From Leptospirillum ferrooxidans C2-3 (GTDB lineage Bacteria; Nitrospirota; Leptospirillia; Leptospirillales; Leptospirillaceae), in assembly GCF_000284315.1 (NCBI RefSeq), contig NC_017094.1, positions 341,486 through 405,485 of the forward strand: a DNA stretch of 64,000 nucleotides, given 5' to 3'. The translations under genes were made by a program, and so were the position numbers. Shown here piece after piece: positions 1-64,000 of this stretch (within the stretch, counting starts at the first letter, position 1; each line of letters opens with the position of its first letter). The notes beneath the pieces were generated by a model. That model had not been told where the DNA came from and did not search any database. It saw only the letters and a list, made by a program, of their open reading frames with translations.

Positions 1-682
1 CCCGCGTTCTCCCGACAGTGTAATCGCAGTTGTCATGGGTGTGGCCATGGATCCAGAGGTTCGGCTGGTGTTTTAAAATCATGTCCTCAAGATCCGTCAC
101 GAAGCCTCCTCCCAACAGCGACCCGTGAAACACGGACGGACTTTGCGGGGACGGGGCATAATGGGTCACGACAACGGTCGGTCCGGCAAACGCAACCGAA
201 AGCTCCGAGTCGATCCAGTTCCGTTCTTTGGTGAACAGATCCAGGACTTTTGCCGTCGTGATCCCCTCGATCTGACGAAAATCCTTGATTTTGTCCTGGC
301 ATTCTTCCATGACGAGCGGATTTTCCCCGTCGAAGTCCGACCACAAGGTCGCCCCGACGAAACGGACCCCCTTTAAGACGACGCTTTCCCCATTCAGAAA
401 ATGGACGTGAGTCAAGTCGTCCAACATATGTCTGAATGCGCTCCCCGTCCGTTCAAGGCTCTTTCCGTAGTATTCGTGATTACCCAAGATATAAACGACG
501 GGGACGGGGCATAGGGAGAGCCATTCGGAAAGCCACCGGGGGGAGCCCACGATATCCCCTGCCAACACAAGGAGGTCGCAGGAGAAGAGACCAGAAAACA
601 TGTGAGAGGCTTTCCGGGGAGAAAATTTTGGAATCCAGTCGTATGTTTCCAGGTGAAGATCCGAAGCAATGTTGATTTTCAT
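1..682 (-). CDS. Calcineurin-like metallophosphoesterase, 3' end outside window
   Basis: Translation of the minus strand from ATG at 682 stays open to the window edge (227 codons seen). It begins MKINIASDLHLE and then shows GDI, GNHEYYG, THYAPSP and HGHTHD, which are the ordered metal-binding and catalytic motifs of calcineurin-like phosphoesterases (DxH, GDxxD-like, GNH[E/D], H, GHxH). A GGAGG box lies about 10 bases before the ATG. The protein is probably a cytosolic two-metal phosphoesterase; the substrate cannot be told from sequence. It is divergent from the Mrr-like gene, with about 110 bases between the two starts. The C-terminus is cut by the window, so the full length is unknown. Confidence 0.85.
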   Translation of the reverse strand, partial: MKINIASDLHLETYDWIPKFSPRKASHMFSGLFSCDLLVLAGDIVGSPRWLSEWLSLCPVPVVYILGNHEYYGKSLERTGSAFRHMLDDLTHVHFLNGESVVLKGVRFVGATLWSDFDGENPLVMEECQDKIKDFRQIEGITTAKVLDLFTKERNWIDSELSVAFAGPTVVVTHYAPSPQSPSVFHGSLLGGGFVTDLEDMILKHQPNLWIHGHTHDNCDYTVGRTR

Positions 683-791
683 GGGTCTTTTCCTCCCTTC
701 CCAAACTCCTTCCTCAATATGCCATAATTGTTGCGAATATCCGAGCCATTTTGGAATCCGACCACCCATGATTTTATTCAAAGAGGCTGAT

Positions 792-1364
792 ATGACAGGC
801 TCTTTCGCCGAGATTGTTTTATTGTTATCCGAGAAGATTGAAAATTTCACAAAAGATCTGCCAGCTGAAGAACGTCGACTCATATCTTTGGAAGAATTTC
901 GAAATGGGGGCATACAATTTCAGGATACGCTGGAGCTTGTTCGATATTTTGATTCCAACCCAGACGAGATATTTTCCCTAATGCCCAGAGAATTCGAAAT
1001 TTTTGTTTCGAAACTTTTAGAAAAGCATGGCTACCAAGTAACTCTTGGTAAAGGAAGCCGGGACGGTGGTGTGGACATTTTTGCCGAGAGGCGTTGTATG
1101 TTCGGAACAGAGCTGACCCTAGTCCAGTGCAAACGCAATCGAAAAGACCGAAAGGTTGGCGAACCCGTTGTAAAACAGCTTTTCGGAGATATTGAATCCC
1201 GGAATGCAACCAAAGGACTATTGGTAACGACTTCGACTTTTACAGGGCCAGCTCTTGTTTATATTGAAAGTGTAAAATATCGTATGTCCCTCATTGATTT
1301 CGGCAAACTCCAAAATATTATTTCGGCTCTCAAAAAAGATCCTTCATGCCCCGTTATTCAGTGA
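792..1364 (+). CDS. Mrr-like restriction endonuclease
   Basis: A 190-residue protein with an Mrr_cat (PD-(D/E)xK fold) domain in its second half. The core reads FEIFVSKLLEKHGYQVTLGKG, then GVDI with catalytic Asp95, then VQCKR with Gln112 and Lys114, giving the D...QxK signature of Mrr nucleases. Mrr enzymes usually cut methylated or otherwise modified DNA, or act as generic homing-type nucleases. The ATG at 792 follows AGAGG at a good distance; an upstream in-frame ATG at 768 has no ribosome site. The N-terminal 80 residues are not recognised and may be a specificity or oligomerisation part. It stands just upstream of a type I methylase gene, as expected in a defence island. Confidence 0.75.
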   Translation: MTGSFAEIVLLLSEKIENFTKDLPAEERRLISLEEFRNGGIQFQDTLELVRYFDSNPDEIFSLMPREFEIFVSKLLEKHGYQVTLGKGSRDGGVDIFAERRCMFGTELTLVQCKRNRKDRKVGEPVVKQLFGDIESRNATKGLLVTTSTFTGPALVYIESVKYRMSLIDFGKLQNIISALKKDPSCPVIQ

Positions 1365-1458
1365 ACACGCATAAACGAGTAACGAGAGGTTCAGTCGAAT
1401 CAGAAAACTTGTGTGAAGGAAGGAAATCTTCTGGCACTTTCAATGAGGACAAAGCCTA

Positions 1459-3030
1459 ATGGCAAGAAAAGGCAATCAAAAACTTGACAGTTCCCCCCTC
1501 GGTCTCGAAACCAAGCTTTGGCAAGCCGCCGACAAGCTCCGGAACAACATGGACGCCGCCGAATACAAGCATGTCGTCCTGGGGCTCCTCTTCCTGAAAT
1601 ACGTCTCCGACTCCTTCGAGGAACACCACGCCAAGCTGACGAGTGAAATCTCCCAGGGAGCCAACCCCGAAGATCCGGACGAGTACCGGGCGGACAATGT
1701 GTTCTGGGTTCCCAAAGAGGCCCGCTGGTCGGTTCTCCAGTCCAACGCCAAGCGTCCCGAGATCGGCAAGGTGATCGACGACGCCATGGTGGCAATCGAA
1801 CGGGACAACAAGTCGTTGAAAGCCGTTCTTCCCAAAGACTTTGCCCGTCCGGGTCTCGACAAGCAACGTCTGGGAGAACTGATTGACCTGGTGGGAACGA
1901 TCGGCCTGGGAGACAAGGAACACCGTTCCCGGGACATGCTGGGACGGGTCTATGAATATTTCCTCTCCCGGTTTGCCAGTGCCGAAGGAAAGAAGGGGGG
2001 ACAGTTCTACACTCCCCGCTCCGTGGTCCGGGTTCTGGTGGAAATGCTGGCCCCCTACAAGGGGCGGGTCTACGATCCCTGCTGTGGATCCGGCGGCATG
2101 TTCGTTCAATCCGAGAAATTCATTGAGGTCCATGGAGGCCGGATCGGGGATATCAGTATCTACGGTCAGGAATCGAACCACACGACCTGGAAACTGGCCG
2201 CCATGAATCTGGCTATTCGGGGCATTGCCGCCAATCTTGGAAAAGAGAACGCCGACAGTTTCCACCGGGATCTCCACCCCGACCTGAAGGCCGACTATAT
2301 TCTGGCCAATCCTCCGTTCAATTCGAGCGACTGGGGAGGCGACCGGCTCCGGGAAGACAAACGCTGGGTTTATGGAGTTCCTCCCGGGGGAAACGCTAAC
2401 TTCGGCTGGGTCCAGCACTTCATATCCCACCTGGCCCCCAATGGGGTGGCGGGGTTCGTTCTGGCGAATGGCTCCCTGTCTTCGAATCAGAGCGGGGAAG
2501 GAGAAATCCGCAAAAATATCGTCGAGGCCGACGTGGTGGATTGCATTGTCGCCATGCCGGGACAGCTCTTCTATTCGACTCAAATTCCGGTCTCCCTCTG
2601 GTTTGTTTCAAGAAACAAGAAAAACGGCAAAGGCCAGGAAGGAAAACCCCTGCGGGACCGGAGCGGAGAAATTCTCTTCATTGACGCGAGAAAGCTCGGA
2701 TTCATGGCCGACCGGACCCACCGGGACCTCTCCGACGAGGATATCGCGAAGATCGCCGGAACCTACCACCACTGGCGGGGTGACGGGGCCGGACAGTACG
2801 AGAACATTCCCGGGTTTTGCAAGAAAGCAACGTTGGAAGAGGTTCGGACCCACGGGCATGTCTTGACCCCAGGAAGGTATGTCGGGGCGGAAGAGGTCGA
2901 GGGCGACGGGGAACCCTTCGAGGAGAAAATGAAGCGGCTCACGGCCCAACTGGACGAACAGTTCAAGGAGAGTGCTCGCCTGGAAGCGGAAATCAGAAGT
3001 AATCTGTCGAAGCTGGGCTATGGACTGTAA
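1459..3030 (+). CDS. hsdM: Type I restriction-modification methyltransferase subunit HsdM
   Basis: This 523-residue protein is the modification subunit of a type I R-M system. Residues 10-140 form the N-terminal helical HsdM domain ([20 protein letters not shown]). The SAM-binding motif I reads [10 protein letters not shown] near residue 206, and the adenine-methylase catalytic motif IV reads NPPF near residue 285, so it is an N6-adenine methyltransferase. Length is normal for HsdM. It would work with the HsdS at 5896-7509 and HsdR at 9553-12621. The usual neighbour hsdS is displaced by about 2.9 kb of toxin-antitoxin and DUF2971 genes. The start is preceded by GAGG. The stop overlaps the next gene by 11 bases. 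Confidence 0.95.
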
Positions 3031-3520
3031 GAATCTTCATTTCAGCCAGCAGGCCATTCGAGGCATGTTCGAGAAGGGTATATCTGAGGAAGAAGTCAGG
3101 ACTGCAATTGCTTCAGGAATGACGGCTGCCGAGTACCCTGACGACCACCTCTATCCCAGCCGTCTTGTATTGGCTACCGGGAGCCGATCGTTCCTTGTCG
3201 TTATTGCCGAAGACACGACCACTGAAACGTGCCTTATCGTTACGGTCTATACTCTTGATCTTGACCTTGAGAACAAGGAGACAATAATGAACTGCGTGAT
3301 CTGCAAAACAGGAGAAATGGCTCCCGGGTATGTTACCGTAACGCTTGCACGCAGCGGGACCGTCGTCATTGTCAAGGAGGTTCCAGGGGACGTCTGTCAG
3401 GATTGTGGAGAGTACTATCTTGACGAACCCGTGGCTGAAAAGATTTACGCACAGGCGGAAGAGGCTGTGAAACGGAATGCCGAGGTGGAGATTCTCAGAT
3501 ATGTGGCTTATCAATCATGA
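3020..3520 (+). CDS. DUF4258 toxin fused to YgiT-type zinc-finger antitoxin
   Basis: The 166-residue frame has two parts that are normally separate neighbouring genes. Residues 1-88 match DUF4258 ([39 protein letters not shown]), a RelE-superfamily-like mRNA interferase candidate. Residues 90-166 match the YgiT/MqsA-type zinc finger (CVICKTGEM ... [18 protein letters not shown]), with two CxxC pairs that would hold Zn. There is no stop between them. However, a perfect AAGGAG sits six bases before an internal ATG at 3287 that starts exactly at the antitoxin domain. The most likely reading is that both a fused protein and free antitoxin (77 residues) are made. ATG 3020 overlaps the hsdM stop. 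Confidence 0.75.
3275..3289 (+). promoter_or_regulatory. Internal ribosome binding site and start for free antitoxin
   Basis: AAGGAG at 3275-3280 is followed after six bases by ATG 3287-3289, in frame with the DUF4258-YgiT open frame. The residues after it, MNCVICK, are the usual N-terminus of stand-alone YgiT-type antitoxins. This strongly suggests independent translation of the second domain. Confidence 0.6.
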
Positions 3521-3770
3521 AGTGCCGGGTCTGTGGTGAAACACTGGAGCCCCAGATCACCGAACTGCCCTTCAATCTTTCGGCCAAAACAATTGTCCTT
3601 TTGAAGGATCTTCCTGTGCTCCGGTGCGAGAAATGCGGAGAGTACGCGACCCTGGATCCGGTCATGGAAAAATCGATTCCTTGTTGGCAAATAGAGTTCA
3701 GGCGATTCCGTTGGAAATCGTCCAATTTGAGGCAAGAATGTTATTGAAGTATTATCAACTGGTGATATAG
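3517..3770 (+). pseudogene. Second YgiT-type zinc-finger antitoxin, frameshifted
   Basis: The start ATG overlaps the previous stop (ATGA). The frame gives [19 protein letters not shown] and LRCEKCGEY, the two CxxC pairs of the YgiT family. After ATGGAAAAA (A run at 3667-3671) the annotated frame turns into an atypical tail ending at 3747, while the next frame continues naturally as IDSLLANRVQAIPLEIVQFE to a stop at 3768-3770, which fits the helical tail of this family. A one-base indel in the A run explains this. It may be real decay or a sequencing error. Confidence 0.6.
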
Positions 3771-4134
3771 TTGTTGCCGAGAGAGCACGGGGTCGACACT
3801 CTTCTTGATCTGCACGGCCAAATCATAGTTCAAAACAATGGGTACTGGATCAAGATTGAGGCATGGCAGGTCACTCCGACTTCCGCGATTCCTCATGGGA
3901 TTCGTTATTCTTTGACACTGCATGACTTCTTATGGAAAGCGGATCATGGGGTACGACAATGCCCATGCTATCAAGTTACCGAAGAAGTTCAAATATGCGG
4001 GACGGATTGTGACCTATGATCATACGCACCGTCACAGGTCTGACAAGGGTGTTCCCTATGAGTTTCAGAATGCCCACCAATTGTTGACGGATTTTTTTGA
4101 AAGTGTTGATCGGATCTTGCAGGAGGTTCAATAG
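3771..4134 (+). pseudogene. TumE-type toxin, frameshifted
   Basis: Two frames must be joined to give a TumE (DUF6516-like) protein: first DLHGQIIVQNNGYWIKIEAW and IRYSLTLHD, then from about 3922 SYGKRIMGYDNAHAIK, YDHTHRH and QLLTDFFE. The family hallmark is the GYDN...HRH...L..DF pattern next to a helix-turn-helix antitoxin, which is found immediately downstream. One extra base in GACTTCTT near 3918-3925 breaks the frame. No good ATG is seen for the N-terminus; TTG at 3771 or 3774 is possible. The toxin is probably inactive in this sequence. Confidence 0.6.
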
Positions 4135-4136
4135 AC

Positions 4137-4487
4137 ATGAAGGTTCTTCGGATCGGAATCATGCCTCAGGAGAAGATTCGGGAAAGAATGCTGTCAATCG
4201 CCAAGGGAGAGTATCGACCAGGTCCTGGAGAGCCGAAAATATGGTTTTCCTCAATCAAGTCTCTTGCCGAAGTGCTGAGCGACGAGAATCGGGCTCTTCT
4301 CAAGGTTATTGCCGAGGTCAAGCCACAATCGATCTCCGATCTGGCCGTGGTCACGGGACGCAAGCCAAGCAATCTCTCTCGCACCCTCAAAACCATGTCG
4401 AATTATGGCCTTGTCGAGTTGCGACGCGAGAACCGGCATGTAAGACCGATTGTCCAGACAACCAGGTTCCAAATCCTGACGGCATAA
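4137..4487 (+). CDS. TumA-type helix-turn-helix antitoxin
   Basis: This 116-residue protein carries a winged helix-turn-helix at about residues 45-105 (DENRALLKVIAEVKPQSIS, VTGRKPSNLSRTLKTMSNYGLVEL), MarR/ArsR-like in pattern. Small HTH proteins of this kind follow TumE-type toxins and act as the antitoxin and autorepressor. AGGAGG lies ten bases before the ATG and overlaps the end of the TumE frame, so the two would be co-translated. Here the antitoxin is intact while its toxin is broken. Confidence 0.7.
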   Translation: MKVLRIGIMPQEKIRERMLSIAKGEYRPGPGEPKIWFSSIKSLAEVLSDENRALLKVIAEVKPQSISDLAVVTGRKPSNLSRTLKTMSNYGLVELRRENRHVRPIVQTTRFQILTA

Positions 4488-4560
4488 TGTCAAGTGGCTT
4501 TCTCTTTCCTGAGTAGCGCTAGTCAGGGTCTCTTTTAAGCTTCTTCAGGGGAGGTGAATC

Positions 4561-5511
4561 GTGGACCCGAATATGAAAGAGTGTGCTTCCCAAGGAAACA
4601 TTTATCGTTATTTTTCCTTTAATGAACAAGATCGGTGCGATTTGGAGAAGTTTGCGACATGGGCGGCGGCGGATCCACCCCAAAAAGAGACTCTCCTAAA
4701 CTATCTGAATCTGATCGGCCATAAGAAAAATCATAGGCTGGTCTATCTTTTGACAAATAAAAAGCTTTATCGCACGACTCCTTCTGGCTTTAACGATCCC
4801 TACGATTGTCTCGTCGAATTTGACCCAAAAGTTAAAGATACCGATCTATTAAAATGGTTTCGCTTGTACCATGGGAATCAAGCATTCGATTCAGAGGAGT
4901 GGCAGAACTGTAGGGGAAAACTCGGGGGCCGGGCAGAGGAATACCTCACAAACAATAATTCTATTGATCCTGAACATAGGCAACCGATCATTGATCTCCT
5001 CAAGTTCACCCTCCAAAAACTTGTGAATCGTTCTCGTGTTGTCTGTTTTTCAGAGAAAGGGAACAATCTTCTCATGTGGGCTCATTACGCTGGTAAACAT
5101 GAAGGATATTGCCTTAAGTTTTGTTCTGAAATCTTGAAAAGCAAGAACAAATTGATCGGCTTCTACCCTATAGAATATTCAGATTCGCGCCCGTTAATCA
5201 ACCTAAGCGGAAATGAAATTAATAACATGAAATTGGCACAAAAGATTCTTCTTTCCAAAAGTAACCATTGGAAATATGAAGAAGAAGTTCGCCTTATTTG
5301 GAACAATCGAGAAGAATATTTTGATTTCCAGGTGGAATCCCTTACAGGAATTGTTTTTGGTGCAAAAATGCCGCTAGAGTGTCAAAAAGGGTTTCAATTC
5401 TTGGTTGAAACTTTGAATGAATCAGACACCGGTATAAAGATTGAATGTGCCGAGCTTGACCCTAGAAAATATGAAGTGAACTTACGAGCTTTCAACAAGG
5501 AATCGTCATGA
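4561..5511 (+). CDS. DUF2971 domain protein
   Basis: The 316-residue protein contains the DUF2971 pattern: LYRTTPSGFNDPYDC near residues 76-90, VCFSEKGNNLLMWAHYAGKHEG near 160-182, and HWKYEEEVRLIW near 237-250. The biochemical role of this family is not settled; members are common beside phage-defence genes. The start is GTG at 4561 with GGGGAGG just upstream; an ATG four codons later is the alternative. Its stop overlaps the start of the HepT-like gene (ATGA), so it is translationally coupled to the HepT and MntA-HsdS genes. The coding sequence is visibly more AT-rich than hsdM and hsdR, which suggests a separate origin. Confidence 0.75.
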   Translation: MDPNMKECASQGNIYRYFSFNEQDRCDLEKFATWAAADPPQKETLLNYLNLIGHKKNHRLVYLLTNKKLYRTTPSGFNDPYDCLVEFDPKVKDTDLLKWFRLYHGNQAFDSEEWQNCRGKLGGRAEEYLTNNNSIDPEHRQPIIDLLKFTLQKLVNRSRVVCFSEKGNNLLMWAHYAGKHEGYCLKFCSEILKSKNKLIGFYPIEYSDSRPLINLSGNEINNMKLAQKILLSKSNHWKYEEEVRLIWNNREEYFDFQVESLTGIVFGAKMPLECQKGFQFLVETLNESDTGIKIECAELDPRKYEVNLRAFNKESS

Positions 5512-5906
5512 ACTCCCTAAATCTTGAGCCTTTGGAAAAAGCTATTGAACAATTGAGATCGGGGATAAAGCAGAGCCTTGCCGATCCAGACAACGAGCTT
5601 CTCCGGGACGGTGTAATCCAGCGGTTTGAATACACCATGGATCTCTCCTGGAAAATGATCCAGCGTTATCTCAAGCATATCGCCCAAGTGGAGGAAAGCG
5701 CGATTCGGACCAAAAAGGATCTGTTCCGGGAAGCTGGTCGGCTTCAAATCATAATGGACCCCGAAGCATGGCTCGAACACTATGAGGCCCGCAATGAAAC
5801 CTCGCACACATACGATTCCCAAACGGCAGAAGCGGTGTTTGTCCGAGCCGAATTATTCCTTCCCGACGCAATCAGCCTACTGGAAACCTTAAGACATGCC
5901 ACTTGA
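5508..5906 (+). CDS. HepT-like HEPN toxin (HI0074 family)
   Basis: This 132-residue, mostly helical protein belongs to the HI0074/nucleotidyltransferase-substrate-binding family of HEPN proteins. Residues 95-102 read RNETSHTY, an exact RX4HXY motif. In characterised HepT toxins Arg and His form the RNase centre, and the Tyr is AMPylated by the partner MntA to silence the toxin. The gene overlaps the DUF2971 stop by four bases and the following gene by 11 bases. That following gene starts with an MntA domain, so a complete HepT/MntA pair is present, but with the antitoxin joined to HsdS. All motif residues are intact, so this toxin is probably functional, unlike several others in the island. 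Confidence 0.8.
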   Translation: MNSLNLEPLEKAIEQLRSGIKQSLADPDNELLRDGVIQRFEYTMDLSWKMIQRYLKHIAQVEESAIRTKKDLFREAGRLQIIMDPEAWLEHYEARNETSHTYDSQTAEAVFVRAELFLPDAISLLETLRHAT

Positions 5907-7509
5907 CATACGTCCAGACCACCTGGAGATTGTCCTGGAAATCCTGAACCGGGTGATTCCTGGCCGGGAAGTATGGGCATTTGGGTCTCGTGCAACATGG
6001 ACCGCTCGGGATACCTCGGACCTCGATCTGGCCGTGATTGGAGAGACCTCCCTGGATTTCAAAACGTTAGCCGCCTTGAGGGACGCTTTCAGCGAATCCA
6101 ATATCCCTTACAAAGTGGACGTGGTGGATTGGGCAAACATTAGTGAAACGTTCAGGGAGATTATCCGTAAAGATAAGGTCGTGATCCAAAAAAGGATTGT
6201 CAATGGGGCTGGTTACAAAAATCGATATGAGGGGCTTCAAGGCAGCAACCCTTTAGAGGAATGGATCTCTTGTAAACTCTGTGAGGCTTGCCGTTCAATT
6301 GATTACGGACTCACTGCTTCTGCGGTCGACACCCCTGTTGGCCCTCGATTCTTACGGATTACAGATATCGTGAGTGGGGAGGTTAACTGGAAATCTGTTC
6401 CCTATGTTTCGGTCAATGAATGCTCGGCGCATAAATATCGGCTCGATAGTGGCGATATTGTGATTGCTCGAACGGGGGCCTCAACAGGTGCAAGTGCGTA
6501 CATTAATAATCCGCCGCCTGCGGTATTTGCTTCTTATCTTGTACGTCTTAAGGCCAAGCCTGAGTTTGATAGCCGGTTTCTTGCATACTATCTCAGGAGT
6601 AATGACTTTTGGTCATTTATTCGTGGCGTTCTTGGTGATAAATCGGCCCAACCAAATGCAAGTGCATGGACCATGACGCAAGCACCGCTCAAAGCACCAA
6701 GAGACAAAAATATTCAACGCGCCATAGCCCACATTCTCGGCACCCTCGACGACAAGATCGAACTCAACCGTCGCATGAACGAAACTCTGGAAGCAATGGC
6801 CCAAGCGCTCTTCAAGTCCTGGTTCGTGGACTTCGATCCTGTCAGAGCCAAGGTGGAAGGAAGACCCACGGGACTGCCCAAGGAGATCGAAGACTTGTTC
6901 CCGGATAGTTTTGAGGATTCGGAACTGGGGGAGATTCCAAGGGGGTGGAAATTAACTACTCTGAGTTCTGTGATAAATATTTTTGATTCAAAACGTGTTC
7001 CATTATCAAGTAATGAGCGAGCCAAACATAAAGGTAAATACCCTTATTATGGTGCAACTGGAATTCTTGATTACGTTGACCACTATCTGTTTGAGGGGGT
7101 CCATATTTTGGTTGGAGAAGACGGCTCAGTGATCAACAATAAGGATCAGACTCCAGTAACCCAATATGTGTGGGGAAAGTTTTGGGTAAGCAATCATGCT
7201 CATGTATTGACTGGTAAACAAGGTGTTTCAAGCGAACACCTTCTGTTGTTTTTGCAACAAGCAGACATTGGTTCTTTCGTGACTGGGGCAGTTCAGCCAA
7301 AACTCAATCAATCCAACCTTTGCCAGATTCCATTCGTAATGTCACCTATGTTGCTTGCTGAGGCTTTTGGGAAGATAGTTTCACGATTTTATTCATTTGT
7401 TCGAAGAAATTCAGAAGAGGTACTTTCTTTAACACAACTGCGCGATACGCTTCTCCCCAAACTCCTCTCTGGAGAAATTCGAGTTTCAAACGCCGGAAGA
7501 TTTTTTTGA
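5896..7509 (+). CDS. hsdS: MntA nucleotidyltransferase fused to HsdS specificity subunit
   Basis: Residues 1-100 are a minimal nucleotidyltransferase of the MntA type: GS at 30-31, ten residues, then DLD at 42-44, matching GSX10DXD. From about residue 110 the protein is a type I specificity subunit: first target-recognition domain about 115-270, central conserved helix about 278-330 (ILGTLDDKIELNRRMNETLE, ALFKSWFVDFDPV), second recognition domain about 345-500 (GEIPRGWK start), and a terminal helix (LRDTLLPKLLSGEI). No in-frame ATG, GTG or TTG with a ribosome site lies at the junction, so HsdS appears to depend on the MntA start. Both recognition domains look AT-rich compared with the conserved helix, as expected for exchanged domains. 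HsdS would guide HsdM and HsdR; the MntA part should AMPylate HepT encoded just upstream. Confidence 0.85.
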   Translation: MPLDIRPDHLEIVLEILNRVIPGREVWAFGSRATWTARDTSDLDLAVIGETSLDFKTLAALRDAFSESNIPYKVDVVDWANISETFREIIRKDKVVIQKRIVNGAGYKNRYEGLQGSNPLEEWISCKLCEACRSIDYGLTASAVDTPVGPRFLRITDIVSGEVNWKSVPYVSVNECSAHKYRLDSGDIVIARTGASTGASAYINNPPPAVFASYLVRLKAKPEFDSRFLAYYLRSNDFWSFIRGVLGDKSAQPNASAWTMTQAPLKAPRDKNIQRAIAHILGTLDDKIELNRRMNETLEAMAQALFKSWFVDFDPVRAKVEGRPTGLPKEIEDLFPDSFEDSELGEIPRGWKLTTLSSVINIFDSKRVPLSSNERAKHKGKYPYYGATGILDYVDHYLFEGVHILVGEDGSVINNKDQTPVTQYVWGKFWVSNHAHVLTGKQGVSSEHLLLFLQQADIGSFVTGAVQPKLNQSNLCQIPFVMSPMLLAEAFGKIVSRFYSFVRRNSEEVLSLTQLRDTLLPKLLSGEIRVSNAGRFF

Positions 7510-7571
7510 GTAGGTTCTTTGACAAATTTACTTTGATTTGAGGTTTTAGGAATTGTTTCAAGGAGGGTCCA

Positions 7572-8222
7572 TTGGAAACACCATACAAAGAACCTGAATT
7601 CAATAAGAGTGCGTTTAATTGCCCATTTTGTGGTGCTTATGCCCAATTTAAGTGGGTGCAGTTAGCGATTGGGTACCAAGGGGGGTACCGAGAAGAAATT
7701 GGTGGTCATGCTGCTGCCAAATGTTCTCATTGTGATAAATGGACTCTTTGGGCAAGTGGAGAAGGATATGAAGTCACTCTTGTATTTCCAAAAAAACTCA
7801 TTAGTCCGCTTCCTTCGCCAGATATGCCAGCAGAATGTCTTGAAGATTTTGGAGAGGCCAGAAGGGTCTGTCCGGACTCTCCGAGGTCAGCGGCAGCATT
7901 ATTACGTCTTATAGTTGGAAAACTATGTAAGTCCTTTGGGGAATCCGGCGAAAATATCAATGAAGACATTAAAAGGCTGGTGAAAAATGGATTAGACCCT
8001 GGAATACAAAAAGCTCTTGATATCGTTCGAGTGACTGGGAATCATGCAATTCACCCAGGAGAAATGAATGTTGAGGATAATCCTGAGGTAGCCACCAAAT
8101 TATTTCACTTGGTCAATATGATTGTGCAAGAAATGATTACTAAACCGAATGAATTGAAAGAATTGTATGAGAAACTCCCCGAAAGAGACCGTAATAACAT
8201 ACAAAAAAGGGATAATAAGTAG
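7572..8222 (+). CDS. DUF4145 domain protein with N-terminal zinc ribbon
   Basis: The 216-residue protein opens with CPFCG and, 40 residues later, CSHCDKW, a likely zinc ribbon. The remainder is helical and matches DUF4145 (RSAAALLRLIVGKLC, VTGNHAIHPGEMNVEDNPEVATKLFHLVN). DUF4145 proteins often sit inside type I restriction operons, but their role is unknown; they may modulate restriction or DNA binding. The start is TTG at 7572 with AAGGAGG five bases before it. It follows hsdS by about 60 bases. Base composition is AT-rich, like the other cargo genes. No function is claimed beyond the family. Confidence 0.7.
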   Translation: METPYKEPEFNKSAFNCPFCGAYAQFKWVQLAIGYQGGYREEIGGHAAAKCSHCDKWTLWASGEGYEVTLVFPKKLISPLPSPDMPAECLEDFGEARRVCPDSPRSAAALLRLIVGKLCKSFGESGENINEDIKRLVKNGLDPGIQKALDIVRVTGNHAIHPGEMNVEDNPEVATKLFHLVNMIVQEMITKPNELKELYEKLPERDRNNIQKRDNK

Positions 8223-8360
8223 CCTTCTCGAAGAAGAAGCTGACCTCTACCATATCGTCTTTGGCTTCTTTGATAATGTTAAATTTCCCAAATCCACTTG
8301 TCGCCCTTCTTATTTTGCTCGTATTCCTCTCATTGAGATACAAAGTGTCTCATAAATGAA

Positions 8361-8514
8361 CCTAATTAGCACGATCCTTCAGCTAGACGGAGTCAATTTC
8401 CAAGAGGGGCCGAGTTTCAAGGCGGCCGTAAGTAGACGCATGAGCAAGGCCATGAGCCGAAAGCCCCGCCTGGAGCTATCCGCAGGGTCTGGCTGAAGGA
8501 TAGTGCTAATCAGG
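8361..8514. mobile_element. Miniature inverted-repeat element with 8-bp target duplication
   Basis: The left end CCTAATTAGCACGATCCTTC and the right end GAAGGATAGTGCTAATCAGG are inverted copies that extend to about 23 bases with two mismatches. The 154-base element is flanked on both sides by the same octamer TAAATGAA (8353-8360 and 8515-8522), the mark of a transposition event. It encodes no protein. The length of the duplication fits several insertion-sequence families; I cannot assign one. It sits about 20 bases before relB, so it has probably replaced or altered the relB promoter. Confidence 0.8.
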
Positions 8515-8533
8515 TAAATGAATGGAGACCGAT

Positions 8534-8758
8534 ATGGCGAATAGTACCATGATCCATGTTCGCATTGACGAACGAATCAAGACGGAAGCCACGGAAACGC
8601 TGTCGGCCATGGGATTGTCTGAATCCGACGCGGTGCGCGTGTTCCTGTTGCGTATCATTGCCGAAAGGCAACTAGCGTTCGAGCTAAAGGTGCCCAACGC
8701 CACCACCCGTCGAGCCACGCAAGAAGCAGACGAGATTGTTCGGACAAAAGGTGCCTGA
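8534..8758 (+). CDS. RelB/DinJ-family antitoxin
   Basis: The 74-residue product (MANSTMIHVRIDERIKTEA, LSAMGLSESDAVRVFLLRIIAE) is a ribbon-helix-helix RelB/DinJ antitoxin: a short beta strand for operator DNA followed by two helices, then a toxin-binding tail. ATG 8534 has GGAG six bases upstream and is preferred over the ATG at 8522, which lies in the duplicated target of the upstream element. No intact RelE toxin follows; only a short open stretch (MTKFFQPIALSDTIFM, 8767-8817) and then a broken HigB-like gene are seen. It is likely an orphan antitoxin. Confidence 0.75.
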   Translation: MANSTMIHVRIDERIKTEATETLSAMGLSESDAVRVFLLRIIAERQLAFELKVPNATTRRATQEADEIVRTKGA

Positions 8759-8813
8759 AGGGAGCCATGACCAAGTTCTTTCAACCCATAGCACTTAGTG
8801 ATACAATCTTTAT

Positions 8814-9202
8814 GTGAAACGCATACTCCTGCTTCGGACGTTCGCGCGCTGGAAAAAAACGGGTTGTCGGACGGGGCTCTCGCTAAGGCTGTAGCCGAAA
8901 TGGAGCAGGGGTTGATCGACGCGGATCTTGGCGGATACGTTTTCAAAAAGCGGGTGGCTTTTCCGGGACTGTGAAAACGCAGTGGCGTCCGGGTGATTGT
9001 GGCGACCAAAAAAGTTGACCGCTGGTTCTTCCTGTACGGATTTGGAAAAAACGAGCGAAACAATATCAGCGACAAGGAACTGGAAATCTTTCAGGAAATG
9101 GCCGTGGATCTTCTCAAGCTTAATGACCGGCAAGTGGACTTGGCCCTTTCCTCGGGAGAATTTGTGGAGGTGATTAATGAGACCAAAGAAAATCACCAAT
9201 AG
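8814..9202 (+). pseudogene. HigB/RelE-like toxin with two lesions
   Basis: Joined frames resemble the RelE/HigB toxin family: KRILLLRTFARWKK, then GLSDGALAKAVAEMEQGLID, DLGGYVFKKRVAFPG, then SGVRVIVATKKVDRWFFLYGFGKNE. Two changes break it: a frame change at the seven-A run near 8855-8862, and an in-frame TGA near 8972 where the family usually has a GxGK loop. The final part (8993-9202) is an open frame but lacks the N-terminal half. GTG at 8814 is the probable original start, with a TACAAT -10 candidate at 8802-8807 and only a weak -35. The toxin is expected to be inactive. Confidence 0.6.
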
Positions 9203-9497
9203 AATCGCAAGCGAAATGAAGGATACGGCGTCGGGATTGCACAGGATCGGGCTGATCGACAAGCGGCGAATGAACGAGTTGGAGGCGTTGACAACCCCCA
9301 GTATTTCCGAAATGACTCCCGAAAAGATCAAATCGTTGCGGGAAAAGGAACATGTCAGCCAAGCCGTGTTTGCGTCAGTGCTGAACACCAGTCTTTCGAC
9401 CGTGCAGAAATGGGAGATCGGAGAAAAACGCCCAAGCGGTCCCTCCCTGAAGCTGTTGAGTCTTGTCGAGAGAAAGGGGCTTGCGGCAGTCTTATGA
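9177..9497 (+). CDS. HigA-type XRE-family antitoxin
   Basis: The 106-residue protein contains a lambda-repressor-like HTH at about residues 50-100 (EKIKSLREKEHVSQAVFASVL, STVQKWEIGEKRPSGPSLKLL), typical for HigA2-type antitoxins encoded after their toxin. The ATG overlaps the end of the HigB frame and has GGAGG seven bases upstream. HigA proteins bind the toxin and repress the operon. As with TumA, the antitoxin is intact although its toxin is broken. It is 55 bases upstream of hsdR and could influence its expression. Confidence 0.75.
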   Translation: MRPKKITNRIASEMKDTASGLHRIGLIDKRRMNELEALTTPSISEMTPEKIKSLREKEHVSQAVFASVLNTSLSTVQKWEIGEKRPSGPSLKLLSLVERKGLAAVL

Positions 9498-9552
9498 TTG
9501 CTCAAGACAGAGACAATGGAAAGAACCGGAGTCCGTCCAAGGGGGGTGACCC

Positions 9553-12500
9553 ATGACCGCCCTCACCGAATCCGACCTGGAACAGATCGTCCTCGGCTGG
9601 TTCGGCGAGCTGGGATACACGATCCTCCATGGCCCGGAGATCGCACCCGAAGCCAGCCTCTCCGAGCGTTCCTCGTACTCCGACCCGCTCCTCCCCGCCC
9701 ACGTTCAAATTGCTCTTTCCCGTCTCAATCCCTCCCTTCCTCCCGAAGCTCTCGACGACGCCTTTCGAAAGCTCACCCGGATTGATTCTCCCACCCTGAT
9801 CCAGCGCAATCATGCCTTCCACCGCTTTCTTGTGGAGGGGATCCCTGTCGAATACCGTACCCAGGACCGGATCGTCTCCGATTCTGCCCGGCTTTTTGAC
9901 CTTGCCGATCTTGAAAACAACGACTGGCTGGTGGTCAACCAGTTCACCGTTGTGGAAGGACACCACAATCGGCGTCCCGATATCGTTGTCTTCGTGAACG
10001 GGATCCCTCTGGGGGTAATCGAGCTCAAGAATCCCGGAGACGAAAAGGCCACGATCTGGTCGGCCTTCAACCAGATCCAGACCTACAAGGAAGAGATCCC
10101 GTCCCTCTTTGCCTTCAATGAACTTCTCGTAATCTCGGACGGCTACGAGGCCCGGATCGGCTCTCTCTCCTCAAATAAGGAGCGCTTTGCTCCCTGGCGA
10201 ACGATCGAGGGCGAGGAAGAAGCCCGAATGCGTCCCCCCATAGAGGTTCTGACAAAAGGCGTCTTCCGAAAAGAGCACCTCCTGGATCTTGTCTCCCACT
10301 TTGTTGTTTTCGAGGCGGAAACCGACGGGAGTCTGATCAAGAAACTGGCCGGATACCACCAGTTCCATGCCGTGAACAAGGCGGTTGAGACGACCTTGAC
10401 GGCTTCCCGGCCAAAGGGAGACCGGAGGATCGGGGTGATCTGGCATACCCAGGGCTCCGGGAAGAGCCTCACCATGGTCTTCTATGCCGGGAAGGTCGTC
10501 CTTCACCCGGCCATGGAAAACCCCACTCTGTTAGTTCTCACCGACCGGAACGATCTCGACGGCCAACTGTTCGGGACCTTCTCCCGGTGCCAGGAGATTC
10601 TCCGCCAGACTCCCGTCCAGGCCGACGCACGGCAAAGACTCCGGGAGCTATTGCGGGTGGCCTCCGGTGGTGTGGTCTTTACGACGATCCAGAAGTTTTT
10701 CCCGGATCCGGAGAGGGACGGGGACACCTTCCCCAGGCTCTCGGACCGCCGGAATATTGTGGTGATCGCCGACGAAGCCCACCGAAGCCAGTACGACTTC
10801 ATGGACGGCTTTGCCCGGCACATGCGGGACGCTCTTCCCAACGCTTCTTTTATCGGGTTCACGGGAACGCCGGTGGAGCTTTCTGACCGGAACACCAAGG
10901 CGATCTTCGGAGACTATATCAGCGTCTACGATATCCAGCGGGCCGTGGACGACGGAGCCACCGTCCCGATTTACTACGAATCCCGCCTGGCCAGGCTCGA
11001 CCTTCCGGAGGCCGAGAAGCCCCATATCGACCAGGAATTCGAGGAGGTGACCGAGACCGAGGAGGAGGAGCGCAAGGAGAAGCTGAAATCCAAATGGGCG
11101 GCTCTTGAAGCGGTGGTCGGAACAGAAAAACGGATCGGGCTCATTGCCAAGGATATTGTCGACCATTTTGAAAAACGCCTGGAAGCCCTTGACGGCAAGG
11201 CCATGATCGTGGGCATGAGCCGCCGGATCTGTCTCGACCTCCACAAAGCCCTGATCACACTCCGTCCCGAGTGGTATGACAAGGACGACACAAAGGGAAT
11301 TTTAAAGGTCGTCATGACGGGAAGCGCCACCGATCCGGTCGAATGGCAGGAGCATATCCGGAACAAGCCCCGGCGGGAAAAATTGGCCAACCGCTTCCGG
11401 AACCCCAACGATCCCTTCCGGATCGTGATCGTCCGGGACATGTGGCTCACGGGGTTTGACGCGCCGTCCCTTCACACCATGTACCTCGACAAGCCTATGC
11501 GGGGCCATGGTCTCATGCAGACGATCGCCCGGGTCAACCGGGTCTTCAAGGACAAGCCGGGCGGCCTGATCGTCGATTATCTGGGGATTGCCCATGAACT
11601 GAAGACCGCCATGGCGACCTACACCCAAAGCGGGGGAAGCGGAAAGCCCACCTTGGACCAGGACGACGCCGTGGCCGCTCTCTTGAAGCACTACGAGATC
11701 TGTTGCGGACTCTTCCATGGGTTCGACTGGAGTTCTGGAAAACAATCGCCCGAAAAACGCCTGTCCCTTCTGCCCTTTGCCCAGGACCATATTCTGTCCC
11801 AGGAGAACGGTCAGAAGAGACTGGCCAAGGCGGTCTCCGACCTGTCCAAAGCGTTTGCCCTGGCGGTTCCGCACCCCAGGGGCATTGAAATCCGGGACGA
11901 CGTGCGGTTCTTCCAGGAGGTCAACGCCGTTTTAACGAAGAGCGGTCCGTCCTCGGGGAGAGATCCGGGAGACATGGACCATGCGATCCGGCAGATCGTC
12001 TCGGGAGCAATCGTCTCGGAGGGGGTGATCGATATCTTCGAGGCGGCGGGACTCATGCGTCCCGACCTGTCGATCCTCTCCGAAGAATTTCTGGCCGACG
12101 TCCGGAATATGCCGCAGAAGAACCTGGCCGTGGAACTTCTGCGAAAGCTTCTCGACAACGAGATCAAAACCCGGTCACGGAAAAATGTCGTCCTGTCCCG
12201 GTCGTTTTCCGAAATGCTGGAAAAGACTTTGCGGGCCTATCACAACCGGGCGATCGAGACGGTCCAGGTCATTGAAGAGCTGATCACGCTGGCCGGAGAG
12301 ATCCGGAAAGCCGAAAAACGGGGAGAGGACCTGGGGCTTTCGGAAGACGAAGTGGCCTTCTACGACGCCCTGGAGACGAACGACAGCGCGGTGAAGATCC
12401 TGGGGGACAAGGTTCTATGCGAGATCGCCCGGGAGCTGGTCCAGACGATCCGGAACAACGTGACGGTGGACTGGTCGATCCGGGAGGACAGACGGGCGCA

Positions 12501-12621
12501 TATTAAGCGCCTGGTGAAGAGGATTCTCAAGAAGAACGGCTACCCTCCGGACAAGCAGGAGAAGGCGACGGAGACGGTATTGGAGCAGGCGGAGACATTG
12601 TGTCAGGATTGGGTGGCATGA
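9553..12621 (+). CDS. hsdR: Type I restriction endonuclease subunit HsdR
   Basis: A 1022-residue HsdR. The nuclease domain shows [12 protein letters not shown] near residue 141 and IELK at 156-159 (PD...ExK). The SF2 translocase follows: Walker A HTQGSGKS near residue 298-305, DEAH near 406-409, TGTP near 437, and the motif VI region [12 protein letters not shown] near 655. Length is usual for the family. HsdR binds HsdM2S and cleaves unmodified DNA after translocation. The start has GGGGGTG close upstream. It is separated from hsdS by DUF4145, an element, relB and higBA. Its stop overlaps the next gene (ATGA), linking it to the membrane-SIR2 pair. Confidence 0.95.
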
Positions 12622-13343
12622 GCTCAAATTCCCCTTCTCCTACAGACTGGACAAGCATACTGGCAAGCACATTGGGCGGAGGGATAGTCGGATTCTTGTC
12701 CTCCTTTCTGCTGGAACCAGCAAAAAGGAGATTTCTCAGACCCCAAATTCGAATCAACTTTCCTATAGAAGAAAAAACCAACCTGGAAGATCCGAGAACA
12801 ACTCCTTTCCTGGTTTTTGTAGGTTCTCCCAACATTGGTGGGCATAAGATCGTAGTCCGCGCCAAAGTAGAAAATCTTTCGAAGTCCTTTTCAGCCGAAA
12901 GGTGTCGTGTCTACCTGACAAGAATCGAACAAAGAGCAAATAGAGAAGAAAGTTGGAGACAAACGGATTATAACGAAATTAATCAGGTCGCATGGTCGGA
13001 AAATTCTTTTGGGTTCGAAGAAGTCGACCTTTACCCTGAAACCGAAAGATCTTTTGATTTTCTTGAGATAGTGGCTTCACACCAGATCAATATTCGGACC
13101 AAACAACCTCACCCGAGTTTTTCGTATCTATTTCCATTCCCAATTCCGCAGTACCGGGAGTGGAGGCTTCATTTTCAGATCGCAGGAGAAAACTTCACAC
13201 CGAAGCCGTTTCACGTAACGATCATTGGTCTTTGGGAAGAGAAAATCAAAGGCAATCCTGCCTGGAAAGTACTTGTCAACGGCTGCAATATTGATTTCAA
13301 TGCGATTTTTAGGCGAAACCCCATAGAAGGAGTTTTTACCTAA
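12618..13343 (+). CDS. Unknown membrane-anchored protein paired with SIR2 protein
   Basis: I do not recognise a named family. The 241-residue protein has one N-terminal hydrophobic helix at about residues 13-33 ([20 protein letters not shown]), followed by basic residues (AKRRF), so the rest is probably cytosolic. The remaining 200 residues look beta-rich, with alternating hydrophobic patterns ([25 protein letters not shown]). The ATG overlaps the hsdR stop, and only one base separates its stop from the SIR2 gene start. Such tight spacing suggests a two-gene module with the SIR2 protein, perhaps as sensor or membrane tether. AT-rich relative to hsdR. Confidence 0.6.
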
Positions 13344-13344
13344 C

Positions 13345-14571
13345 ATGGACATTGAATTCCACAACGACCACAACGTTTATATCCTTGGAGCTGGCTTCTC
13401 CTATGAGGCGGGATACCCTCTTGTCCGGAACTTCATGGACAAAATGAAAGAGGCCGCAAGTTGGCAAAAAGATCACTCCCAAGAAACGAAAGAAATAGAA
13501 GCCGTTCTGAAGTTTCGACTCGAAGCTGCTGCCGCGGCATATCGTATACAGTTTGACCCAGAAAACATAGAAGATCTGTTCAGCTTGAGTGCTGCCAAAG
13601 GAGGTTCCGACGAGACGACAAACCGCAATGTGATCATTGCAATTGCTGAAACACTGGAGTATTGCCGAAACAAAAAAGTTGATAGAGAAGTGATTTTTTT
13701 TGGTGCTCCTAACCCTCTACCAAAGGGATTTTCCCTGGACAATCTAGAAAATCCAGCAAATCTCACAATAGATAAGTTCAAATTCTATGTGGGACTTATG
13801 TCCGGTGTATGGGGAGAGACCCCTTATAAGGACAATACGTTCATAACATTCAACTATGATCTTTTGCTGGAAGAAGCGCTTCAAGAATGGGCAATACCGT
13901 TCCGGTATGACGGATTGCATGGATATGAGATTCCAGAGCTGCCAAACTTTGACGACTCTGCGAGGAGCATTCAAGAAAATGAAGAGGAAGAGAATGTTGT
14001 ATCTATCCTCAAACTTCATGGGTCCGTGAATTGGGCATTGACAGGATTATCGCCAAACAGCCCTATCAAGAAATACATAGGGATCAAGGGTGTGGTTAAG
14101 GTCTATGGAGATTTTATAAAAAAAGAAATGCTAGGTTCTCAAGCCCTTCTGCTGGCGCCCCCAGTCTGGGACAAGGGAACCGCCAAGGTAGGACACCCTT
14201 TGGTGGGTGTCTGGTCGAATGCGATCAAAAAGCTTCAAACGGCGACACGGATAATCGTCATAGGGTATTCACTGCCCTTGGCAGACGCACATTTCAGATA
14301 TCTCATGGCGGCTGGATTGCAAAACAATATTTCCTTAAGAGAAATTGTTTTCGTCAATCCTGCATTAAAAGAAGGCGATTCAGATAAAGAGGCTTTAGAA
14401 TCAAGGATATTTAGCGTTTTCCGTAAAGATCTCAAAGAAAAAGGAATCTTAAAACTTCTCCCCTACACTATAGAGCAGTTTCTACTTTCTTTCGAAGACG
14501 CCAGGGCAGTATTGGGTAGGGAGGTGGGAGTTAGACGTGGAATCAGAGTCCTCTCAAAACCAGGATTTTGA
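13345..14571 (+). CDS. SIR2-family protein, probable NAD-consuming defence effector
   Basis: The 408-residue protein has the SIR2_2 pattern: NVYILGAGFS with GAG at 15-17 (NAD phosphate loop), FNYD with Asn170 and Asp172, LHGSVNW with catalytic His225, and VIGYSLPLADAHF from about residue 305. No zinc-binding Cys quartet is seen, which separates it from classical sirtuin deacetylases. Bacterial SIR2_2 proteins in defence systems such as Thoeris and DSR deplete NAD after infection, so this role is inferred here. GAAGGAG lies about 11 bases before the ATG and inside the preceding gene, coupling it to the membrane protein. AT-rich cargo gene. Confidence 0.8.
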   Translation: MDIEFHNDHNVYILGAGFSYEAGYPLVRNFMDKMKEAASWQKDHSQETKEIEAVLKFRLEAAAAAYRIQFDPENIEDLFSLSAAKGGSDETTNRNVIIAIAETLEYCRNKKVDREVIFFGAPNPLPKGFSLDNLENPANLTIDKFKFYVGLMSGVWGETPYKDNTFITFNYDLLLEEALQEWAIPFRYDGLHGYEIPELPNFDDSARSIQENEEEENVVSILKLHGSVNWALTGLSPNSPIKKYIGIKGVVKVYGDFIKKEMLGSQALLLAPPVWDKGTAKVGHPLVGVWSNAIKKLQTATRIIVIGYSLPLADAHFRYLMAAGLQNNISLREIVFVNPALKEGDSDKEALESRIFSVFRKDLKEKGILKLLPYTIEQFLLSFEDARAVLGREVGVRRGIRVLSKPGF

Positions 14572-14612
14572 CATGAAATCTTTGAAAAGGGGATTCATTG
14601 ATTAGATTTCTC

Positions 14613-14800
14613 GTAACTACTCAGGTGGGTGTTAATCTCTGCCAATCACGCAACCACAGATATTTATAAATAGATCGGCGGCGATTGAGGTGTGGAATTA
14701 TTTGAATGCAACGCATTTCCGAGCGCTTTTCTCCATGGAATCCACTAAATGTAGTGAGTATTCGGGGCATTGTCCCTAAATGTTGTACCTGAGTAGTTAC
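14613..14800. mobile_element. Short IS66-like miniature element with 8-bp target duplication
   Basis: GTAACTACTCAGGT at 14613-14626 and ACCTGAGTAGTTAC at 14787-14800 are perfect 14-base inverted repeats bounding 188 bases. The octamer GATTTCTC stands directly outside both ends (14605-14612 and 14801-14808). Ends beginning GTAA with an 8-bp duplication agree with the IS66 family. No transposase gene is present, so this is a non-autonomous derivative or an internally deleted copy. It follows the SIR2 gene by about 40 bases. Confidence 0.75.
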
Positions 14801-14808
14801 GATTTCTC

Positions 14809-15127
14809 ATACATGTGAACTCAACCCAAAAAATCTGCTATACTGATTTCAGTAACATAAAGTTAAAAATAAAAAGTCAAAAATAAAATCAAAGTCTCCT
14901 TCCGAGACCTCCAAAAGTTGTCAACGTGGCGCACTTCCCTTTCACGAAGAGGGGTGTGTGCTAGGTTGTACAACATTCTAAAAATAAATCACAAAACCCA
15001 AATAAGACAGAACCCGCTCAGCCCATGTAAACAGGCACGTGGATCCCTGTGTGCTTTTTCTGTCCCAAAAATAAAACCAAAAAAGGAGGTGATATGCCTG
15101 GAATCTGATATTTGTAGGAGTTTCCCA
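14809..15127. other. Non-coding stretch before the mobilisable element genes
   Basis: The stretch is AT-rich around 14850-14900, with repeated AAAATAAA runs. No convincing gene is visible; open frames here show no family signal. It probably holds the promoter of the AlpA-like gene, but I cannot fix a hexamer pair with confidence. Confidence 0.4.
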
Positions 15128-15421
15128 ATGGAAGCACTGTTGACCGCTAAAGACCTTGCGAAAATTTTACGTTACACCGAATTGTCGATTTATAACCTCG
15201 CTTCAACCCGCCCGCACTCTTTGCCACCTGCGGTCCGACTGGGCCGAAGTTTGCGCTGGCACCCGAAAGTCGTGGAATCCTGGATCGACCGGAAAGCCGG
15301 ATTGCCGACGTCTTCCGACACCACGCCAGAACCTGGACCTACCCCGAAAAAACGAGGGCGTCCCACCAAAGGGGAAGCCGCGGCAAAAGCGGCCCTAAAA
15401 GCGGCGGGAGGTGCGAAATGA
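15128..15421 (+). CDS. AlpA-like helix-turn-helix regulator
   Basis: This 97-residue protein starts MEALLTAKDLAKILRYTELSI and continues RLGRSLRWHPKVVESWIDRK, the MerR/HTH_17 pattern of AlpA and excisionase-like proteins. The last 35 residues are a Lys/Arg/Ala-rich tail (KKRGRPTKGEAAAKAALKAA) that includes an AT-hook-like GRP, likely for DNA binding. GTAGGAG precedes ATG 15128 at about seven bases. The stop overlaps the helicase start (ATGA). In mobile elements such proteins control replication or excision genes; that role is inferred from position. Confidence 0.7.
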   Translation: MEALLTAKDLAKILRYTELSIYNLASTRPHSLPPAVRLGRSLRWHPKVVESWIDRKAGLPTSSDTTPEPGPTPKKRGRPTKGEAAAKAALKAAGGAK

Positions 15422-16953
15422 ACCTCCTGAATAATACGCGCGCGCGAGAAGAGGCCACCGAGGAGGTAGAGAAATCTTGGGAATCGTTCGGGTTTATCCC
15501 ACTTGGTGTATCCGCAGGGAATCCCATAGTTTTTGATACCACAAGCCAGGCGATCCTTGATATATCGAAAACACCCGCTTCGACAGGGAAGCTCGGAGAA
15601 GCTGCTCTGATAGCGTTTGGAGGCATGCGAACCAGCGAGAAGGGAAAGGCTTTAGGACCAGATTGGGAAAAAGCCTTTTTCTACTTGCAGGAAGTTTGCC
15701 GTGCTAAAGGGGCTTTTTATCAGGAACATACCCGGGGTCCAGGTCTCTGGCTTGAAGGCGATTGTCCAAAGTACCACGACGGAAAAAAATTCGAGAAAAC
15801 GGATCATTGCTATATCGGGGACCCGAAGGGGTTTGTCGCACCACAAGAAGGAAATCTTCTCGAATATGCCCAGGTCTTTTTTATCGAACTGTACCAGGCT
15901 TACGGAAAGGACACCGCCTTTGCACTTCTTGGTTTTGTCGTGTCTGCCCTGTCCGGAGGATCGATCGCGTGGCGCTCTCATATCTGGATCACCGGACAGA
16001 GAGGTGTCGGTAAAACTACGGTGTGGAAAATCCTGAAGGAAATCTTTGACGGGCATGCTGTGGCCGTAGAAGGTCGGTCGTCTGCTGCAGGGATCCGTCA
16101 GCAGGTAAAAGCAAGTTCCCGACCGATTCTCATTGACGAAGCCGAACCCAAGTCCATGAGAGGGGAAGGGCAAGGTCTCCTCATGTTGGCCCGCTCCAGT
16201 TCCTCGGGCTCGGAACAGGTGCTCGGTACACCTGACGGACGTGGGTTCTCTTTTCGGCTAACCTCTTCGTTTTGCTTCGGGTCGATCAACCCACCCGACC
16301 TGAATGCTGCCGACGCGAGCCGGTTCCATGTGATCAAGCTTTCCCGCAGACAGGGCGGACGTGAACCTAGGTTTCCGAAAAGCTTTCTTGCACGGTTTGG
16401 GAAGATCATTCTCCATGAGCTGATCCATGATCACGCTCGTCTTTTAGTCGCAATCGAAAGTGCGAAGGGGCGTTTGGGGCAGGCTGAAGAGCGTCTGAAG
16501 GATACGGTCGGAACGCTTGTCGGGAGCGCCACCTTCGCTATGCCAACTTTGGCTGGCGTGGACTTTTGCTACGACGGGAGTGCATTTACCCAAGACGACG
16601 CGGAGGACATGCTCCATAAGATCCTGTACGCACAAATTAAAGCAGGGCTATCCGTTTCCATGTCACTTACTGGTTCTGCGGAAAGGAAGGCAGCGGAAGC
16701 CTACGGAATAAAGATCGTCGAAAGCGACAACAGCCGGTTCTTATTCATTGGGAGCACAAACGATTCACTTAAGAAGATCGCTGGCGTGGTTGGAAACTAT
16801 GCCGAAGTGCTGGCCAGACTCCCCGGAGCAAAAAAAAGCCACAAAGCCAAGGTAGGGGGCACTTCAATTCGGGGTGTGGCGATTCCCTTAGAGTGTTGCG
16901 GGATTGACGAGAACGAGGCAATTCAGAAAACCATGGAGGAGGTGCCATTCTGA
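15418..16953 (+). CDS. Replication helicase-like ATPase of the mobile element
   Basis: The 511-residue protein has a Walker A loop GQRGVGKT near residue 193-200 (preceded by IWIT) and a Walker B strand PILIDEAEP near 235-243, then FCFGSINPP, a sensor-like Asn strand. The layout resembles DUF927/phage-type helicases with an N-terminal domain of unknown role. It is coupled by ATGA to the AlpA-like regulator and is followed by an iteron-like cluster and a TOPRIM protein, so it is probably the replication initiator or helicase of the element. I cannot name the exact family from sequence alone. Confidence 0.65.
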   Translation: MNLLNNTRAREEATEEVEKSWESFGFIPLGVSAGNPIVFDTTSQAILDISKTPASTGKLGEAALIAFGGMRTSEKGKALGPDWEKAFFYLQEVCRAKGAFYQEHTRGPGLWLEGDCPKYHDGKKFEKTDHCYIGDPKGFVAPQEGNLLEYAQVFFIELYQAYGKDTAFALLGFVVSALSGGSIAWRSHIWITGQRGVGKTTVWKILKEIFDGHAVAVEGRSSAAGIRQQVKASSRPILIDEAEPKSMRGEGQGLLMLARSSSSGSEQVLGTPDGRGFSFRLTSSFCFGSINPPDLNAADASRFHVIKLSRRQGGREPRFPKSFLARFGKIILHELIHDHARLLVAIESAKGRLGQAEERLKDTVGTLVGSATFAMPTLAGVDFCYDGSAFTQDDAEDMLHKILYAQIKAGLSVSMSLTGSAERKAAEAYGIKIVESDNSRFLFIGSTNDSLKKIAGVVGNYAEVLARLPGAKKSHKAKVGGTSIRGVAIPLECCGIDENEAIQKTMEEVPF

Positions 16954-16967
16954 CAGGCTCCTCTTTC

Positions 16968-17199
16968 GGTTCCGGAGGTTCCGGTTGGTTCCACCGACTC
17001 TGGAACCATTTTTATCCTGAATTGTAGCCATAATATCAATATGGTTCCACAGTTCCAGAGAAAGAGAGAGATACATAATGGGAAAAATCCCAATGCTCGT
17101 GTCTATCTTCGAAAAAAGTGGAACCACAGAAAGGAAGAAAAAAATCAGTATCGGTCCATTCTTTAAAAACAAAAAGCGGTTCCACCTGAAACTGGAACC
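16968..17199. repeat. Iteron-like cluster of GGTTCC/GGAACC, candidate replication origin
   Basis: The hexamer GGTTCC or its complement occurs at 16968, 16977, 16987, 17002, 17043, 17120, 17178 and 17194, eight copies in 232 bases, plus AGTTCC at 17051. Six of them extend to a TGGTTCCAC-like core, in both orientations. By chance about 0.1 copy would be expected in such a length. AT-rich patches (CATAATATCAATAT) lie between copies. The position between a helicase and a primase-like gene fits an origin with initiator binding sites. Confidence 0.55.
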
Positions 17200-17335
17200 A
17201 GAGGAAAACAAGCTGGAAGGAAGAAGCTTCTACTACAAAAATTGCTACTACGGAAAAGAAAATCACACAAAACCGACTGCGTGCGGCTCTGGCTTGGCCG
17301 ATCGTATGTGGGTTGTCGCTATTCGGGGAGACAAC

Positions 17336-18166
17336 ATGGAGGAAGGCATGGGAGTTTTGGTAGATTCGGTCAGAAGTATTTCTCTTGAAATTGTTCTGGA
17401 GCGTTTGGGCGCCGAGCGGGATAAAAAGGACAAGCACAACTGGAGAACACCTGTGGGTCGCATGACGGTCACCGGGCCGAAGTTCTTCAACCACGACAAG
17501 AGTACCGGCGGGGGCGGGGCAATCGACCTGGTCATGCACATTCTCCGGGTCGATTTTCGGGAGGCGGTCCGGGTCCTGGGCGGTGTTCCGGAGATTCCAA
17601 GACAATTGCCGACCGTTCTTCCTTCCGGGACTCCGGGGTCCAGGAGTCTTGTCCCCTTTCCGGTTCAGGAAAACTGGATCCACGTCCGGAACTATCTGAC
17701 CCGAGTCCGGAAGCTCTCCGGGCACTTGGTGGATTCCCTGCACCGGGAAGGGACGCTCTATGCCGATAAATACAGGAATGCCGTCTTCCTCTCCGAAACG
17801 GGGAAGGGGGCCGAGCTCAGGGGAACGGGACCCGTCAGCTTTCATGGCTATCGGGGCGAGAAAGCCCCTTTCCGGCTTTCCGGGGTGGGAACGGATCTCT
17901 TTTTTGTGGAGTCGGCGATCGACGCCATGAGCCTCCGGGATCTTGCATTTCCCGGGACCATTCTTTCCTTCGGAGGGTGTGCCAAGGGACTGATCCAGAA
18001 CTACGGACGCGAAGCACGGGAAAAAGGACTGAAGGTTTTGGCGGGCTTCGACAATGACCGGGCGGGGGAGTCGTTCTTCGAGGCCCTCAAGGAGTCCGTT
18101 CCCGAGGCAGGGAGAATCCTTCCCCAAGGAAAGGACTGGAACGAGGAACTCCTGAAGATTGCCTGA
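17336..18166 (+). CDS. TOPRIM/DUF3991-like primase-related protein
   Basis: The 276-residue protein has an N-terminal region like the CHC2-type domain of DUF3991 proteins but without clear zinc cysteines (WRTPVGRMTV, FFNHDKSTGGGGAIDLVMHIL). The C-terminal half is a TOPRIM domain: LFFVESAIDAMSLRDL carries the conserved Glu, and AGFDNDRAGESFF gives the DxD pair. Such proteins are primase-like partners of plasmid replication and relaxation genes. ATG 17336 has GGGGAG upstream; ATG 17348 has GGAGG, so either may be used. The frame is open further upstream to 17078, but that part runs through the iteron cluster and is probably not translated. Confidence 0.7.
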   Translation: MEEGMGVLVDSVRSISLEIVLERLGAERDKKDKHNWRTPVGRMTVTGPKFFNHDKSTGGGGAIDLVMHILRVDFREAVRVLGGVPEIPRQLPTVLPSGTPGSRSLVPFPVQENWIHVRNYLTRVRKLSGHLVDSLHREGTLYADKYRNAVFLSETGKGAELRGTGPVSFHGYRGEKAPFRLSGVGTDLFFVESAIDAMSLRDLAFPGTILSFGGCAKGLIQNYGREAREKGLKVLAGFDNDRAGESFFEALKESVPEAGRILPQGKDWNEELLKIA

Positions 18167-18243
18167 TCTTCTTTTCCGTAGGAGAAGCTTCTTCTCGTCG
18201 ACGGTCTGGAGGTGAAAGGGCTTGGCAAGAAACCTTCCTGCAC

Positions 18244-18290
18244 TGTCGTACCTTTTTTGTCGTACAATGAGAACTGTGAAAGAGAGGAGG
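18244..18290 (+). promoter_or_regulatory. Direct repeats before the 66-residue gene
   Basis: TGTCGTAC occurs at 18244-18251 and again at 18259-18266, and the second copy runs into TACAAT, a good -10 hexamer (18264-18269). A protein binding the repeats would cover the promoter. A strong AGGAGG ribosome site lies at 18285-18290. Confidence 0.4.
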
Positions 18291-18298
18291 TGATAGAC

Positions 18299-18499
18299 AT
18301 GAAGCCAGACAGACAATCAATCCGGGAGATTCACGGGAATCTTCTTCTCAAGGTTTCCGGTGAGTATGCCCGACAACGGGCAGAAGCCGGCGTTCCTCTG
18401 GAGCAGTACCCGTTCTTCCTGGACGAAGAGGGAATGACTCGCCTGCCTGAGGACGTTAGAGAAAAAGCCCAAGCGTGGCTTTCGAAAAACAGAAGATAA
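18299..18499 (+). CDS. Small protein of the mobile element, unknown
   Basis: ATG 18299 follows GAGAGGAGGTGATAGAC, a very strong ribosome site, which is the main support for this 66-residue gene. The sequence MKPDRQSIREIHGNLLLKVSG through EKAQAWLSKNRR is hydrophilic, with no membrane helix or known motif. It stands alone between the TOPRIM gene and the mobilisation block. Function unknown. Confidence 0.6.
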   Translation: MKPDRQSIREIHGNLLLKVSGEYARQRAEAGVPLEQYPFFLDEEGMTRLPEDVREKAQAWLSKNRR

Positions 18500-18610
18500 A
18501 ATCCGCCCAAGAGCGTATCCGATAAAATCCAAGACAAATTTCCCAAGCACCTGAAAACCAATTCCGAACTGAAAATCCAAAGCAAAAACTGAGCTAAGCC
18601 AGCATACGCC

Positions 18611-18805
18611 CTGTCTAGCGACAGTTCGTACCGTCGGCAGCTTGCGCCACCGACTTGCTGGCCAGAGGGGGAGCCCCCTGGACCCCCAGAAGCAGAGTCG
18701 CTCCTTCTCCCGGGATTCTTACCCGAGAGGTGGACGGCTCTGCCTTCCTTCGTCCTTTGTGCCTTTCGTCCGGGATTCGGAACCTTCGCGGGTTCCCAAT
18801 CCCGG
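18611..18805. other. Hairpin-rich region upstream of mobC, candidate oriT
   Basis: No gene is seen between 18500 and 18890. The region holds three inverted repeats: CTGTC-TAGC-GACAG (18611-18624), CCAGAGGGGG-AG-CCCCCTGG (18662-18681, one bulge), and a large one with arms 18770-18784 and 18790-18805 (CCGGGATTCGGAACC, 14 of 15 paired, 5-base loop). Relaxase origins usually lie just upstream of mobCA and contain such repeats. The nick site cannot be named from sequence alone. Confidence 0.45.
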
Positions 18806-18890
18806 CACTGGCCTCTTGGCCCGGCACGTCAGTCCTCGAAGGCAATGAGCGTCCAGGGATTTGTTCAACCATTTTCTGATCGGAGGTTTT

Positions 18891-19193
18891 ATGGATAGGA
18901 AGCGATTACTGACGGTGCGGTTTTCTGAAGAGGACTACGCCCGGATTGTCGAAAAGGCCCAACTTGCGGGCCGTCCTCTCTCCGTTCTGGTGCGGGACGC
19001 ATTGGGACGAGTGAAGACTTGGACCGCCCAAGACCGGGCCGCCTTTCGGGAGAGAACTCTGGCCCACGCCCGGATTGGAGCCGCCTTGGGAGACATGGCC
19101 CGGTCGGTTCGGCAAAACCCGTCCGTTGCTCCTCGAATCATACCGGAGCTCCAGAAAATATACGACGTTCTTTTCAGGGAGACGCACCCATGA
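18891..19193 (+). CDS. mobC: MobC-like mobilisation accessory protein
   Basis: The 100-residue protein begins MDRKRLLTVRFSEEDYARIVEKAQLAGRP in pieces typical of a ribbon-helix-helix N-terminus, followed by a helical part that contains IGAALGDMARSVRQNP, as in MbeC/MobC proteins that help the relaxase melt oriT. CGGAGG precedes ATG 18891. The stop overlaps the mobA start (ATGA). The placement directly before a ColE1-type relaxase supports the call. Confidence 0.75.
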   Translation: MDRKRLLTVRFSEEDYARIVEKAQLAGRPLSVLVRDALGRVKTWTAQDRAAFRERTLAHARIGAALGDMARSVRQNPSVAPRIIPELQKIYDVLFRETHP

Positions 19194-20071
19194 TTGTCAA
19201 GCTTTTCCGCCGGGGGACCGGAAGGGGATCTGGCCCCGTCGACTACCTTCTCGGGGAGACGGACTCGAACGGAGAGCCCCGTCCCCACACGCCCGAGATT
19301 CTGTTCGGCGATCCGGACACGATCCGGGACGTGATCGACAGCCTGGACTTCCGGCACAAGTACACCTCCGGGGTGCTGAGCTTTGCGACCGAAGAGCGAC
19401 CGAGCCCGTCCCAGCAGGAGCAGGTGATACGCGAATTCGAAGATCTGGCCTTTGCCGGGCTCTCCCGGGATCGGGTTCTTGTCCTCTGGGTCCGGCACAC
19501 CGGCAAGGACGGACGGGTGGAACTCCATTTTGTTATTCCCAAGGTGGACCTTGTCACCGGAAAACAGTTCAATGCCTTTCCACCGGGGTGGCGGAAAGAC
19601 TTCAAGGACTGGAAAAACATGACGAACCTCAGGAACGGGTGGGCCGATCCGGAGGACCCCAATCGTGCCCGGGTTCGCTCCCCCGGCGAGAATGAGTCCC
19701 CGTCCCGGAGCCGGGAGAAAGAGCGGCTGACAGATCTTCTGATCGTCCGTATTAAAGAGGGAAGGATTCACGACCGGAAGGGGGTGGTCGACGCTTTGAA
19801 GGAGCAAGGTTATGAGGTAGGACGATTGTCGGCAGATTACCTGTCGGTCAAAAAGCCTGGAGAAAAGCCACTTCGCTTGAAGGGGGGAATTTTTGCCGAG
19901 TCTTTTTCCCTGGAAGAGTCGGAAAAGGTCCGGACCGCCGACCGGGCGGAACGGCTGGGGAAGGCCATTCGGGGATCGGCCCTGGCCCGGGGACGCCGGG
20001 AGCGGCAGACCCAGGCGCGATACGAGACGGTGAGGGGGACAGAAATTCGGGAGAAGGTCAACAATGGCTGA
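19190..20071 (+). CDS. mobA: MobA relaxase, ColE1/MbeA type
   Basis: The 293-residue relaxase matches the MbeA pattern closely: MIVKLFRRGTGRGSGPVDYLLG, KYTSGVLSF, VLWVRHTGKDGRVELHFVIP and LRLKGGIFAESF. This family uses an H-E-N triad in place of the common three-His motif; here the His is in WVRH and the Glu in RVEL, but the third residue is His where ColE1 relaxases have Asn. It would nick the element at oriT and lead the strand into a recipient. It is coupled to mobC and overlaps the coupling-protein gene by eight bases. The C-terminal part is basic. Confidence 0.85.
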   Translation: MIVKLFRRGTGRGSGPVDYLLGETDSNGEPRPHTPEILFGDPDTIRDVIDSLDFRHKYTSGVLSFATEERPSPSQQEQVIREFEDLAFAGLSRDRVLVLWVRHTGKDGRVELHFVIPKVDLVTGKQFNAFPPGWRKDFKDWKNMTNLRNGWADPEDPNRARVRSPGENESPSRSREKERLTDLLIVRIKEGRIHDRKGVVDALKEQGYEVGRLSADYLSVKKPGEKPLRLKGGIFAESFSLEESEKVRTADRAERLGKAIRGSALARGRRERQTQARYETVRGTEIREKVNNG

Positions 20072-22130
20072 ATACATGGTCGATCTGAATTCCGGGTCTT
20101 CTGAAACCTCGACGGAAGGGAATTCCGGACCCAATCCGGAAGTCCAATCCCAGGCATTTCTTCCCCTCCCCGCGAAACGACCCAAGCGACTGAAATATAG
20201 ACCTTCCGTAAAAGTTCCGGAAGAACGGGAAGGTCGGGACTGGAGCAGTGGGCTCTTGTTTTTCGTCGTGGTTTCGGCGGTCGTTTCCGGCGCATTGTGG
20301 TTTGGACTCTGGCACATTCCCGGACTGGCCCCTTGGCCCTTTCCTGCCACGGACGCCAAAGGGAACAATGTGTCTTTGGATCTATCCCTTCTTTGGATCC
20401 TCCATTTTTTTCACCTTGCTCCTTTCAACGGGTATGACTGGGACAGCGTGCGGCTCTGGCTCAGCAACCAAGGCTTCCTTTGGTCATTCGAAGGAATTCT
20501 GGCCCTGTCTCTGGGGAGCGGCCTTGTTGTGGGCACTTTCGCCTTTTTGGGAGTCTCCCGGGGGCGGCTGAAAAAAGTCCATGTTGTCGGAAAGCGGATA
20601 TTCAACAGTGCCGCCGACGCAACCCGGGAACTACGGGGAGAGGTCGCCAAGTCGGGCCAGGGAATATCGATTCACCCTGACGTTCCGATCTCCCGGGATC
20701 GGGAAACCCGTCATTTCTTCGTTCTCGGGGCGATCGGATCCGGCAAGACCCAGGTCATATTTAACATATTGCAGTCGATCCTTCACCGAATGCGTTCCGG
20801 TCCGGAAGACCGTCTGATTCTCTACGACAACAAAAGTGACATTACCGCAGGACTTCCCGTTGCCGATTCGGAAATGATTCTCCTTGCGCCCTGGGACGCG
20901 CGGACCTGGGCGTGGGACGTGGGCAAGGATATCGAGAACGCCACCGACGCGGCGACCTTTGCCGAGAGGCTGATCCCGGAAAGCAAGGACAAATTCTGGT
21001 CGGAGGCTCCCCGTCAGATCGTCAAAGCCTGCATTCAACACCTTCAGACGACCCGTGGGACCGAATGGTCGTGGAAAGAATTGTCAAAAGCCCTGAACTC
21101 GCCGGAGACGATTCTGGGGGCGGTCATGCTGTATGCTCCGAATCTGGCCCCGGTCTTCGTCGGGGCGGGAGGGGGGCCGACCAGCACGGGAGCCAGTCTG
21201 CTGTCTTCAATGAATGCCTTTACAGGATCGATCGACGATCTGTGCCGGGCGTGGGACAATACCGATCCGTTCACCGGGCAGGAAATCGAACCGGGCCGGA
21301 TCGTTCCCCGGATTTCTCTCCGAGAGTGGGCCCTGACCCCGGTCGTTTCCCGCCGGACGATCATTCTCCAGGGGAACAAGCGCTACCTGACCCTGGAACG
21401 GGCATATATTCAGGCCATTGTCAGCGCCTTTGGGGGGATCATGAATTCCCCCGAAATGCCGGATTCGAAGAGCCGCCGGATCTGGTTTCTCCTAGACGAA
21501 TTTCCTCAACTCGGCAAGCTCGAACACTTCGCGCAATACTTGGAGGTGGGCCGTTCCAAGGGCTTGTGCGTTCTCCTCGGACTCCAGGATCTCTCCCAGC
21601 TCCGGGAGATTTATGGCCGGGAAACGGCGGACGTCTGGGCCGCAATTTGCGGGACGTATATCGTGTGCCGGAGCCAGGGCGTGGAAACGGTCCGGTGGCT
21701 GACCCAGTTTTTCGGAGAGAGGACCATAAGAACCCGACGGGTCTCTCTTTCGAACTCCGAGAAAGGTTTGAGAAAAACAATCACCGAGGTTGTCGAATCC
21801 GAACCTGTGGTGACGGGTCACGATCTCAATGGTCTGGGGGATAACAAGGGCACCAGTCCCGGGATCCTGGCCCTTCTGTCTCTCAATACCGGCCATGGGG
21901 TCTATCGCCTCGTGTGGCCGTATGTCACCCTTCCCAGGGTCCGGGAAAACCAGATCCCGGCGGGGTGGACGACCGCTTCGCCAAAAACGGCGCCGATTCC
22001 TCCCGAAATACGGAGAGAGTCCGGAAGGACCAAACGGAGAGGAAAAGGCGGAGAAAAAAAGAGCGAAGAGGAACCCTCGACCGGTCCCAATGACCAGGAA
22101 TCCATTGATCCATTTTATGACGTCAGGTAA
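20064..22130 (+). CDS. VirD4/TraD-like type IV coupling protein
   Basis: A 688-residue protein with two N-terminal membrane helices (about 60-85 and 140-165), then the ATPase: Walker A LGAIGSGKTQV near residue 222-230 and Walker B IWFLLDEFPQLGKL near 472-485, followed by QDLSQLREIYGRETADVWAAICGTY, characteristic of TraD/TraG coupling proteins. It would bring the MobA-DNA complex to a secretion channel. No other mating-pore gene is visible nearby, so the element would use a helper channel. The start overlaps mobA. The C-terminus is Lys/Glu-rich and probably flexible. Confidence 0.85.
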   Translation: MAEYMVDLNSGSSETSTEGNSGPNPEVQSQAFLPLPAKRPKRLKYRPSVKVPEEREGRDWSSGLLFFVVVSAVVSGALWFGLWHIPGLAPWPFPATDAKGNNVSLDLSLLWILHFFHLAPFNGYDWDSVRLWLSNQGFLWSFEGILALSLGSGLVVGTFAFLGVSRGRLKKVHVVGKRIFNSAADATRELRGEVAKSGQGISIHPDVPISRDRETRHFFVLGAIGSGKTQVIFNILQSILHRMRSGPEDRLILYDNKSDITAGLPVADSEMILLAPWDARTWAWDVGKDIENATDAATFAERLIPESKDKFWSEAPRQIVKACIQHLQTTRGTEWSWKELSKALNSPETILGAVMLYAPNLAPVFVGAGGGPTSTGASLLSSMNAFTGSIDDLCRAWDNTDPFTGQEIEPGRIVPRISLREWALTPVVSRRTIILQGNKRYLTLERAYIQAIVSAFGGIMNSPEMPDSKSRRIWFLLDEFPQLGKLEHFAQYLEVGRSKGLCVLLGLQDLSQLREIYGRETADVWAAICGTYIVCRSQGVETVRWLTQFFGERTIRTRRVSLSNSEKGLRKTITEVVESEPVVTGHDLNGLGDNKGTSPGILALLSLNTGHGVYRLVWPYVTLPRVRENQIPAGWTTASPKTAPIPPEIRRESGRTKRRGKGGEKKSEEEPSTGPNDQESIDPFYDVR

Positions 22131-22134
22131 GAGC

Positions 22135-22162
22135 TTGACGCATGATCGATCCATGCTAGAAT
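22135..22162 (+). promoter_or_regulatory. Sigma-70-type promoter for the small-gene cluster
   Basis: TTGACG at 22135-22140 and TAGAAT at 22157-22162 are separated by 16 bases, a near-consensus pair. It lies directly after the coupling-protein stop and would start a transcript covering the small proteins and ardC. Confidence 0.55.
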
Positions 22163-22304
22163 GAAAGCATTCCAGACGTTGTTGCCTCACGTCGTCTCGC
22201 CCTTTTCGGTCGCCGGGACAAAGCAGGCAAATTAACGCAAGTCAAAAAGCCAATCCAAAGAAAAAATCCCAAAGCAATCAAAAAAACACTGAAAGCCACG
22301 TGTA

Positions 22305-22373
22305 GGCGGGTTCTCGTCAGTCGACCCCCGCTTTCTCCTCTTGGGATCCCCGGTCCCGACCAAGAGAGAACAC
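22305..22373 (+). promoter_or_regulatory. Leader hairpin A before a small membrane protein
   Basis: GCGGG (22306-22310) pairs with CCCGC (22327-22331); a pyrimidine stretch TTTCTCCTC follows; then CTCTTGG (22338-22344) pairs with CCAAGAG (22360-22366), covering the purine-rich AGAGAG ribosome site before ATG 22374. It is the most divergent of four related leaders in this cluster. Confidence 0.4.
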
Positions 22374-22523
22374 ATGATCATGAAAATCATTATCGGCGTC
22401 TTGGGCGCTCTTTCGTGGTTCTTGGCTCTGGGAGTGGTTTTTTCCTGTTTTCGGCTTCATGGGGAGTGCGGGGAAAAAATGGACGGTATCGGGGGAATTT
22501 TCCGTTCGGTGCTCGGACAATAA
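22374..22523 (+). CDS. Small one-helix membrane protein, unknown
   Basis: The 49-residue product has one strong hydrophobic helix (IIIGVLGALSWFLALGVVFSC) and a short polar tail with HGECGEKMDG. AGAGAG precedes ATG 22374; ATG 22380 is the alternative start. It may be an entry-exclusion or regulatory peptide of the mobile element, but nothing in the sequence proves that. Confidence 0.5.
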   Translation: MIMKIIIGVLGALSWFLALGVVFSCFRLHGECGEKMDGIGGIFRSVLGQ

Positions 22524-22535
22524 TCAAGACCCACA

Positions 22536-22588
22536 GCGGGTAAACGCGGCCCGCTCCTTCCGGAACGGGCTTTTTTCGGGAGGGCGGC
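22536..22588 (+). promoter_or_regulatory. Leader hairpin B with terminator-like alternative fold
   Basis: GCGGG (22536-22540) can pair with CCCGC (22550-22554), loop TAAACGCGG. Alternatively GCCCG (22549-22553) pairs with CGGGC (22566-22570), followed by six T (22571-22576), an intrinsic terminator shape. The two folds share CCCG and exclude each other. CTCCTTCC in the loop is complementary to the GGGAGG ribosome site at 22578-22583, five bases before ATG 22589. Confidence 0.5.
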
Positions 22589-22711
22589 ATGGAGATTGCT
22601 CAAGAGTGTGAAAATCGGGAGGACTGGATCGACTGGCTCTCCGAGGAAGAACTGGAACGTGAGCTGGACAAAATGGAGTCGTATTACCGAAACCTCGGGG
22701 TAATCGACTAA
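22589..22711 (+). CDS. Very small acidic protein, unknown
   Basis: ATG 22589 to TAA 22709-22711 encodes 40 residues: MEIAQECENREDWIDWLSEE, then helix-forming ELERELDKMESYYRN. GGGAGG lies five bases before the start. It is strongly acidic and probably helical. The support is the ribosome site, the repeated leader that also precedes the neighbouring genes, and the tight packing. Function unknown; a DNA-mimic or antirestriction role is only a guess from its charge and its neighbour ardC. Confidence 0.5.
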   Translation: MEIAQECENREDWIDWLSEEELERELDKMESYYRNLGVID

Positions 22712-22722
22712 GTCAAGCCCAA

Positions 22723-22784
22723 TGCGGGCATGTGTCTTGTGCCCGCTTCCTTCTGGGAGGGGCACGCAACCAGGAGGAAAGAAA
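22723..22784 (+). promoter_or_regulatory. Leader hairpin C before ardC
   Basis: GCGGGCA (22724-22730) pairs with TGCCCGC (22740-22746), loop nine bases as in copy B. The alternative fold pairs GTGCCC (22739-22744) with GGGCAC (22760-22765). The bases differ from copies B and D, yet both pairings are kept. No T run follows. The loop CTTCCTTCT can pair with the AGGAGG ribosome site (22772-22777). Confidence 0.5.
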
Positions 22785-23657
22785 ATGAACACGCAAGAAT
22801 TCTACGCGCAGATTACGGAGAAAATGATCCACGCCCTGGAATCCGGGACCGCGCCTTGGACCCGGCCCTGGAAAGTGACCGGGGACGGTGTGCCTGTAAA
22901 TGCTTTGACCGGGAAGCCCTACCGGGGCGTGAATGCGCTGAACTTGTCCTGGCATGCCCTGTCAATGGGTGTACCGGACATGCGGTATGCCACCTTCAAA
23001 CAAGCCGTCGAGGCGGGCTGGAAAATTCGGGGAGGATCCAAAGGGATCCCGATCCTGAAGCTCGTTCCGGTGGAGAAAAAAGAGAAAGAAGGGCGGGAAG
23101 AGGAGCCTCCCGGCAATTCCGGAGACCTTCTGATTCCTAAAGTCTATTTTGTCTTTGGGGCTCCGGACCTGGAAGGGATTCCCGCACTGGAAGAAAAACC
23201 GAAACCGGCAGACTGGAGTGGCAAGGCGGAAGAGATCAGGTCAAGGCTTTCGACGGCTCTCAATGTCCCGGTGAATCACGGAGGCGGACGGGCGTTCTAC
23301 TCGCGCACCGACGACCGGATCCAAATGCCGGGGGAAGGAAATTTCGAAGGTGAAAAGGCGTATCTCGGGACTCTTCTTCATGAGTTCGCTCATGCAACGG
23401 GCCATGAAAAAAGGCTAAACAGGTCCTTTGGGGTCTACGGGGATCCGGATTACGCCTTTGAGGAGCTGGTCGCAGAAATGACGAGCCTCTTTGTGGCCAT
23501 GTCGACGGGGATTAGTCCGGCGGAGGCCCATTTCAAAAACCATGCGGCCTATGTCCGTTCCTGGATCGAGGCGCTGGAGAAAGACAAGAAGGCATTGGTC
23601 CGGGCGTCGAAACTCGCTCAGACTGCTTGTGATCTTCTGGTAAACACCATGCAATAA
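22785..23657 (+). CDS. ardC: ArdC-like antirestriction protein
   Basis: The 290-residue protein has the N-terminal ssDNA-binding domain of ArdC (FYAQITEKMIHALESGTAPWTRPW, NALTGKPYRGVNALNL, TFKQAVEAGWKIRGGSKG) and a C-terminal zincin peptidase domain with HEFAH at 199-203 followed by the downstream acid region YAFEELVAEM. ArdC proteins protect incoming single-stranded DNA against host restriction during transfer. Its location in a mobilisable element beside a host type I R-M island makes biological sense. ATG 22785 has AGGAGG at seven bases. It is complete and shows no lesion. Confidence 0.85.
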   Translation: MNTQEFYAQITEKMIHALESGTAPWTRPWKVTGDGVPVNALTGKPYRGVNALNLSWHALSMGVPDMRYATFKQAVEAGWKIRGGSKGIPILKLVPVEKKEKEGREEEPPGNSGDLLIPKVYFVFGAPDLEGIPALEEKPKPADWSGKAEEIRSRLSTALNVPVNHGGGRAFYSRTDDRIQMPGEGNFEGEKAYLGTLLHEFAHATGHEKRLNRSFGVYGDPDYAFEELVAEMTSLFVAMSTGISPAEAHFKNHAAYVRSWIEALEKDKKALVRASKLAQTACDLLVNTMQ

Positions 23658-23666
23658 AGGACCATT

Positions 23667-23725
23667 GGCGGGCGTAAACTTCGGCCCGCCTCCTTCTGGA
23701 GCGGGCTCTTTTCCGGGAGGACAAA
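23667..23725 (+). promoter_or_regulatory. Leader hairpin D with terminator-like alternative fold
   Basis: GGCGGGC (23667-23673) pairs with GCCCGCC (23684-23690), loop GTAAACTTCG. The alternative pairs GCCCGC (23684-23689) with GCGGGC (23701-23706), followed by TCTTTT. CCTCCTTCT between them is complementary to GGGAGG (23715-23720), five bases before ATG 23726. It is closest to copy B (shared GTAAAC loop). Confidence 0.5.
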
Positions 23726-23941
23726 ATGGATATTCGAGACAAGGTCATTGTGGTGAAGGTGCCGGAAGGTCAGGCTTCAGAACTAAAAAACGGCACTCTG
23801 ACGAAAAAGGCCGTACTGGAAAAGCTTGAGGCGGAATTTGTTCGGGTGAGCGCTCACTATTACAAGGAAAAGTCGGAGTACTATGAGGGATACCGCGAAG
23901 GGTTGTCCCAGGCACTCTGGTTCTTGAAAAAAATGGAATAG
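23726..23941 (+). CDS. Small coiled protein of the mobile element, unknown
   Basis: The 71-residue product (MDIRDKVIVVKVPEGQASEL, then KKAVLEKLEAEFVRVSAHYY) has a beta strand followed by a long charged helix. GGGAGG lies five bases before the ATG. No family is recognised. It is the last rightward gene of the element, and a terminator follows about 50 bases later. Confidence 0.55.
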   Translation: MDIRDKVIVVKVPEGQASELKNGTLTKKAVLEKLEAEFVRVSAHYYKEKSEYYEGYREGLSQALWFLKKME

Positions 23942-23947
23942 TCGGGA

Positions 23948-24027
23948 AGGATCGTCCGCTGACGGGGCGATCCTTACACGTATTGAAAAATTAAAATGGG
24001 AACGGAGCCCGTCTGTTCCCATTTTTG
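23948..24027 (+). terminator. Rho-independent terminator at the end of the mobile-element operon
   Basis: AAAATGGGAAC (from 23993) pairs with GTTCCCATTTT around an 11-base loop and ends in T5. A second hairpin, GGATCG...CGATCC, lies just before it at 23948-23972. They stand between the rightward small genes and the leftward integrase gene and can serve both directions. Confidence 0.65.
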
Positions 24028-24193
24028 TGAGAATATTGTCAAACACTTCATAGAATAAGTCCTTGCAATCCTCAATCTGACCATATAGCGTTATTGATTT
24101 TCTGATCAGTCGTGTATTGGCTCAGGGCGTATACTGCCAAATTGTTGCGGGAATCCAACCAATTACAGCCCAAAATCCCCAAGAAGTTCCAGT

Positions 24194-25246
24194 CTATTTT
24201 TCCGGAGCGGAAGCCTTGTGATTCGTGGAAGACTCCCACATTTTCTTCCCGAGTTCCTCGCCTGTCGGATTGTAATATCGCATGACCATGTTCAAGACTT
24301 TGTGCCCAAGGATTTTTGCCAATTCGTGGGCTTGATAGATCCCGGCAAGTCTTGTGGCCGCCGTATGACGGAGATCGTGAAAACGAATATCTTTTAGCCC
24401 TGTAGACTTGGCCGCCGCAGCGAAAACCTGTGAAACCCGGTCGGGGCCTATTCCCCATAGGTTGCCCTTAATACCGATCACTTGGCTATTGAGCACTTCC
24501 TTTAATGTTTCCAAAGCTACAGTGGAGAGAGGAACTTCACGAGAGGACCCATTTTTCGTTTCTTCAAGCTTGACGATCTTCCTGTTAATATCGATATTGG
24601 TTCTTGTCAAAGACATGATTTCTCCCCGTCTCATGCCTGTCTCCACTGCCAACAAGACAATATGTTGCATTTCTTTCGACAAGTGTTTGAGTAGTTCGTT
24701 CTGTTCTTCAAAAGAAAGGGTCCGCTCCCTGCTTTTAAACAGGTTATTTGCTTTCTTCCCCGGATTTGTCCCTTTGGTTCTTCTGATCGGATTGACTAAA
24801 CCGGGCATGTCCCAGTGCTCCCGTGCCACGTTAAAAAGGTGGCTCACGATTGCAAGGTCAAGCCGGATTGTTCGCTCAGAAATACCTGCACCACGGCGAG
24901 CTTGCTCGTATTCAAAAATATCTTGCGGTCGAATGGTTGCCAGATATCGTTGTGCGAGCGCATTTACTTTCCAGGACCGGATTCGTTTTTTCTCCTGGGA
25001 GTATCCTTTTTTGTATTTTGAAACTTCTTCTTCATACCGGCTCAAAGCCTCGGACAATGTCGTGTTCTCAGCTTCTTTCCGTGAAACGAAAATGCCCCGA
25101 TCTATTTCCGACTCGATCTCCCTCGCCCATTTTTCAGCGTCCTCGCGCTTGTCAAACGAATGCATTTGGGCAGGGTAGCCTTTTCGCCGGATTTTTGCTT
25201 CCCATACCGTAGAATCTGCCAGTTTGCGTTTATAGAAACTCGCCAT
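24194..25246 (-). CDS. int: Tyrosine recombinase integrase
   Basis: The 350-residue integrase has an N-terminal arm-binding part, a SAM-like core-binding domain (about 70-170) and a catalytic domain with TGMRRGEI (first Arg), HDLRHTAATRL (HxxR), LGHKVLNMVMRYYN (His and nucleophilic Tyr). All catalytic residues are present. The gene starts about 100 bases from the 3' end of tRNA-Leu and points away from it, the usual arrangement for tRNA-targeting elements. It should insert and excise the element that carries mobA and the replication genes. Confidence 0.9.
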   Translation of the reverse strand: MASFYKRKLADSTVWEAKIRRKGYPAQMHSFDKREDAEKWAREIESEIDRGIFVSRKEAENTTLSEALSRYEEEVSKYKKGYSQEKKRIRSWKVNALAQRYLATIRPQDIFEYEQARRGAGISERTIRLDLAIVSHLFNVAREHWDMPGLVNPIRRTKGTNPGKKANNLFKSRERTLSFEEQNELLKHLSKEMQHIVLLAVETGMRRGEIMSLTRTNIDINRKIVKLEETKNGSSREVPLSTVALETLKEVLNSQVIGIKGNLWGIGPDRVSQVFAAAAKSTGLKDIRFHDLRHTAATRLAGIYQAHELAKILGHKVLNMVMRYYNPTGEELGKKMWESSTNHKASAPEK

Positions 25247-25271
25247 TCTTCCTCCTCGTATTTTTTCTGAG

Positions 25272-25304
25272 TGTCGGAGAAGTGTCGGAAATATTCCTGG
25301 GAAT
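25272..25304. repeat. Candidate integrase binding sites
   Basis: TGTCGGA occurs at 25272-25278 and 25283-25289, start to start 11 bases, about one helical turn, as in arm-type sites. ATTCC-TG-GGAAT at 25293-25304 is a short palindrome. They lie between the integrase start and the tRNA 3' end, where the attachment site should be. Confidence 0.4.
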
Positions 25305-25349
25305 TATTTTAGCATAGAAGAAGGAGAAGTATATAATGGCTATATTACT

Positions 25350-25436
25350 TGGTGCTCGGGAGGAGAATCGAACTCCTATGACCGTGAGGTCGGCGGATTT
25401 TGAGTCCGCTGCGTCTGCCTGTTCCGCCACCCGAGC
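25350..25436 (-). tRNA. tRNA-Leu (anticodon CAA)
   Basis: The minus strand folds as a tRNA: acceptor GCTCGGG with CCCGAGC, discriminator A, encoded CCA (25350-25352); anticodon stem GCGGA/TCCGC with loop CTCAAAA, giving anticodon CAA, which reads UUG. A long variable arm (GACCTCACGGTC) and TTCGATT in the T loop fit tRNA-Leu. It is the probable integration target of the neighbouring element. Confidence 0.95.
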
Positions 25437-25517
25437 ATTGATGATGAAACGTTGTGGAAGGAGAATCTCAGGGAGAGATTGTATCGGTGGGCGCAGGTGT
25501 TTGCAAGCTGAAGCTGC

Positions 25518-26939
25518 TTATCCAGGTAATGCCTGATCTCGGACCTTTTCTTCTGCCTGTGGTTCTTCCGGAAATTCCGGGCCGGGAGTCTCTATGTAAC
25601 GGAAGACTTCCGAAGGGGAAATTCCAAGCTCTCTCGGGTGAAATGTTTGGGTGACGGTATTTCGGTCGATCAACGGAAGGGTGATGTGGAAAGGTTCGTC
25701 AACAGGCTTTGAGCGGCTGGAAAAAAGAACAAGCAAATTCACCTGCCCTGCATGTGTGTCGGGATTTTTATACTCGGAAACCATAGCAATCCTGCCGTCT
25801 GCAAGCTCCACAAGTGATCCGACCGGGTAGACGCCAATCATCCGGACGAGCTCGGCGATCGCTTTAGGATCAAGTCGATGAATTTCAGTCTCCAGAATGT
25901 AGGCCAGAGTTTTGGCTGGTGAAAGAGGGCTTGCGTATATGCGTCCGGCGGTGAGCGCTTCGTAAATGTCGAGAACCATCAGGGAGCGGGAGACGGGGTT
26001 TAACTCCTTGATGTCGATTCCGTAAGGGTAGCCCGCTCCATTTTTTCGTTCGTGATGCTCGATGCAGACTGTCGCGCACAAACCACTGATCACTTCATCT
26101 TTGCTTTTTGAAAGAATGGAATGTCCCAGCTGGGGATGTTTTTTCATGATATCCCACTCTGACGGGGTGAGTTTTCCGGGTTTTTTGAGAACATCCAGAG
26201 GAATAAGGCTCTTTCCGATATCGTGCAGAAGAGCGGCAAGACCCCATTTTGCCAGCTCTTCTCTCGGCACCCCCGACCGGGCAGCGAGGCTTATTGTCAG
26301 AACCATCGTATTGGCCGAATGAACATAAGATTCATCATCAACCTCCGAGAGGGTCAGAAGAAATGAATTGTTGCTGGGATTTTTAAGGGTCATTTCCAGA
26401 GTTTGGGCAACCTGCTCCTTGAGAGGAAGAACATCAAATGAGAGTTTTTTCCGAATGTTGTCAAAACTTTTGGCGACGACTGCAACGGTTTTTTCCTGAA
26501 GGGCATTCCATTCCCTGATGGCATGGGGTGTTTTTATCTCAAGGGTCTGAAACTCCGGAGCGATGTCATTTTCCTCCTGGAGAGGAGGATCAGAGTGTTT
26601 GCCAGTTCCTTTTTGTTGGGAGATCTGGTCCCGCTCATCCTCGATATTGACGGTGACCATCCTGATCCCGTTTTCCTTCAGCTTGCGGATCTCATCCCCA
26701 GACCGGATTTTGAAGCGATGGAAGAGGATATTTGTCTCGAGCCAGCTTTTATCCAGTGAGATCACTTCCATGCCCACTGTCAGTTTGTCGACAGGAATTG
26801 TTTTATGCATCGAAAGGCCCCTTTTGAAAGCCTGAAGCGTATTCTGACTGCAGGAAACTCTTTGATAAGCGATCGAGTTCTTTTTTCGGGAATGAGGGAT
26901 TTGGGAATGCTTTACAATGCTATCATTTTCTTTTTCCAT
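25518..26939 (-). CDS. HD-GYP domain protein, probable cyclic-di-GMP phosphodiesterase
   Basis: The 473-residue protein has an N-terminal DUF3391-like part (VDKLTVGMEVISLDKSWL) and an HD-GYP domain: HDIGK metal-binding pair, then HHERKNGAGYP with the GYP signature. HD-GYP enzymes hydrolyse cyclic-di-GMP and so affect biofilm or motility. No membrane helix or receiver domain is evident. ATG 26939 is preceded by GAGGAGG; a later ATG at 26810 (MHKTIP) would give a protein starting directly at DUF3391 and is an alternative. The C-terminal 60 residues are unassigned. Confidence 0.85.
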   Translation of the reverse strand: MEKENDSIVKHSQIPHSRKKNSIAYQRVSCSQNTLQAFKRGLSMHKTIPVDKLTVGMEVISLDKSWLETNILFHRFKIRSGDEIRKLKENGIRMVTVNIEDERDQISQQKGTGKHSDPPLQEENDIAPEFQTLEIKTPHAIREWNALQEKTVAVVAKSFDNIRKKLSFDVLPLKEQVAQTLEMTLKNPSNNSFLLTLSEVDDESYVHSANTMVLTISLAARSGVPREELAKWGLAALLHDIGKSLIPLDVLKKPGKLTPSEWDIMKKHPQLGHSILSKSKDEVISGLCATVCIEHHERKNGAGYPYGIDIKELNPVSRSLMVLDIYEALTAGRIYASPLSPAKTLAYILETEIHRLDPKAIAELVRMIGVYPVGSLVELADGRIAMVSEYKNPDTHAGQVNLLVLFSSRSKPVDEPFHITLPLIDRNTVTQTFHPRELGISPSEVFRYIETPGPEFPEEPQAEEKVRDQALPG

Positions 26940-26979
26940 TTTCCTCCTCAATCACTTTTCCCTTAGGGAGCACATAATC

Positions 26980-27012
26980 TGTCCGGTTTTGTAGCGCAAG
27001 ACTTGTCCGGTT
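26980..27012. repeat. Two TGTCCGGTT direct repeats
   Basis: TGTCCGGTT is found at 26980-26988 and 27004-27012, spaced 24 bases. Repeated TGTCCG units occur at IS21-type ends, so this may be a solo end, or an operator for the divergent HD-GYP and cytochrome genes. No transposase is nearby. Confidence 0.3.
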
Positions 27013-27144
27013 GCCAAGGAAGACTCCATGGTTTGAGCGAACAGAAGCGATCAAGGGATTTGATTTTTTGTCTTAAGCCGTTAATCTCTTTTGAGAGATT
27101 TGATCAACCCGCGTTTTTTCAGGATCTTTTCCAAGGGAATCCCA

Positions 27145-28773
27145 ATGAAATGTTTTTTGATCCGTTCGATCCATTTATTTCTGCTGTCGATCTTCGTCAT
27201 TTGCACCTTGCCTGAAAAAGGCTTTGCCTACCCCGGATTTTCCAGAAGCTATGATTTTCCCTGCGCTTTTTGTCACATCCAATGGCCCAAGCTGAATGAC
27301 AATGGAAACATATTCAAGGATCGCGGTTTCATGCTCTCCACAACAGGTCGAGGGAATGGTTTGGACATGGGGTTTTCTGATCCGGCAAACCAGAATTATT
27401 TTCCTGTCGGTTTCCGCATGAGCGAGTCTTACGACATGAGTTCGGTCAACGGGGTATTGTCTGGAAAAAACACTAATGGTGGGTGGTCCAACGGTGCTAA
27501 CTCACAGAACCCGTGGAGCCTTGAGTCCGGTGGCCTTTTAAACCCCTGGATCTCTTATTGGGTCGAACCGGGGTATCTCGTTGGCGGGAACTTCGGGATC
27601 ACAAAACTCTGGGTCCGATTGGATGATCTTCTCCATTCGACCTGGTTCAATGTTTATGCGGGTCAATCCAGTGTAGACTCCCCATTTTCATCGCACAGGT
27701 CGGTTTCGATCGGTACGGCTTCCCCCTACACGATGTATGACTATCAGCCGGGAACGGCGGAGGTTGTTACGAACTCCGGTGCACAAAATGCCGGATTTTC
27801 TTTTGCCAACCCTATCGGGGCCTATTTTGACGGAGACCGATTTCAGATGGGGCAATCGGTCACTTCCATTCGCTACTTCGGGTATCAGTTTGAAAATGGA
27901 TGCGGGACAAGACGATCCTTCTCCTTAAACCCCTGCGAAACACGACTCGATGTGAGCTTTATGCCCAACTCCTCCTTATATTCCTCATCGAACTCCCCGG
28001 GAGTCTCGGGAAGCAGCGCTTCCCAGGATCCTTTGTCTCCCTCAACCTATTCATTGAATATTGCCGAAAACAACGGGTTTTCTTATTTTGTTCACCTGAC
28101 GCAGTCCTTTGGGGGTTGGGGTGCGACATCAGGGGAGAGAATCGGTCTTTTCTCCTATGTAGGGGAGGGGAGCTCCATGGGCAGTGTCGGCGGGAATGCT
28201 CCTTCAACGATTTTTAACCGGGAGGGCGTTGACATCTCCTTGAACCCGATACCCAGAGGTGGCCTCAATCTATTCGGCGCATGGGAAATTGTCCGGGATC
28301 CGGCAGGAATGATTCAATCCAACCCGGATTTCATGGGAAGTTCCATTCCTGCCTCAGGGCTATCGTACATGACCTGGTTTGTCGAGGCGGACTGGCAACC
28401 CAATTTCGGGGGAATGTTCTCTTCTGACGGGACCGGATCCAATATGATTTCTGTTATCTATAATCAGCTGGACATGATCGAACAGCCAGTTTTTTCCGGC
28501 GGAAATCAGATAGCCCTTCCGGGAAATTTTAATGATGTTCTTTCTTTTACGATTCTGGACAGATATGGTTTATGGCAAAGTGAACGGACTGCCGTTTCCC
28601 TTTATGCCCAGTACCAGTGGTTATTCGACGCGGGTGTGTCAGGGCTGTTGAGTGGATTTGCGTCCAATGGAGCTCAGATGTCCGGTAATCGCCAGGTTTC
28701 ATCTTACCCCGGCGCACTTTTCGGAAATGTGACCGCCAGCAATTTCTCCATAGGTGTGGACTTTGCCTACTGA
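27145..28773 (+). CDS. Cyt572-like outer-membrane cytochrome (one CxxCH haem, beta-barrel)
   Basis: The 542-residue protein has a signal peptide (KCFLIRSIHLFLLSIFVIC ... GFA, about residues 1-28), then CAFCH at residues 40-44, the only CxxCH, followed by WPKLNDNG and a long Gly/Ser/aromatic-rich beta pattern ending in ...VDFAY with an aromatic final residue. This combination of one N-terminal haem site and an outer-membrane barrel is that of Cyt572 of Leptospirillum, which oxidises Fe(II) at the cell surface. The assignment rests on architecture. ATG 27145 is chosen because it opens the signal peptide; the upstream frame lacks one. The next two genes are also redox proteins. Confidence 0.7.
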   Translation: MKCFLIRSIHLFLLSIFVICTLPEKGFAYPGFSRSYDFPCAFCHIQWPKLNDNGNIFKDRGFMLSTTGRGNGLDMGFSDPANQNYFPVGFRMSESYDMSSVNGVLSGKNTNGGWSNGANSQNPWSLESGGLLNPWISYWVEPGYLVGGNFGITKLWVRLDDLLHSTWFNVYAGQSSVDSPFSSHRSVSIGTASPYTMYDYQPGTAEVVTNSGAQNAGFSFANPIGAYFDGDRFQMGQSVTSIRYFGYQFENGCGTRRSFSLNPCETRLDVSFMPNSSLYSSSNSPGVSGSSASQDPLSPSTYSLNIAENNGFSYFVHLTQSFGGWGATSGERIGLFSYVGEGSSMGSVGGNAPSTIFNREGVDISLNPIPRGGLNLFGAWEIVRDPAGMIQSNPDFMGSSIPASGLSYMTWFVEADWQPNFGGMFSSDGTGSNMISVIYNQLDMIEQPVFSGGNQIALPGNFNDVLSFTILDRYGLWQSERTAVSLYAQYQWLFDAGVSGLLSGFASNGAQMSGNRQVSSYPGALFGNVTASNFSIGVDFAY

Positions 28774-28967
28774 ACAGAAAAGATGGGTGAAATGGTCTCC
28801 ATGCTTGTGGCATAATTTTCGGGGAATCCCGTAAACAACCATATGTCTAACCGATTCTTGTCTGCTCGAGATGGCACGAAGATGCAAACCATCGATTCAT
28901 GTGTGGCTTCTTCGCGCCCTTTTAAGCCAATCTCCGTTTCAAAATGCGATTCTCGGAGATCAACCCA

Positions 28968-29342
28968 ATGGAGGATACGTTGATTCGTCGAGCTATTTTG
29001 TTGTTAGGAATGTTTCTGGCTCTTGAAGCGATTGGTCATGGAAAAGAGGCATTTGCTCTCGCTCCGGCTGATCCTGTGGATGGCAAGGTCGTCTACAATC
29101 ATTATTGTGTGGCTTGTCATGGTCCCCAGGGAAACGGCCAGGGGCTTGCCGCTCCGGCGATGTTCCCCCATCCCGCCAATTTTACGGATCCCAATCTCTG
29201 GAAGGGGCGGTCTGATGCTTTTTTTATCAATGTGATCACCAACGGCAGAAAACGGGTCATGCCACCATGGTGGGATGTGATTACCGCTCAGGAAATCCAG
29301 GATGTTTATGCTTATGTGAAAACGACATTTAAACCAAAGTGA
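28968..29342 (+). CDS. Mono-haem cytochrome c
   Basis: The 124-residue protein has a signal peptide (RRAILLLGMFLALEAIG ... AFA) and a class I cytochrome c domain with CVACH near residue 47 and VMPPWW, whose Met is the likely sixth haem ligand. GGAG lies before ATG 28968; an upstream ATG at 28944 would lengthen the signal region without benefit. It is periplasmic and could take electrons from the Cyt572-like protein 0.2 kb upstream. Confidence 0.8.
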   Translation: MEDTLIRRAILLLGMFLALEAIGHGKEAFALAPADPVDGKVVYNHYCVACHGPQGNGQGLAAPAMFPHPANFTDPNLWKGRSDAFFINVITNGRKRVMPPWWDVITAQEIQDVYAYVKTTFKPK

Positions 29343-29344
29343 TA

Positions 29345-29366
29345 TTGCATCCCCCAAGGGAGATGC
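29345..29366 (+). other. Short hairpin between cytochrome and reductase genes
   Basis: GCATC at 29347-29351 pairs with GATGC around CCCCAAGGGA, directly after the cytochrome c stop. There is no T run, so it is more likely an mRNA stability or processing element than a terminator. Confidence 0.3.
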
Positions 29367-29384
29367 TTCATCGGTTCAAGTGAG

Positions 29385-30080
29385 GTGTTTGTGAGTTCTG
29401 TCGGGAGTATCGTTTGTAAATTGTCCGAAATTATTCCTTTCGAGGAAAATGTCCGTTTGTTCAAATTTGATACGGGTGGGGTGGACTTTCCCTTTCACCA
29501 GGGACAATTCATCTCACTAGCCGGATCCGATGGCAAGTCCTCCTATTTTGCGATAGCCTCCCCACCATCACTGAAGGGGAGTTTCGAAATTCTGGTCAAA
29601 CGAGGAAACTCCACAACGGACTATCTCTTTTCCCGTTCTGTCGGGGATAGGATTTCCATTTCCGGCCCTCAGGGTAAAGGTTTTGCTCTGGATCCATATG
29701 TTGGAAAGAATTTGCTGTTTGTGGGTGTCGGAACGGCGATTGCCCCTCTTCGCTCAACATTATTGACGGCCCTTGAGCGAAGAAACGATTTCAACAGGAT
29801 CTCTTTTCTGTTTGGAACGCTTACACCAAACCATATCTGGTTTGGTGATGAGATGGATGAATGGCACCAGAAAGGGGCAGAGGTCCATATTACGGTCACT
29901 TATCCTGACGAGACATGGGACAGGCACTCGGGGTTTGTCCAGGACATCCTGCGTCAGTCCAAGGATCCTCTCCACGAGACAGTTGTTTATCTGTGCGGAA
30001 TGAAGGAAATGGTTGAGGAAACGACGAAGGTGCTGAAGGAGAGGTCCATCCCGGAGGAGATGATCCTCCTGAATTTCTGA
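29385..30080 (+). CDS. FAD/NAD(P)-dependent oxidoreductase (ferredoxin reductase type)
   Basis: The 231-residue protein matches the FNR superfamily: FHQGQFISL (FAD-binding region), the Gly-rich loop VGVGTAIAPLRS near residue 107-118 (NAD(P) pyrophosphate), and VYLCGMKEMVEE near the end. It has no iron-sulfur motif. It would pass electrons between NAD(P)H and a protein partner, and next to two cytochrome genes it may serve reverse or forward electron flow. The start is GTG at 29385 or 29391; the ribosome site GAGG overlaps the first. Confidence 0.75.
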   Translation: MFVSSVGSIVCKLSEIIPFEENVRLFKFDTGGVDFPFHQGQFISLAGSDGKSSYFAIASPPSLKGSFEILVKRGNSTTDYLFSRSVGDRISISGPQGKGFALDPYVGKNLLFVGVGTAIAPLRSTLLTALERRNDFNRISFLFGTLTPNHIWFGDEMDEWHQKGAEVHITVTYPDETWDRHSGFVQDILRQSKDPLHETVVYLCGMKEMVEETTKVLKERSIPEEMILLNF

Positions 30081-30134
30081 TGGCTGATCCGACCGGATCT
30101 CTGATCGAACCATTTATAGGAAGATGGTTGTGGC

Positions 30135-30986
30135 ATGGATAGCATTCTGACCGAAAAAGGGATCATGTATGACCATCCAGGGCAGGGGGCGCTGTACATT
30201 GTCAGTACTCCCATCGGGAATCTCTCGGATATTACCGTTCGTGCCCTGAAGGTTCTTCAATCCGTCGGGCTTGTCGCATCCGAAGACACGCGGGTGACCC
30301 GTTCCCTGATGACTCACCATCAGATCCCGACCCCGCTTGTTTCTTATCATGCCCACAATCAGGAAGAAAAAATTCCCCTGTTCCTCGACCGCTTGAAAAA
30401 TGGAATCAGCATCGCCCTTGTGAGCGATGCCGGAACTCCACTCATATCCGATCCGGGAAGCGAACTGGTTCGAAGAACAATTGAGGCCGGTTTTTGTGTC
30501 CATCCGGTTCCGGGACCATCTTCGGTCCTGTCTGCGCTTGTATCATCGGGTATAGAGCCAGGCCGATTCCTGTTTGACGGGTTCTTGCCCAGAACGCCAG
30601 GCGAGATCAGGAAGAGGCTTGAACGGGTGAAGGAATATGACGGAGCGCTTGTCTTTCTGGAGTCGCCCCATCGGGTTCTCAAGACGCTTTTATTGATGCA
30701 GGAGGTCTTGGGCGACAGGGGAGCATCGGTTCATCGGGAAATGACCAAGGCCTTTGAATCGGTGACAAGGGGGGTGCTGTCGGAGGTTTCCGCAATCCTT
30801 TCCAGAAAACCCCTGAAAGGGGAGTTCACGATTGTTGTGGCAGGAAAAGAGCGGGAAAAGGGCCGGAAACGGGTGAATCGCTATCCAAGGGAATCTGATT
30901 CTCATGAAGGAGTCGATCCTGTGGAAGAGGCTGGCGCGTCCGGAGAAGATGATGGGTTGTTTGATTTTGAACTTGAGGGGGTCTGA
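30135..30986 (+). CDS. rsmI: 16S rRNA (cytidine-1402-2'-O)-methyltransferase
   Basis: The 283-residue protein has the RsmI pattern: GALYIVSTPIGNLSDITVRAL in pieces, ASEDTRVT, SYHAHNQEEK, LVSDAGTPLISDPG, PVPGPSSVLSALVSSG, FLPR and ESPHRV. It methylates the ribose of C1402 in the ribosomal P site using SAM. The ATG at 30135 has AGGAAG upstream; ATG 30168 would start closer to the domain and is possible. The tail of about 40 acidic residues is an extension. The next gene begins seven bases after its stop. Confidence 0.9.
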   Translation: MDSILTEKGIMYDHPGQGALYIVSTPIGNLSDITVRALKVLQSVGLVASEDTRVTRSLMTHHQIPTPLVSYHAHNQEEKIPLFLDRLKNGISIALVSDAGTPLISDPGSELVRRTIEAGFCVHPVPGPSSVLSALVSSGIEPGRFLFDGFLPRTPGEIRKRLERVKEYDGALVFLESPHRVLKTLLLMQEVLGDRGASVHREMTKAFESVTRGVLSEVSAILSRKPLKGEFTIVVAGKEREKGRKRVNRYPRESDSHEGVDPVEEAGASGEDDGLFDFELEGV

Positions 30987-30992
30987 GCCCAG

Positions 30993-31802
30993 ATGAAGGT
31001 TGTTGTTGTTCAGAACGACCCGGTGTTTGGAGAAGTGTCCAGAAATATCGAGGATGTTTCCCTGATTTTATCGAAAAGAAAGGAACCAAAGCCCGATCTG
31101 GTCGTTCTTTCGGAGCTTTTTGCCTCGGGATATCAGTTCACATCTGTCTCTGAAGCTCGATCCCTCTCCGAGAAAGCCGTTGGGCCTGATGCTGGTCCAA
31201 CGGTGACTTTCATGAAGTCTCTCTCACGGGAGACCGGTGGACTGGTCGTCGGGGGATTCCCCTGTCTGACCGATGGCCGGGTGACAAACTCTGCGGCTGT
31301 TTTCAGGAATGGGGAACTTGTAACGGTTTATGACAAGGTCCACCTGTTTGATGCGGAAAATCGTTGGTTTTCTCCGGGAGCTGGGCCATTGTGCCTTGTC
31401 GATACAGACTTTGGGCCAATGGGGGTCATGATCTGTTTTGACTGGCTGTTTCCGGAAGTTGCCCGCAGTCTGGCCCTTGCAGGAGCCATGTTGATCGCTC
31501 ATCCGGCAAACTGGGTTCTCCCTTTTGGTCCTTCCGGAATGATTCTCCGGTCAGTGGAAAACAGGATCTATACTCTTACGGCAAACAGGGTCGGAACAGA
31601 GGCAAGAGGAGGTCTTCCTCCCTTGACCTATATCGGTCAGAGTCAGGTGCTGTCTCCGTCCGGAGAGATTCTTGCAAGGGCTCCAAGAGAAACGGCAGCC
31701 ATTCTGGAAGTTGCCTTTGACCCGTCTTTGGCAAAGAGAAAGACCGTTGCGGCGGAAAGTGACGCCTTCAGACAAAGGAGGCCGGATCTTTACCAATTGT
31801 GA
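30993..31802 (+). CDS. Carbon-nitrogen hydrolase (nitrilase superfamily)
   Basis: The 269-residue protein has the Glu-Lys-Cys triad of the nitrilase superfamily: VLSELFASGY (Glu), VYDKVHLFD (Lys) and MICFDWLFPE (Cys). The pattern is close to omega-amidases and Nit-type metabolite repair enzymes that hydrolyse amides such as deaminated glutathione. The substrate is not certain. It is cytosolic and sits in a row with rsmI and trmI, probably one transcript. The start follows the rsmI stop by six bases. Confidence 0.8.
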   Translation: MKVVVVQNDPVFGEVSRNIEDVSLILSKRKEPKPDLVVLSELFASGYQFTSVSEARSLSEKAVGPDAGPTVTFMKSLSRETGGLVVGGFPCLTDGRVTNSAAVFRNGELVTVYDKVHLFDAENRWFSPGAGPLCLVDTDFGPMGVMICFDWLFPEVARSLALAGAMLIAHPANWVLPFGPSGMILRSVENRIYTLTANRVGTEARGGLPPLTYIGQSQVLSPSGEILARAPRETAAILEVAFDPSLAKRKTVAAESDAFRQRRPDLYQL

Positions 31803-31858
31803 AAAAGATTTTTCCACCCCCCATTGTGTCCGGGAGGAAACCTGCCTATAATCCCCCC

Positions 31859-32686
31859 ATGCCATTTCTTGCGGGTGAGTCCCTAATCCTCTACGACAAC
31901 CGTGGTCGAGCCTACGTCATTCCGGAGTTGATTCCCGGAAAGGTCTTCAATCTTGATGGCCACCTTTTCCCGCATGCCGAGCTGATGGAAAAAGCTTCCG
32001 AGGGGGAAAGCTATGTTGGCCCTAGAGGTCTGACGCTTACTCCATTTCGCCCCACTCTCAGGGAAACCCTTTCCCACATGAAAAGACGGACCCAGGTCAT
32101 CTATCCAAAGGATCAGGGTTTGATCCTGATGTGGGGAGAGATCCGTCCCGGGCTCAGGATCCTTGAGTCAGGAATTGGTGCCGGAGCCCTGACACTAAGC
32201 CTTCTTCGCATGTCTGCGCCGGGTGGGGAGGTCGTATCCCTCGAGAAGCGCGAAGAACACGCATCGGAGGCGATGAGTAATTTGCGCAGAATGGTTCCGG
32301 AACTGATGGGGAACCACAAACTCCTGATCGGCTCATATGGTGATCCCGGATGGGAAGAGTCTGTTCCCGGTGTTTTTGATCGTGTCGTTCTCGATTTGCC
32401 CGAGCCATGGGAAGGCCTTTCCGGTCTTGCCAAAAAGCTTCGCCCGGGTGGCATTCTGGTTTCCTGGATGCCGACTCCGCTTCAGGTCCATACCCTTTCC
32501 AACCGATTGAAGGATTCCGGGGACTTTCACCTTGTACAGACCGTTGAGGCGATTGTCAGGGACTGGGAGTTTGGTCCGACATCGGTTCGTCCTGCCCATC
32601 GTATCGTTGGTCATACGGGCTATCTCACCATGGCAAGACGTGCGGCCCCCGGTATCCCTTATATTGCATGGGAACCTTCCTTCTAA
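31859..32686 (+). CDS. trmI: tRNA (adenine-N1)-methyltransferase TrmI
   Basis: The 275-residue protein carries the TrmI/GCD14 features: VIYPKDQGLILMW, SAM motif ILESGIGAGALTLSL, DLPEPWEGL (catalytic Asp region), and VRPAHRIVGHTGYLTMARR near the C-terminus. It makes m1A58 in the T loop of tRNAs as a tetramer. ATG 31859 (MPFLAGESLILYD) fits the family N-terminus; a GTG at 31799 overlapping the previous stop would add 20 Pro-rich residues and is less likely. Neither start has a clear ribosome site. Confidence 0.9.
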   Translation: MPFLAGESLILYDNRGRAYVIPELIPGKVFNLDGHLFPHAELMEKASEGESYVGPRGLTLTPFRPTLRETLSHMKRRTQVIYPKDQGLILMWGEIRPGLRILESGIGAGALTLSLLRMSAPGGEVVSLEKREEHASEAMSNLRRMVPELMGNHKLLIGSYGDPGWEESVPGVFDRVVLDLPEPWEGLSGLAKKLRPGGILVSWMPTPLQVHTLSNRLKDSGDFHLVQTVEAIVRDWEFGPTSVRPAHRIVGHTGYLTMARRAAPGIPYIAWEPSF

Positions 32687-33292
32687 TCAGTTTCTTTCCA
32701 AAAGCCCGGACGAAAAATCCGTCACTCATTCTTTCCTGATCCGGATGTGTTCTTGTCCTGTTGCTCCGGAATGGAGCAGGAAGCATTGGCAAGATCAGGA
32801 CAAATCCAGGATAACCGTCCGAGATGGTTACTCAAGATCCAACTCTAGGTCCTCAATAGCCATCAAGCCGTTTCTATTCCCTTCTGGGCTTATATGCCAC
32901 CAATCAGGTGATATCGTTTCTTGCTGAGCTCAGGAAGACATGATTATCGATTGATTTTTTTTATCTAAAGATCCTTCTATCCATTCTGATCTTCTCTGGT
33001 TGAAAACAGAATCGGTCAGGTATAGACTGGAACTGGAGTTTCACGGGTGAACCTCCGCGTTATCTTTGTTTGTTCAGGGGTCGCTTTGCAGAGCGGCTCC
33101 TGATTTTAAGAATATAAAAGTTTATGGTTTATTTTTTTCGTCGGTCAAATCCTTATAATATCAAGGAATCTTCCCTAAGATTCGATCCTCTTCCTCTAGA
33201 GCTCTTCCACAAAGGAGTTGCTCTTCTCTTTGTACAAACTCCGATCTCGTCATATCAATGATGACTTGGTTTTTCCTTAAGCTTTTGGTGGA
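32687..33292. other. 600-base intergenic stretch
   Basis: No convincing gene is seen. A hairpin GCTCC-GGAAT-GGAGC lies near 32760-32780, another imperfect hairpin near 33075-33102, and a T8 run near 32955. It may hold the trmI terminator, a small RNA and the promoter of the next regulator, but I cannot define any of these. Confidence 0.35.
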
Positions 33293-33553
33293 ATGGTTGT
33301 TCTTGAGCCCTATCCCCCGAAGTTGGCCCTCTGCCGGAGGATGAAGGAGCTGGATTTGTCAAAGCACCAGTCTGAAATTATCCTGGAAATCATGAGAGGG
33401 CGGACGAATAAGGAGATCGCATTAAAGCTTGGCTTGGCTCTCCAGACAGTCAAGGACCACCTCTACACGATTTTTCAAGAACTTAAAGTCCGAAACCGTG
33501 CCGAACTGATCATTCACGTGATGGGGAATCTCTCTTTTTTAGAGGATGAATGA
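33293..33553 (+). CDS. Stand-alone LuxR-type helix-turn-helix regulator
   Basis: The 86-residue protein is almost only a GerE/LuxR DNA-binding domain: LSKHQSEIILEIMRGRTNKEIALKLGL, then TVKDHLYTIFQELKVRNRAELI. No receiver or sensor domain precedes it. Weak GGTGG lies before ATG 33293. It may act with an unlinked kinase or need no ligand, like GerE. It is isolated, between a long intergenic region and a convergent gene, and could be a truncated response regulator. Confidence 0.75.
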   Translation: MVVLEPYPPKLALCRRMKELDLSKHQSEIILEIMRGRTNKEIALKLGLALQTVKDHLYTIFQELKVRNRAELIIHVMGNLSFLEDE

Positions 33554-33637
33554 CGTTTTTGACCTTCTTTCTGGTGGATTGTTGCGGTAGCGTTTATGTG
33601 GAATCATTTTTTACGGGATTTTGGATTTGAATTTTTC

Positions 33638-34561
33638 TTATGGAAAAATATGGATGGGAAGCGGAATGGATTCATTAAAAAATTTCGACAGGGCCAAAAG
33701 GCGCTCGTAAGAGACCGGTCTGACTTCAGGAGAGGGAGGCATTCTCGCCACTGAATAGAGGTCCCATCGACTGATTTTGGCACCACCCGCAACGAGCTTC
33801 CCCATGGCTTGCTGCATATGCTTGCTCCAGTCTCCTTCAGGATGAAAACTCACTGTTGGGGAAATATAGTCCATGACCATGGTCTGGATTGTGACAGGGG
33901 TTTCTTGAAGCGTCTCCTCGACCTGTTTCCAGTAGGATGGAAAACGGAGACCGGACCGGTCGAGAAAGGCAAAACTCTCTGCATCCGCCGCATCGATTTT
34001 AAACCAGATGGACCAGGGGATTCTCTCAGATTCCAGAGTATTTTTCTGCTTGAAAAGATCCAGCACTTTTCTCCTGGTCGATGCCTTAAAAAGCCCCGTG
34101 CCATTCGTAATGATCCGGATTGTGACTTCATGGGTGCGTTTTTGGAAAAAGGCAAGGACCTTTTCCAAAACTTCCGGGAATTCCGGAACCATTGTGGGCT
34201 CCCCGTCCCCTGAAAAGGAGACATCGGTCAGTATTCTCTGGGCCATTGGAGTCTGGTCAAATGGAGGTACGGAAAAAAACTGGTTGGTTTCCACAAGATC
34301 GATCAGGTGTGAAAGTTCGGCGATGACCCTGTCCGGGTCGACTTTCTGATGGATCTTCTGAATATGGGCCATTCCTTCCGGAGTCCTATCGACCTGACAA
34401 TAGATGCAATCAAAGTTGCAGCCCTTGTCCGGGTTCATGTTAATGCCGACCGAAAGTCCTCCGGAACGTCTGGATATGACCGGGTAAACATGAATATTGT
34501 TCCTGAATCGTCTTTGATGATCTGAAAAGAGAAATTTCAATGCCGAAGATGGGTTGTCCAA
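33638..34561 (-). CDS. Radical SAM protein
   Basis: The 307-residue protein contains CNFDCIYC (Cx3Cx2C, 4Fe-4S cluster) near residue 48, GGLSVGINMNPDKG before it, and FSGDGEPTMVPEF after it, consistent with the COG0731-type radical SAM group. SAM cleavage would give a deoxyadenosyl radical; the substrate is unknown. It overlaps the PP-loop gene upstream by 25 bases, so both are co-translated and possibly act in one modification pathway. Confidence 0.8.
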   Translation of the reverse strand: MDNPSSALKFLFSDHQRRFRNNIHVYPVISRRSGGLSVGINMNPDKGCNFDCIYCQVDRTPEGMAHIQKIHQKVDPDRVIAELSHLIDLVETNQFFSVPPFDQTPMAQRILTDVSFSGDGEPTMVPEFPEVLEKVLAFFQKRTHEVTIRIITNGTGLFKASTRRKVLDLFKQKNTLESERIPWSIWFKIDAADAESFAFLDRSGLRFPSYWKQVEETLQETPVTIQTMVMDYISPTVSFHPEGDWSKHMQQAMGKLVAGGAKISRWDLYSVARMPPSPEVRPVSYERLLALSKFFNESIPLPIHIFP

Positions 34562-35538
34562 TGGTCCTCCCTCAGAAAGGGGCTTTCTTCAAGGGGTGGT
34601 TCGAGAGAGAGAATATGGTTGCTTTCTCCCCAGACGGTTTTGGCGGGAATAGGTGTGTATCCCCGTTCATGTTCTGGAAAATGGGGCCAAAGAGCTCCGT
34701 AGACGATTTCATCCATATGGGGTGGAAGGGGTGCCGGGAAAAAAACACTGGGGCCATTAAAGCCTTCCGGGTGAAAGGAGACGCCAAGTCCCGAGATCTT
34801 TTCGTCGAGCGCCTTGTTGTCTTTTTCATTTCGACCAAGAATCACCCACGTGGAGTCTTCGAATCGATAGTGGCGGCCGTGTCGGAGAAGTGATGCATTT
34901 TCCCTTGATCTTCCGTCATCAAGGGTAATGAAATCAGTGACCCTTTCCCGAAAATGCTCATCGGTCAAAAGACATCCTCCGGCGGGGCTTGGAATGGTCT
35001 TGAATCCGAATTTTTTGGCGAGGGCGAGTTGGGGTTTTCTGGAGCGTCCTGCCCATCCAAAAAGCTTTTTTCGGTCGACTATCCCTTCCTTTTCCATGCG
35101 AGTCTCAGGGAGGAGCCTTGCCGACAATGGGCGCAGGATTTCTCCTTCCATTCCGGCTTCCTGATCGATTACGTATAATGTATCCCTTTTTTGGCTCATG
35201 GGTCTTTGGCCGACAACCTCTCCTGTTACCAGAAAGCTCGTACCGGTTTCATCCATAACCTTCTTGGCAATGGTAAACATGAGTATCCTGCAGTCGATAC
35301 AGGGGTTGACCACTGAGCCATAACCAAACTCGGGATTTTTCAATACATCAATAAAGGCATCCCCTTTTGGACGGCGGAGCAGGGGAACCCCCAATTCCGC
35401 CGCCATGGTTTCAGCAGTGTTTTCGCAGCCGAAGGGACTTTCAAGGTGGAGACCCACCAGTTCAATGCCCTGCTCCAGAAGGAGCCTGCCCGCGAGGGAA
35501 GAGTCCAGTCCTCCGGAAAGAAGTAAAAGTCCTTTCAA
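34537..35538 (-). CDS. PP-loop ATPase, tRNA thiolation type
   Basis: The 333-residue protein starts with the PP-loop LLLSGGLDSSLA and has NPCIDCRILM with a CxxC and GEVVGQRPMSQ, as in MnmA/ThiI-like thiouridylases that adenylate a nucleobase before sulfur transfer. The C-terminal 130 residues (VILGRNEKDNKALDE) resemble an NFACT-like or RNA-binding part. The exact tRNA position cannot be told. It overlaps the monooxygenase-like gene by four bases and the radical SAM gene by 25 bases. Confidence 0.75.
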   Translation of the reverse strand: MKGLLLLSGGLDSSLAGRLLLEQGIELVGLHLESPFGCENTAETMAAELGVPLLRRPKGDAFIDVLKNPEFGYGSVVNPCIDCRILMFTIAKKVMDETGTSFLVTGEVVGQRPMSQKRDTLYVIDQEAGMEGEILRPLSARLLPETRMEKEGIVDRKKLFGWAGRSRKPQLALAKKFGFKTIPSPAGGCLLTDEHFRERVTDFITLDDGRSRENASLLRHGRHYRFEDSTWVILGRNEKDNKALDEKISGLGVSFHPEGFNGPSVFFPAPLPPHMDEIVYGALWPHFPEHERGYTPIPAKTVWGESNHILSLEPPLEESPFLREDHWTTHLRH

Positions 35539-35846
35539 TCAACATCCTTGTCGGAATCGGAAATGACTTCATGAATTTCAAGAACATTCGGTCCGGAAAA
35601 CATTTCTCTGGGAGGGTGGTTGGAATGGGCTTTTTTAAAGGAGTCCGAGCGGGTCCAGTTCTTGAAGTCCTCCATTGTCTCCCAAAAGGTCATGACACTG
35701 TAGTACTCAGAATCGATGGGCTTTAAAATCAGGTTGCGAATGAAGCCCGGTGATCCGTCGATCAGTCCCTTCCTGTTCTTGAAGCGTTCTTCAAAGTCTT
35801 TTTCAAATCCTTTGGCAACAAGAATGCGATTGGCAACAACAAACAT
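35535..35846 (-). CDS. Antibiotic biosynthesis monooxygenase / HmoA-like protein
   Basis: The 103-residue protein (MFVVANRILVAKGFEKDFEE, GLIDGSPGFIRNLILKP, YSVMTFWETMEDFKNWTRSDSF) is a dimeric ferredoxin-like ABM domain, like IsdG/HmoA haem-degrading proteins. The Asn near the start (VVAN) and W in the W-x-W-like region are conserved in that family. ATG 35846 has AAAGGA upstream; the longer frame lacks a site. A haem role is plausible for a cytochrome-rich organism but not proven. Confidence 0.7.
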   Translation of the reverse strand: MFVVANRILVAKGFEKDFEERFKNRKGLIDGSPGFIRNLILKPIDSEYYSVMTFWETMEDFKNWTRSDSFKKAHSNHPPREMFSGPNVLEIHEVISDSDKDVD

Positions 35847-35989
35847 GGCAATCCTTTCGTTAGGGAGAGGTGAGGGGAAAAGAAGCATTCCATCCTAAGT
35901 GTGTCACATTTGTTCGTATGGTTTCGAAATTGAATCCCCTTAGTGTTTCATTGATCGGGTGCGGATTCAAGGGTCCACTCGCTGTTTGG

Positions 35990-37000
35990 CTAGGAGCCTT
36001 CACTGGCCTCCCACCCTGAAGGAGTCAGCTTTCTACCGGAAGGAGTCCTGGCGAGGAATCCTTCCTTCAAAAGGTAAGGCTCCACGACATCGATCAGGGT
36101 TTCGGGATCCATTTGAAGAGTTGCCGCGATGGCTTCAATTCCCACTGGGCCGCCTTCGTAGACGGACCGGATTGTTTCAAGAAACTTCCTGTCCACCCGG
36201 TTCAGGCCTCTTGTGTCTATTCCCTCCATTTGAAGGGCCTCTTTTGCCAGTGAGACTGTGATAACCCCGTTCCCCCTTACCTGAGCAAAGTCCCTGACTC
36301 TTTTTAAAAGCCTGTTGGCTATCCTTGGGGTCCCCCGTGAACGTTGCCCAATTTCATTTGCCGCATCAGGGGTCATCATGATCTCCAGAATCTTTGCAGA
36401 CCGTTCCAGAATCCGGGCAAGTTCCGCGGGAGTGTAAAAGTCCATATCCCTTTGTATTCCGAATCGGTCTCTAAGGGGAGCGGAGAGGAGACCCGCTCTT
36501 GTGGTGGCGCCAACAAGGGTAAAGGTCTGAAGCCGATGGCGGAATGTTCTGGCTGCCGATCCTTTGTCAAAGACGACATCGATGGCAAAGTCCTCCATCG
36601 CTGTGTATAAAATCTCTTCAACAGGGCGTGGAAGTCTGTGGATTTCATCAATAAACAGAACCGTTCCCGGGGCCATTCTAGTCAAGATTCCCACCAGGTC
36701 CCCCCCTTTTTCAAGGGCAGGTCCTGTTGTTCCCTGAAAGGGGACGCCCATGGCCTTTGCAATCAGGCTGGAAAGCGTTGTTTTCCCGAGCCCTGGTGGG
36801 CCATGGAACAGAATATGATCCAGGGCCTCTCCCCGGATGATGGCGGCTTCAATGGCAATGTGCAGGCTTCTGGTGACATCTTCCTGACCGACATAGTCTT
36901 CGAAAGAGCGGGGACGAAGCTGATTCGATTCCCTGTTCTCTTCTGCAATGTTCTCTTCGATTTCCTCTTCAGGAAATGGTGTGGGATCAGTCAGATCCAA
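35990..37000 (-). CDS. ruvB: Holliday junction helicase RuvB
   Basis: The 336-residue protein is a standard Ruv[16 protein letters not shown], Walker [11 protein letters not shown], Walker [10 protein letters not shown], sensor [17 protein letters not shown], and the winged-helix end [12 protein letters not shown]. It is the ring motor that migrates Holliday junctions with RuvA. The start is TTG at 37000 with GGAGG eight bases upstream, giving the normal length and a 14-base overlap with ruvA; an ATG at 37072 would need an 86-base overlap and has no site. Confidence 0.95.
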
Positions 37001-37616
37001 TTCTGTAAACCTCCGAGAAAAGCTCTTCAATGGTACGAATGTCGGGGTTCTTCTTGAGAGCTGCGGCGACAAGTCTTGATGCTTCGATCGGAGTGTGTCC
37101 GAATTGTTGGACCAATGTCTCCCTGACCAGGGATGAAATATCTGTCAGCGAAGCTGTTTTGTTCTTCCCGGTGGGTTCGGCCGGAATCAGGGGTGTTGAT
37201 ATGGGCTGGACTTCTTCCTTCAGCTCGGAAATGATTTTTTTAGCGGTTTTGTCTCCGACTCCCTTGAGTGTTTTCAATCGGGAGACATCTCCCTGCGAGA
37301 TCATGGAAAGCATCTCCTCGACAGGAAGGGAAAGAATTCGCAGTGCGGTCATGGGGCCAAGTCCCTGAACCTTTCTGAGAAGAAGAAAAAGGTCCTGTTC
37401 TTCTTTTGTGGGAAACCCAACAAGGGTTGGAGAATCCTGATGTTCGCTCCAGAAGAACTGGGTATACAGGCTTAACTCGGAAGATTCTGAATCGGTTCCC
37501 GACAGGACACTCATCGAGTAGGGCGATAGGTGGACCCGATACCCGACAGCTCCCGCGCGAAGGGTAATGGCATCTTCTTCCCAGGAGATGATTGTTCCGA
37601 ACAATCTTGAAATCAT
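36987..37616 (-). CDS. ruvA: Holliday junction DNA helicase subunit RuvA
   Basis: The 209-residue protein shows MISRLFGTI at the start (OB fold), two HhH motifs ([13 protein letters not shown] and [19 protein letters not shown]), and a C-terminal RuvB-contact domain (REALV-like ... [16 protein letters not shown]). It binds the four-way junction as a tetramer and directs RuvB. ATG overlaps the ruvC stop (ATGA). The order ruvC-ruvA-ruvB is common. Confidence 0.95.
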
Positions 37617-38137
37617 GGGGGCAATAACCTGCTGAAACCGAGAAAAGCCAATCCCATGGCATCGCCTTCATGAGTGCTTGAAAGATGAAGTCTCGGGCCA
37701 AGCCATATGGCAAGGGACTCCTGGACGGCCTCTTTGGAGGCGCCACCATAACCCGTGATCCTGTGCTTGAGCTCTCTTGGAGATATGGTCGTAAAAGCGA
37801 GGTGCAGTTTGTTCGACAGAAGAGCAACGACACCGATGACCGGTCCCAGCATCAAACCGGCGTTAGGTGCATTTTTCCTGTTGAAATGATCTTCAATGAT
37901 CACGGCATTGGGCCGGTGGGTCTTTGCGATTTGTTCAAGCCGGTCATAAATCTCGCCGATCCTTCCCTCGACGGGTGTTTTCGGAGATGTCCTGATCGTT
38001 CCTTGGGCCAATATGCGAACTGTCTCGAGAGATGTTCCGGATAGAACCGCATAGCCTGTTGCGGCAAGTCCGGGATCAACACCCAGTACGGTAAAGGAAG
38101 AGCCCCTTTGAACCGTGGGGAGATTCGGTCCCCCCAC
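37613..38137 (-). CDS. ruvC: Holliday junction resolvase RuvC
   Basis: The protein (174 residues from GTG 38137) has LGVDPGLAATGYAVL with the first catalytic Asp, IIEDHFNRKNAPNAGLMLGPVIG with the Glu, and the final EGDAMGLAF with Asp. It cuts Holliday junctions. The longer frame runs back into htrA and has no ribosome site, whereas GTG 38137 has AGGAAG seven bases upstream and lies after the htrA stop. The start is therefore a choice, not proven. Confidence 0.92.
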   Translation of the reverse strand: MGGPNLPTVQRGSSFTVLGVDPGLAATGYAVLSGTSLETVRILAQGTIRTSPKTPVEGRIGEIYDRLEQIAKTHRPNAVIIEDHFNRKNAPNAGLMLGPVIGVVALLSNKLHLAFTTISPRELKHRITGYGGASKEAVQESLAIWLGPRLHLSSTHEGDAMGLAFLGFSRLLPP

Positions 38138-38153
38138 GGGCAGGCTTCCTGTT

Positions 38154-39656
38154 TTAGGGAGAGAGGGGGACATAAGAATATCGGCCATCCCGCAGGACGG
38201 ACAGGACCGCATCCTGGTCCTTTTTGATTTTCTTAGCAATGCGAATATATTCGCTGACCGAGTGCACACTGTGCCTGTTCACTTCGACAATGATATCCCC
38301 TCTTCTGAGACCGGCGCTTTCGGCAACAGAACCAGAGGCCACCCCCTCGACAATAACCCCTTCAAGATGAGCGGGAAGATTCAGTTGCTGGCGCATCTCT
38401 GCGGTGATATCAGTAATGACGAGTCCCTTCAGGACATTGTTAAGTTTTGGAGAGGATGGCTTCTCAACGTGATTTCCGGCCATTGCGATATTTGCCGGAA
38501 GCTCTCCGATCATGACAGGAATATTTCTCTTGTCACCATTTCTGATGACTGTAATCCGGACATTTGTTCCAGGTGCAATGCGCGACACCCTGAACCGAAG
38601 ATCGTTGGCATCCTGAATTTCATGGTCGTCAAGTGCGATGATCACGTCACCCCGCTTGAAGCCTGCATGACTTGCGGGACCATCCGGAAGAATGTCGCTG
38701 ACAAGAACACCCTTTTTGCTGGAAAGATGAAATTGACGCTCGATTACCGGTGATATGTTCTGGATCGATACGCCAAGCCAACCACGAACGACTCGTCCCT
38801 TCGTTCTGAGGTCGTTGACGACTTGCCGTACCATTTCGGCCGGAATGGCAAAACCAATCCCTTCATAGCCGCCATTTGTTGTGTAGATGGCGGTATTCAT
38901 CCCGATGACCTGTCCGAAGAGATTGACAAGAGGACCACCGGAGTTTCCAGGATTGATGGCAGCATCTGTCTGGATAAAATTTTCGTACTGTTCAATTCCG
39001 ATATTGCTTCTTTTCAGTGCGGATACAATTCCCATGGTGATGGATTGTGTCAGACCAAAAGGTGATCCCATGGCAAGGACAATGGTCCCGACGCTGACCT
39101 TTTTCGAATCGCCCCAGGAAACGATCGGGAGGTCATGTTTCGGGTGGATCCGGATCACCGCAACATCAGTCATGGGGTCTTTTCCGATAATGGTGGCCCG
39201 GTAGCTTGACTTGTCAGAGAGGACAACGGTGACCTTAGTGGCATGTTTGACCACATGATAGTTTGTAACGATGTAGCCATCCTTGGAGATGATGAAGCCC
39301 GACCCCAGGCTTCTCTCAACATGTTTCTGCGGAGCTCCTCCGGGAGCCTGATTGCCGAAAAACTGCCTGAAAAAGGGGTCGTTCATGAATGGATTCTGCG
39401 GTTTTGCCGTTACGACGGATGTTGTCGAAATGTTGACGACTGACGGAATGACCGCTTTTGAAACCGTCACAAACACATTCTGAAGTGCGAGACCCGGAGC
39501 AACTTCCTCCTTTGATATCGGAGCGGAAGGAGTTCCATCACTAGCCCTTGCTGGCTGCGGTGTCATGGAGAGAATGAGCGATAAGGAAAGGCCTAGTGAT
39601 ATAAGGGAGGTCCGTGTCAGTTTCTTGGGGGTTTCTATTTGTGAAGATTGGATCAT
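38154..39656 (-). CDS. HtrA/DegP-like periplasmic serine protease
   Basis: The 500-residue protein has a signal peptide (SLISLGLSLSLILSM ... ARA), a trypsin-like domain with TNYHVVKHA (His), DVAVIRI (Asp) and INPGNSGGPL (Ser), and two PDZ domains (GWLGVSIQNI and LKGLVITDITAEM). It degrades or refolds damaged envelope proteins, which suits an acid habitat. AAGGAG precedes the ATG. It lies 26 bases after a response regulator and before ruvC in what looks like one operon. Confidence 0.92.
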   Translation of the reverse strand: MIQSSQIETPKKLTRTSLISLGLSLSLILSMTPQPARASDGTPSAPISKEEVAPGLALQNVFVTVSKAVIPSVVNISTTSVVTAKPQNPFMNDPFFRQFFGNQAPGGAPQKHVERSLGSGFIISKDGYIVTNYHVVKHATKVTVVLSDKSSYRATIIGKDPMTDVAVIRIHPKHDLPIVSWGDSKKVSVGTIVLAMGSPFGLTQSITMGIVSALKRSNIGIEQYENFIQTDAAINPGNSGGPLVNLFGQVIGMNTAIYTTNGGYEGIGFAIPAEMVRQVVNDLRTKGRVVRGWLGVSIQNISPVIERQFHLSSKKGVLVSDILPDGPASHAGFKRGDVIIALDDHEIQDANDLRFRVSRIAPGTNVRITVIRNGDKRNIPVMIGELPANIAMAGNHVEKPSSPKLNNVLKGLVITDITAEMRQQLNLPAHLEGVIVEGVASGSVAESAGLRRGDIIVEVNRHSVHSVSEYIRIAKKIKKDQDAVLSVLRDGRYSYVPLSP

Positions 39657-39682
39657 TTTCGGCGTTCTCCTTCGAATGATGG

Positions 39683-40144
39683 TCAGTCCGTATTTCCGGG
39701 GGGGGACTGCTTCAGATGGCCGCTTGGTGAGCGTCCAATGGCGTCAAGTGTTCGCTGAACGACCTCTATGATCTCCTGTTTTTTGAATGGCTTTGGAATG
39801 AGGTCAATGGCTCCGAGAGAAAGGGCCTCGACCCAGAGGTGTTCGTCACCGAATGCGGTCAGTATGATCACGGGAAGATCCGGATGGTCTTTCTTGATCG
39901 ACCTGAGAAGGTCCATCCCGCTTCTTCCTGGCATGCGAAGATCTGTGAGGATCAGGGAGGCTTCCTCCCTGTCAAGATGAGCGATGGCTTCTTCGGCAGA
40001 TTGGGAAACGGATACTGCAAAGCCCCCTTTTTTCAGAATTTCTTCCAAAAGGTCAAGCGCAACCACATCGTCTTCAACGACCAGAATTTTTTTTCGGTTT
40101 TTCTGAGACGCCGACATTGGCAGAGTTTCCGAGTCAAGAGGCAT
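39683..40144 (-). CDS. Response regulator, receiver domain only
   Basis: The 153-residue protein is a CheY-like receiver: ILVVEDDVVALDLLEEIL (acid pocket), LILTDLRMPGRSGMDLL (phospho-Asp), VIILTAFG (Thr), and LIPKPF (Lys). There is no output domain; 25 extra residues are on the C-terminus. It follows the histidine kinase by 20 bases, so they form a pair. It may signal by protein contact. ATG 40117 is an alternative start. Confidence 0.88.
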   Translation of the reverse strand: MPLDSETLPMSASQKNRKKILVVEDDVVALDLLEEILKKGGFAVSVSQSAEEAIAHLDREEASLILTDLRMPGRSGMDLLRSIKKDHPDLPVIILTAFGDEHLWVEALSLGAIDLIPKPFKKQEIIEVVQRTLDAIGRSPSGHLKQSPPGNTD

Positions 40145-40164
40145 AGTTGAAACCTACCATATCA

Positions 40165-41802
40165 TCAAAAGGTGTTCAAGGGGTTTTGCCCCCTGTTTCG
40201 GCCTACAGGAACCATTACAACAAAATGTCCGCCCGGTCCTGTCCCCAGAGAAAGGTTACCTCCGAGATCATCGATGATTTTACGGCTGATGGCAAGGCCA
40301 AGTCCGGTTCCATGAGATTTGGTTGTGAAAAAAGGTTCAAAAATCCGCTCAACCAGATCTTCAGGAACTCCTGGCCCGCTGTCCTGAACATGGATCTCAA
40401 CATAATCGCCGTTTTGATGGCCAGAGATTTCTATTGTGCCATGCTGACCGGAAGCATCTATAGCATTTTCAATAAAGTTCAGAAAAACCCCCTGAAGGCT
40501 TTCCCGGTCAGACTGGACTAGAGGGCATTCCGGTGGAAACTGATAGGTGATGGTAATCCCCATCGACTCGGTTCTGGGTTGGACAAGAAAGAGAATATCT
40601 TCTATTAGGGAAGGCAGATTCAGTGACGTGGTCGGAGGGGGATCCCTTCGGCTCATGCTGAGAAGCTTCCTGATGGCTTTGATCATCCGGTCGATCTGGC
40701 CAAGGATCACATGCAGATGCTTTTCTACCGAAGGAGGGAGTCCTTCTTCTTCAAGAGACAACTCCACATGTCCGCTTATGGAATGAAGGGGATTCCCGAG
40801 CTCGTGCGCGACAATCGCGAGGCTTTCTCCGATGGCAGCCATTTTCTCCAGTTCTGAAAGTTTCCTCTGGAAAAAAAACATGTTTCGTCCGGCTTCTTCT
40901 AGGGAGGCATTTTTCTGAATCAATTCATGCGTGGCTTCAGTGATCTTGTTTGTCAGCGTGTCATTGAATTCCTGAACCCGTTGAAGGAGCTTCCTGTTTT
41001 CTTCCGTCCGGTCAGAAAGAATGGAAAGCATCTTGTTGAAACCTCCACTGAACTGCCTGATTTCAAATGTTCCGACAGGGTCAACGCGGACGTCGAGGTC
41101 TCCTTCCCCAACTCTCTCCATAGCTTGAGAGACTTGGTAGAGGGGGGTCAGGACCAGTTTCTTGACGACAATCGAGAGAAGAAATGCCAGCAACAAAAAT
41201 CCTGAAAGAAGGAGGAGAAGTGTCCTGTTTTGCTCCCTCTGTGCAAGCATGTCTGCTTCATAAAGTGAAATAAGGACCCCAACGGTTCCAAGCTTTTTGT
41301 TGTGGTGGAGAAATGGGACAACGACATAAAGTCCGGATCGGGTCCCGATAGGTTCCCGGACGCTGATCCAGTTCAGGTGATGGGAGATGACAACGGTATG
41401 GGCCTGACTTTCCTTGAGGGACAAAGGCGTATTGGGGTAGCTGATGATTCTGGGAAATTCTTCTCCCTCTGTGAGCAGATCGACCCGTTTGACGTTATGC
41501 CGGATGGTCATGACCGCTTTCATCTCTTTTTGGAGAGCGATCAGTCCCCGTCGATCGACAGTCGCTCTCGATCCGGTCGCTCCGTTTGCCGCCGGGAGAA
41601 TCCTGTCCGCTTCATGGTGCATCTCCACTCCGAAGGCAAACTCCTGGGCGACAAGGCGACCTTCGTTTTCAAGGGCAAGGACTGCTCCCCTGTGAACAAG
41701 AATATTATCCCAAAAAGCAAACGCACCCATCAGCGCAGAAATCAGTGCGGCCACAATAACGATCATGAGTGGTTGAAGCCTGATGGGTGGCTGGATGGTC
41801 AT
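40165..41802 (-). CDS. Membrane sensor histidine kinase
   Basis: The 545-residue kinase has a first membrane helix at about 12-30, a periplasmic sensor of about 165 residues, a second helix at about 196-216, HAMP (LTPLYQVSQAMERVGEGDLD), a coiled coil, HisKA with IVAHELGNPLHSI (phospho-His), and HATPase with NFIENAIDA, DSGPGVP, FFTTK and GTGLGLAI. ATG begins two bases after the carbonic-anhydrase-like stop. Grouping with HtrA suggests an envelope or acid stress signal. Confidence 0.92.
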   Translation of the reverse strand: MTIQPPIRLQPLMIVIVAALISALMGAFAFWDNILVHRGAVLALENEGRLVAQEFAFGVEMHHEADRILPAANGATGSRATVDRRGLIALQKEMKAVMTIRHNVKRVDLLTEGEEFPRIISYPNTPLSLKESQAHTVVISHHLNWISVREPIGTRSGLYVVVPFLHHNKKLGTVGVLISLYEADMLAQREQNRTLLLLLSGFLLLAFLLSIVVKKLVLTPLYQVSQAMERVGEGDLDVRVDPVGTFEIRQFSGGFNKMLSILSDRTEENRKLLQRVQEFNDTLTNKITEATHELIQKNASLEEAGRNMFFFQRKLSELEKMAAIGESLAIVAHELGNPLHSISGHVELSLEEEGLPPSVEKHLHVILGQIDRMIKAIRKLLSMSRRDPPPTTSLNLPSLIEDILFLVQPRTESMGITITYQFPPECPLVQSDRESLQGVFLNFIENAIDASGQHGTIEISGHQNGDYVEIHVQDSGPGVPEDLVERIFEPFFTTKSHGTGLGLAISRKIIDDLGGNLSLGTGPGGHFVVMVPVGRNRGQNPLNTF

Positions 41803-41804
41803 CG

Positions 41805-42335
41805 TTATTTAGCTGAAATCGGGTAAGGACTGTTTTTATAATTCTGGCTGTAGGAGATGTAGTGGCGGGCCGATTGTCTTATCCACTCTTTTTCTTCATC
41901 TGTCAGAGTTCTCTTGACTTTCGCCGGGCTGCCAAGGGCGAGATGCCCTGACGGGATAATTGTGCCTTCTGTGACCAGGGAGCCTGCTCCAATAATCGTG
42001 TCGTCTCCGATAACAGCTCCATCCATGATAATGGATCCCATGCCGACAAGGATCCTGTTGCCCAATGTGCACCCATGGAGAATGACCCGATGGCCCACGG
42101 TGACATTGGACCCTATCGTGAGTGAAAATCTGTTTCTTGTGACATGACATACGGATAGATCCTGAATGTTGGTTCTTTGCCCGATTCGGATTCGATGAAC
42201 GTCCCCTCTGACAACCGCTCCGAACCAGATGGAGGAATCTTTTCCGATTGTTGTGTCCCCAATCACCTGCGCTGATTCGGCAATCCATGCCGATGGAGCA
42301 ATTTTGGGGAGAATACCCTTATAAGGGAGGATCAT
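41805..42335 (-). CDS. Gamma-class carbonic anhydrase-like hexapeptide protein
   Basis: The 176-residue protein is a left-handed beta-helix with hexapeptide repeats (AQVIGDTTIGKDSSIWFGAV, SIIMDGAVIGDDTIIGAGS). Three His expected to bind metal are present in CHVTRNRF and GHRVILHG. This matches the gamma carbonic anhydrase/YrdA/PaaY group; activity is not certain because some members lack it. It heads the leftward row with the kinase. Length is normal. Confidence 0.8.
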   Translation of the reverse strand: MILPYKGILPKIAPSAWIAESAQVIGDTTIGKDSSIWFGAVVRGDVHRIRIGQRTNIQDLSVCHVTRNRFSLTIGSNVTVGHRVILHGCTLGNRILVGMGSIIMDGAVIGDDTIIGAGSLVTEGTIIPSGHLALGSPAKVKRTLTDEEKEWIRQSARHYISYSQNYKNSPYPISAK

Positions 42336-42517
42336 GGGAAAGCTCCTTGAAAACCTTTAGGCATCTGTCTGGCCGGCAATGCACTGACGACTTTCTGATG
42401 CAAATTGATGATAATGATGAGGATAACAAATGTGGGATCTGTCTTCCAGCGATCTTGCCGGAAAACATTCTCGATTTTTGATCAGGATTTTCAGGAATCA
42501 ATCTGGGGAAAATAAAG

Positions 42518-43198
42518 ATGATCAGGGCTGTTCTGTTTGATTTTAATGGGGTCATTATTGATGATGAGCGGGTGCATCTTGATCTTTTTGTAGAAGTCCT
42601 TTCTCCTTATGGAGTTGTTGTCGACAGGGACTTGTATTGGAAAGAGTTTCTGGGGATGGACGACAGGGGTGCTCTATCAGGCCTTTGGTCCAGCCATTTT
42701 GGAAAGCCCCCTGAAGATCAGATACTCTGTGAACTGATTGAAAAAAAAGCGAAAATTTATATGGAGAGACTCTCTTCAGGTCTCCCTCTGTATAACGGCG
42801 TTTTATCCCTGGTGACGGATCTGTCCCATATTTATCCCATGGGAATTGTTTCGGGGGCCCTTCGCCCAGAAATTGAGGGGACTCTTTCTCAAAACGGTTT
42901 GATGGAGTGTTTTCAATTTATTGTCAGCGCTGAGGATACGGAAAGAGGGAAGCCGGATCCCGAAGGGTATGTAAAAGGCTTCTCCCGTTTGGCCTTGATG
43001 GACTGCCTGGAAGGGCTTTCTCATGACGAGGTTCTGGTGATTGAAGATTCTGTCCAGGGCGTGGAAGCAGCAAAGCGCGCGGGGTTAAAAGCATTTGCCG
43101 TTTGCCATACCTACTCGCCACAATCTTTTTTCCATGCGGACAGGGTTTATCCGGATGTCGGGAAGATCCAGCTTCAGGATGTGCTTTCGCTGCCCTGA
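42518..43198 (+). CDS. HAD-family hydrolase, beta-phosphoglucomutase-like
   Basis: The 226-residue protein has the HAD fold: motif I VLFDFNGVIIDDE, motif II VSGA, motif III with GKPDPEGY and motif IV VIEDSVQGVEAAKRAG, plus a helical cap after motif I. In motif I the general-acid Asp (DxD) is Asn (DFNG). This is seen in some HAD relatives and may reduce or change activity. Substrate unknown. It is divergent from the carbonic-anhydrase-like gene. Confidence 0.82.
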   Translation: MIRAVLFDFNGVIIDDERVHLDLFVEVLSPYGVVVDRDLYWKEFLGMDDRGALSGLWSSHFGKPPEDQILCELIEKKAKIYMERLSSGLPLYNGVLSLVTDLSHIYPMGIVSGALRPEIEGTLSQNGLMECFQFIVSAEDTERGKPDPEGYVKGFSRLALMDCLEGLSHDEVLVIEDSVQGVEAAKRAGLKAFAVCHTYSPQSFFHADRVYPDVGKIQLQDVLSLP

Positions 43199-43407
43199 AC
43201 TGTGGAGTGTATCAGGATATTTCGTGAGATCACATTGTTCCTGTGATGGGTATCACCGATTTTTGGGGAGAATACTTTAAAATATGATAAAATGCATCCG
43301 GCATTACCTCTGTGTCTTGAGTGGCAATGGGTGTTTTGTTTTGTCAAGGACATTTTTCACGTTGTGTTTTGGTTCTTAACTTTTATGGTTTTTATGAGGA
43401 GTATTGA

Positions 43408-44070
43408 ATGGCGTCAAACAGTGTTCGTTCTTTTCTGAAAGTTGTTTTCTTATCCTCGTTCGTCTTGTCAGCTGTCTTTTTTCAACCGGTTCACGCAAAA
43501 GCTGCGAGCAGTGTTTCTTCCGAGGATTCTCCTGAAGTGACAACCTCCTCCCAGAGCTCAAGCACTGGGTCAGGATCTTCCTCTGGTGGCACTTTTTCGG
43601 ATATCGGTAAAATAGGGGTGGGTTTGTCCTGGTCTCCGATGGAGATTACCCCTGGGGCAACGGATAGCACGAGTGTCGGTTTTGTTGGTGCAAGGTACTG
43701 GTTCAACAAGACGTTCGGGTTGGATGGTGGACTCGGTTTTGGATTCCCTTCTGTCAGCCCGGGAACAAACTTTCTGACAACGCTTGAGCTTGAGCCAATG
43801 ATTGCTCTGGTTGAAACGTCCCGGACGATTCTTTATGGCAATATTCAGTTTATGGGAGCGTTCGGTTCCGGTAGCGATGCCAATTCTTCCATCTATCTTT
43901 CTGCAGGCATGGGTATTGAGCACGCATTGTCCGATATGCCAAGGCTTTCGATCTATGGACAGTGGAATCCGGTCAGCGTGGATTTTGTAACTGGCCCAAA
44001 CAATCCGACCGGTTTTGGATTTTTGGGATCTGTGATGAACTTCAATACAGGTTTCCGTTACTATTTTTAA
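43408..44070 (+). CDS. Outer-membrane beta-barrel protein
   Basis: The 220-residue protein has a signal peptide (VVFLSSFVLSAVFF ... AHA-like), a Ser/Thr/Gly-rich linker (SSQSSSTGSGSSSGG), then beta strands with alternating residues (IGVGLSWSPM, VGFVGARYWF, MNFNTGFRYYF) ending in Phe, the usual C-terminal signature for outer-membrane assembly. Size fits an 8-strand barrel. Function unknown. A strong terminator follows. Confidence 0.7.
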   Translation: MASNSVRSFLKVVFLSSFVLSAVFFQPVHAKAASSVSSEDSPEVTTSSQSSSTGSGSSSGGTFSDIGKIGVGLSWSPMEITPGATDSTSVGFVGARYWFNKTFGLDGGLGFGFPSVSPGTNFLTTLELEPMIALVETSRTILYGNIQFMGAFGSGSDANSSIYLSAGMGIEHALSDMPRLSIYGQWNPVSVDFVTGPNNPTGFGFLGSVMNFNTGFRYYF

Positions 44071-44094
44071 TGAAATGTATGGAGTTGTCTGAAA

Positions 44095-44126
44095 GCCATC
44101 GGGAGGTCCCTCCCGATGGCTTTTTT
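44095..44126 (+). terminator. Rho-independent terminator after the outer-membrane protein gene
   Basis: GCCATCGGGAGG (44095-44106) pairs perfectly with CCTCCCGATGGC (44109-44120), followed by T6. A 12-bp stem is very stable. Confidence 0.9.
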
Positions 44127-44170
44127 AGGATCACCTTAGATCTTGTCGCCATTTGTTTTCTATTGCTTGT

Positions 44171-44199
44171 TTGACAATCAGGGATGTGTTCAGTAGAAT
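44171..44199 (+). promoter_or_regulatory. Sigma-70-type promoter upstream of the Ycf48-like gene
   Basis: TTGACA (44171-44176) and TAGAAT (44194-44199) are separated by 17 bases, nearly consensus. It stands about 310 bases before the Ycf48-like start, which leaves a long leader without another gene. Confidence 0.65.
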
Positions 44200-44513
44200 T
44201 TTCCCCCAATTCGATATGCGATCTAAGTCATTATTTTATGCCCTATTTAAGGGAAGATCCCGTCCATGATCAACCTTGACGGGGAGGCTGCCAAATTTCT
44301 CAGGTTGCGCGCAGCTTCATGGATCTTCTGAGTGTTCACTACGATGATGGCCTCGGCTTGGGGGCAATGCTCTCCAATGGAGAGGCAACAAGATATATTT
44401 CCCGGGTTATAAAAAACTTAAGGTGATGGGGTTGTCTTTGTTTTCGCCAAATGTCTTTGATGAAAGGCGGAAAGAAGGAGAATTCATGGGGATGGGTTTT
44501 CAGGGGAGGTATG

Positions 44514-45584
44514 ATGACAGGATCTAATGGTAAAAATGCATTGAAACTTGGGAAGACTGGTTTCGCAAATAAGGCATCTATGGTATTGGGTACGTTTGCT
44601 GCTTTCCTTCTGTCTGTAGGAGTTTTTGTCAGCCCTGTCAGCAAGGCCATCGCTTCGGATGATCCCAAATTCGGAGGATGGGTATTCAGGGACTCCCTTG
44701 ATATCAGTATTCCTTTTAATGGACTTTCTTTTGTCAGCCCTTCGGAAGGCTGGGTAACGGGAGCTTCCGGTTCCATCCTTCACACATCCGATTCCGGGAA
44801 AACATGGACGGCTCAGGTTTCCGGAACAACCCACTGGCTTCAGTCAGCAGCATTTGTGAGCCCGACCAAGGGCTGGATCGTTGGGAACCAGGGCACAATC
44901 CTGACGACTGACGATGGTGGCAAAACTTGGGTCCCTCAGAACTCCGGTGTTCGATTTGATCTCTATACCGTGACCTTCCTGAATCCGACAGAAGGCTTTG
45001 CGGGAGGTTTTGCTGGGACGCTTCTCCACACAACCGATGGAGGGGCAACCTGGAAAAAGGTGTCTACAGATACAGCCCAATGGATCATGAGTATCTTCTT
45101 TCTGAAGAGCAATCCTTCAAACGGATGGGCAGTTGGTCAGGATGGCCTTGTTCTTGTTACAACAGATGGTGGTGCGACCTGGAGCAAGAAACGAAACCCG
45201 GTTGGGAAAGATCTTTATGGTGTCTATTTCTCTGATGCAACCCATGGTTGGGCGGTTGGTACGCATGGAATCATAGAGTTTTCCTCAAATGGAGGTATCT
45301 CCTGGTCCATCCAGAACGGGATGGGTGTTGGACCTCTTGGTCGAGGAATCGAAGGCGATGAACGGGAGCTGAATGACCTTCATGCGATCACTTTTGTGGA
45401 TGATAAAACAGGCTATGCTGTCGGTGTTATGGGGATACTTCTGAAAACTACCGATGGTGGCAATCATTGGAGCCTGATTCCTTCAGGGACCGGCCTGGAT
45501 CTTTATAATATTTCTTTTCAGGGACCAGGTAGCGGCTGGATTGTTGGTGTTGGAGGCATGATCCTTCACTTGGGGAATAGCTGA
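44514..45584 (+). CDS. Ycf48-like / BNR-repeat exported protein
   Basis: The 356-residue protein has a signal-like helix (VLGTFAAFLLSVGVFVSPV) and then six or seven beta-propeller repeats of the pattern G-W-V/I-V-G...G.I..T.DGG.TW (for example GSILHTSDSGKTW, GTILTTDDGGKTW, GTLLHTTDGGATW, GLVLVTTDGGATW), as in Ycf48 and BNR/sialidase-like proteins. Bacterial relatives are exported and probably help assemble membrane complexes. AGGGGAGG before ATG 44514 (or 44511) decides the start; the longer frame lacks a site. Role here unknown. Confidence 0.75.
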   Translation: MTGSNGKNALKLGKTGFANKASMVLGTFAAFLLSVGVFVSPVSKAIASDDPKFGGWVFRDSLDISIPFNGLSFVSPSEGWVTGASGSILHTSDSGKTWTAQVSGTTHWLQSAAFVSPTKGWIVGNQGTILTTDDGGKTWVPQNSGVRFDLYTVTFLNPTEGFAGGFAGTLLHTTDGGATWKKVSTDTAQWIMSIFFLKSNPSNGWAVGQDGLVLVTTDGGATWSKKRNPVGKDLYGVYFSDATHGWAVGTHGIIEFSSNGGISWSIQNGMGVGPLGRGIEGDERELNDLHAITFVDDKTGYAVGVMGILLKTTDGGNHWSLIPSGTGLDLYNISFQGPGSGWIVGVGGMILHLGNS

Positions 45585-45609
45585 TCCAGAGGATCTTTTC
45601 TGAAAAAGA

Positions 45610-45650
45610 GGGCTGGCTTCCCGGAGTTTGCTGGGTCCAGCCCTTTTTTT
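45610..45650 (+). terminator. Rho-independent terminator after the Ycf48-like gene
   Basis: GGGCTGG (45610-45616) pairs with CCAGCCC (45637-45643) and is followed by T7. Confidence 0.85.
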
Positions 45651-45691
45651 ATCCCTTTTTCCCTCATTCTCAAATATGCTAGGATCAATCC

Positions 45692-46300
45692 ATGATTAAT
45701 TATATTCCGTTGACGTTTTTTGGTTTGATAGCTGTTGTCGGACTTGCTTTTTTTGTTCATGGCTTCATGAACCGGCAAAAAATATTTGCGGATTTTCAGG
45801 AGTTGGCAAAAAAACTCGACGGTCGGGCAGGGAGGGATAACATCATCTCATACCCTTGGTTTGAGGGACATGTGGATGGGCGGGATCTCCGTGTTTTTTT
45901 TCACACTTCTGAAAATCATACTGTGAGTGTCTTGAATCTGGTTTCGGAGCTCGGGATTGCTTCTGATGCCCATTTTGTCCTCCTCCAGAAGGATGGTTTT
46001 CGGAAGCCCAAACCGGAAGATCTGGTCAAGCTCCAGGCGGAAGTTGGTCCTGCGCTTGATATTCCCGTTCCATTTGATGTTCGGTCACCGAATGCGGAAG
46101 AAGCACAGCGGGTGTTATCTATGCCACCTGTTGTCAATGCATTGGGGGAAATGACCCCGTATAATCAGGTGCTGGTCTGGGATGGCCGGATTCTCTTCTC
46201 GAAGCAGTTTGATGGTGTCCAGGAAACCAATCCTGCTGTTTTTCAAAAGACGTTGGCCAATATGGTAGGGCTTTGTCATGCCATTGAGTCCGGAATCTAG
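45692..46300 (+). CDS. Membrane-anchored protein, unknown
   Basis: The 202-residue protein has one N-terminal membrane helix (YIPLTFFGLIAVVGLAFFVHGFM) and a soluble domain of about 170 residues with predicted mixed alpha/beta structure (RDLRVFFHTSENHTVSVLNLV, VLVWDGRILFSKQF). No family is recognised with certainty. It precedes the DsrE-like genes by a few bases and may share their transcript. Confidence 0.6.
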   Translation: MINYIPLTFFGLIAVVGLAFFVHGFMNRQKIFADFQELAKKLDGRAGRDNIISYPWFEGHVDGRDLRVFFHTSENHTVSVLNLVSELGIASDAHFVLLQKDGFRKPKPEDLVKLQAEVGPALDIPVPFDVRSPNAEEAQRVLSMPPVVNALGEMTPYNQVLVWDGRILFSKQFDGVQETNPAVFQKTLANMVGLCHAIESGI

Positions 46301-46304
46301 GGCG

Positions 46305-46655
46305 GTGTCTGAAAGTCAAAAACATGTAGTCGTGCTTCTTGTCAAAAGTCCGGAAATGACCCAGTTTTTTTTGGCCATCAGAATGGCTCTGGCGTTTCTT
46401 TCGACAGGAGCCAGACTGACCCTTTTTGTCATGGATGATGCTGTCCTTGGGCTTCTTCCAAGAAACTACAGGGATCCTGCCTCGTTTCCTTTGGCTCCAG
46501 TCCTGTCTTCAGGAGGAGAAATTCTGGTATGCCAGAGTACAGCGGAACCAAGAGGTCTCCTGGCGGAAAATTTGCCTCGTGGGGTTTCCTTTGAGACACA
46601 GGTTCATTTGGGCCAATTGTCTTCCGAAGCAGATCTTTTTCTTCCCTTCCTTTAG
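46305..46655 (+). CDS. DsrE/TusD-like small protein
   Basis: The product (about 116 residues from GTG 46305) has the DsrE fold pattern: KHVVVLLVKSPEMTQFFLAIRMAL, ARLTLFVMDDAVLGLL, GGEILVCQSTAEPRGL. DsrE-family proteins carry persulfides in sulfur relay when a Cys is present at the end of strand four; here a Cys is in ILVCQST. The start is GTG just after the previous stop, with AGGGCG upstream; ATG 46278 inside the previous gene is the alternative. First of three such genes. Confidence 0.6.
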   Translation: MSESQKHVVVLLVKSPEMTQFFLAIRMALAFLSTGARLTLFVMDDAVLGLLPRNYRDPASFPLAPVLSSGGEILVCQSTAEPRGLLAENLPRGVSFETQVHLGQLSSEADLFLPFL

Positions 46656-46681
46656 GTCACAAGGTCTCCTGAGAGGAATGC

Positions 46682-47071
46682 ATGAGTGTTGAACCATTAA
46701 ACAAAAAGGTCCTCTTTGTCATAGAGGAGTCTCCCACTGCCCACCTCAGACATTTTGAGGCGATGAGGATGGCCTTGGGATTTTCCGTCACACACAGTGG
46801 CATGAAGATCCTTCTGAGGGGAAGAGGGGTTCTCGCTCTTCGGGAAGTTCATCCCGAGTTGATCGGTTTGCCACCAGAGCTTTTGGAGGTGTTGCCTCTA
46901 TTGGGAGATCTGTCAGTGGGAATCCTTGTCGAGGCAGAAAGTCTCTCCGAGTACCTTCCGGACTGGACGGCATCGGGTCCTGAAACGGTTATTTCGCGGG
47001 CAGAAGGAATGGATCTGATTTTGGGGTCGGATCTGGTTCTTGGATTCTGGAGCCCCGGGAGAGCCGCATGA
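46682..47071 (+). CDS. DsrF/TusC-like small protein
   Basis: The 129-residue protein (KKVLFVIEESPTAHLRHFEAMRMALGF, MKILLRGRGVLALREV, LSVGILVEAESLSEYL) has the same fold as its neighbours. The position expected for Cys in DsrE is Val here (VGILVEAE), as in DsrF-type subunits without a sulfur carrier role. GAGAGGA precedes ATG 46682. It overlaps the next gene by four bases. Confidence 0.55.
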   Translation: MSVEPLNKKVLFVIEESPTAHLRHFEAMRMALGFSVTHSGMKILLRGRGVLALREVHPELIGLPPELLEVLPLLGDLSVGILVEAESLSEYLPDWTASGPETVISRAEGMDLILGSDLVLGFWSPGRAA

Positions 47072-47337
47072 ATAGAAACCGTCTATTGTTCCTGACACTT
47101 TTTCCCCCTCCAGAGGGGTTCCGTGATGTCCGTGAAAGACTTCTGGCGAGTTCAGAGCCACATGCGGTTTTGCTGGCAGGCGAGGGAGTTCGAAACTCTA
47201 TGCCGGACTGCGGGGAGCTCTACCGTTTAAGGGTGGATCTTGAGGGGCGAGGAATGATTCCCGGTAAAGATGCCGTATCCGATGAGGAGGCTGCCCGAAT
47301 GATCCTTTCTGCTTCTTCCGTCATCACGTTTACCTGA
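47068..47337 (+). CDS. DsrH/TusB-like small protein
   Basis: The 89-residue product (NRLLFLTLFPPPEGFRDVRE, HAVLLAGEGVRNSM, CGELYRLRVDLEGRG) fits the short third member of DsrEFH/TusBCD sets. The ATG overlaps the previous stop (ATGA). With the two upstream genes it probably makes a hexamer-like complex. No DsrAB or TusE gene is visible, so the sulfur pathway is not defined. Confidence 0.5.
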   Translation: MNRNRLLFLTLFPPPEGFRDVRERLLASSEPHAVLLAGEGVRNSMPDCGELYRLRVDLEGRGMIPGKDAVSDEEAARMILSASSVITFT

Positions 47338-47349
47338 CAGATTGTCCCC

Positions 47350-48159
47350 ATGAGGATCGTTAAAGGGAAGATTCGACCGGTCTGGATCATTTCGCTCCTC
47401 ATTGCATTTCTCTCAGTTCCTATCCTCCTGCATTTCTCCCAAACGATTTTGAATCCCCAGACACAGAATGCAAAAGAGGTTTTGTGTCCTCCTGGAACGC
47501 CCGGTCATCTACTTGGATGTGATTTTCTGGGGAGGGACAATCTCTCAAGGCTTCTTTCAGGTTCAACGGTTTCGTTGGGGATCGGACTGATGGTCGGATT
47601 CCTTTCCACGATTATCGGAACCATGTGGGGAGTTCTTTCCGGAGCTACGGGTGGTGTTGTGGACCAGGTGATGATGAGAATCCTTGAGGTCTGGTTTGCT
47701 CTTCCGGAAATCCTGATCGCAACAATTCTCCTTCTTGTTCTGGGACATGGGGCAATGGCTGTTGTCGTCGCATTGACCTTTGGTGGATGGATGGGGGTTG
47801 CGAGGGTGATTCGTGGGGAGACGCTCAGGATCAGGGAGCAGCTTTATATGGAAGCCTCCCGTTCTGTTGGAACAAGACCTTCCTGGATGATCCTGAAGCA
47901 CTTTATTCCAAATTTGTTGCCGGTGATGGGAGTCCTTCTTCTGTTTCGAATTCCGGGTGGGATCTTAGGAGAGTCAACCCTCAGCTTTTTGGGGTTGGGG
48001 ATATCTCCTCCCCACTCCAGCTGGGGGACTCTGGTGAACGAGGGATTCAAGGCGCTTCCAATGACCCCATGGGTTCTTTTGTGGCCGGCGCTGGCGATTG
48101 TGGCTACGCTTTTATCCTTCCAGTGGATTGCAGAAAAAATTGGGAGATCCCCATCATGA
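47350..48159 (+). CDS. DppC-type ABC transporter permease
   Basis: The 269-residue permease has about six membrane helices and the DppC/OppC features: HLLGCDFLGRDNLSRLLSGSTVSL near residue 52, and the EAA loop MEASRSVGTRPSWMILKHFIPNLLP, which contacts the ATPase. It would import peptides, nickel or similar. The order here is DppC before DppB, the reverse of the usual one. No ATPase or binding protein is nearby. The start has no clear ribosome site. Confidence 0.85.
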   Translation: MRIVKGKIRPVWIISLLIAFLSVPILLHFSQTILNPQTQNAKEVLCPPGTPGHLLGCDFLGRDNLSRLLSGSTVSLGIGLMVGFLSTIIGTMWGVLSGATGGVVDQVMMRILEVWFALPEILIATILLLVLGHGAMAVVVALTFGGWMGVARVIRGETLRIREQLYMEASRSVGTRPSWMILKHFIPNLLPVMGVLLLFRIPGGILGESTLSFLGLGISPPHSSWGTLVNEGFKALPMTPWVLLWPALAIVATLLSFQWIAEKIGRSPS

Positions 48160-49067
48160 AGAGGCTAAGGGGAAGGCTTTTGGGGGCGATCTTTCTATTG
48201 TGGGCCGTTTTTACCCTGACGTTTTTCCTGTCGCGATTTGCTCCCGGAAATCCTTTTGCCGGAGACAGGAAGCTTCCTCCAGAGATCATGGCCAACATTC
48301 TGGCCTATTACCATCTCGATCGTCCGCTTGGAGTCCAGTACCTTGAAGGATTGAAGCATGCCATCGAAGGCAATTTCGGCATGTCTTTTAAAAATCCGGG
48401 TCTGTCGGTAAACGATATCATTTCGAGGGCGCTTCCTGTTTCGCTGACTTTGGGGGGAGTGGCCCTTGTTGAGTCTCTTGTTCTTGCCATTCTCATAGGC
48501 CTTGCCATTGCGCTTTCAGGTCAAAAAGTCTCAACGGCGATCCGGTTTTTTGCGACATCGCTTGTTGCTCTTCCTTCCTTCTTGCTGGCAACGGTTCTAA
48601 TCGCTGTTTTTTCAAGTTATATGGGTCTCCTGCCACCCGCCCTCTGGGAAGGCTGGAGATCTCTTATTCTGCCTTCCTTTTCCATCAGCCTTGCACCAGC
48701 GGGCTATTTGGCCCGAGTTTTTGCGACAAGTCTTTCAGAAACGATGGAAAGTCCCTTTTATCAGGCTGCAAGGGGGCATGGAATTGCCCGGGTTTTTTTG
48801 TTGGCACGCCATCTGGTGGCTCCATCCCTCAACGGTCTGCTGTCGATTCTGGGTCCCCTGGCGGCTTCTCTTTTGACAGGATCTTTTGTGGTGGAATCGA
48901 TCTTTGCGATCCCGGGGCTCGGAAGGGTTTTCGTGTTGTCGGTCATGAACCGGGATTACCCTATGATCATGGGGACAACGATGGTCTATACGGTTCTCCT
49001 GGCGTTGATGACCCTTTTGGGAGACTGGATCGTGGAGAGAGTTGACCCCCGCATCAGAGCTTTATAG
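48156..49067 (+). CDS. DppB-type ABC transporter permease
   Basis: The 303-residue permease begins MKRLRGRLLGAIFLLWAVFTL and contains RFAPGNPF and YHLDRPLGVQYLEGL, then the EAA loop QAARGHGIARVFLLARHLVAPSLNGLL. ATG 48156 overlaps the DppC stop (ATGA). It pairs with DppC to form the channel. The ATPase and solute-binding partner must be encoded elsewhere. Confidence 0.85.
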   Translation: MKRLRGRLLGAIFLLWAVFTLTFFLSRFAPGNPFAGDRKLPPEIMANILAYYHLDRPLGVQYLEGLKHAIEGNFGMSFKNPGLSVNDIISRALPVSLTLGGVALVESLVLAILIGLAIALSGQKVSTAIRFFATSLVALPSFLLATVLIAVFSSYMGLLPPALWEGWRSLILPSFSISLAPAGYLARVFATSLSETMESPFYQAARGHGIARVFLLARHLVAPSLNGLLSILGPLAASLLTGSFVVESIFAIPGLGRVFVLSVMNRDYPMIMGTTMVYTVLLALMTLLGDWIVERVDPRIRAL

Positions 49068-49083
49068 GCAGGTGTGTGAACCT

Positions 49084-50109
49084 TTACTGGAATAAGGGAT
49101 TCCAGAGGGACTCACCTTTTTTGGTAATGGAATCAATGACTGATTTCTCTATCCCTATTTTTTCCATCTGTACAAGAATATCCTGGAAGGACGCCTGTTG
49201 TTGGCCTATGCGTCCAAGACAACTTTTCTGGATGATGTAGGTTGACTGGAAGATAGCTGCCGCTTCCTTGCTCTTCCATCTTGTTTTCCAGTTGACCTCA
49301 TTGCTGGTTGACCCATCCGGGTTCGAAAGATACAGCTCCATGCCTTTCAGAAAATCGTCCCTTTTTCTTCTTGATGCGATGGGAAAAAGGTCGGCTTTTT
49401 GATTGCCGTGTCCTTTTTCGAAGGCGGAGAGGTCTGTGAAGTGTGCCCATCGAGCCAGATCTTCAGCGTCTTCCTCGCTCAGGCCCAGGTCGGTCGCGAT
49501 CTGGAAGGCTCCCTGAGCCAGACGCTCCCTGAATCCCATCGGCTCTTCCCTGAAACGTTCAAACGATTGGGAAAAAACCGAGATTTCATAAGTTGTCAGA
49601 TTCGCGATCATTGCAACCGATTCGAACAGGGAAAGATTCCCGATAAAGATATCCCGGAAAGACATCATCGGATTTCCGGAGACAATGGCCGCATGCACTG
49701 AAAGAAGAGCCGTTGTTGTCACCTCAATGTCAGAATGTCCACCAAGCCCTATGGAGGTCATTCCGATGCGGATCTCCGGAAGGCTTGTGTCATTGGCACC
49801 CGGAAGGCGTCTGGGTCCCCCTTCCATGATTCGCGACGCAACAATCCTCGCTCCGTCAGCGCTGGTTTCAGGTAATAGAAGAATCTCGATATCAGGTCCG
49901 AGCTCGAAGTAGATATCAGGCGTCCGGACGTAAGGAGAGACAATGTTGTCGAGGGAAACAGGGGACTCCCCTTCCTCTGTCTTGACGACTGCGATCAGAG
50001 AGAGATCCCGGCCATATCTGAATGCCCTGAGTACTTCCTTCGAGATCTCGGGGTGTGATCTGACCCATTCCACAAGCGATTTGATGCTTTGGGGGAAGAA
50101 ACTCGACAT
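49084..50109 (-). CDS. Unknown protein with degenerate GGDEF-like N-terminus
   Basis: The 341-residue protein is not clearly recognised. Residues 40-150 show a GGDEF-like pattern without the catalytic GGDEF: DIEILLLPETSADGARIVASRIME and IRIGMTSIGLGG. The C-terminal half is helical (RERLAQGAFQIATDLGLSEEDAEDLARWAHFTD) and may be an HD-like or HTH-like domain. AAAGGA lies before the ATG. It is convergent with dppB. A cyclic-di-GMP binding or scaffold role is only a possibility. Confidence 0.5.
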   Translation of the reverse strand: MSSFFPQSIKSLVEWVRSHPEISKEVLRAFRYGRDLSLIAVVKTEEGESPVSLDNIVSPYVRTPDIYFELGPDIEILLLPETSADGARIVASRIMEGGPRRLPGANDTSLPEIRIGMTSIGLGGHSDIEVTTTALLSVHAAIVSGNPMMSFRDIFIGNLSLFESVAMIANLTTYEISVFSQSFERFREEPMGFRERLAQGAFQIATDLGLSEEDAEDLARWAHFTDLSAFEKGHGNQKADLFPIASRRKRDDFLKGMELYLSNPDGSTSNEVNWKTRWKSKEAAAIFQSTYIIQKSCLGRIGQQQASFQDILVQMEKIGIEKSVIDSITKKGESLWNPLFQ

Positions 50110-50201
50110 TCAGTATCCTTTTTGTAATGTTTCTTTTTGATCAAAGTTTGGTTTAAATCTGTTGATGGTATTATGAAAGAATTGTTCAGGTTTGAAAAGT
50201 T

Positions 50202-51410
50202 ATGGGAGGGAAATTGAAGAATAAAAAAAACTATCTGACCCCGGGTCCCCGGACAAAATGCATCCATACAAGCGGTCCGGAGGATCCCTGGCGTGCGCTG
50301 ACGCCTCCGTTGTACCAGACGTCAACGTTTACTTTTCCCGATTTTGATCAGGTGGACCGGGTTCTCAAGGGGGAGGAGGAGGGGTTTGTCTACGGAAGAA
50401 TGGGAAACCCGACGACCGAGCGTTTCGAGACTCTTGTCTCCGAGCTCGAGGGGGGAGAAAAAACACGGGCATTTGCCTCCGGAATGGGTGCCATATCTGC
50501 CATCCTGATCCATTTGACGAAAAGCCGTCCCGAGATGGCTTTTCCAAAGGTCCTTTACGGGGGGACGAGGGCATTCATTGAAAAATATCTGATCCCCCAA
50601 GGGTGCCTGATCCACTGGTTCGATCCACGGGAAGAAGGATGGGGAGAGGAGCTCTCTCGAAGACTTTCCCCGAAAACCGCTGCCGTGTTCGCGGAAACCC
50701 CTTCGAATCCGGTGATGACGGTCATCGATCTGGGGAGACTGTCCGGAATCGCCAAAAGTGCAGGGGTTCCACTGGTTGTGGACAATACCTTTGCGACTCC
50801 TATCCTTCAGAAGCCTCTCGCCCTTGGCGCCGATATCGTGGTCCACAGTGCCACGAAATATCTGGGCGGCCATGGAGACCTTCTTGGAGGGACTGTTACA
50901 GGGAACGCTTCCCTGATGGAACGACTTTCTTTTGAAGAGGGTTCCTATCTGGGCGCGACGCTTTCCCCCTTTCACTCATGGCTTCTCCTTCGGGGGATGA
51001 AAACCCTTCCCCTCCGGATGGAAGCCCATTGCCGGGGAGCGATGAATATTGCCGAATTCCTGTCGCATCATCCCATGGTGAAGTCCGTTCATTACCCGGG
51101 GCTTCCCGGAGACCCGGGACACAAGGTGGCCGCTTTGCAGATGAAAGGTTTTGGAGGGATGCTTTCTTTCTCTCTCGGGGATGATCAAAAGGCAAGAAAA
51201 GTCGCTTCCAGACTTGAATTTTTCAAGATTGCGGTGAGTCTTGGTGATCCCGAGAGCCTGATCGAGCATCCCGCTTCATTGAGCCATCGTCAGATGTCGC
51301 CCGAAGGCCGGATGGCCCTGGGGATCGATCCGGGTTTTTTGAGAGTGTCTGTTGGACTTGAGGATCCGGAGGATCTGATCCTGGATTTGAAAAGAGCACT
51401 GGAAGCGTAG
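50202..51410 (+). CDS. Cys/Met metabolism PLP-dependent enzyme (MetB/MGL family)
   Basis: The 402-residue protein has the fold-type I pattern: TPPLYQTSTFTF, FVYGRMGNPTTERFE (Tyr and Arg for PLP phosphate), FASGMGAISA, VVDNTFATPILQKPL, and SATKYLGGHGDLLGG with the Schiff-base Lys, and a C-terminal SLSHRQM. It could be cystathionine gamma-synthase, gamma-lyase or O-acetylhomoserine sulfhydrylase; the sequence alone does not decide. TTG 50214 with GGGAGG is an alternative start. Its last 121 bases overlap the DUF2231 gene on the other strand. Confidence 0.88.
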   Translation: MGGKLKNKKNYLTPGPRTKCIHTSGPEDPWRALTPPLYQTSTFTFPDFDQVDRVLKGEEEGFVYGRMGNPTTERFETLVSELEGGEKTRAFASGMGAISAILIHLTKSRPEMAFPKVLYGGTRAFIEKYLIPQGCLIHWFDPREEGWGEELSRRLSPKTAAVFAETPSNPVMTVIDLGRLSGIAKSAGVPLVVDNTFATPILQKPLALGADIVVHSATKYLGGHGDLLGGTVTGNASLMERLSFEEGSYLGATLSPFHSWLLLRGMKTLPLRMEAHCRGAMNIAEFLSHHPMVKSVHYPGLPGDPGHKVAALQMKGFGGMLSFSLGDDQKARKVASRLEFFKIAVSLGDPESLIEHPASLSHRQMSPEGRMALGIDPGFLRVSVGLEDPEDLILDLKRALEA

Positions 51411-51904
51411 ATCTCCTGAAGATCGGGGCGTGCTGATTTTTTTGCAGTGACCCCATAGTGGAAGACAAGCCTCTCTCCCAGGATTCCTGTGACCAGAAAG
51501 CTTGCAAGAGCCAGAAAAGAAAAAAAGGCGGCCAGAGGTTTTAGAAATACACTTTTTTGCATGTTTGTAGTCCCCTCTCTGGCTTTTAACCCGATCAGAA
51601 ACCGGGTGAGCAGGATAAAGAGTGTCAGAAGGGCGGCGTCTCCGTGTTTTTCTCCCGGGGAGAACGCCGCTCCTGGTCCCATCGCACGCTCTTTCATCGC
51701 CAGGGCAATCCACCCTGTGCCAACCGTTATGATCAGAAGGATGATCAGTCCTTCAAGCAGATTTCCGGCAGTTTCTCTCTTTGTTATGGAACCCTTTCCT
51801 GTCTGATTCCTCGAAAAAATCCGAAAAAGATCCCACCCGCACCAGCCAATCCCAAGGGTAAGAGTGAAATGAACAATGATAGGGTGAAGATGGGCTAAAG
51901 CCAT
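51290..51904 (-). CDS. DUF2231-like membrane protein
   Basis: The 204-residue protein starts MALAHLHPIIVHFTLTLGIG, the HPxxVHF pattern of DUF2231, and has four membrane helices up to about residue 150. The remaining 50 residues form a polar tail (SSGSSSPTDTLKKPG) that is encoded antisense to the end of the PLP enzyme gene. Many DUF2231 proteins stop soon after the last helix, so the tail may come from loss of an earlier stop. Role unknown; some are linked to haem or redox chains. Confidence 0.65.
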   Translation of the reverse strand: MALAHLHPIIVHFTLTLGIGWCGWDLFRIFSRNQTGKGSITKRETAGNLLEGLIILLIITVGTGWIALAMKERAMGPGAAFSPGEKHGDAALLTLFILLTRFLIGLKAREGTTNMQKSVFLKPLAAFFSFLALASFLVTGILGERLVFHYGVTAKKSARPDLQEIYASSALFKSRIRSSGSSSPTDTLKKPGSIPRAIRPSGDI

Positions 51905-52036
51905 TTTGGGAATACGCCTTTCTGAGCTTTGAGACCTTCAAAATTGTCATCAATTTTGATTTCAATATTGTCGAATTTGGTATGCGAAAGAAGAAGGGCT
52001 AAAGCGTAAGTATTTTATAAACGATATTATTTTTTC

Positions 52037-52052
52037 TGGCACGGAAATTGAT
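52037..52052 (+). promoter_or_regulatory. Sigma-54-like promoter candidate for the porin gene
   Basis: TGGCACG (52037-52043) followed at the correct spacing by TTGA (52048-52051) is close to TGGCAC-N5-TTGC. The -24 GG is perfect; the -12 GC is GA, which weakens the case. It precedes a porin, amtB and glnK, where nitrogen control is common. Confidence 0.35.
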
Positions 52053-52300
52053 AATAGAGGTGCGTCACCCTGTTAAGGGGGGTCTGCCCCCTGGTGAATT
52101 CTTCCCGTTTTCGAAAGAAACGGAAAGTGCAAGGCTTCCCCTGGAACAACGCTGTTCCAATCCTCTCTCCGTCGAGAAAGCCACCTGTTTTTATCCTGAT
52201 CGTCTGATGGCATTTTTATGCCCATCGCGGTTTCCTAATCTATTTTTTGACAACCAATATTAGCACTTTTCACTGGAAAACTCTTTTAAAGGAGAGACTA

Positions 52301-53707
52301 ATGAAACGACGCTTTCCGGAAGCGAAAGGCCGATCTGCCGGGGTTTTGTCCCTTGCGGTCGCATCTGCGATGGTCCTTCTCGCCGGTCTATCCTCCCCGC
52401 ATCTTTCTTATGGGGACAGCTCCTCTCCTCAAACGACGACAACGGCTCCGGCCACATCCCCGGCACCTGTCACTCCGGCAGCTCCCGTAACACCCGCTCC
52501 GGCAGCCACGCCAGCTCCAGCGCCGGATCTGATCCTTCCTTCGATGAATGTCCATTTCAAGGGCTTTATCGATGTGTACGGGCAATATAACCCGACCAGC
52601 GCATCGACAACGGATTTCCGGGCCTATGATTACGGTGCAAACTCCTTTAATGTCAACATGGCGCAGCTCAAGTTCTGGCGTCCGGACGACGACGGGATCG
52701 GCTTTGTTCTCCGCGCCGACTTTGGTCCAGGCGCCTACGCATCCGCCCAGAATTTTTCTCCGGGGTATTTTGGGGCGTTGGGGGGAGGGCATGGAGGAAG
52801 CGCTACAGGATCATTGGCCAGCGCTGGTATGCCTTACTCCGATTTCTGGCTGGAGGAAGCGTATATCAACTTCTTCGTTCCCGACACCAACAAGGAGCTT
52901 GAGGCCTATGCCGGACAGTTCCAGACACTGGCGAACTTCGAAGTGATCCAGCCCACCGGGAACTGGATGATCTCCGACGGCTACACCTTTTTTCTCGGAC
53001 CCTATACCCACACCGGCGTCCGGATGCACTACGCCCCCAATGCCACCACGAATCTCTATCTCGGGGTGAACAACGGCTGGAACGGCAACATGCAGTCCAA
53101 CGAAGGGAGCTACTTCCAGGATATCGAGCTTGGTCTGGTGGCCAACCCCATCTCCTGGCTGAACATCAACTTCTCCGGATATCTGGGCCCGCAGGTCAGA
53201 AACGTCTATTTTGATCCATTGGGGCTTGCTGGAGGTGTTCAAAATGCTGCTCCATATAATGAGAGTACACCAACATGGAGAAACTACGGTGCCTTTGTCG
53301 TCGAGGTGGGGCCGATCGACCATCTGTGGTTCGTCACTGACGATTCCTACGGCTGGCAGGCGGAAGGAAATGTCAACTCGTCCGGCACCCCTGTCGGAAA
53401 CGCGACCTGGTATTCGAGCGAAAATTTTGTCCGCTACGACATCAACGATACGATGGATGTCGTTGCCCGTTACGAAGTCTATTATGATCCAAACGGTTTC
53501 ATGACCGGCATGCCGGGAACCGCGATCAACGACGAGTCGATCGATTATCAGTGGAACTTCATGCCCAATGTCATCAGCCGGGTGGAGTATCGCCACGACA
53601 ACGCCAACAATCCGCTTTTCAACAATTCATTTTATAATGCGGGTAACCGGGGTCCGGCACTCTATTCCCAGGACACCGTCGATGTAGAATTGATCTACTC
53701 GTTCTAG
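52301..53707 (+). CDS. Outer-membrane porin (BBP2-like)
   Basis: The 468-residue protein has a signal peptide (SLAVASAMVLLAGL ... SYG), a long Pro/Ala/Thr linker (TSPAPVTPAAPVTPAPAATP), then many beta strands with the pattern of BBP2/OmpL-like barrels (FKGFIDVYGQYNP, MAQLKFWRP, WLEEAYINFF, FDPNGF-like loops) and a final YSF. It would form a channel. AAAGGAG precedes ATG 52301. The next gene is the ammonium transporter, so it may serve uptake of small nitrogen compounds. Confidence 0.78.
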   Translation: MKRRFPEAKGRSAGVLSLAVASAMVLLAGLSSPHLSYGDSSSPQTTTTAPATSPAPVTPAAPVTPAPAATPAPAPDLILPSMNVHFKGFIDVYGQYNPTSASTTDFRAYDYGANSFNVNMAQLKFWRPDDDGIGFVLRADFGPGAYASAQNFSPGYFGALGGGHGGSATGSLASAGMPYSDFWLEEAYINFFVPDTNKELEAYAGQFQTLANFEVIQPTGNWMISDGYTFFLGPYTHTGVRMHYAPNATTNLYLGVNNGWNGNMQSNEGSYFQDIELGLVANPISWLNINFSGYLGPQVRNVYFDPLGLAGGVQNAAPYNESTPTWRNYGAFVVEVGPIDHLWFVTDDSYGWQAEGNVNSSGTPVGNATWYSSENFVRYDINDTMDVVARYEVYYDPNGFMTGMPGTAINDESIDYQWNFMPNVISRVEYRHDNANNPLFNNSFYNAGNRGPALYSQDTVDVELIYSF

Positions 53708-53838
53708 ACAGGACTTTTCCACCTTCTCCTTTTGGCCGTATCCCTGGAGGATCGGCCTGAGGAGAAGTTTTCAGGAGACTTTCCCGATCGTCGTGATGTC
53801 ATGACGATCACAAACTGGACACTTTCAAGGAGAACTCC

Positions 53839-55314
53839 ATGAAATCCATTTTATCCAATAGAAGTTCCTGGATTGCCGGGATTGCCCTTGGGCTTCTGGC
53901 CCCGGTTATGGCGTTTGCGGATACCACGCCCACGCCACCTCCACCGACGATTGCCGCGGTGGCCTCCGATACCATCTGGACGGTTGTGGCTGCTGTTCTC
54001 GTCATGTTCATGCAGGCAGGGTTCGTGCTTTTGGAAGCCGGTCTGACCAGAGCCAAGAATGCTGGCCATATCGCGGTCAAGAATATTGTCATCTACTCCA
54101 TTTCCTCTCTGGTGTTTTGGGCAGTGGGTTTTGCCATCTGCTTCGGAACGGGAAACTCCATCATCGGAACCTCGGGATGGGGGCTCGATGTGGCGGACAA
54201 GGATATTGCGACTGTCTTCGCATCGCTCTCCTTCAGTGATGTTCCCCTGTCGGCCAAGTATCTCTTTGAGGTCGTGTTTTGCGCTGTCTCCCTGGCGATC
54301 GTCTGGGGTGGCATGGCAGAGCGTACAAAATTTTCCACCTACATCATCTTCGGCGTGATCTTTTCCGCGGTGATCTACCCGGTGGTCGGCCACTGGATCT
54401 GGGGTGGTGGATGGCTTTCAACTCTGGGGATGCAGGATTTCGCGGGATCGACCGTGGTTCATCTTCAAGGTGCCGGTGCGGCTCTGGCGGGTGCTCTCCT
54501 TCTCGGACCCAGGATCGGAAAATACACCAAAGACGGAAAATCCAACGCTATTGTTGGTCATAACATTCCTTTCGTGGTTCTTGGAACCTTCATTCTCTGG
54601 CTCGGGTGGTTCGGATTCAACCCGGGTTCCACATTGATGGCGACGACTCCTTCTGTCGGCTACTTTGCCTATATCGCCATGACCACAAACCTTGCGGCTG
54701 CGGCCGGTGCCCTGGCGGCGATGTTCACCGCCTGGAAGATTCTGGGTGCTCCTGACATGAGTATGGTTGCCAACGGTGCCATTGCTGCCCTTGTCGCCAT
54801 TACCGCTTCCTGCGCCTTTGTCGATCCATGGGCCTCGGTTGTCATCGGTGCCATCGCCGGTGTCATTGCCGTAGTCGGTGTTCTTGCCATCGACCGCATT
54901 CATATCGACGATCCTGTCGGAGCGGTTTCTGTTCACGGTATGGCCGGTATCTGGGGTACTCTTTCCAACGGGCTTTTTGCAACCCCCGACCGTGTCAAGC
55001 TTCTGGCTGTCGGAACACCCGGCCTTTTTTATGGCGGTGGTTTCCATCAGCTTCTGGTTCAGGCGGAAGGCGTCAGTGCTTCCCTGGCCTATGTCTTCTT
55101 CGTATCGCTTCTCGTCTTCTACGTCATCAAGGTCACGATCGGACTTCGTGTCTCGGAGCATGACGAGGTCAGCGGTCTCGATATCAGCGAACACAAGATG
55201 TGGGGATATCCAGAGATGTTCTCCGGAGGATTCGGTGGTGGAACAGCCCCTGGTGAGCTTGCTGGCAGAAGTGAAATGAGCATGGCACAAAAGCCTGTGA
55301 CTCAACGAACCTGA
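53839..55314 (+). CDS. amtB: Ammonium transporter AmtB
   Basis: The 491-residue protein has a cleaved signal peptide (ALGLLAPVMAFA) and 11 predicted membrane helices. The twin pore His positions are in STVVHLQGAGAALAGALLLG and VSVHGMAGIWG; conserved FNPGST and the cytosolic tail motif SEHDEVSGLDISEH, which contacts PII, are present. It moves ammonium across the inner membrane under GlnK control. AAGGAG lies before the ATG. glnK follows after 100 bases, as usual. Confidence 0.97.
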   Translation: MKSILSNRSSWIAGIALGLLAPVMAFADTTPTPPPPTIAAVASDTIWTVVAAVLVMFMQAGFVLLEAGLTRAKNAGHIAVKNIVIYSISSLVFWAVGFAICFGTGNSIIGTSGWGLDVADKDIATVFASLSFSDVPLSAKYLFEVVFCAVSLAIVWGGMAERTKFSTYIIFGVIFSAVIYPVVGHWIWGGGWLSTLGMQDFAGSTVVHLQGAGAALAGALLLGPRIGKYTKDGKSNAIVGHNIPFVVLGTFILWLGWFGFNPGSTLMATTPSVGYFAYIAMTTNLAAAAGALAAMFTAWKILGAPDMSMVANGAIAALVAITASCAFVDPWASVVIGAIAGVIAVVGVLAIDRIHIDDPVGAVSVHGMAGIWGTLSNGLFATPDRVKLLAVGTPGLFYGGGFHQLLVQAEGVSASLAYVFFVSLLVFYVIKVTIGLRVSEHDEVSGLDISEHKMWGYPEMFSGGFGGGTAPGELAGRSEMSMAQKPVTQRT

Positions 55315-55384
55315 TTGCCAAAACGGATGGGCTCCGGTTCTCCGGAGCCTTCCATCGGCTGGGACCAAAGAATGTGTGATATAA

Positions 55385-55753
<369 letters not shown>

Positions 55754-55790
55754 TTCGAAATATTCCAAAGAAAGATCGTTCGGGTACAAA

Positions 55791-55826
55791 AAGCCCTCCG
55801 GAAAATTTCCGGAGGGCTTTTTTATG
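55791..55826. terminator. Shared bidirectional terminator between glnK and copA
   Basis: AAGCCCTCCGGAAA (55791-55804) pairs with TTTCCGGAGGGCTT after one base, with T6 on the + side and A5 on the left giving T5 for the minus strand. The copA stop codon (55822-55824) lies within the right T run, so the terminator serves both convergent genes. Confidence 0.88.
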
Positions 55827-58326
55827 TGGATGGGAATTTTTTGACGGGAGAGTCGCTTGCAACGTTTGCCAGCAGAAGGGAATTGCCGACGACGATGACA
55901 GAGGAGGCTGCCATGGCCAGACCATCAAAAGTTGGAGGAATGAACTGGTGGGTCAGCGGGTAAAAGACTCCGGCCGCGAGGGGAATGCCCGCAATATTAT
56001 AGCCAAACGCCCACCACAGGTTTTGCCGGATTCGGGAATGTGTCAGCCGGGCGACATGATGGGCAAATGCCAGGGGCCCGAGACCGGATGGAGGGAGTAA
56101 AAGATCCCCGCGTTCCCTGGTGATGGCGGCTCCTTCCCCCATGGCAACGCCAAGATCGGCTCTGGCCATGGCGGCCGCATCATTGATCCCGTCCCCCACC
56201 ATGACCACGATTTCTCCCTGATCGCGCCATCGACGGATCATCTCTTCCTTTTCCAGCGGGGTTTTCCCGGCATAGGTTTCCGTGGGAGGAATTCCAGCCA
56301 GACCGGAGATTCTCATGGCTTCTTCCTCATGATCTCCGGAGAGGAGGGAGGTCTTGATGCCCATTGTCTGAAAATAATGGATGACTTCAGGAGATTCCGG
56401 CCGGATGGAGTCCTTCAGGAGGTAACGGCCAACATATTTTCCCCGGTAGGCGACTGCCACAATGGATCCTTCCTCCTTCCCGATCCCCTCAACCGGAAGA
56501 ATGATTCCATGAAAAGAGAGAAAATCCGGACGTCCGAGAAGAAGCTCCTCATCCGGACGGGATCTCCGGCTCCCTTTCATCCCTTCCCCCTGAGACTCTG
56601 TTACCACCCATGATTCTTTTTGTTCCTCGGGAGAGATGGCGACATGAAGGGTGTTCATCCGAAGTGCCAGGGCCCGGGCCAATGGATGGGTTGCCAAAGA
56701 GACTACCGGAAGTAGGATCGGGACCAGGTCTTCCTCGGAGGAGGATCCGTTCCAGCTGGTGATTTCCGGTGTGCCTTTCGTCAATGTCCCTGTTTTGTCA
56801 AAAACGATCCGTGTGGCTTTTGCAAAGATTTCCATTGCGGATCCCCGCCTGAAAATGATTCCTTTCTTCAAGGCAACCGATGATCCAACAAGAATGGCGG
56901 TGGGTGTGGCAAGTCCCATGGCACATGGACAGGCCACGACGAGAACACCGATCAGGGCAGTGGTGGAAAGTGTCATGTTGTGGGTCGTGATGAAGAAAAC
57001 GGCAGAGGAGATCAGGGCAACGGCTATGACGGCCGGGACAAACACGGATGCGATACGGTCGGCCAGATGCTGGATCGGTGGCCGGTCATTCTGGGCACGC
57101 CGGATGGCCATGACCATTCTTCCAAGAACCGTATCTGTTCCTGTCTGAGTGATCCGCATCCTGAACGGATCGGCCGTATTGGCGCTTCCGCCGATGATCC
57201 GCTCACCCGAAGATCGCCTGACGGACAGGGATTCCCCTGTCATCAGGGATTCATCGAGAAAGGCCTCCTGAGATTCCAGGTTCCCGTCGGCAGGAACCCT
57301 GGCACCTCTTGGTACCTGGATGACATCTCCCGGAGACAGGGATTCGATGGGAGTTTCCTTGACCGAGCCGTCGGGAGAAATCAAAAAGGCATGGTCCGGC
57401 AAAAGGGATCTTGTTCCCTCCAGAAGGGAGACGGCGCGGTTTCGGGCAGACAGTTCGAGGATCTTTCCTGTCCTGATGAAAAAGAGCAGCAGTCCTTGAG
57501 TTTCGAACATGGTCATGGGTGTGACGCGGGCAAGGGCAAGAAGGCTATAGATCAACGCTGAGAGGGTCCCGAGGGCTACGAGCGTATCCATGTTGGCCGA
57601 GCGATTCTTGAGGGCGTTATAGGCCCCCCGGATAAAAACTCCTCCTCCGACAATCTCAAGAAGAATCCCCAGGATGGCTTTTTCGAATGCCCAGAATCCG
57701 GTTGTTGGTTCGTGAAGGGGGAAAATCAGGGCAACGGTCAGGGCTCCAGTGAGAAAAAGTCCCACAAGTTCATGAAAGAAGGCGTTTTTCGTTACCAGTT
57801 CTTCCGGGGGAATCGGAGTATATCCCGACTCTGTAACGGTTTTAAAGAGCTTTTCGGGAGTTGTTTCTGTGGGGTCATAGGACAGGCTGCATGTGGATGT
57901 GGCGAGATTTACCCGCACGTCTCCAACACCTTTTTGTCGGGTCAGTGCCTTTTCGATCGTAAAGACACATGTTGCGCAATGCATTCCCTCAATATGAAAA
58001 TCGAGAGGAGTCGTGGCCTTAGCGGCCGGCATACCGGCTTTTTCATTTTTCACCACCGGATTCTCCAGTGGTCGGGAGGATGGATCCCTGGCCTTTGGCA
58101 GTGGTTCTCCGGAGTCGTCGCCGGAGGCTTCGTAGCCTTCCTCTTTCAAGGCCTCCCGGATGACGGAAAAATCGATCGGGGTGGTTGATTCAATCTGGGC
58201 AGACCCCTTTTCGAGAGACACGTCAGCCCGGGTGATTCCCTTCTGGTTTAAAAGGGCCTTGGTCACGTGTCGGACACAGTTCTGGCAGGTCATTCCGGAG
58301 ACCCGAAAACTCTGTGTGTGAGGCAA
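55822..58326 (-). CDS. copA: Copper-translocating P-type ATPase CopA
   Basis: The 834-residue ATPase has two N-terminal metal-binding domains with GMTCQNC and GMHCATC, membrane helices, the CPC motif in VVACPCAMGLATPTA near residue 465, the phosphorylation site FDKTGTLTKGT near 507, and the hinge VGDGINDAAAMA near 709. It exports Cu(I), which matters in acid mine fluids. The start is TTG at 58326 with AAGGAG six bases upstream. No copZ or CueR-type regulator is adjacent. A long Pro/Lys-rich linker separates the two metal domains. Confidence 0.95.
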   Translation of the reverse strand: MPHTQSFRVSGMTCQNCVRHVTKALLNQKGITRADVSLEKGSAQIESTTPIDFSVIREALKEEGYEASGDDSGEPLPKARDPSSRPLENPVVKNEKAGMPAAKATTPLDFHIEGMHCATCVFTIEKALTRQKGVGDVRVNLATSTCSLSYDPTETTPEKLFKTVTESGYTPIPPEELVTKNAFFHELVGLFLTGALTVALIFPLHEPTTGFWAFEKAILGILLEIVGGGVFIRGAYNALKNRSANMDTLVALGTLSALIYSLLALARVTPMTMFETQGLLLFFIRTGKILELSARNRAVSLLEGTRSLLPDHAFLISPDGSVKETPIESLSPGDVIQVPRGARVPADGNLESQEAFLDESLMTGESLSVRRSSGERIIGGSANTADPFRMRITQTGTDTVLGRMVMAIRRAQNDRPPIQHLADRIASVFVPAVIAVALISSAVFFITTHNMTLSTTALIGVLVVACPCAMGLATPTAILVGSSVALKKGIIFRRGSAMEIFAKATRIVFDKTGTLTKGTPEITSWNGSSSEEDLVPILLPVVSLATHPLARALALRMNTLHVAISPEEQKESWVVTESQGEGMKGSRRSRPDEELLLGRPDFLSFHGIILPVEGIGKEEGSIVAVAYRGKYVGRYLLKDSIRPESPEVIHYFQTMGIKTSLLSGDHEEEAMRISGLAGIPPTETYAGKTPLEKEEMIRRWRDQGEIVVMVGDGINDAAAMARADLGVAMGEGAAITRERGDLLLPPSGLGPLAFAHHVARLTHSRIRQNLWWAFGYNIAGIPLAAGVFYPLTHQFIPPTFDGLAMAASSVIVVGNSLLLANVASDSPVKKFPST

Positions 58327-58415
58327 TTTCGACTCCTTGTTGGTGGGGTTTGAAGGGAAGGTCAGACAGATGTCAGAGAAAGATTATCCTCCGTTCGTAT
58401 TATGTGGGCAAGAAC

Positions 58416-59633
58416 TCAGGGGGACGGGAGGGAAGCAGACGGAGGTCTCATGACGGATGTTCGATAGAGAATGAGAAAAAGAATCAGGGAGAGAACCCCG
58501 AAAGCCGCTCCCATATAAAGGGGAGTGTTGACCATTCCTTTTTTCCAGAACAGACCGGCCAGTGCCGGGCCAAAAACGGCAGCCACTCCAAGGGAGGAGA
58601 GATGGATGCTTTGGGCCCATCCGGCATGCTCCGGCCTGACCAGTTGTCCGGCAAGGGCCTGTCTGATCCCACCAGGCCCCCGAAGACAGGCAAATCGGAG
58701 TGTGAAAAGTGCGCATGCCCATCCAAAGGATGATGGAAGTGGCATCAGAAAAAGAGAGATGACTGCCAGGAACTGGAGCAGGACTGTAGCTCTTAGCAGA
58801 TGGGAATGATGGTGCTTGCGGGCAAGAAGAGCGGAAAAAAGGGCAGCTGCCAGAAAGGAAATTCCCAGAACGAGTGAAATGGTTTGTGGTCCCATCTGGA
58901 ACCTGAGCATGAACCAGTATGAGATCGAGGGATCGGTGATTCCCATGGAAAGCCCGAAAAGAGCATTCGATGTCGCAAGCAGAAGCAGGCTCTTTTTTTC
59001 ACCGGGGAGAAGGGGGGAGTTGGGATGATCGACAGACCTCCCCTTTATCTTTGTTTCCTCAAGGACTCCTGCCTTCCTCAAAAGGAAAATATTCAGGAGG
59101 GAAGATGCAATCATCAGAAGAAGAAGTCCCTTGAGATTTTCCAGAGGGAAAATTTTCATTCCATGAGGCAGAAATGCTCCGGACAGGCCACCGATTGCCA
59201 TACCGGAGAGCCCTGCTGCCAGATTGCTGCTGACCGTGGAGAAAAGGCGTTCGAGGTGAATGGTCTTGAGGATGGTCGTCTGTTCCGCCGGTGTAAAAGG
59301 GCCCGGGGATCCATTGGACCTTTGTCCAAGTCCCGAAAGAGCCGCTGCAATCCAGATCCAGACCGGATGGTGGTTCCAGAGAAAAAAAAGGCATGGCGTC
59401 ATGGTCAGGAGCTCGCCTGATACAAGGATGGGAATCCCCCTTCTCCGATCCGCGATCCGGCCAATGGCCAACGTCAATAGAAAATCGAAGAGCAGTCCGG
59501 AAGAAAGGGCGATACCCGCATTGACAGGAGACCAGCCCAACAGATGGAGATCAGGCAGAAACCAGACGATCAGGAAGCCCTGGGCGATCCCTCTCAAAAA
59601 CCGATTTGCAGAGAGGATCGGGATAATGGTCAT
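58416..59633 (-). CDS. Major facilitator superfamily transporter
   Basis: The 405-residue protein has about 12 membrane helices with an MFS loop-2 motif GRIADRRRGIPILVSGELL (RXGRR-like) and a central loop near residue 205. The substrate is unknown. ATG 59633 gives a start close to the first helix; a TTG at 59681 would add 16 polar residues and is possible, but neither has a convincing ribosome site. It is the last gene of a leftward run after the glycosyltransferase. Confidence 0.78.
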   Translation of the reverse strand: MTIIPILSANRFLRGIAQGFLIVWFLPDLHLLGWSPVNAGIALSSGLLFDFLLTLAIGRIADRRRGIPILVSGELLTMTPCLFFLWNHHPVWIWIAAALSGLGQRSNGSPGPFTPAEQTTILKTIHLERLFSTVSSNLAAGLSGMAIGGLSGAFLPHGMKIFPLENLKGLLLLMIASSLLNIFLLRKAGVLEETKIKGRSVDHPNSPLLPGEKKSLLLLATSNALFGLSMGITDPSISYWFMLRFQMGPQTISLVLGISFLAAALFSALLARKHHHSHLLRATVLLQFLAVISLFLMPLPSSFGWACALFTLRFACLRGPGGIRQALAGQLVRPEHAGWAQSIHLSSLGVAAVFGPALAGLFWKKGMVNTPLYMGAAFGVLSLILFLILYRTSVMRPPSASLPSP

Positions 59634-59682
59634 GGAGGACTTTGTTTCGGGGAGTCTCTGGATTCGGGGTGAATCGCTCAAT

Positions 59683-60969
59683 TCAAAGGGTCTTTATCTT
59701 CACTGGGGAGTCCTGGATGAGTCCCGGGGTATGCCTCTCATTTTGTGGAGAGTATCTTGCCGGATTGAAACGCCATTCCTGCGGTCCCGGATCTTTTTTG
59801 GGAGAGGTCAGAAGCGATTCCATGGCAAAGAGGACCGATTCCGGGGAGATCGCCTGAATGCATTTGTTATCCCCAGCGCAGGGAGGTGTTGGTGTCTGGT
59901 GGAGGCAGGGGCTGCAATAGATAGGTTCATAAAGAAAAATGCTTTTGGGGGGATTGGGCCGGTAAAGGACAAGATCCGGATGGGTTGGACCGAACATCGC
60001 GACCGTGGGGGTTCCCAGGGCAAGTGCCAGATGAAGGGGCCCACTGTCGTTTGTCAGGAAGAGGGAGGCTTTTTTGAGAAGGATCGCCGTTTCCTGAAGG
60101 GTCAGTCGTCCGGCCACGTTTCTCATGAAATGTCGGGAGCCGGAGAAGGCTTTGAGTATGGGTTCGTTGTATTGGTATTCTCCGGGGCTTCCGGGAAAGA
60201 CAACGTTGGTATCCGGAAACCTTTGGAAAAACAGTTCGAGCAGGCGGATGAAATGAGCCCTTGGCCAACGACGCTCATGAGAAAGTTTTGATGCATTGGG
60301 ATTGATGACCAGAAGTCTTTTCTGTGGATCCGGAAGGTTCAGTTTTTCGAGAACGCGTTCCTGTTCTCTGAAAGAAAAAAGAATTGGTATCTTGGGGGAT
60401 TGTGCTAAGGGTCCAAGTCCCAGAAGGTTTCCAATCTGCCTGAAGACGGTGGACAGGGGCTGGTGTCTGTTGAAATAGATGGAATGGGTGAGAAATCGGT
60501 CCCTCGACCGGCTGGGCTTGCTTTTCAATCCCACCCGTATCGATGCTCCGCTCGCGAGGGAGAGAATCATCGAGAGTGATTGATGTGTGTGGATCTGCAA
60601 ATCGATAAAGACCGTTGGTTTTCCCTTTCGGAGGATGCGAATTTTTTTCCAGAACTGGAGAGGGGACTTTAGAAAATGACCAAGTCCCGGATTGGAAAAC
60701 AGGATGGTTCTTGTAATCTGGGGCAATATTTTTGCGAATTCCTCATTTTTTCTATGTGTCAGAAGAATAATGCCGGATTCGGGAAAACGATTCTTGATGG
60801 CATCTAGAAGCGGAATGATTGTGACCAGACTTCCCCATCCGGAAAATTTGGAGACAATGATATCGCCCGACATTCCGTCCGGGAGAAGGTCCGCTATGGA
60901 GGAAGGATCCTGATCGCGGTGCTCTTCAAAACGACGGTCATCCGCTTTTTTTTCGGGATTGCTTGCCAT
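59683..60969 (-). CDS. Glycosyltransferase family 9 (heptosyltransferase-like)
   Basis: The 428-residue protein has two Rossmann-like halves: IIVSKFSGWGSLVTIIPLLDAI (acceptor side) and, after a linker, VINPNAS, DTNVVFPGSPGE, and the donor site LFLTNDSGPLHLALALGTPTVAMFGPTHP, typical for ADP-heptose:LPS heptosyltransferases and relatives. It may build the LPS core or O-chain. A Cys-rich loop (YCSPCLHQTPTPPC) is near the end. AAAGGG precedes the ATG. Confidence 0.88.
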   Translation of the reverse strand: MASNPEKKADDRRFEEHRDQDPSSIADLLPDGMSGDIIVSKFSGWGSLVTIIPLLDAIKNRFPESGIILLTHRKNEEFAKILPQITRTILFSNPGLGHFLKSPLQFWKKIRILRKGKPTVFIDLQIHTHQSLSMILSLASGASIRVGLKSKPSRSRDRFLTHSIYFNRHQPLSTVFRQIGNLLGLGPLAQSPKIPILFSFREQERVLEKLNLPDPQKRLLVINPNASKLSHERRWPRAHFIRLLELFFQRFPDTNVVFPGSPGEYQYNEPILKAFSGSRHFMRNVAGRLTLQETAILLKKASLFLTNDSGPLHLALALGTPTVAMFGPTHPDLVLYRPNPPKSIFLYEPIYCSPCLHQTPTPPCAGDNKCIQAISPESVLFAMESLLTSPKKDPGPQEWRFNPARYSPQNERHTPGLIQDSPVKIKTL

Positions 60970-61008
60970 TATTCCCTTTCAGGGAGATTTTTCGGCCTAT
61001 GACTTGCG

Positions 61009-61749
61009 TCAATCCGAAGCATTCCCTTCTTCCAGAATTTTTTCATATTCCATCATAGCCTGTGGAGGAAGATTCTTCTTTCCATGAATCATCGACGAGA
61101 GAAGATTCGTTCCGAATGTCAATTCGCTCATGATAACGCCACCGATATGGAGGATGACAATCGCGACAATGATATACATTCCGGTGCTGTGGATGTTTGA
61201 GAGAAGATCATCAATGGATTTTCTGGTGGCATGATCCATATTGTGGAGAGCCGGAACCGGCCAGTAGCCCCAATTGAGACTTCCCCATAGGACCCCTGTG
61301 ACAATCTGGAGAGGCAGGAGGATGAACAGAAGGGGAATATAAAGGAATCGCCCAAGACGGTTGTGGCCAGGTTCTGGTGGTTCCATCGGCTGTCCATTTT
61401 GATCTTTGGGCGGATTTTTGTGAATGCTGATTTCGTGTCGCAGCACTCCCAGGACCGACTGTCCTTTTTCGGTAATCCTGAGATCTTTGACGCGGCTGAA
61501 GGTTTTCCCCCGGAAGAGAAGAAAAAAGCGATAAAGAAAAAATCCTGCGAAGACAAGTCCAACGACCCAGTGGGTTTTTTTGAAGAGTCCGGAGGTTTCT
61601 TTGGAAAGACCCAGTTCCTTGTGCCAGTCGAACAGAAAGGATGTTTCCAGAAGGAGGAGGATGGAAAGGGCATTTGCCCAATGCCATATCCGTAAGCCTG
61701 GCTCCCAAATCTTCATGGTTTTCATATCGGATTTTGTATCAGTGTCCAA
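61009..61749 (-). CDS. Cytochrome b561-type membrane protein
   Basis: The 246-residue protein has four or five membrane helices and His residues in IWHWANALSILLL, KKTHWVVGLVFAG, NIHSTGMYIIVAIVILHIGGVI, which can hold two haem b, as in Ni/Fe-hydrogenase-type cytochrome b and cytochrome b561. It passes electrons between quinone and a periplasmic partner. The start is TTG at 61749 with AGGAG at seven bases. No dehydrogenase gene is next to it. Confidence 0.82.
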   Translation of the reverse strand: MDTDTKSDMKTMKIWEPGLRIWHWANALSILLLLETSFLFDWHKELGLSKETSGLFKKTHWVVGLVFAGFFLYRFFLLFRGKTFSRVKDLRITEKGQSVLGVLRHEISIHKNPPKDQNGQPMEPPEPGHNRLGRFLYIPLLFILLPLQIVTGVLWGSLNWGYWPVPALHNMDHATRKSIDDLLSNIHSTGMYIIVAIVILHIGGVIMSELTFGTNLLSSMIHGKKNLPPQAMMEYEKILEEGNASD

Positions 61750-61910
61750 CTTTTGGCTCCTGTCGTGCGATCGGTTTGTCGGTGATGGCGAAGGTGCTCG
61801 TCTTGAGAACTCTTTTCATCCGTGAGAAGGATCGGCCACAGGGAGGTTCAAGTCAATAAAGATCCGTTTTCGGAGACGATGGTGTTTCTCCGTTCCACTG
61901 GCCGCCCTTT

Positions 61911-62696
61911 TCAGGAACCGGTATCCGGTAATATGAGATGGGCCCGGGATTTCGTGCACGAGGTTCCTTCCTGGTGACGGATCAGCTGCAACTGAAGATA
62001 GGAATCCCCTGTCGGAAGTTCGAGTGTCTGGTGAACAGGACAGAATCCTGAAAAGACAAGGTCCAGGATATAACGCCCGGCGACCATGGGAGGGGCGATG
62101 AAGCGTCCTGTCGGATCAAGAGAGATCTCCCTTGTGGTTTCTCCCGGCCCTTCCGCTGTCAGAAAAAAGCTCAGCGTTGGAGAAGCCGTCCCGGACTTCG
62201 GGGCGGAAAGACCGTTGATGATCCCGGATAGAAGGGCTGGTTTCGTCAGGTGTTTTCCTTCGTTGTCGATCGCTTTCCCGGACAGGATGATGGTTCCCTG
62301 ACCGCAGTGGATGAAAGAGACTCTGACAAGCTCAATTCTCAGCGGCACTGGCTGACCGGGGTTTTTAGGAACATTGATCGATCCCTTGATGGGGCAGTAG
62401 CCAACCGGCTGTGTTGAAAGGGCATAATGTCCCGGCAAAAGATCCGCTTCAAACGAACCGTCGGCTCTTGTGAGGAGTTCCCGATTGGTTCGGGTGCCGC
62501 TTCCCTTCAGGAAAATGGTTGCGTGATTGATTGGAAGCCCCTCCGAGATCAGTTTGCCCGATATTCGGGTTCGTTCTCCATTGGAGGGGAGTGACCCCTG
62601 GAGAGTTTGGCAAGCGGATAAGGAGAAAAGTGTGAGGGCTACCAAAACGATCGACATGGACAGCGGGGAAGAAAGGGGCAGCCGAGTCTTTTTCAC
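61911..62696 (-). CDS. Lipoprotein with carboxypeptidase-regulatory-like repeats
   Basis: The 261-residue protein has a lipobox: basic start KKTR, hydrophobic MSIVLVALTLFS, then LSAC. The mature part carries two CarboxypepD_reg-like beta sandwiches (ISGKLISEGLPINHATIFL, ADGSFEADLLPGHYALST; LSGKAIDNEGKHL, PTGRFIAPPMVAGRYILDL). It is probably anchored in the outer or inner membrane. The start is GTG 62696, which gives a normal signal peptide; the longer frame from 62750 does not. Confidence 0.7.
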   Translation of the reverse strand: MKKTRLPLSSPLSMSIVLVALTLFSLSACQTLQGSLPSNGERTRISGKLISEGLPINHATIFLKGSGTRTNRELLTRADGSFEADLLPGHYALSTQPVGYCPIKGSINVPKNPGQPVPLRIELVRVSFIHCGQGTIILSGKAIDNEGKHLTKPALLSGIINGLSAPKSGTASPTLSFFLTAEGPGETTREISLDPTGRFIAPPMVAGRYILDLVFSGFCPVHQTLELPTGDSYLQLQLIRHQEGTSCTKSRAHLILPDTGS

Positions 62697-62929
62697 GAGA
62701 GTAAACCCTTTCAATGAAAAACTGTTAGAATTTTGCAAACGCCTGACCATGAGGATAACGAAAAAAAGGGAAGGGGCAGGACCGGGCTATCTATTCTTGA
62801 AGTATAATCGATTTTGGGGTTCTTGGAAAACAGAATGATGTGCGGACTCCCCATGGACGTCTGCTTGTCCTCTATGTTCTCTTTCTGGTGGGCTTTGCCC
62901 GGACCGGATTCAATCGATGGAAGAGGGAT

Positions 62930-63889
62930 GTGAAAAAAAGATTTTCAACGCTTGTCGGCGGGTATTGGGCAATCGCCTTGACGACCCTGATCTGGGGTTT
63001 TCATTATGTCGTTCTGTATGAACCTTTAAGAATGCTTACTCCCCGACATTTTTTGACGTTGCGTTTTGGTTGGGGAGCCATTTTGTTGCTTCTTCTTGGC
63101 CCCAGACTTTTTTCCCTGCTGAAAGAGCTCACATTGGGTCAATGGTCCGGTTTGGCCTTTTTGGCGTTCCTGTCGACCGTTTCCTATCAGATTTCTTTTT
63201 TTAAAGCGGTCTCTCTCCTTGATCCCCTCACGATTTCACTCATTTTGTCGCTTGGCCCCTTGATTTTGGCTGTATTTGGGCATATCGGTGCAGGCGAGCG
63301 TTACAAAAAGAGTCAATGGGGCGGGATGCTGGTGGTTTTTATGGGGACAGCCGTTCTCGTTGGCGGAGGTGCTCCCGTCGGAAGCGGACCATTCTGGTTG
63401 ACCGGATTATTATGGGGGGCTCTTTGCCTTTTTCTGTTTGTCCTTCAGACTCTTTGGTCCAGAAGACTTCTCCGGACGCTCCCGCCGTTGACGGTGACCG
63501 TCCTGCCGATCCTGATCGGAGGACTGTTCATCGCCCTGTCCAGCCCGAAAGAACTGCTTCTCTCTCCAGACGAAAGAGTTCCGGTCGTTTATTTCGCCTT
63601 GTTCTATACGATTGGCATCGCGCTTTATCTGGCCTATTTCCTCTGGAACCGGGCCCTTTCCGTCCTGGGAAGCACCCGAACGAGTTTTTTGGTCAATGGG
63701 CAGCCCATTGTAACGGCTCTGGGCGCAATTATTTTTTTGGGAAAGCCTCTCTCCTTCCATCAGGTCGCTGGAGGACTTTTGATGCTGTCTGGCTATGCCC
63801 TGTTTTTTGTTCCGGAGTTTCTGGATAAGCCGCTCCCGCTCGGAGATGCTCTTGACGTGGCATCGAACGGGGAGAGCATGCCCCAATAA
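62930..63889 (+). CDS. EamA/DMT-family transporter
   Basis: The protein (319 residues from GTG 62930) has ten membrane helices in two EamA repeats: ALTTLIWGFHYVVLYEPLR, LSTVSYQISFFKAVSLLDPLTISLILSLGPLIL, then YLAYFLWNRALSVLGSTRTSFLVNGQPIVTALGAIIFLG. It probably exports a metabolite such as an amino acid. GTG 62930 has AGAGGG upstream; GTG 62840 would add a further hydrophobic stretch and cannot be excluded. Confidence 0.82.
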   Translation: MKKRFSTLVGGYWAIALTTLIWGFHYVVLYEPLRMLTPRHFLTLRFGWGAILLLLLGPRLFSLLKELTLGQWSGLAFLAFLSTVSYQISFFKAVSLLDPLTISLILSLGPLILAVFGHIGAGERYKKSQWGGMLVVFMGTAVLVGGGAPVGSGPFWLTGLLWGALCLFLFVLQTLWSRRLLRTLPPLTVTVLPILIGGLFIALSSPKELLLSPDERVPVVYFALFYTIGIALYLAYFLWNRALSVLGSTRTSFLVNGQPIVTALGAIIFLGKPLSFHQVAGGLLMLSGYALFFVPEFLDKPLPLGDALDVASNGESMPQ

Positions 63890-64000
63890 CGGCCTTTTTT
63901 TGGGAAGTCGTGGGAGGTCAGTCGTATTTTCTCCTGCGGTGTTTGGCTTTGGGGAAGTGTCTCATGTTGTTTGGTCGATTCCAGAGATGGTCAAATTCTT

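What the first reader, a model, noticed from the sequence alone, without database searches (positions are those of the whole stretch)
5508..7509. MntA antitoxin domain fused in frame to HsdS, directly after a HepT toxin
Seen: HepT-like gene with exact RX4HXY (R95...H100-T-Y102), overlapped by a frame whose residues 1-100 have GSX10DXD (GS30-31, DLD42-44) and which then continues as a full HsdS with no start codon plus ribosome site at the junction. Known: MntA AMPylates HepT at the motif Tyr to neutralise it; HsdS is the DNA-recognition subunit. Inference: the antitoxin is physically part of the R-M complex, so loss or inhibition of the specificity subunit (for example by phage anti-restriction proteins) could free the HepT RNase. 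That would be an abortive back-up guarding the R-M system, and would also make the split R-M locus addictive.
Basis: partly seen in the sequence, partly recalled or inferred. Interest (0 to 1): 0.8.

Follow-up and report, generated by a model that had tools for sequence, protein, structure and literature searches.

The report
RNase antitoxin built into restriction subunit
In this bacterium the part of a DNA-cutting defence enzyme that recognises DNA also carries, in the same protein chain, the predicted off-switch for an RNA-cutting toxin encoded just in front of it; the same arrangement recurs in at least seven bacterial phyla, which suggests that the defence enzyme and a back-up growth-arrest toxin are functionally wired together.

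Summary
The gene at 5896-7509 encodes one 537-aa protein: an HI0073-type minimal nucleotidyltransferase (MNT, aa 1-~100, catalytic residues intact), a ~20-aa flexible linker, then a complete type I HsdS. It overlaps by 11 nt a HepT-type HEPN RNase gene of the HI0074/PF08780 family (RX4HXY intact), inside an hsdM...hsdR locus. I found 58 distinct MNT-HsdS fusions in at least seven phyla; 55 have HepT directly upstream. Only 7 pairs sit unfused beside hsdS. One MNT-HsdM fusion exists. On a HepT+MNT tree the fused state needs ~30 changes (at least 18 on strongly supported branches). MNT co-evolves with HepT (rho 0.67), hardly with HsdM or HsdS. MNT is under purifying selection while HsdS recognition domains are exchanged. 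Where R-M has decayed, the HepT-MNT pair survives. So the covalent antitoxin-R-M link is supported and recurrent. AMPylation, toxicity and any phage trigger are inferred from the characterised Legionella and Shewanella pairs and from PrrC-EcoprrI. That inhibiting HsdS frees HepT is plausible but untested; covalent AMPylation makes 'loss of supply' likelier than 'inhibition'. I found no description of it in the literature searched.

The parts
1459..3030 (+). HsdM, type I methyltransferase subunit, 523 aa
   Evidence: MTase_I 780 bits; N6_Mtase E=2e-106, HsdM_N
5508..5906 (+). HepT-type HEPN RNase toxin, HI0074/PF08780 family, 132 aa; active-site R95, H100, Y102; Q38/E41 as in the Legionella metal site
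   Evidence: TIGR01987 and PF08780 above cut-off; AF2 pLDDT 94.7, TM 0.83-0.86 to Legionella HEPN; its ATG overlaps the stop of the upstream gene
5896..7509 (+). MNT-HsdS fusion protein, 537 aa
   Evidence: single open frame; AF2 pLDDT 87.6 with two independently folded parts
5896..6195 (+). MNT (minimal nucleotidyltransferase) antitoxin domain, aa 1-100; GS30-31, D42, D44, D75
   Evidence: HI0073 1no5 E=2e-26, structure TM 0.96, rmsd 0.8 A, 54% identity
6202..6255 (+). flexible linker, aa 103-120
   Evidence: AF2 pLDDT under 50 over residues 103-120
6259..7509 (+). complete HsdS (two target-recognition domains and two long helices), aa 122-537
   Evidence: PDLC03089 positions 4-441/446; PDB 1yf2, 1ydx, 5ybb matches
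9553..12621 (+). HsdR, type I restriction/translocase subunit, 1022 aa
   Evidence: TIGR00348 627.8 bits; REase_I model over the full length

Best explanation
A type VII-like toxin-antitoxin cassette (HepT RNase plus MNT adenylyltransferase, HI0074/HI0073 class) has been captured inside a type I R-M operon, and its antitoxin has become the N-terminal domain of the specificity subunit, tethered by a ~20-aa flexible linker. HepT and MNT-HsdS are made from overlapping genes, toxin first. The MNT domain is expected to AMPylate Tyr102 of HepT (and/or bind it), so newly made HepT is disarmed as long as MNT-HsdS is produced. If MNT-HsdS is lost or no longer made in proportion (degraded, mutated, shut down or sabotaged by an invader), unmodified HepT accumulates, cleaves RNA and stops growth: a back-up coupled to the modification complex, logically like PrrC guarded by EcoprrI but using covalent modification. 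Shown here: architecture, intact catalytic residues, recurrence, co-evolution of MNT with HepT, purifying selection. Inferred: AMPylation, toxicity, back-up role. Estimated probability that the fused MNT neutralises HepT about 0.8; that the selected role is an R-M-linked back-up or arrest about 0.45-0.5.
For: 58 distinct MNT-HsdS fusions, 55 with HepT immediately 5' in Nitrospirota, Pseudomonadota, Chloroflexota, Gemmatimonadota, Rhodothermota, Planctomycetota and Bipolaricaulota. GSx10DxD in all 58; HepT Rx4HxY in 49 of the 51 neighbours of the main set. Embedded pairs are nearly always fused (58 vs 7). The fused label needs ~30 changes on the HepT+MNT tree, at least 18 on starred branches, where shuffled labels give 42.5: repeated fusion or fission. 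MNT-HepT distances correlate (rho 0.67, partial on HsdM 0.67, p=0.001) while MNT-HsdM (-0.03) and MNT-HsdS (0.11) hardly do: the cassette keeps its own partner. MNT omega mostly 0.08-0.16 in pairs with HepT present, while HsdS is only 33-37% identical in several of the same pairs. HepT fold closest to the AMPylated Legionella HEPN, whose MNT AMPylates Y105 (PMC11586414). HsdR is never the fusion partner seen; HsdM once (L051/L229).
Against: No biochemistry. Covalent AMPylation means inhibition of MNT would not reactivate existing HepT. The linker is disordered, so no sensing of HsdS state by MNT is evident. Three fusions lack a detectable HepT neighbour (L126, L127, L226), with MNT residues intact. 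In about half of the relatives (26 of 53) a Shine-Dalgarno-preceded in-frame start lies near the junction, often because the conserved Lys-Asp codons spell AAGGA, so some free HsdS could be made there (not in the window). Interleaved free HepT-MNT pairs show the fusion is dispensable for the TA pair itself.
Confidence: 0.5

Rival explanations
1. Addiction only: the cassette stabilises the R-M operon against loss or shut-down by making an antitoxin that cannot be removed without removing hsdS; there is no phage-specific trigger.
For: TA pair sits between hsdM and hsdR, fused to the modification side (HsdS, once HsdM), never to HsdR; found on plasmids too.
Against: R-M or HsdS decays while HepT-MNT remains intact: L199 (same family as the window, only an HsdM fragment left), L092, L101, L051 (HsdS lacking its first recognition domain). 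AMPylation gives weak post-segregational killing because old HepT stays modified.
Confidence: 0.25
2. Tolerated fusion: HepT-MNT is an ordinary mobile TA pair that inserts before hsdS, and loss of the mnt stop is harmless, with no functional coupling.
For: DNA similarity between fused and free relatives is mostly confined to the ~700-760 bp hepT-mnt cassette; free and fused forms interleave; disordered linker.
Against: Fused:adjacent 58:7 is hard to get if both states are equally fit; fusion recurs many times across phyla; adjacent forms would be expected to dominate if stop loss were merely neutral.
Confidence: 0.17
3. MNT acts on the R-M complex itself (regulates it by nucleotidylation, or HepT serves as its substrate-binding subunit), not as an antitoxin.
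For: HI0073/HI0074 were first described as a two-protein nucleotidyltransferase; three fusions lack HepT yet keep the catalytic residues, with omega 0.24 in one pair.
Against: HepT RNase residues are conserved, unlike in MNT-HEPN domestications (PMC3710099); MNT co-varies with HepT, hardly with HsdM or HsdS; the HepT-less cases in one genus look recent.
Confidence: 0.07
4. Artefact: sequencing error or chance joining of two frames.
For: None beyond the absence of read data here.
Against: Complete single-contig genome, 57 further fusions in other genomes including isolates such as Sulfuricella sp. T08, Simplicispira psychrophila DSM 11588 and Zymomonas mobilis ATCC 10988.
Confidence: 0.01

Closest known systems
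HI0074/HI0073 and the Legionella pneumophila HEPN-MNT pair (type VII TA; PDB 1jog, 1no5, 8xdj, 8xeh; PMC11586414)
   Same: HepT family and fold (TM 0.83-0.86), MNT family and fold (1no5 TM 0.96, 54% identity), RX4HXY and GSX10DXD, short MNT ending before an alpha4 helix
   Different: Here MNT is the N-terminal domain of HsdS and the pair lies inside a type I R-M locus
HepT-MntA of Shewanella oneidensis and Aphanizomenon flos-aquae (PMC7641770, PMC4621449)
   Same: HEPN RNase neutralised by an adenylyltransferase at the motif tyrosine
   Different: Different HEPN subfamily; MNT there is a free protein with a long alpha4 helix
PrrC-EcoprrI (HEPN anticodon nuclease in a type IC hsd locus; PMC3710099, PMC12707154)
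   Same: HEPN RNase encoded within an hsd locus and held in check by a type I R-M system; second line of defence
   Different: PrrC carries its own ABC-ATPase and is held by complex formation; here control is predicted to be by an enzyme domain fused to HsdS, and HepT is a small stand-alone HEPN
PADLOC Specificity_I model PDLC03138
   Same: Its first 100 positions match the MNT domain of the window protein, so the architecture already sits unremarked in a defence database
   Different: Annotated only as a type I specificity subunit; no HepT link or function stated
hsdM-hepT-mnt-hsdS-hsdR operons of Acetobacter plasmids (L041, L042)
   Same: Same gene order and families
   Different: MNT and HsdS are separate neighbouring genes (10 nt apart in L041, 8-nt overlap in L042)

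Membership tests
Type VII HepT-MntA toxin-antitoxin system (HI0074/HI0073 class) | HEPN toxin of a recognised family with RX4HXY | tested here: met
   TIGR01987 90.1 vs 55.8 bits, PF08780 129.8 vs 31.8; R95-x4-H100-T-Y102
Type VII HepT-MntA toxin-antitoxin system (HI0074/HI0073 class) | MNT with GSX10DXD and third Asp | tested here: met
   G30 S31 D42 D44 D75, invariant in 35 fusions
Type VII HepT-MntA toxin-antitoxin system (HI0074/HI0073 class) | NCBIfam MntA equivalog cut-off | tested here: not met
   43.1 vs 60 bits; the domain is HI0073-like and fused, so it is not filed as an MntA equivalog
Type VII HepT-MntA toxin-antitoxin system (HI0074/HI0073 class) | Two adjacent genes in one transcription unit | tested here: met
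   11-nt overlap, same strand; overlap or close spacing in relatives. Transcription itself not measured. Order is HepT first, the reverse of the commonly reported MNT-first order
Type VII HepT-MntA toxin-antitoxin system (HI0074/HI0073 class) | Toxicity of HepT and AMPylation by MNT | not testable with these tools
   needs expression and mass spectrometry
Type I restriction-modification system | HsdM, HsdS with two recognition domains, HsdR with translocase and nuclease domains | tested here: met
   all on + strand in 1459-12621
Type I restriction-modification system | Methylation and restriction activity | not testable with these tools
   no methylome data
PrrC anticodon nuclease | N-terminal ABC-ATPase joined to HEPN | tested here: not met
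   HepT is 132 aa with only PF08780; works-like comparison only

The most novel reading that the evidence does not exclude
Type I R-M complexes in several phyla act as the antitoxin of an RNase: the HsdS (rarely HsdM) subunit carries the AMPylating enzyme that disarms HepT, so that sabotage or loss of the modification complex during phage infection triggers RNA cleavage and growth arrest. This would be a covalent-modification counterpart of PrrC-EcoprrI that arose many times.
Probability: 0.38. Interest if true: 0.87.

Novelty: new variant of a known kind. Interest (0 to 1): 0.72.

Why it matters
It would give a direct physical link between restriction-modification and toxin-antitoxin defence, a link otherwise known in detail for PrrC-EcoprrI, and it offers a physiological setting for HEPN-MNT pairs, which are among the most abundant TA modules yet lack a clear role. 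It is testable with two genes in E. coli. It also means that some 'restriction endonuclease subunit S' annotations hide an antitoxin, which matters for defence-island annotation and for knock-outs of hsdS (deleting it may free a toxin).

Tried and rejected
Frameshift or assembly error: rejected by recurrence. Separate HsdS from an internal start in the window: no start with a spaced Shine-Dalgarno between MNT and the first recognition domain; the only candidate is GTG at aa 96; left open for about half of the relatives. Single ancient fusion: rejected as the simplest account, since fused and free forms interleave, although gain and loss cannot be told apart. HepT elsewhere in the HepT-less genomes G258 and G146: the one PF08780 copy found in each has its own MNT. 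Phage copies: no MNT match in the phage collection; a full-fusion scan of viral contigs gave HsdS-only relatives. Papers: eight literature searches gave no description of an MNT-HsdS fusion, but only open-licence papers are held, so absence is weak evidence. Promoter and terminator scans of the locus were uninformative. A first Pfam call failed on a wrong frame; two searches failed for lack of a genome handle.
Full report
OBSERVATION. The window holds, on the + strand, a 132-aa HepT-like gene (5508-5906) overlapped by 11 nt by a 537-codon frame (5896-7509). HepT is a member of the HI0074 / PF08780 HEPN family (TIGR01987 90.1 bits against a cut-off of 55.8; PF08780 E=7e-38). The 537-aa protein matches HI0073 (PDB 1no5, E=2e-26) over aa 3-100 and a type I specificity subunit over aa 122-536, nearly end to end. 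The locus is an apparently intact type I R-M system, HsdM 1459-3030 and HsdR 9553-12621, with several other small genes between. Between aa 97 and 158 there is no in-frame start codon; the last possible one, GTG at aa 96, lacks a properly spaced Shine-Dalgarno.

STRUCTURE. AlphaFold2 models, built only from sequences fetched here, give a confident MNT domain, a disordered linker (aa 103-120, pLDDT about 42) and a complete two-lobed HsdS (mean pLDDT 87.6). Foldseek matches the first part to HI0073 (TM 0.96 on the target, 0.8 A, 54% identity) and to the Legionella MNT antitoxin (TM 0.84-0.88), and the second to HsdS structures. HepT (pLDDT 94.7) is closest to the Legionella HEPN toxin, including its AMPylated form (TM 0.83-0.86), then HI0074, then Shewanella HepT. 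The Q and E reported as metal-binding in Legionella (PMC11586414) appear to correspond to Q38 and E41 here, both conserved; the tyrosine AMPylated there (Y105) belongs to the same RX4HXY motif as Y102 (alignment).

RECURRENCE. I searched the window's own phylum, 84,980 species genomes with an MNT alignment (best 80 loci), a class sample, the Magnetococcia and plasmids, and classified every MNT by its own frame and neighbours. Result: 58 distinct MNT-HsdS fusions; 55 have HepT directly upstream, typically as hsdM-hepT-[mnt:hsdS]-hsdR. HsdM lies upstream in 46 of the 50 fused loci measured and HsdR downstream in 33 of them; several of the rest end at contig edges. Organisms span Nitrospirota, Pseudomonadota, Chloroflexota, Gemmatimonadota, Rhodothermota, Planctomycetota and Bipolaricaulota, and include isolates. 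Rates in samples not chosen by architecture: 11 of 296 Nitrospirota genomes, 6 of 321 genomes of the second class (one of them the seed), and 10 of 48 Magnetococcia, counting one with a truncated HsdS. Only 7 pairs lie directly before an hsdS without being fused (Acetobacter plasmids L041 and L042, L107, L121, L017, L171, L207), a few of them next to HsdS fragments. One Magnetococcales locus (L051, refetched as L229) carries hepT1-mnt1:hsdM followed by hepT2-mnt2:(truncated)hsdS. PADLOC's model PDLC03138 begins with the MNT domain, so the architecture is in databases but is labelled simply 'specificity'.

EVOLUTION. On a tree of concatenated HepT+MNT (138 rows) the fused label needs 30 changes, at least 18 on starred branches, against 42.5 for shuffled labels: fusion and separation have happened many times, and gain cannot be told from loss. 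DNA similarity between closely related fused and free pairs is confined to the ~700-760 bp hepT-mnt cassette in most comparisons. Pairwise distances of MNT and HepT correlate (rho 0.67; partial on HsdM 0.67; p=0.001), while MNT-HsdM (-0.03), HepT-HsdM (-0.05) and MNT-HsdS (0.11) hardly do. The cassette therefore has its own history and has entered many unrelated R-M systems, and MNT has stayed matched to HepT after being joined to HsdS. MNT and HepT are under purifying selection (omega mostly 0.07-0.16 where saturation allows) while HsdS in the same pairs is often only 33-37% identical: recognition domains are exchanged behind a constant antitoxin.

NATURAL EXPERIMENTS. In G100 (L199), same family as the window, only an HsdM fragment remains near the pair, HsdS and HsdR are not found, and HepT-MNT is intact. 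In L092 and L101 HsdM and HsdR are broken and HsdS is missing, but HepT-MNT remains. In L051 HsdS has lost its first recognition domain but MNT and HepT are intact. Conversely three fusions lack HepT (L126, L127, L226), with MNT residues still intact; in the first two a DUF4258/YgiT pair occupies the place of HepT. The toxin can go while the antitoxin domain stays; only two HepT hits had no MNT found within 600 nt. This fits a toxin-antitoxin relation, and shows that the cassette does not strictly protect HsdS.

MECHANISM. Shown: one polypeptide, intact active sites, conserved pairing, repeated fusion. From established work: HEPN RNases of this class are neutralised by AMPylation of the motif tyrosine by MNT (PMC7641770; PMC11586414). 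Inferred: the HsdS-borne MNT disarms HepT as it is made from the preceding overlapping gene, and failure of MNT-HsdS supply leaves HepT active. The logic resembles PrrC, a HEPN RNase held by the EcoprrI type IC system and released when T4 Stp acts on it (PMC3710099; PMC12707154), but the control is predicted to be covalent. That matters: blocking MNT cannot reactivate AMP-HepT already made, so depletion or imbalance is the likelier trigger than inhibition of the assembled complex, unless a de-AMPylating phosphodiesterase acts. The flexible tether gives no evident way for MNT to sense DNA or an anti-restriction protein bound to HsdS.

CAVEATS. Many relatives are metagenome-assembled. The similarity threshold and the 80-locus limit favour MNTs close to the window's. 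The scan alignment was built mostly from fused MNTs, although fused and free sequences interleave on the tree. In 26 of 53 fused genes an SD-like motif precedes an in-frame start near the junction, partly forced by conserved Lys-Asp codons, so some free HsdS may be made there. dN/dS values are simple Nei-Gojobori estimates on short domains. Only open-licence papers could be searched.

VERDICT.

Noticed in passing
window 2972-3520: A DUF4258 domain and a YgiT/MqsA-type zinc-finger antitoxin lie in one open frame between hsdM and the HepT region; a second YgiT-type finger follows at 3517-3747. In relatives L126 and L127 a DUF4258/YgiT pair sits directly before the MNT-HsdS fusion in place of HepT.
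   Followed up: partly
window 7572-8222: The gene directly after the fusion is a PD-T7-4 homologue (E=3e-80) with a DUF4145 HEPN domain containing R-x4-H: a second HEPN protein in the same R-M locus.
   Followed up: partly
window 4561-5511: DUF2971 protein matching PADLOC candidate PDC-S31 (E=2e-47); its stop overlaps the HepT start, so HepT is probably translationally coupled to it.
   Followed up: no
window 8522-9497: Remains of further TA modules between HsdS and HsdR: an orphan RelB antitoxin (8522-8758), a RelE-type toxin frame interrupted by an in-frame stop (two pieces both match PF06296), and an HTH antitoxin (9177-9497).
   Followed up: partly
L051 3193-6879 (Magnetococcales; also L229): HepT followed by an MNT-HsdM fusion, then a second HepT followed by an MNT-truncated HsdS fusion: an antitoxin domain on both modification subunits, each with its own toxin gene.
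   Followed up: partly
L063 3034-3857: Two HepT genes in tandem before one MNT-HsdS fusion; the first lacks RX4HXY, the second has it.
   Followed up: no
L112 8498-8983: HepT next to a fused MNT in which the motif tyrosine is Asp (RARTSHTD); the same locus has a second hepT-mnt pair before hsdM.
   Followed up: no
window 669-1364 and 13345-14571: An Mrr-type restriction endonuclease and a SIR2-domain protein flank the R-M locus, consistent with a defence island; a calcineurin-like phosphoesterase frame lies at 2-913 on the minus strand (read from the sequence only).
   Followed up: no
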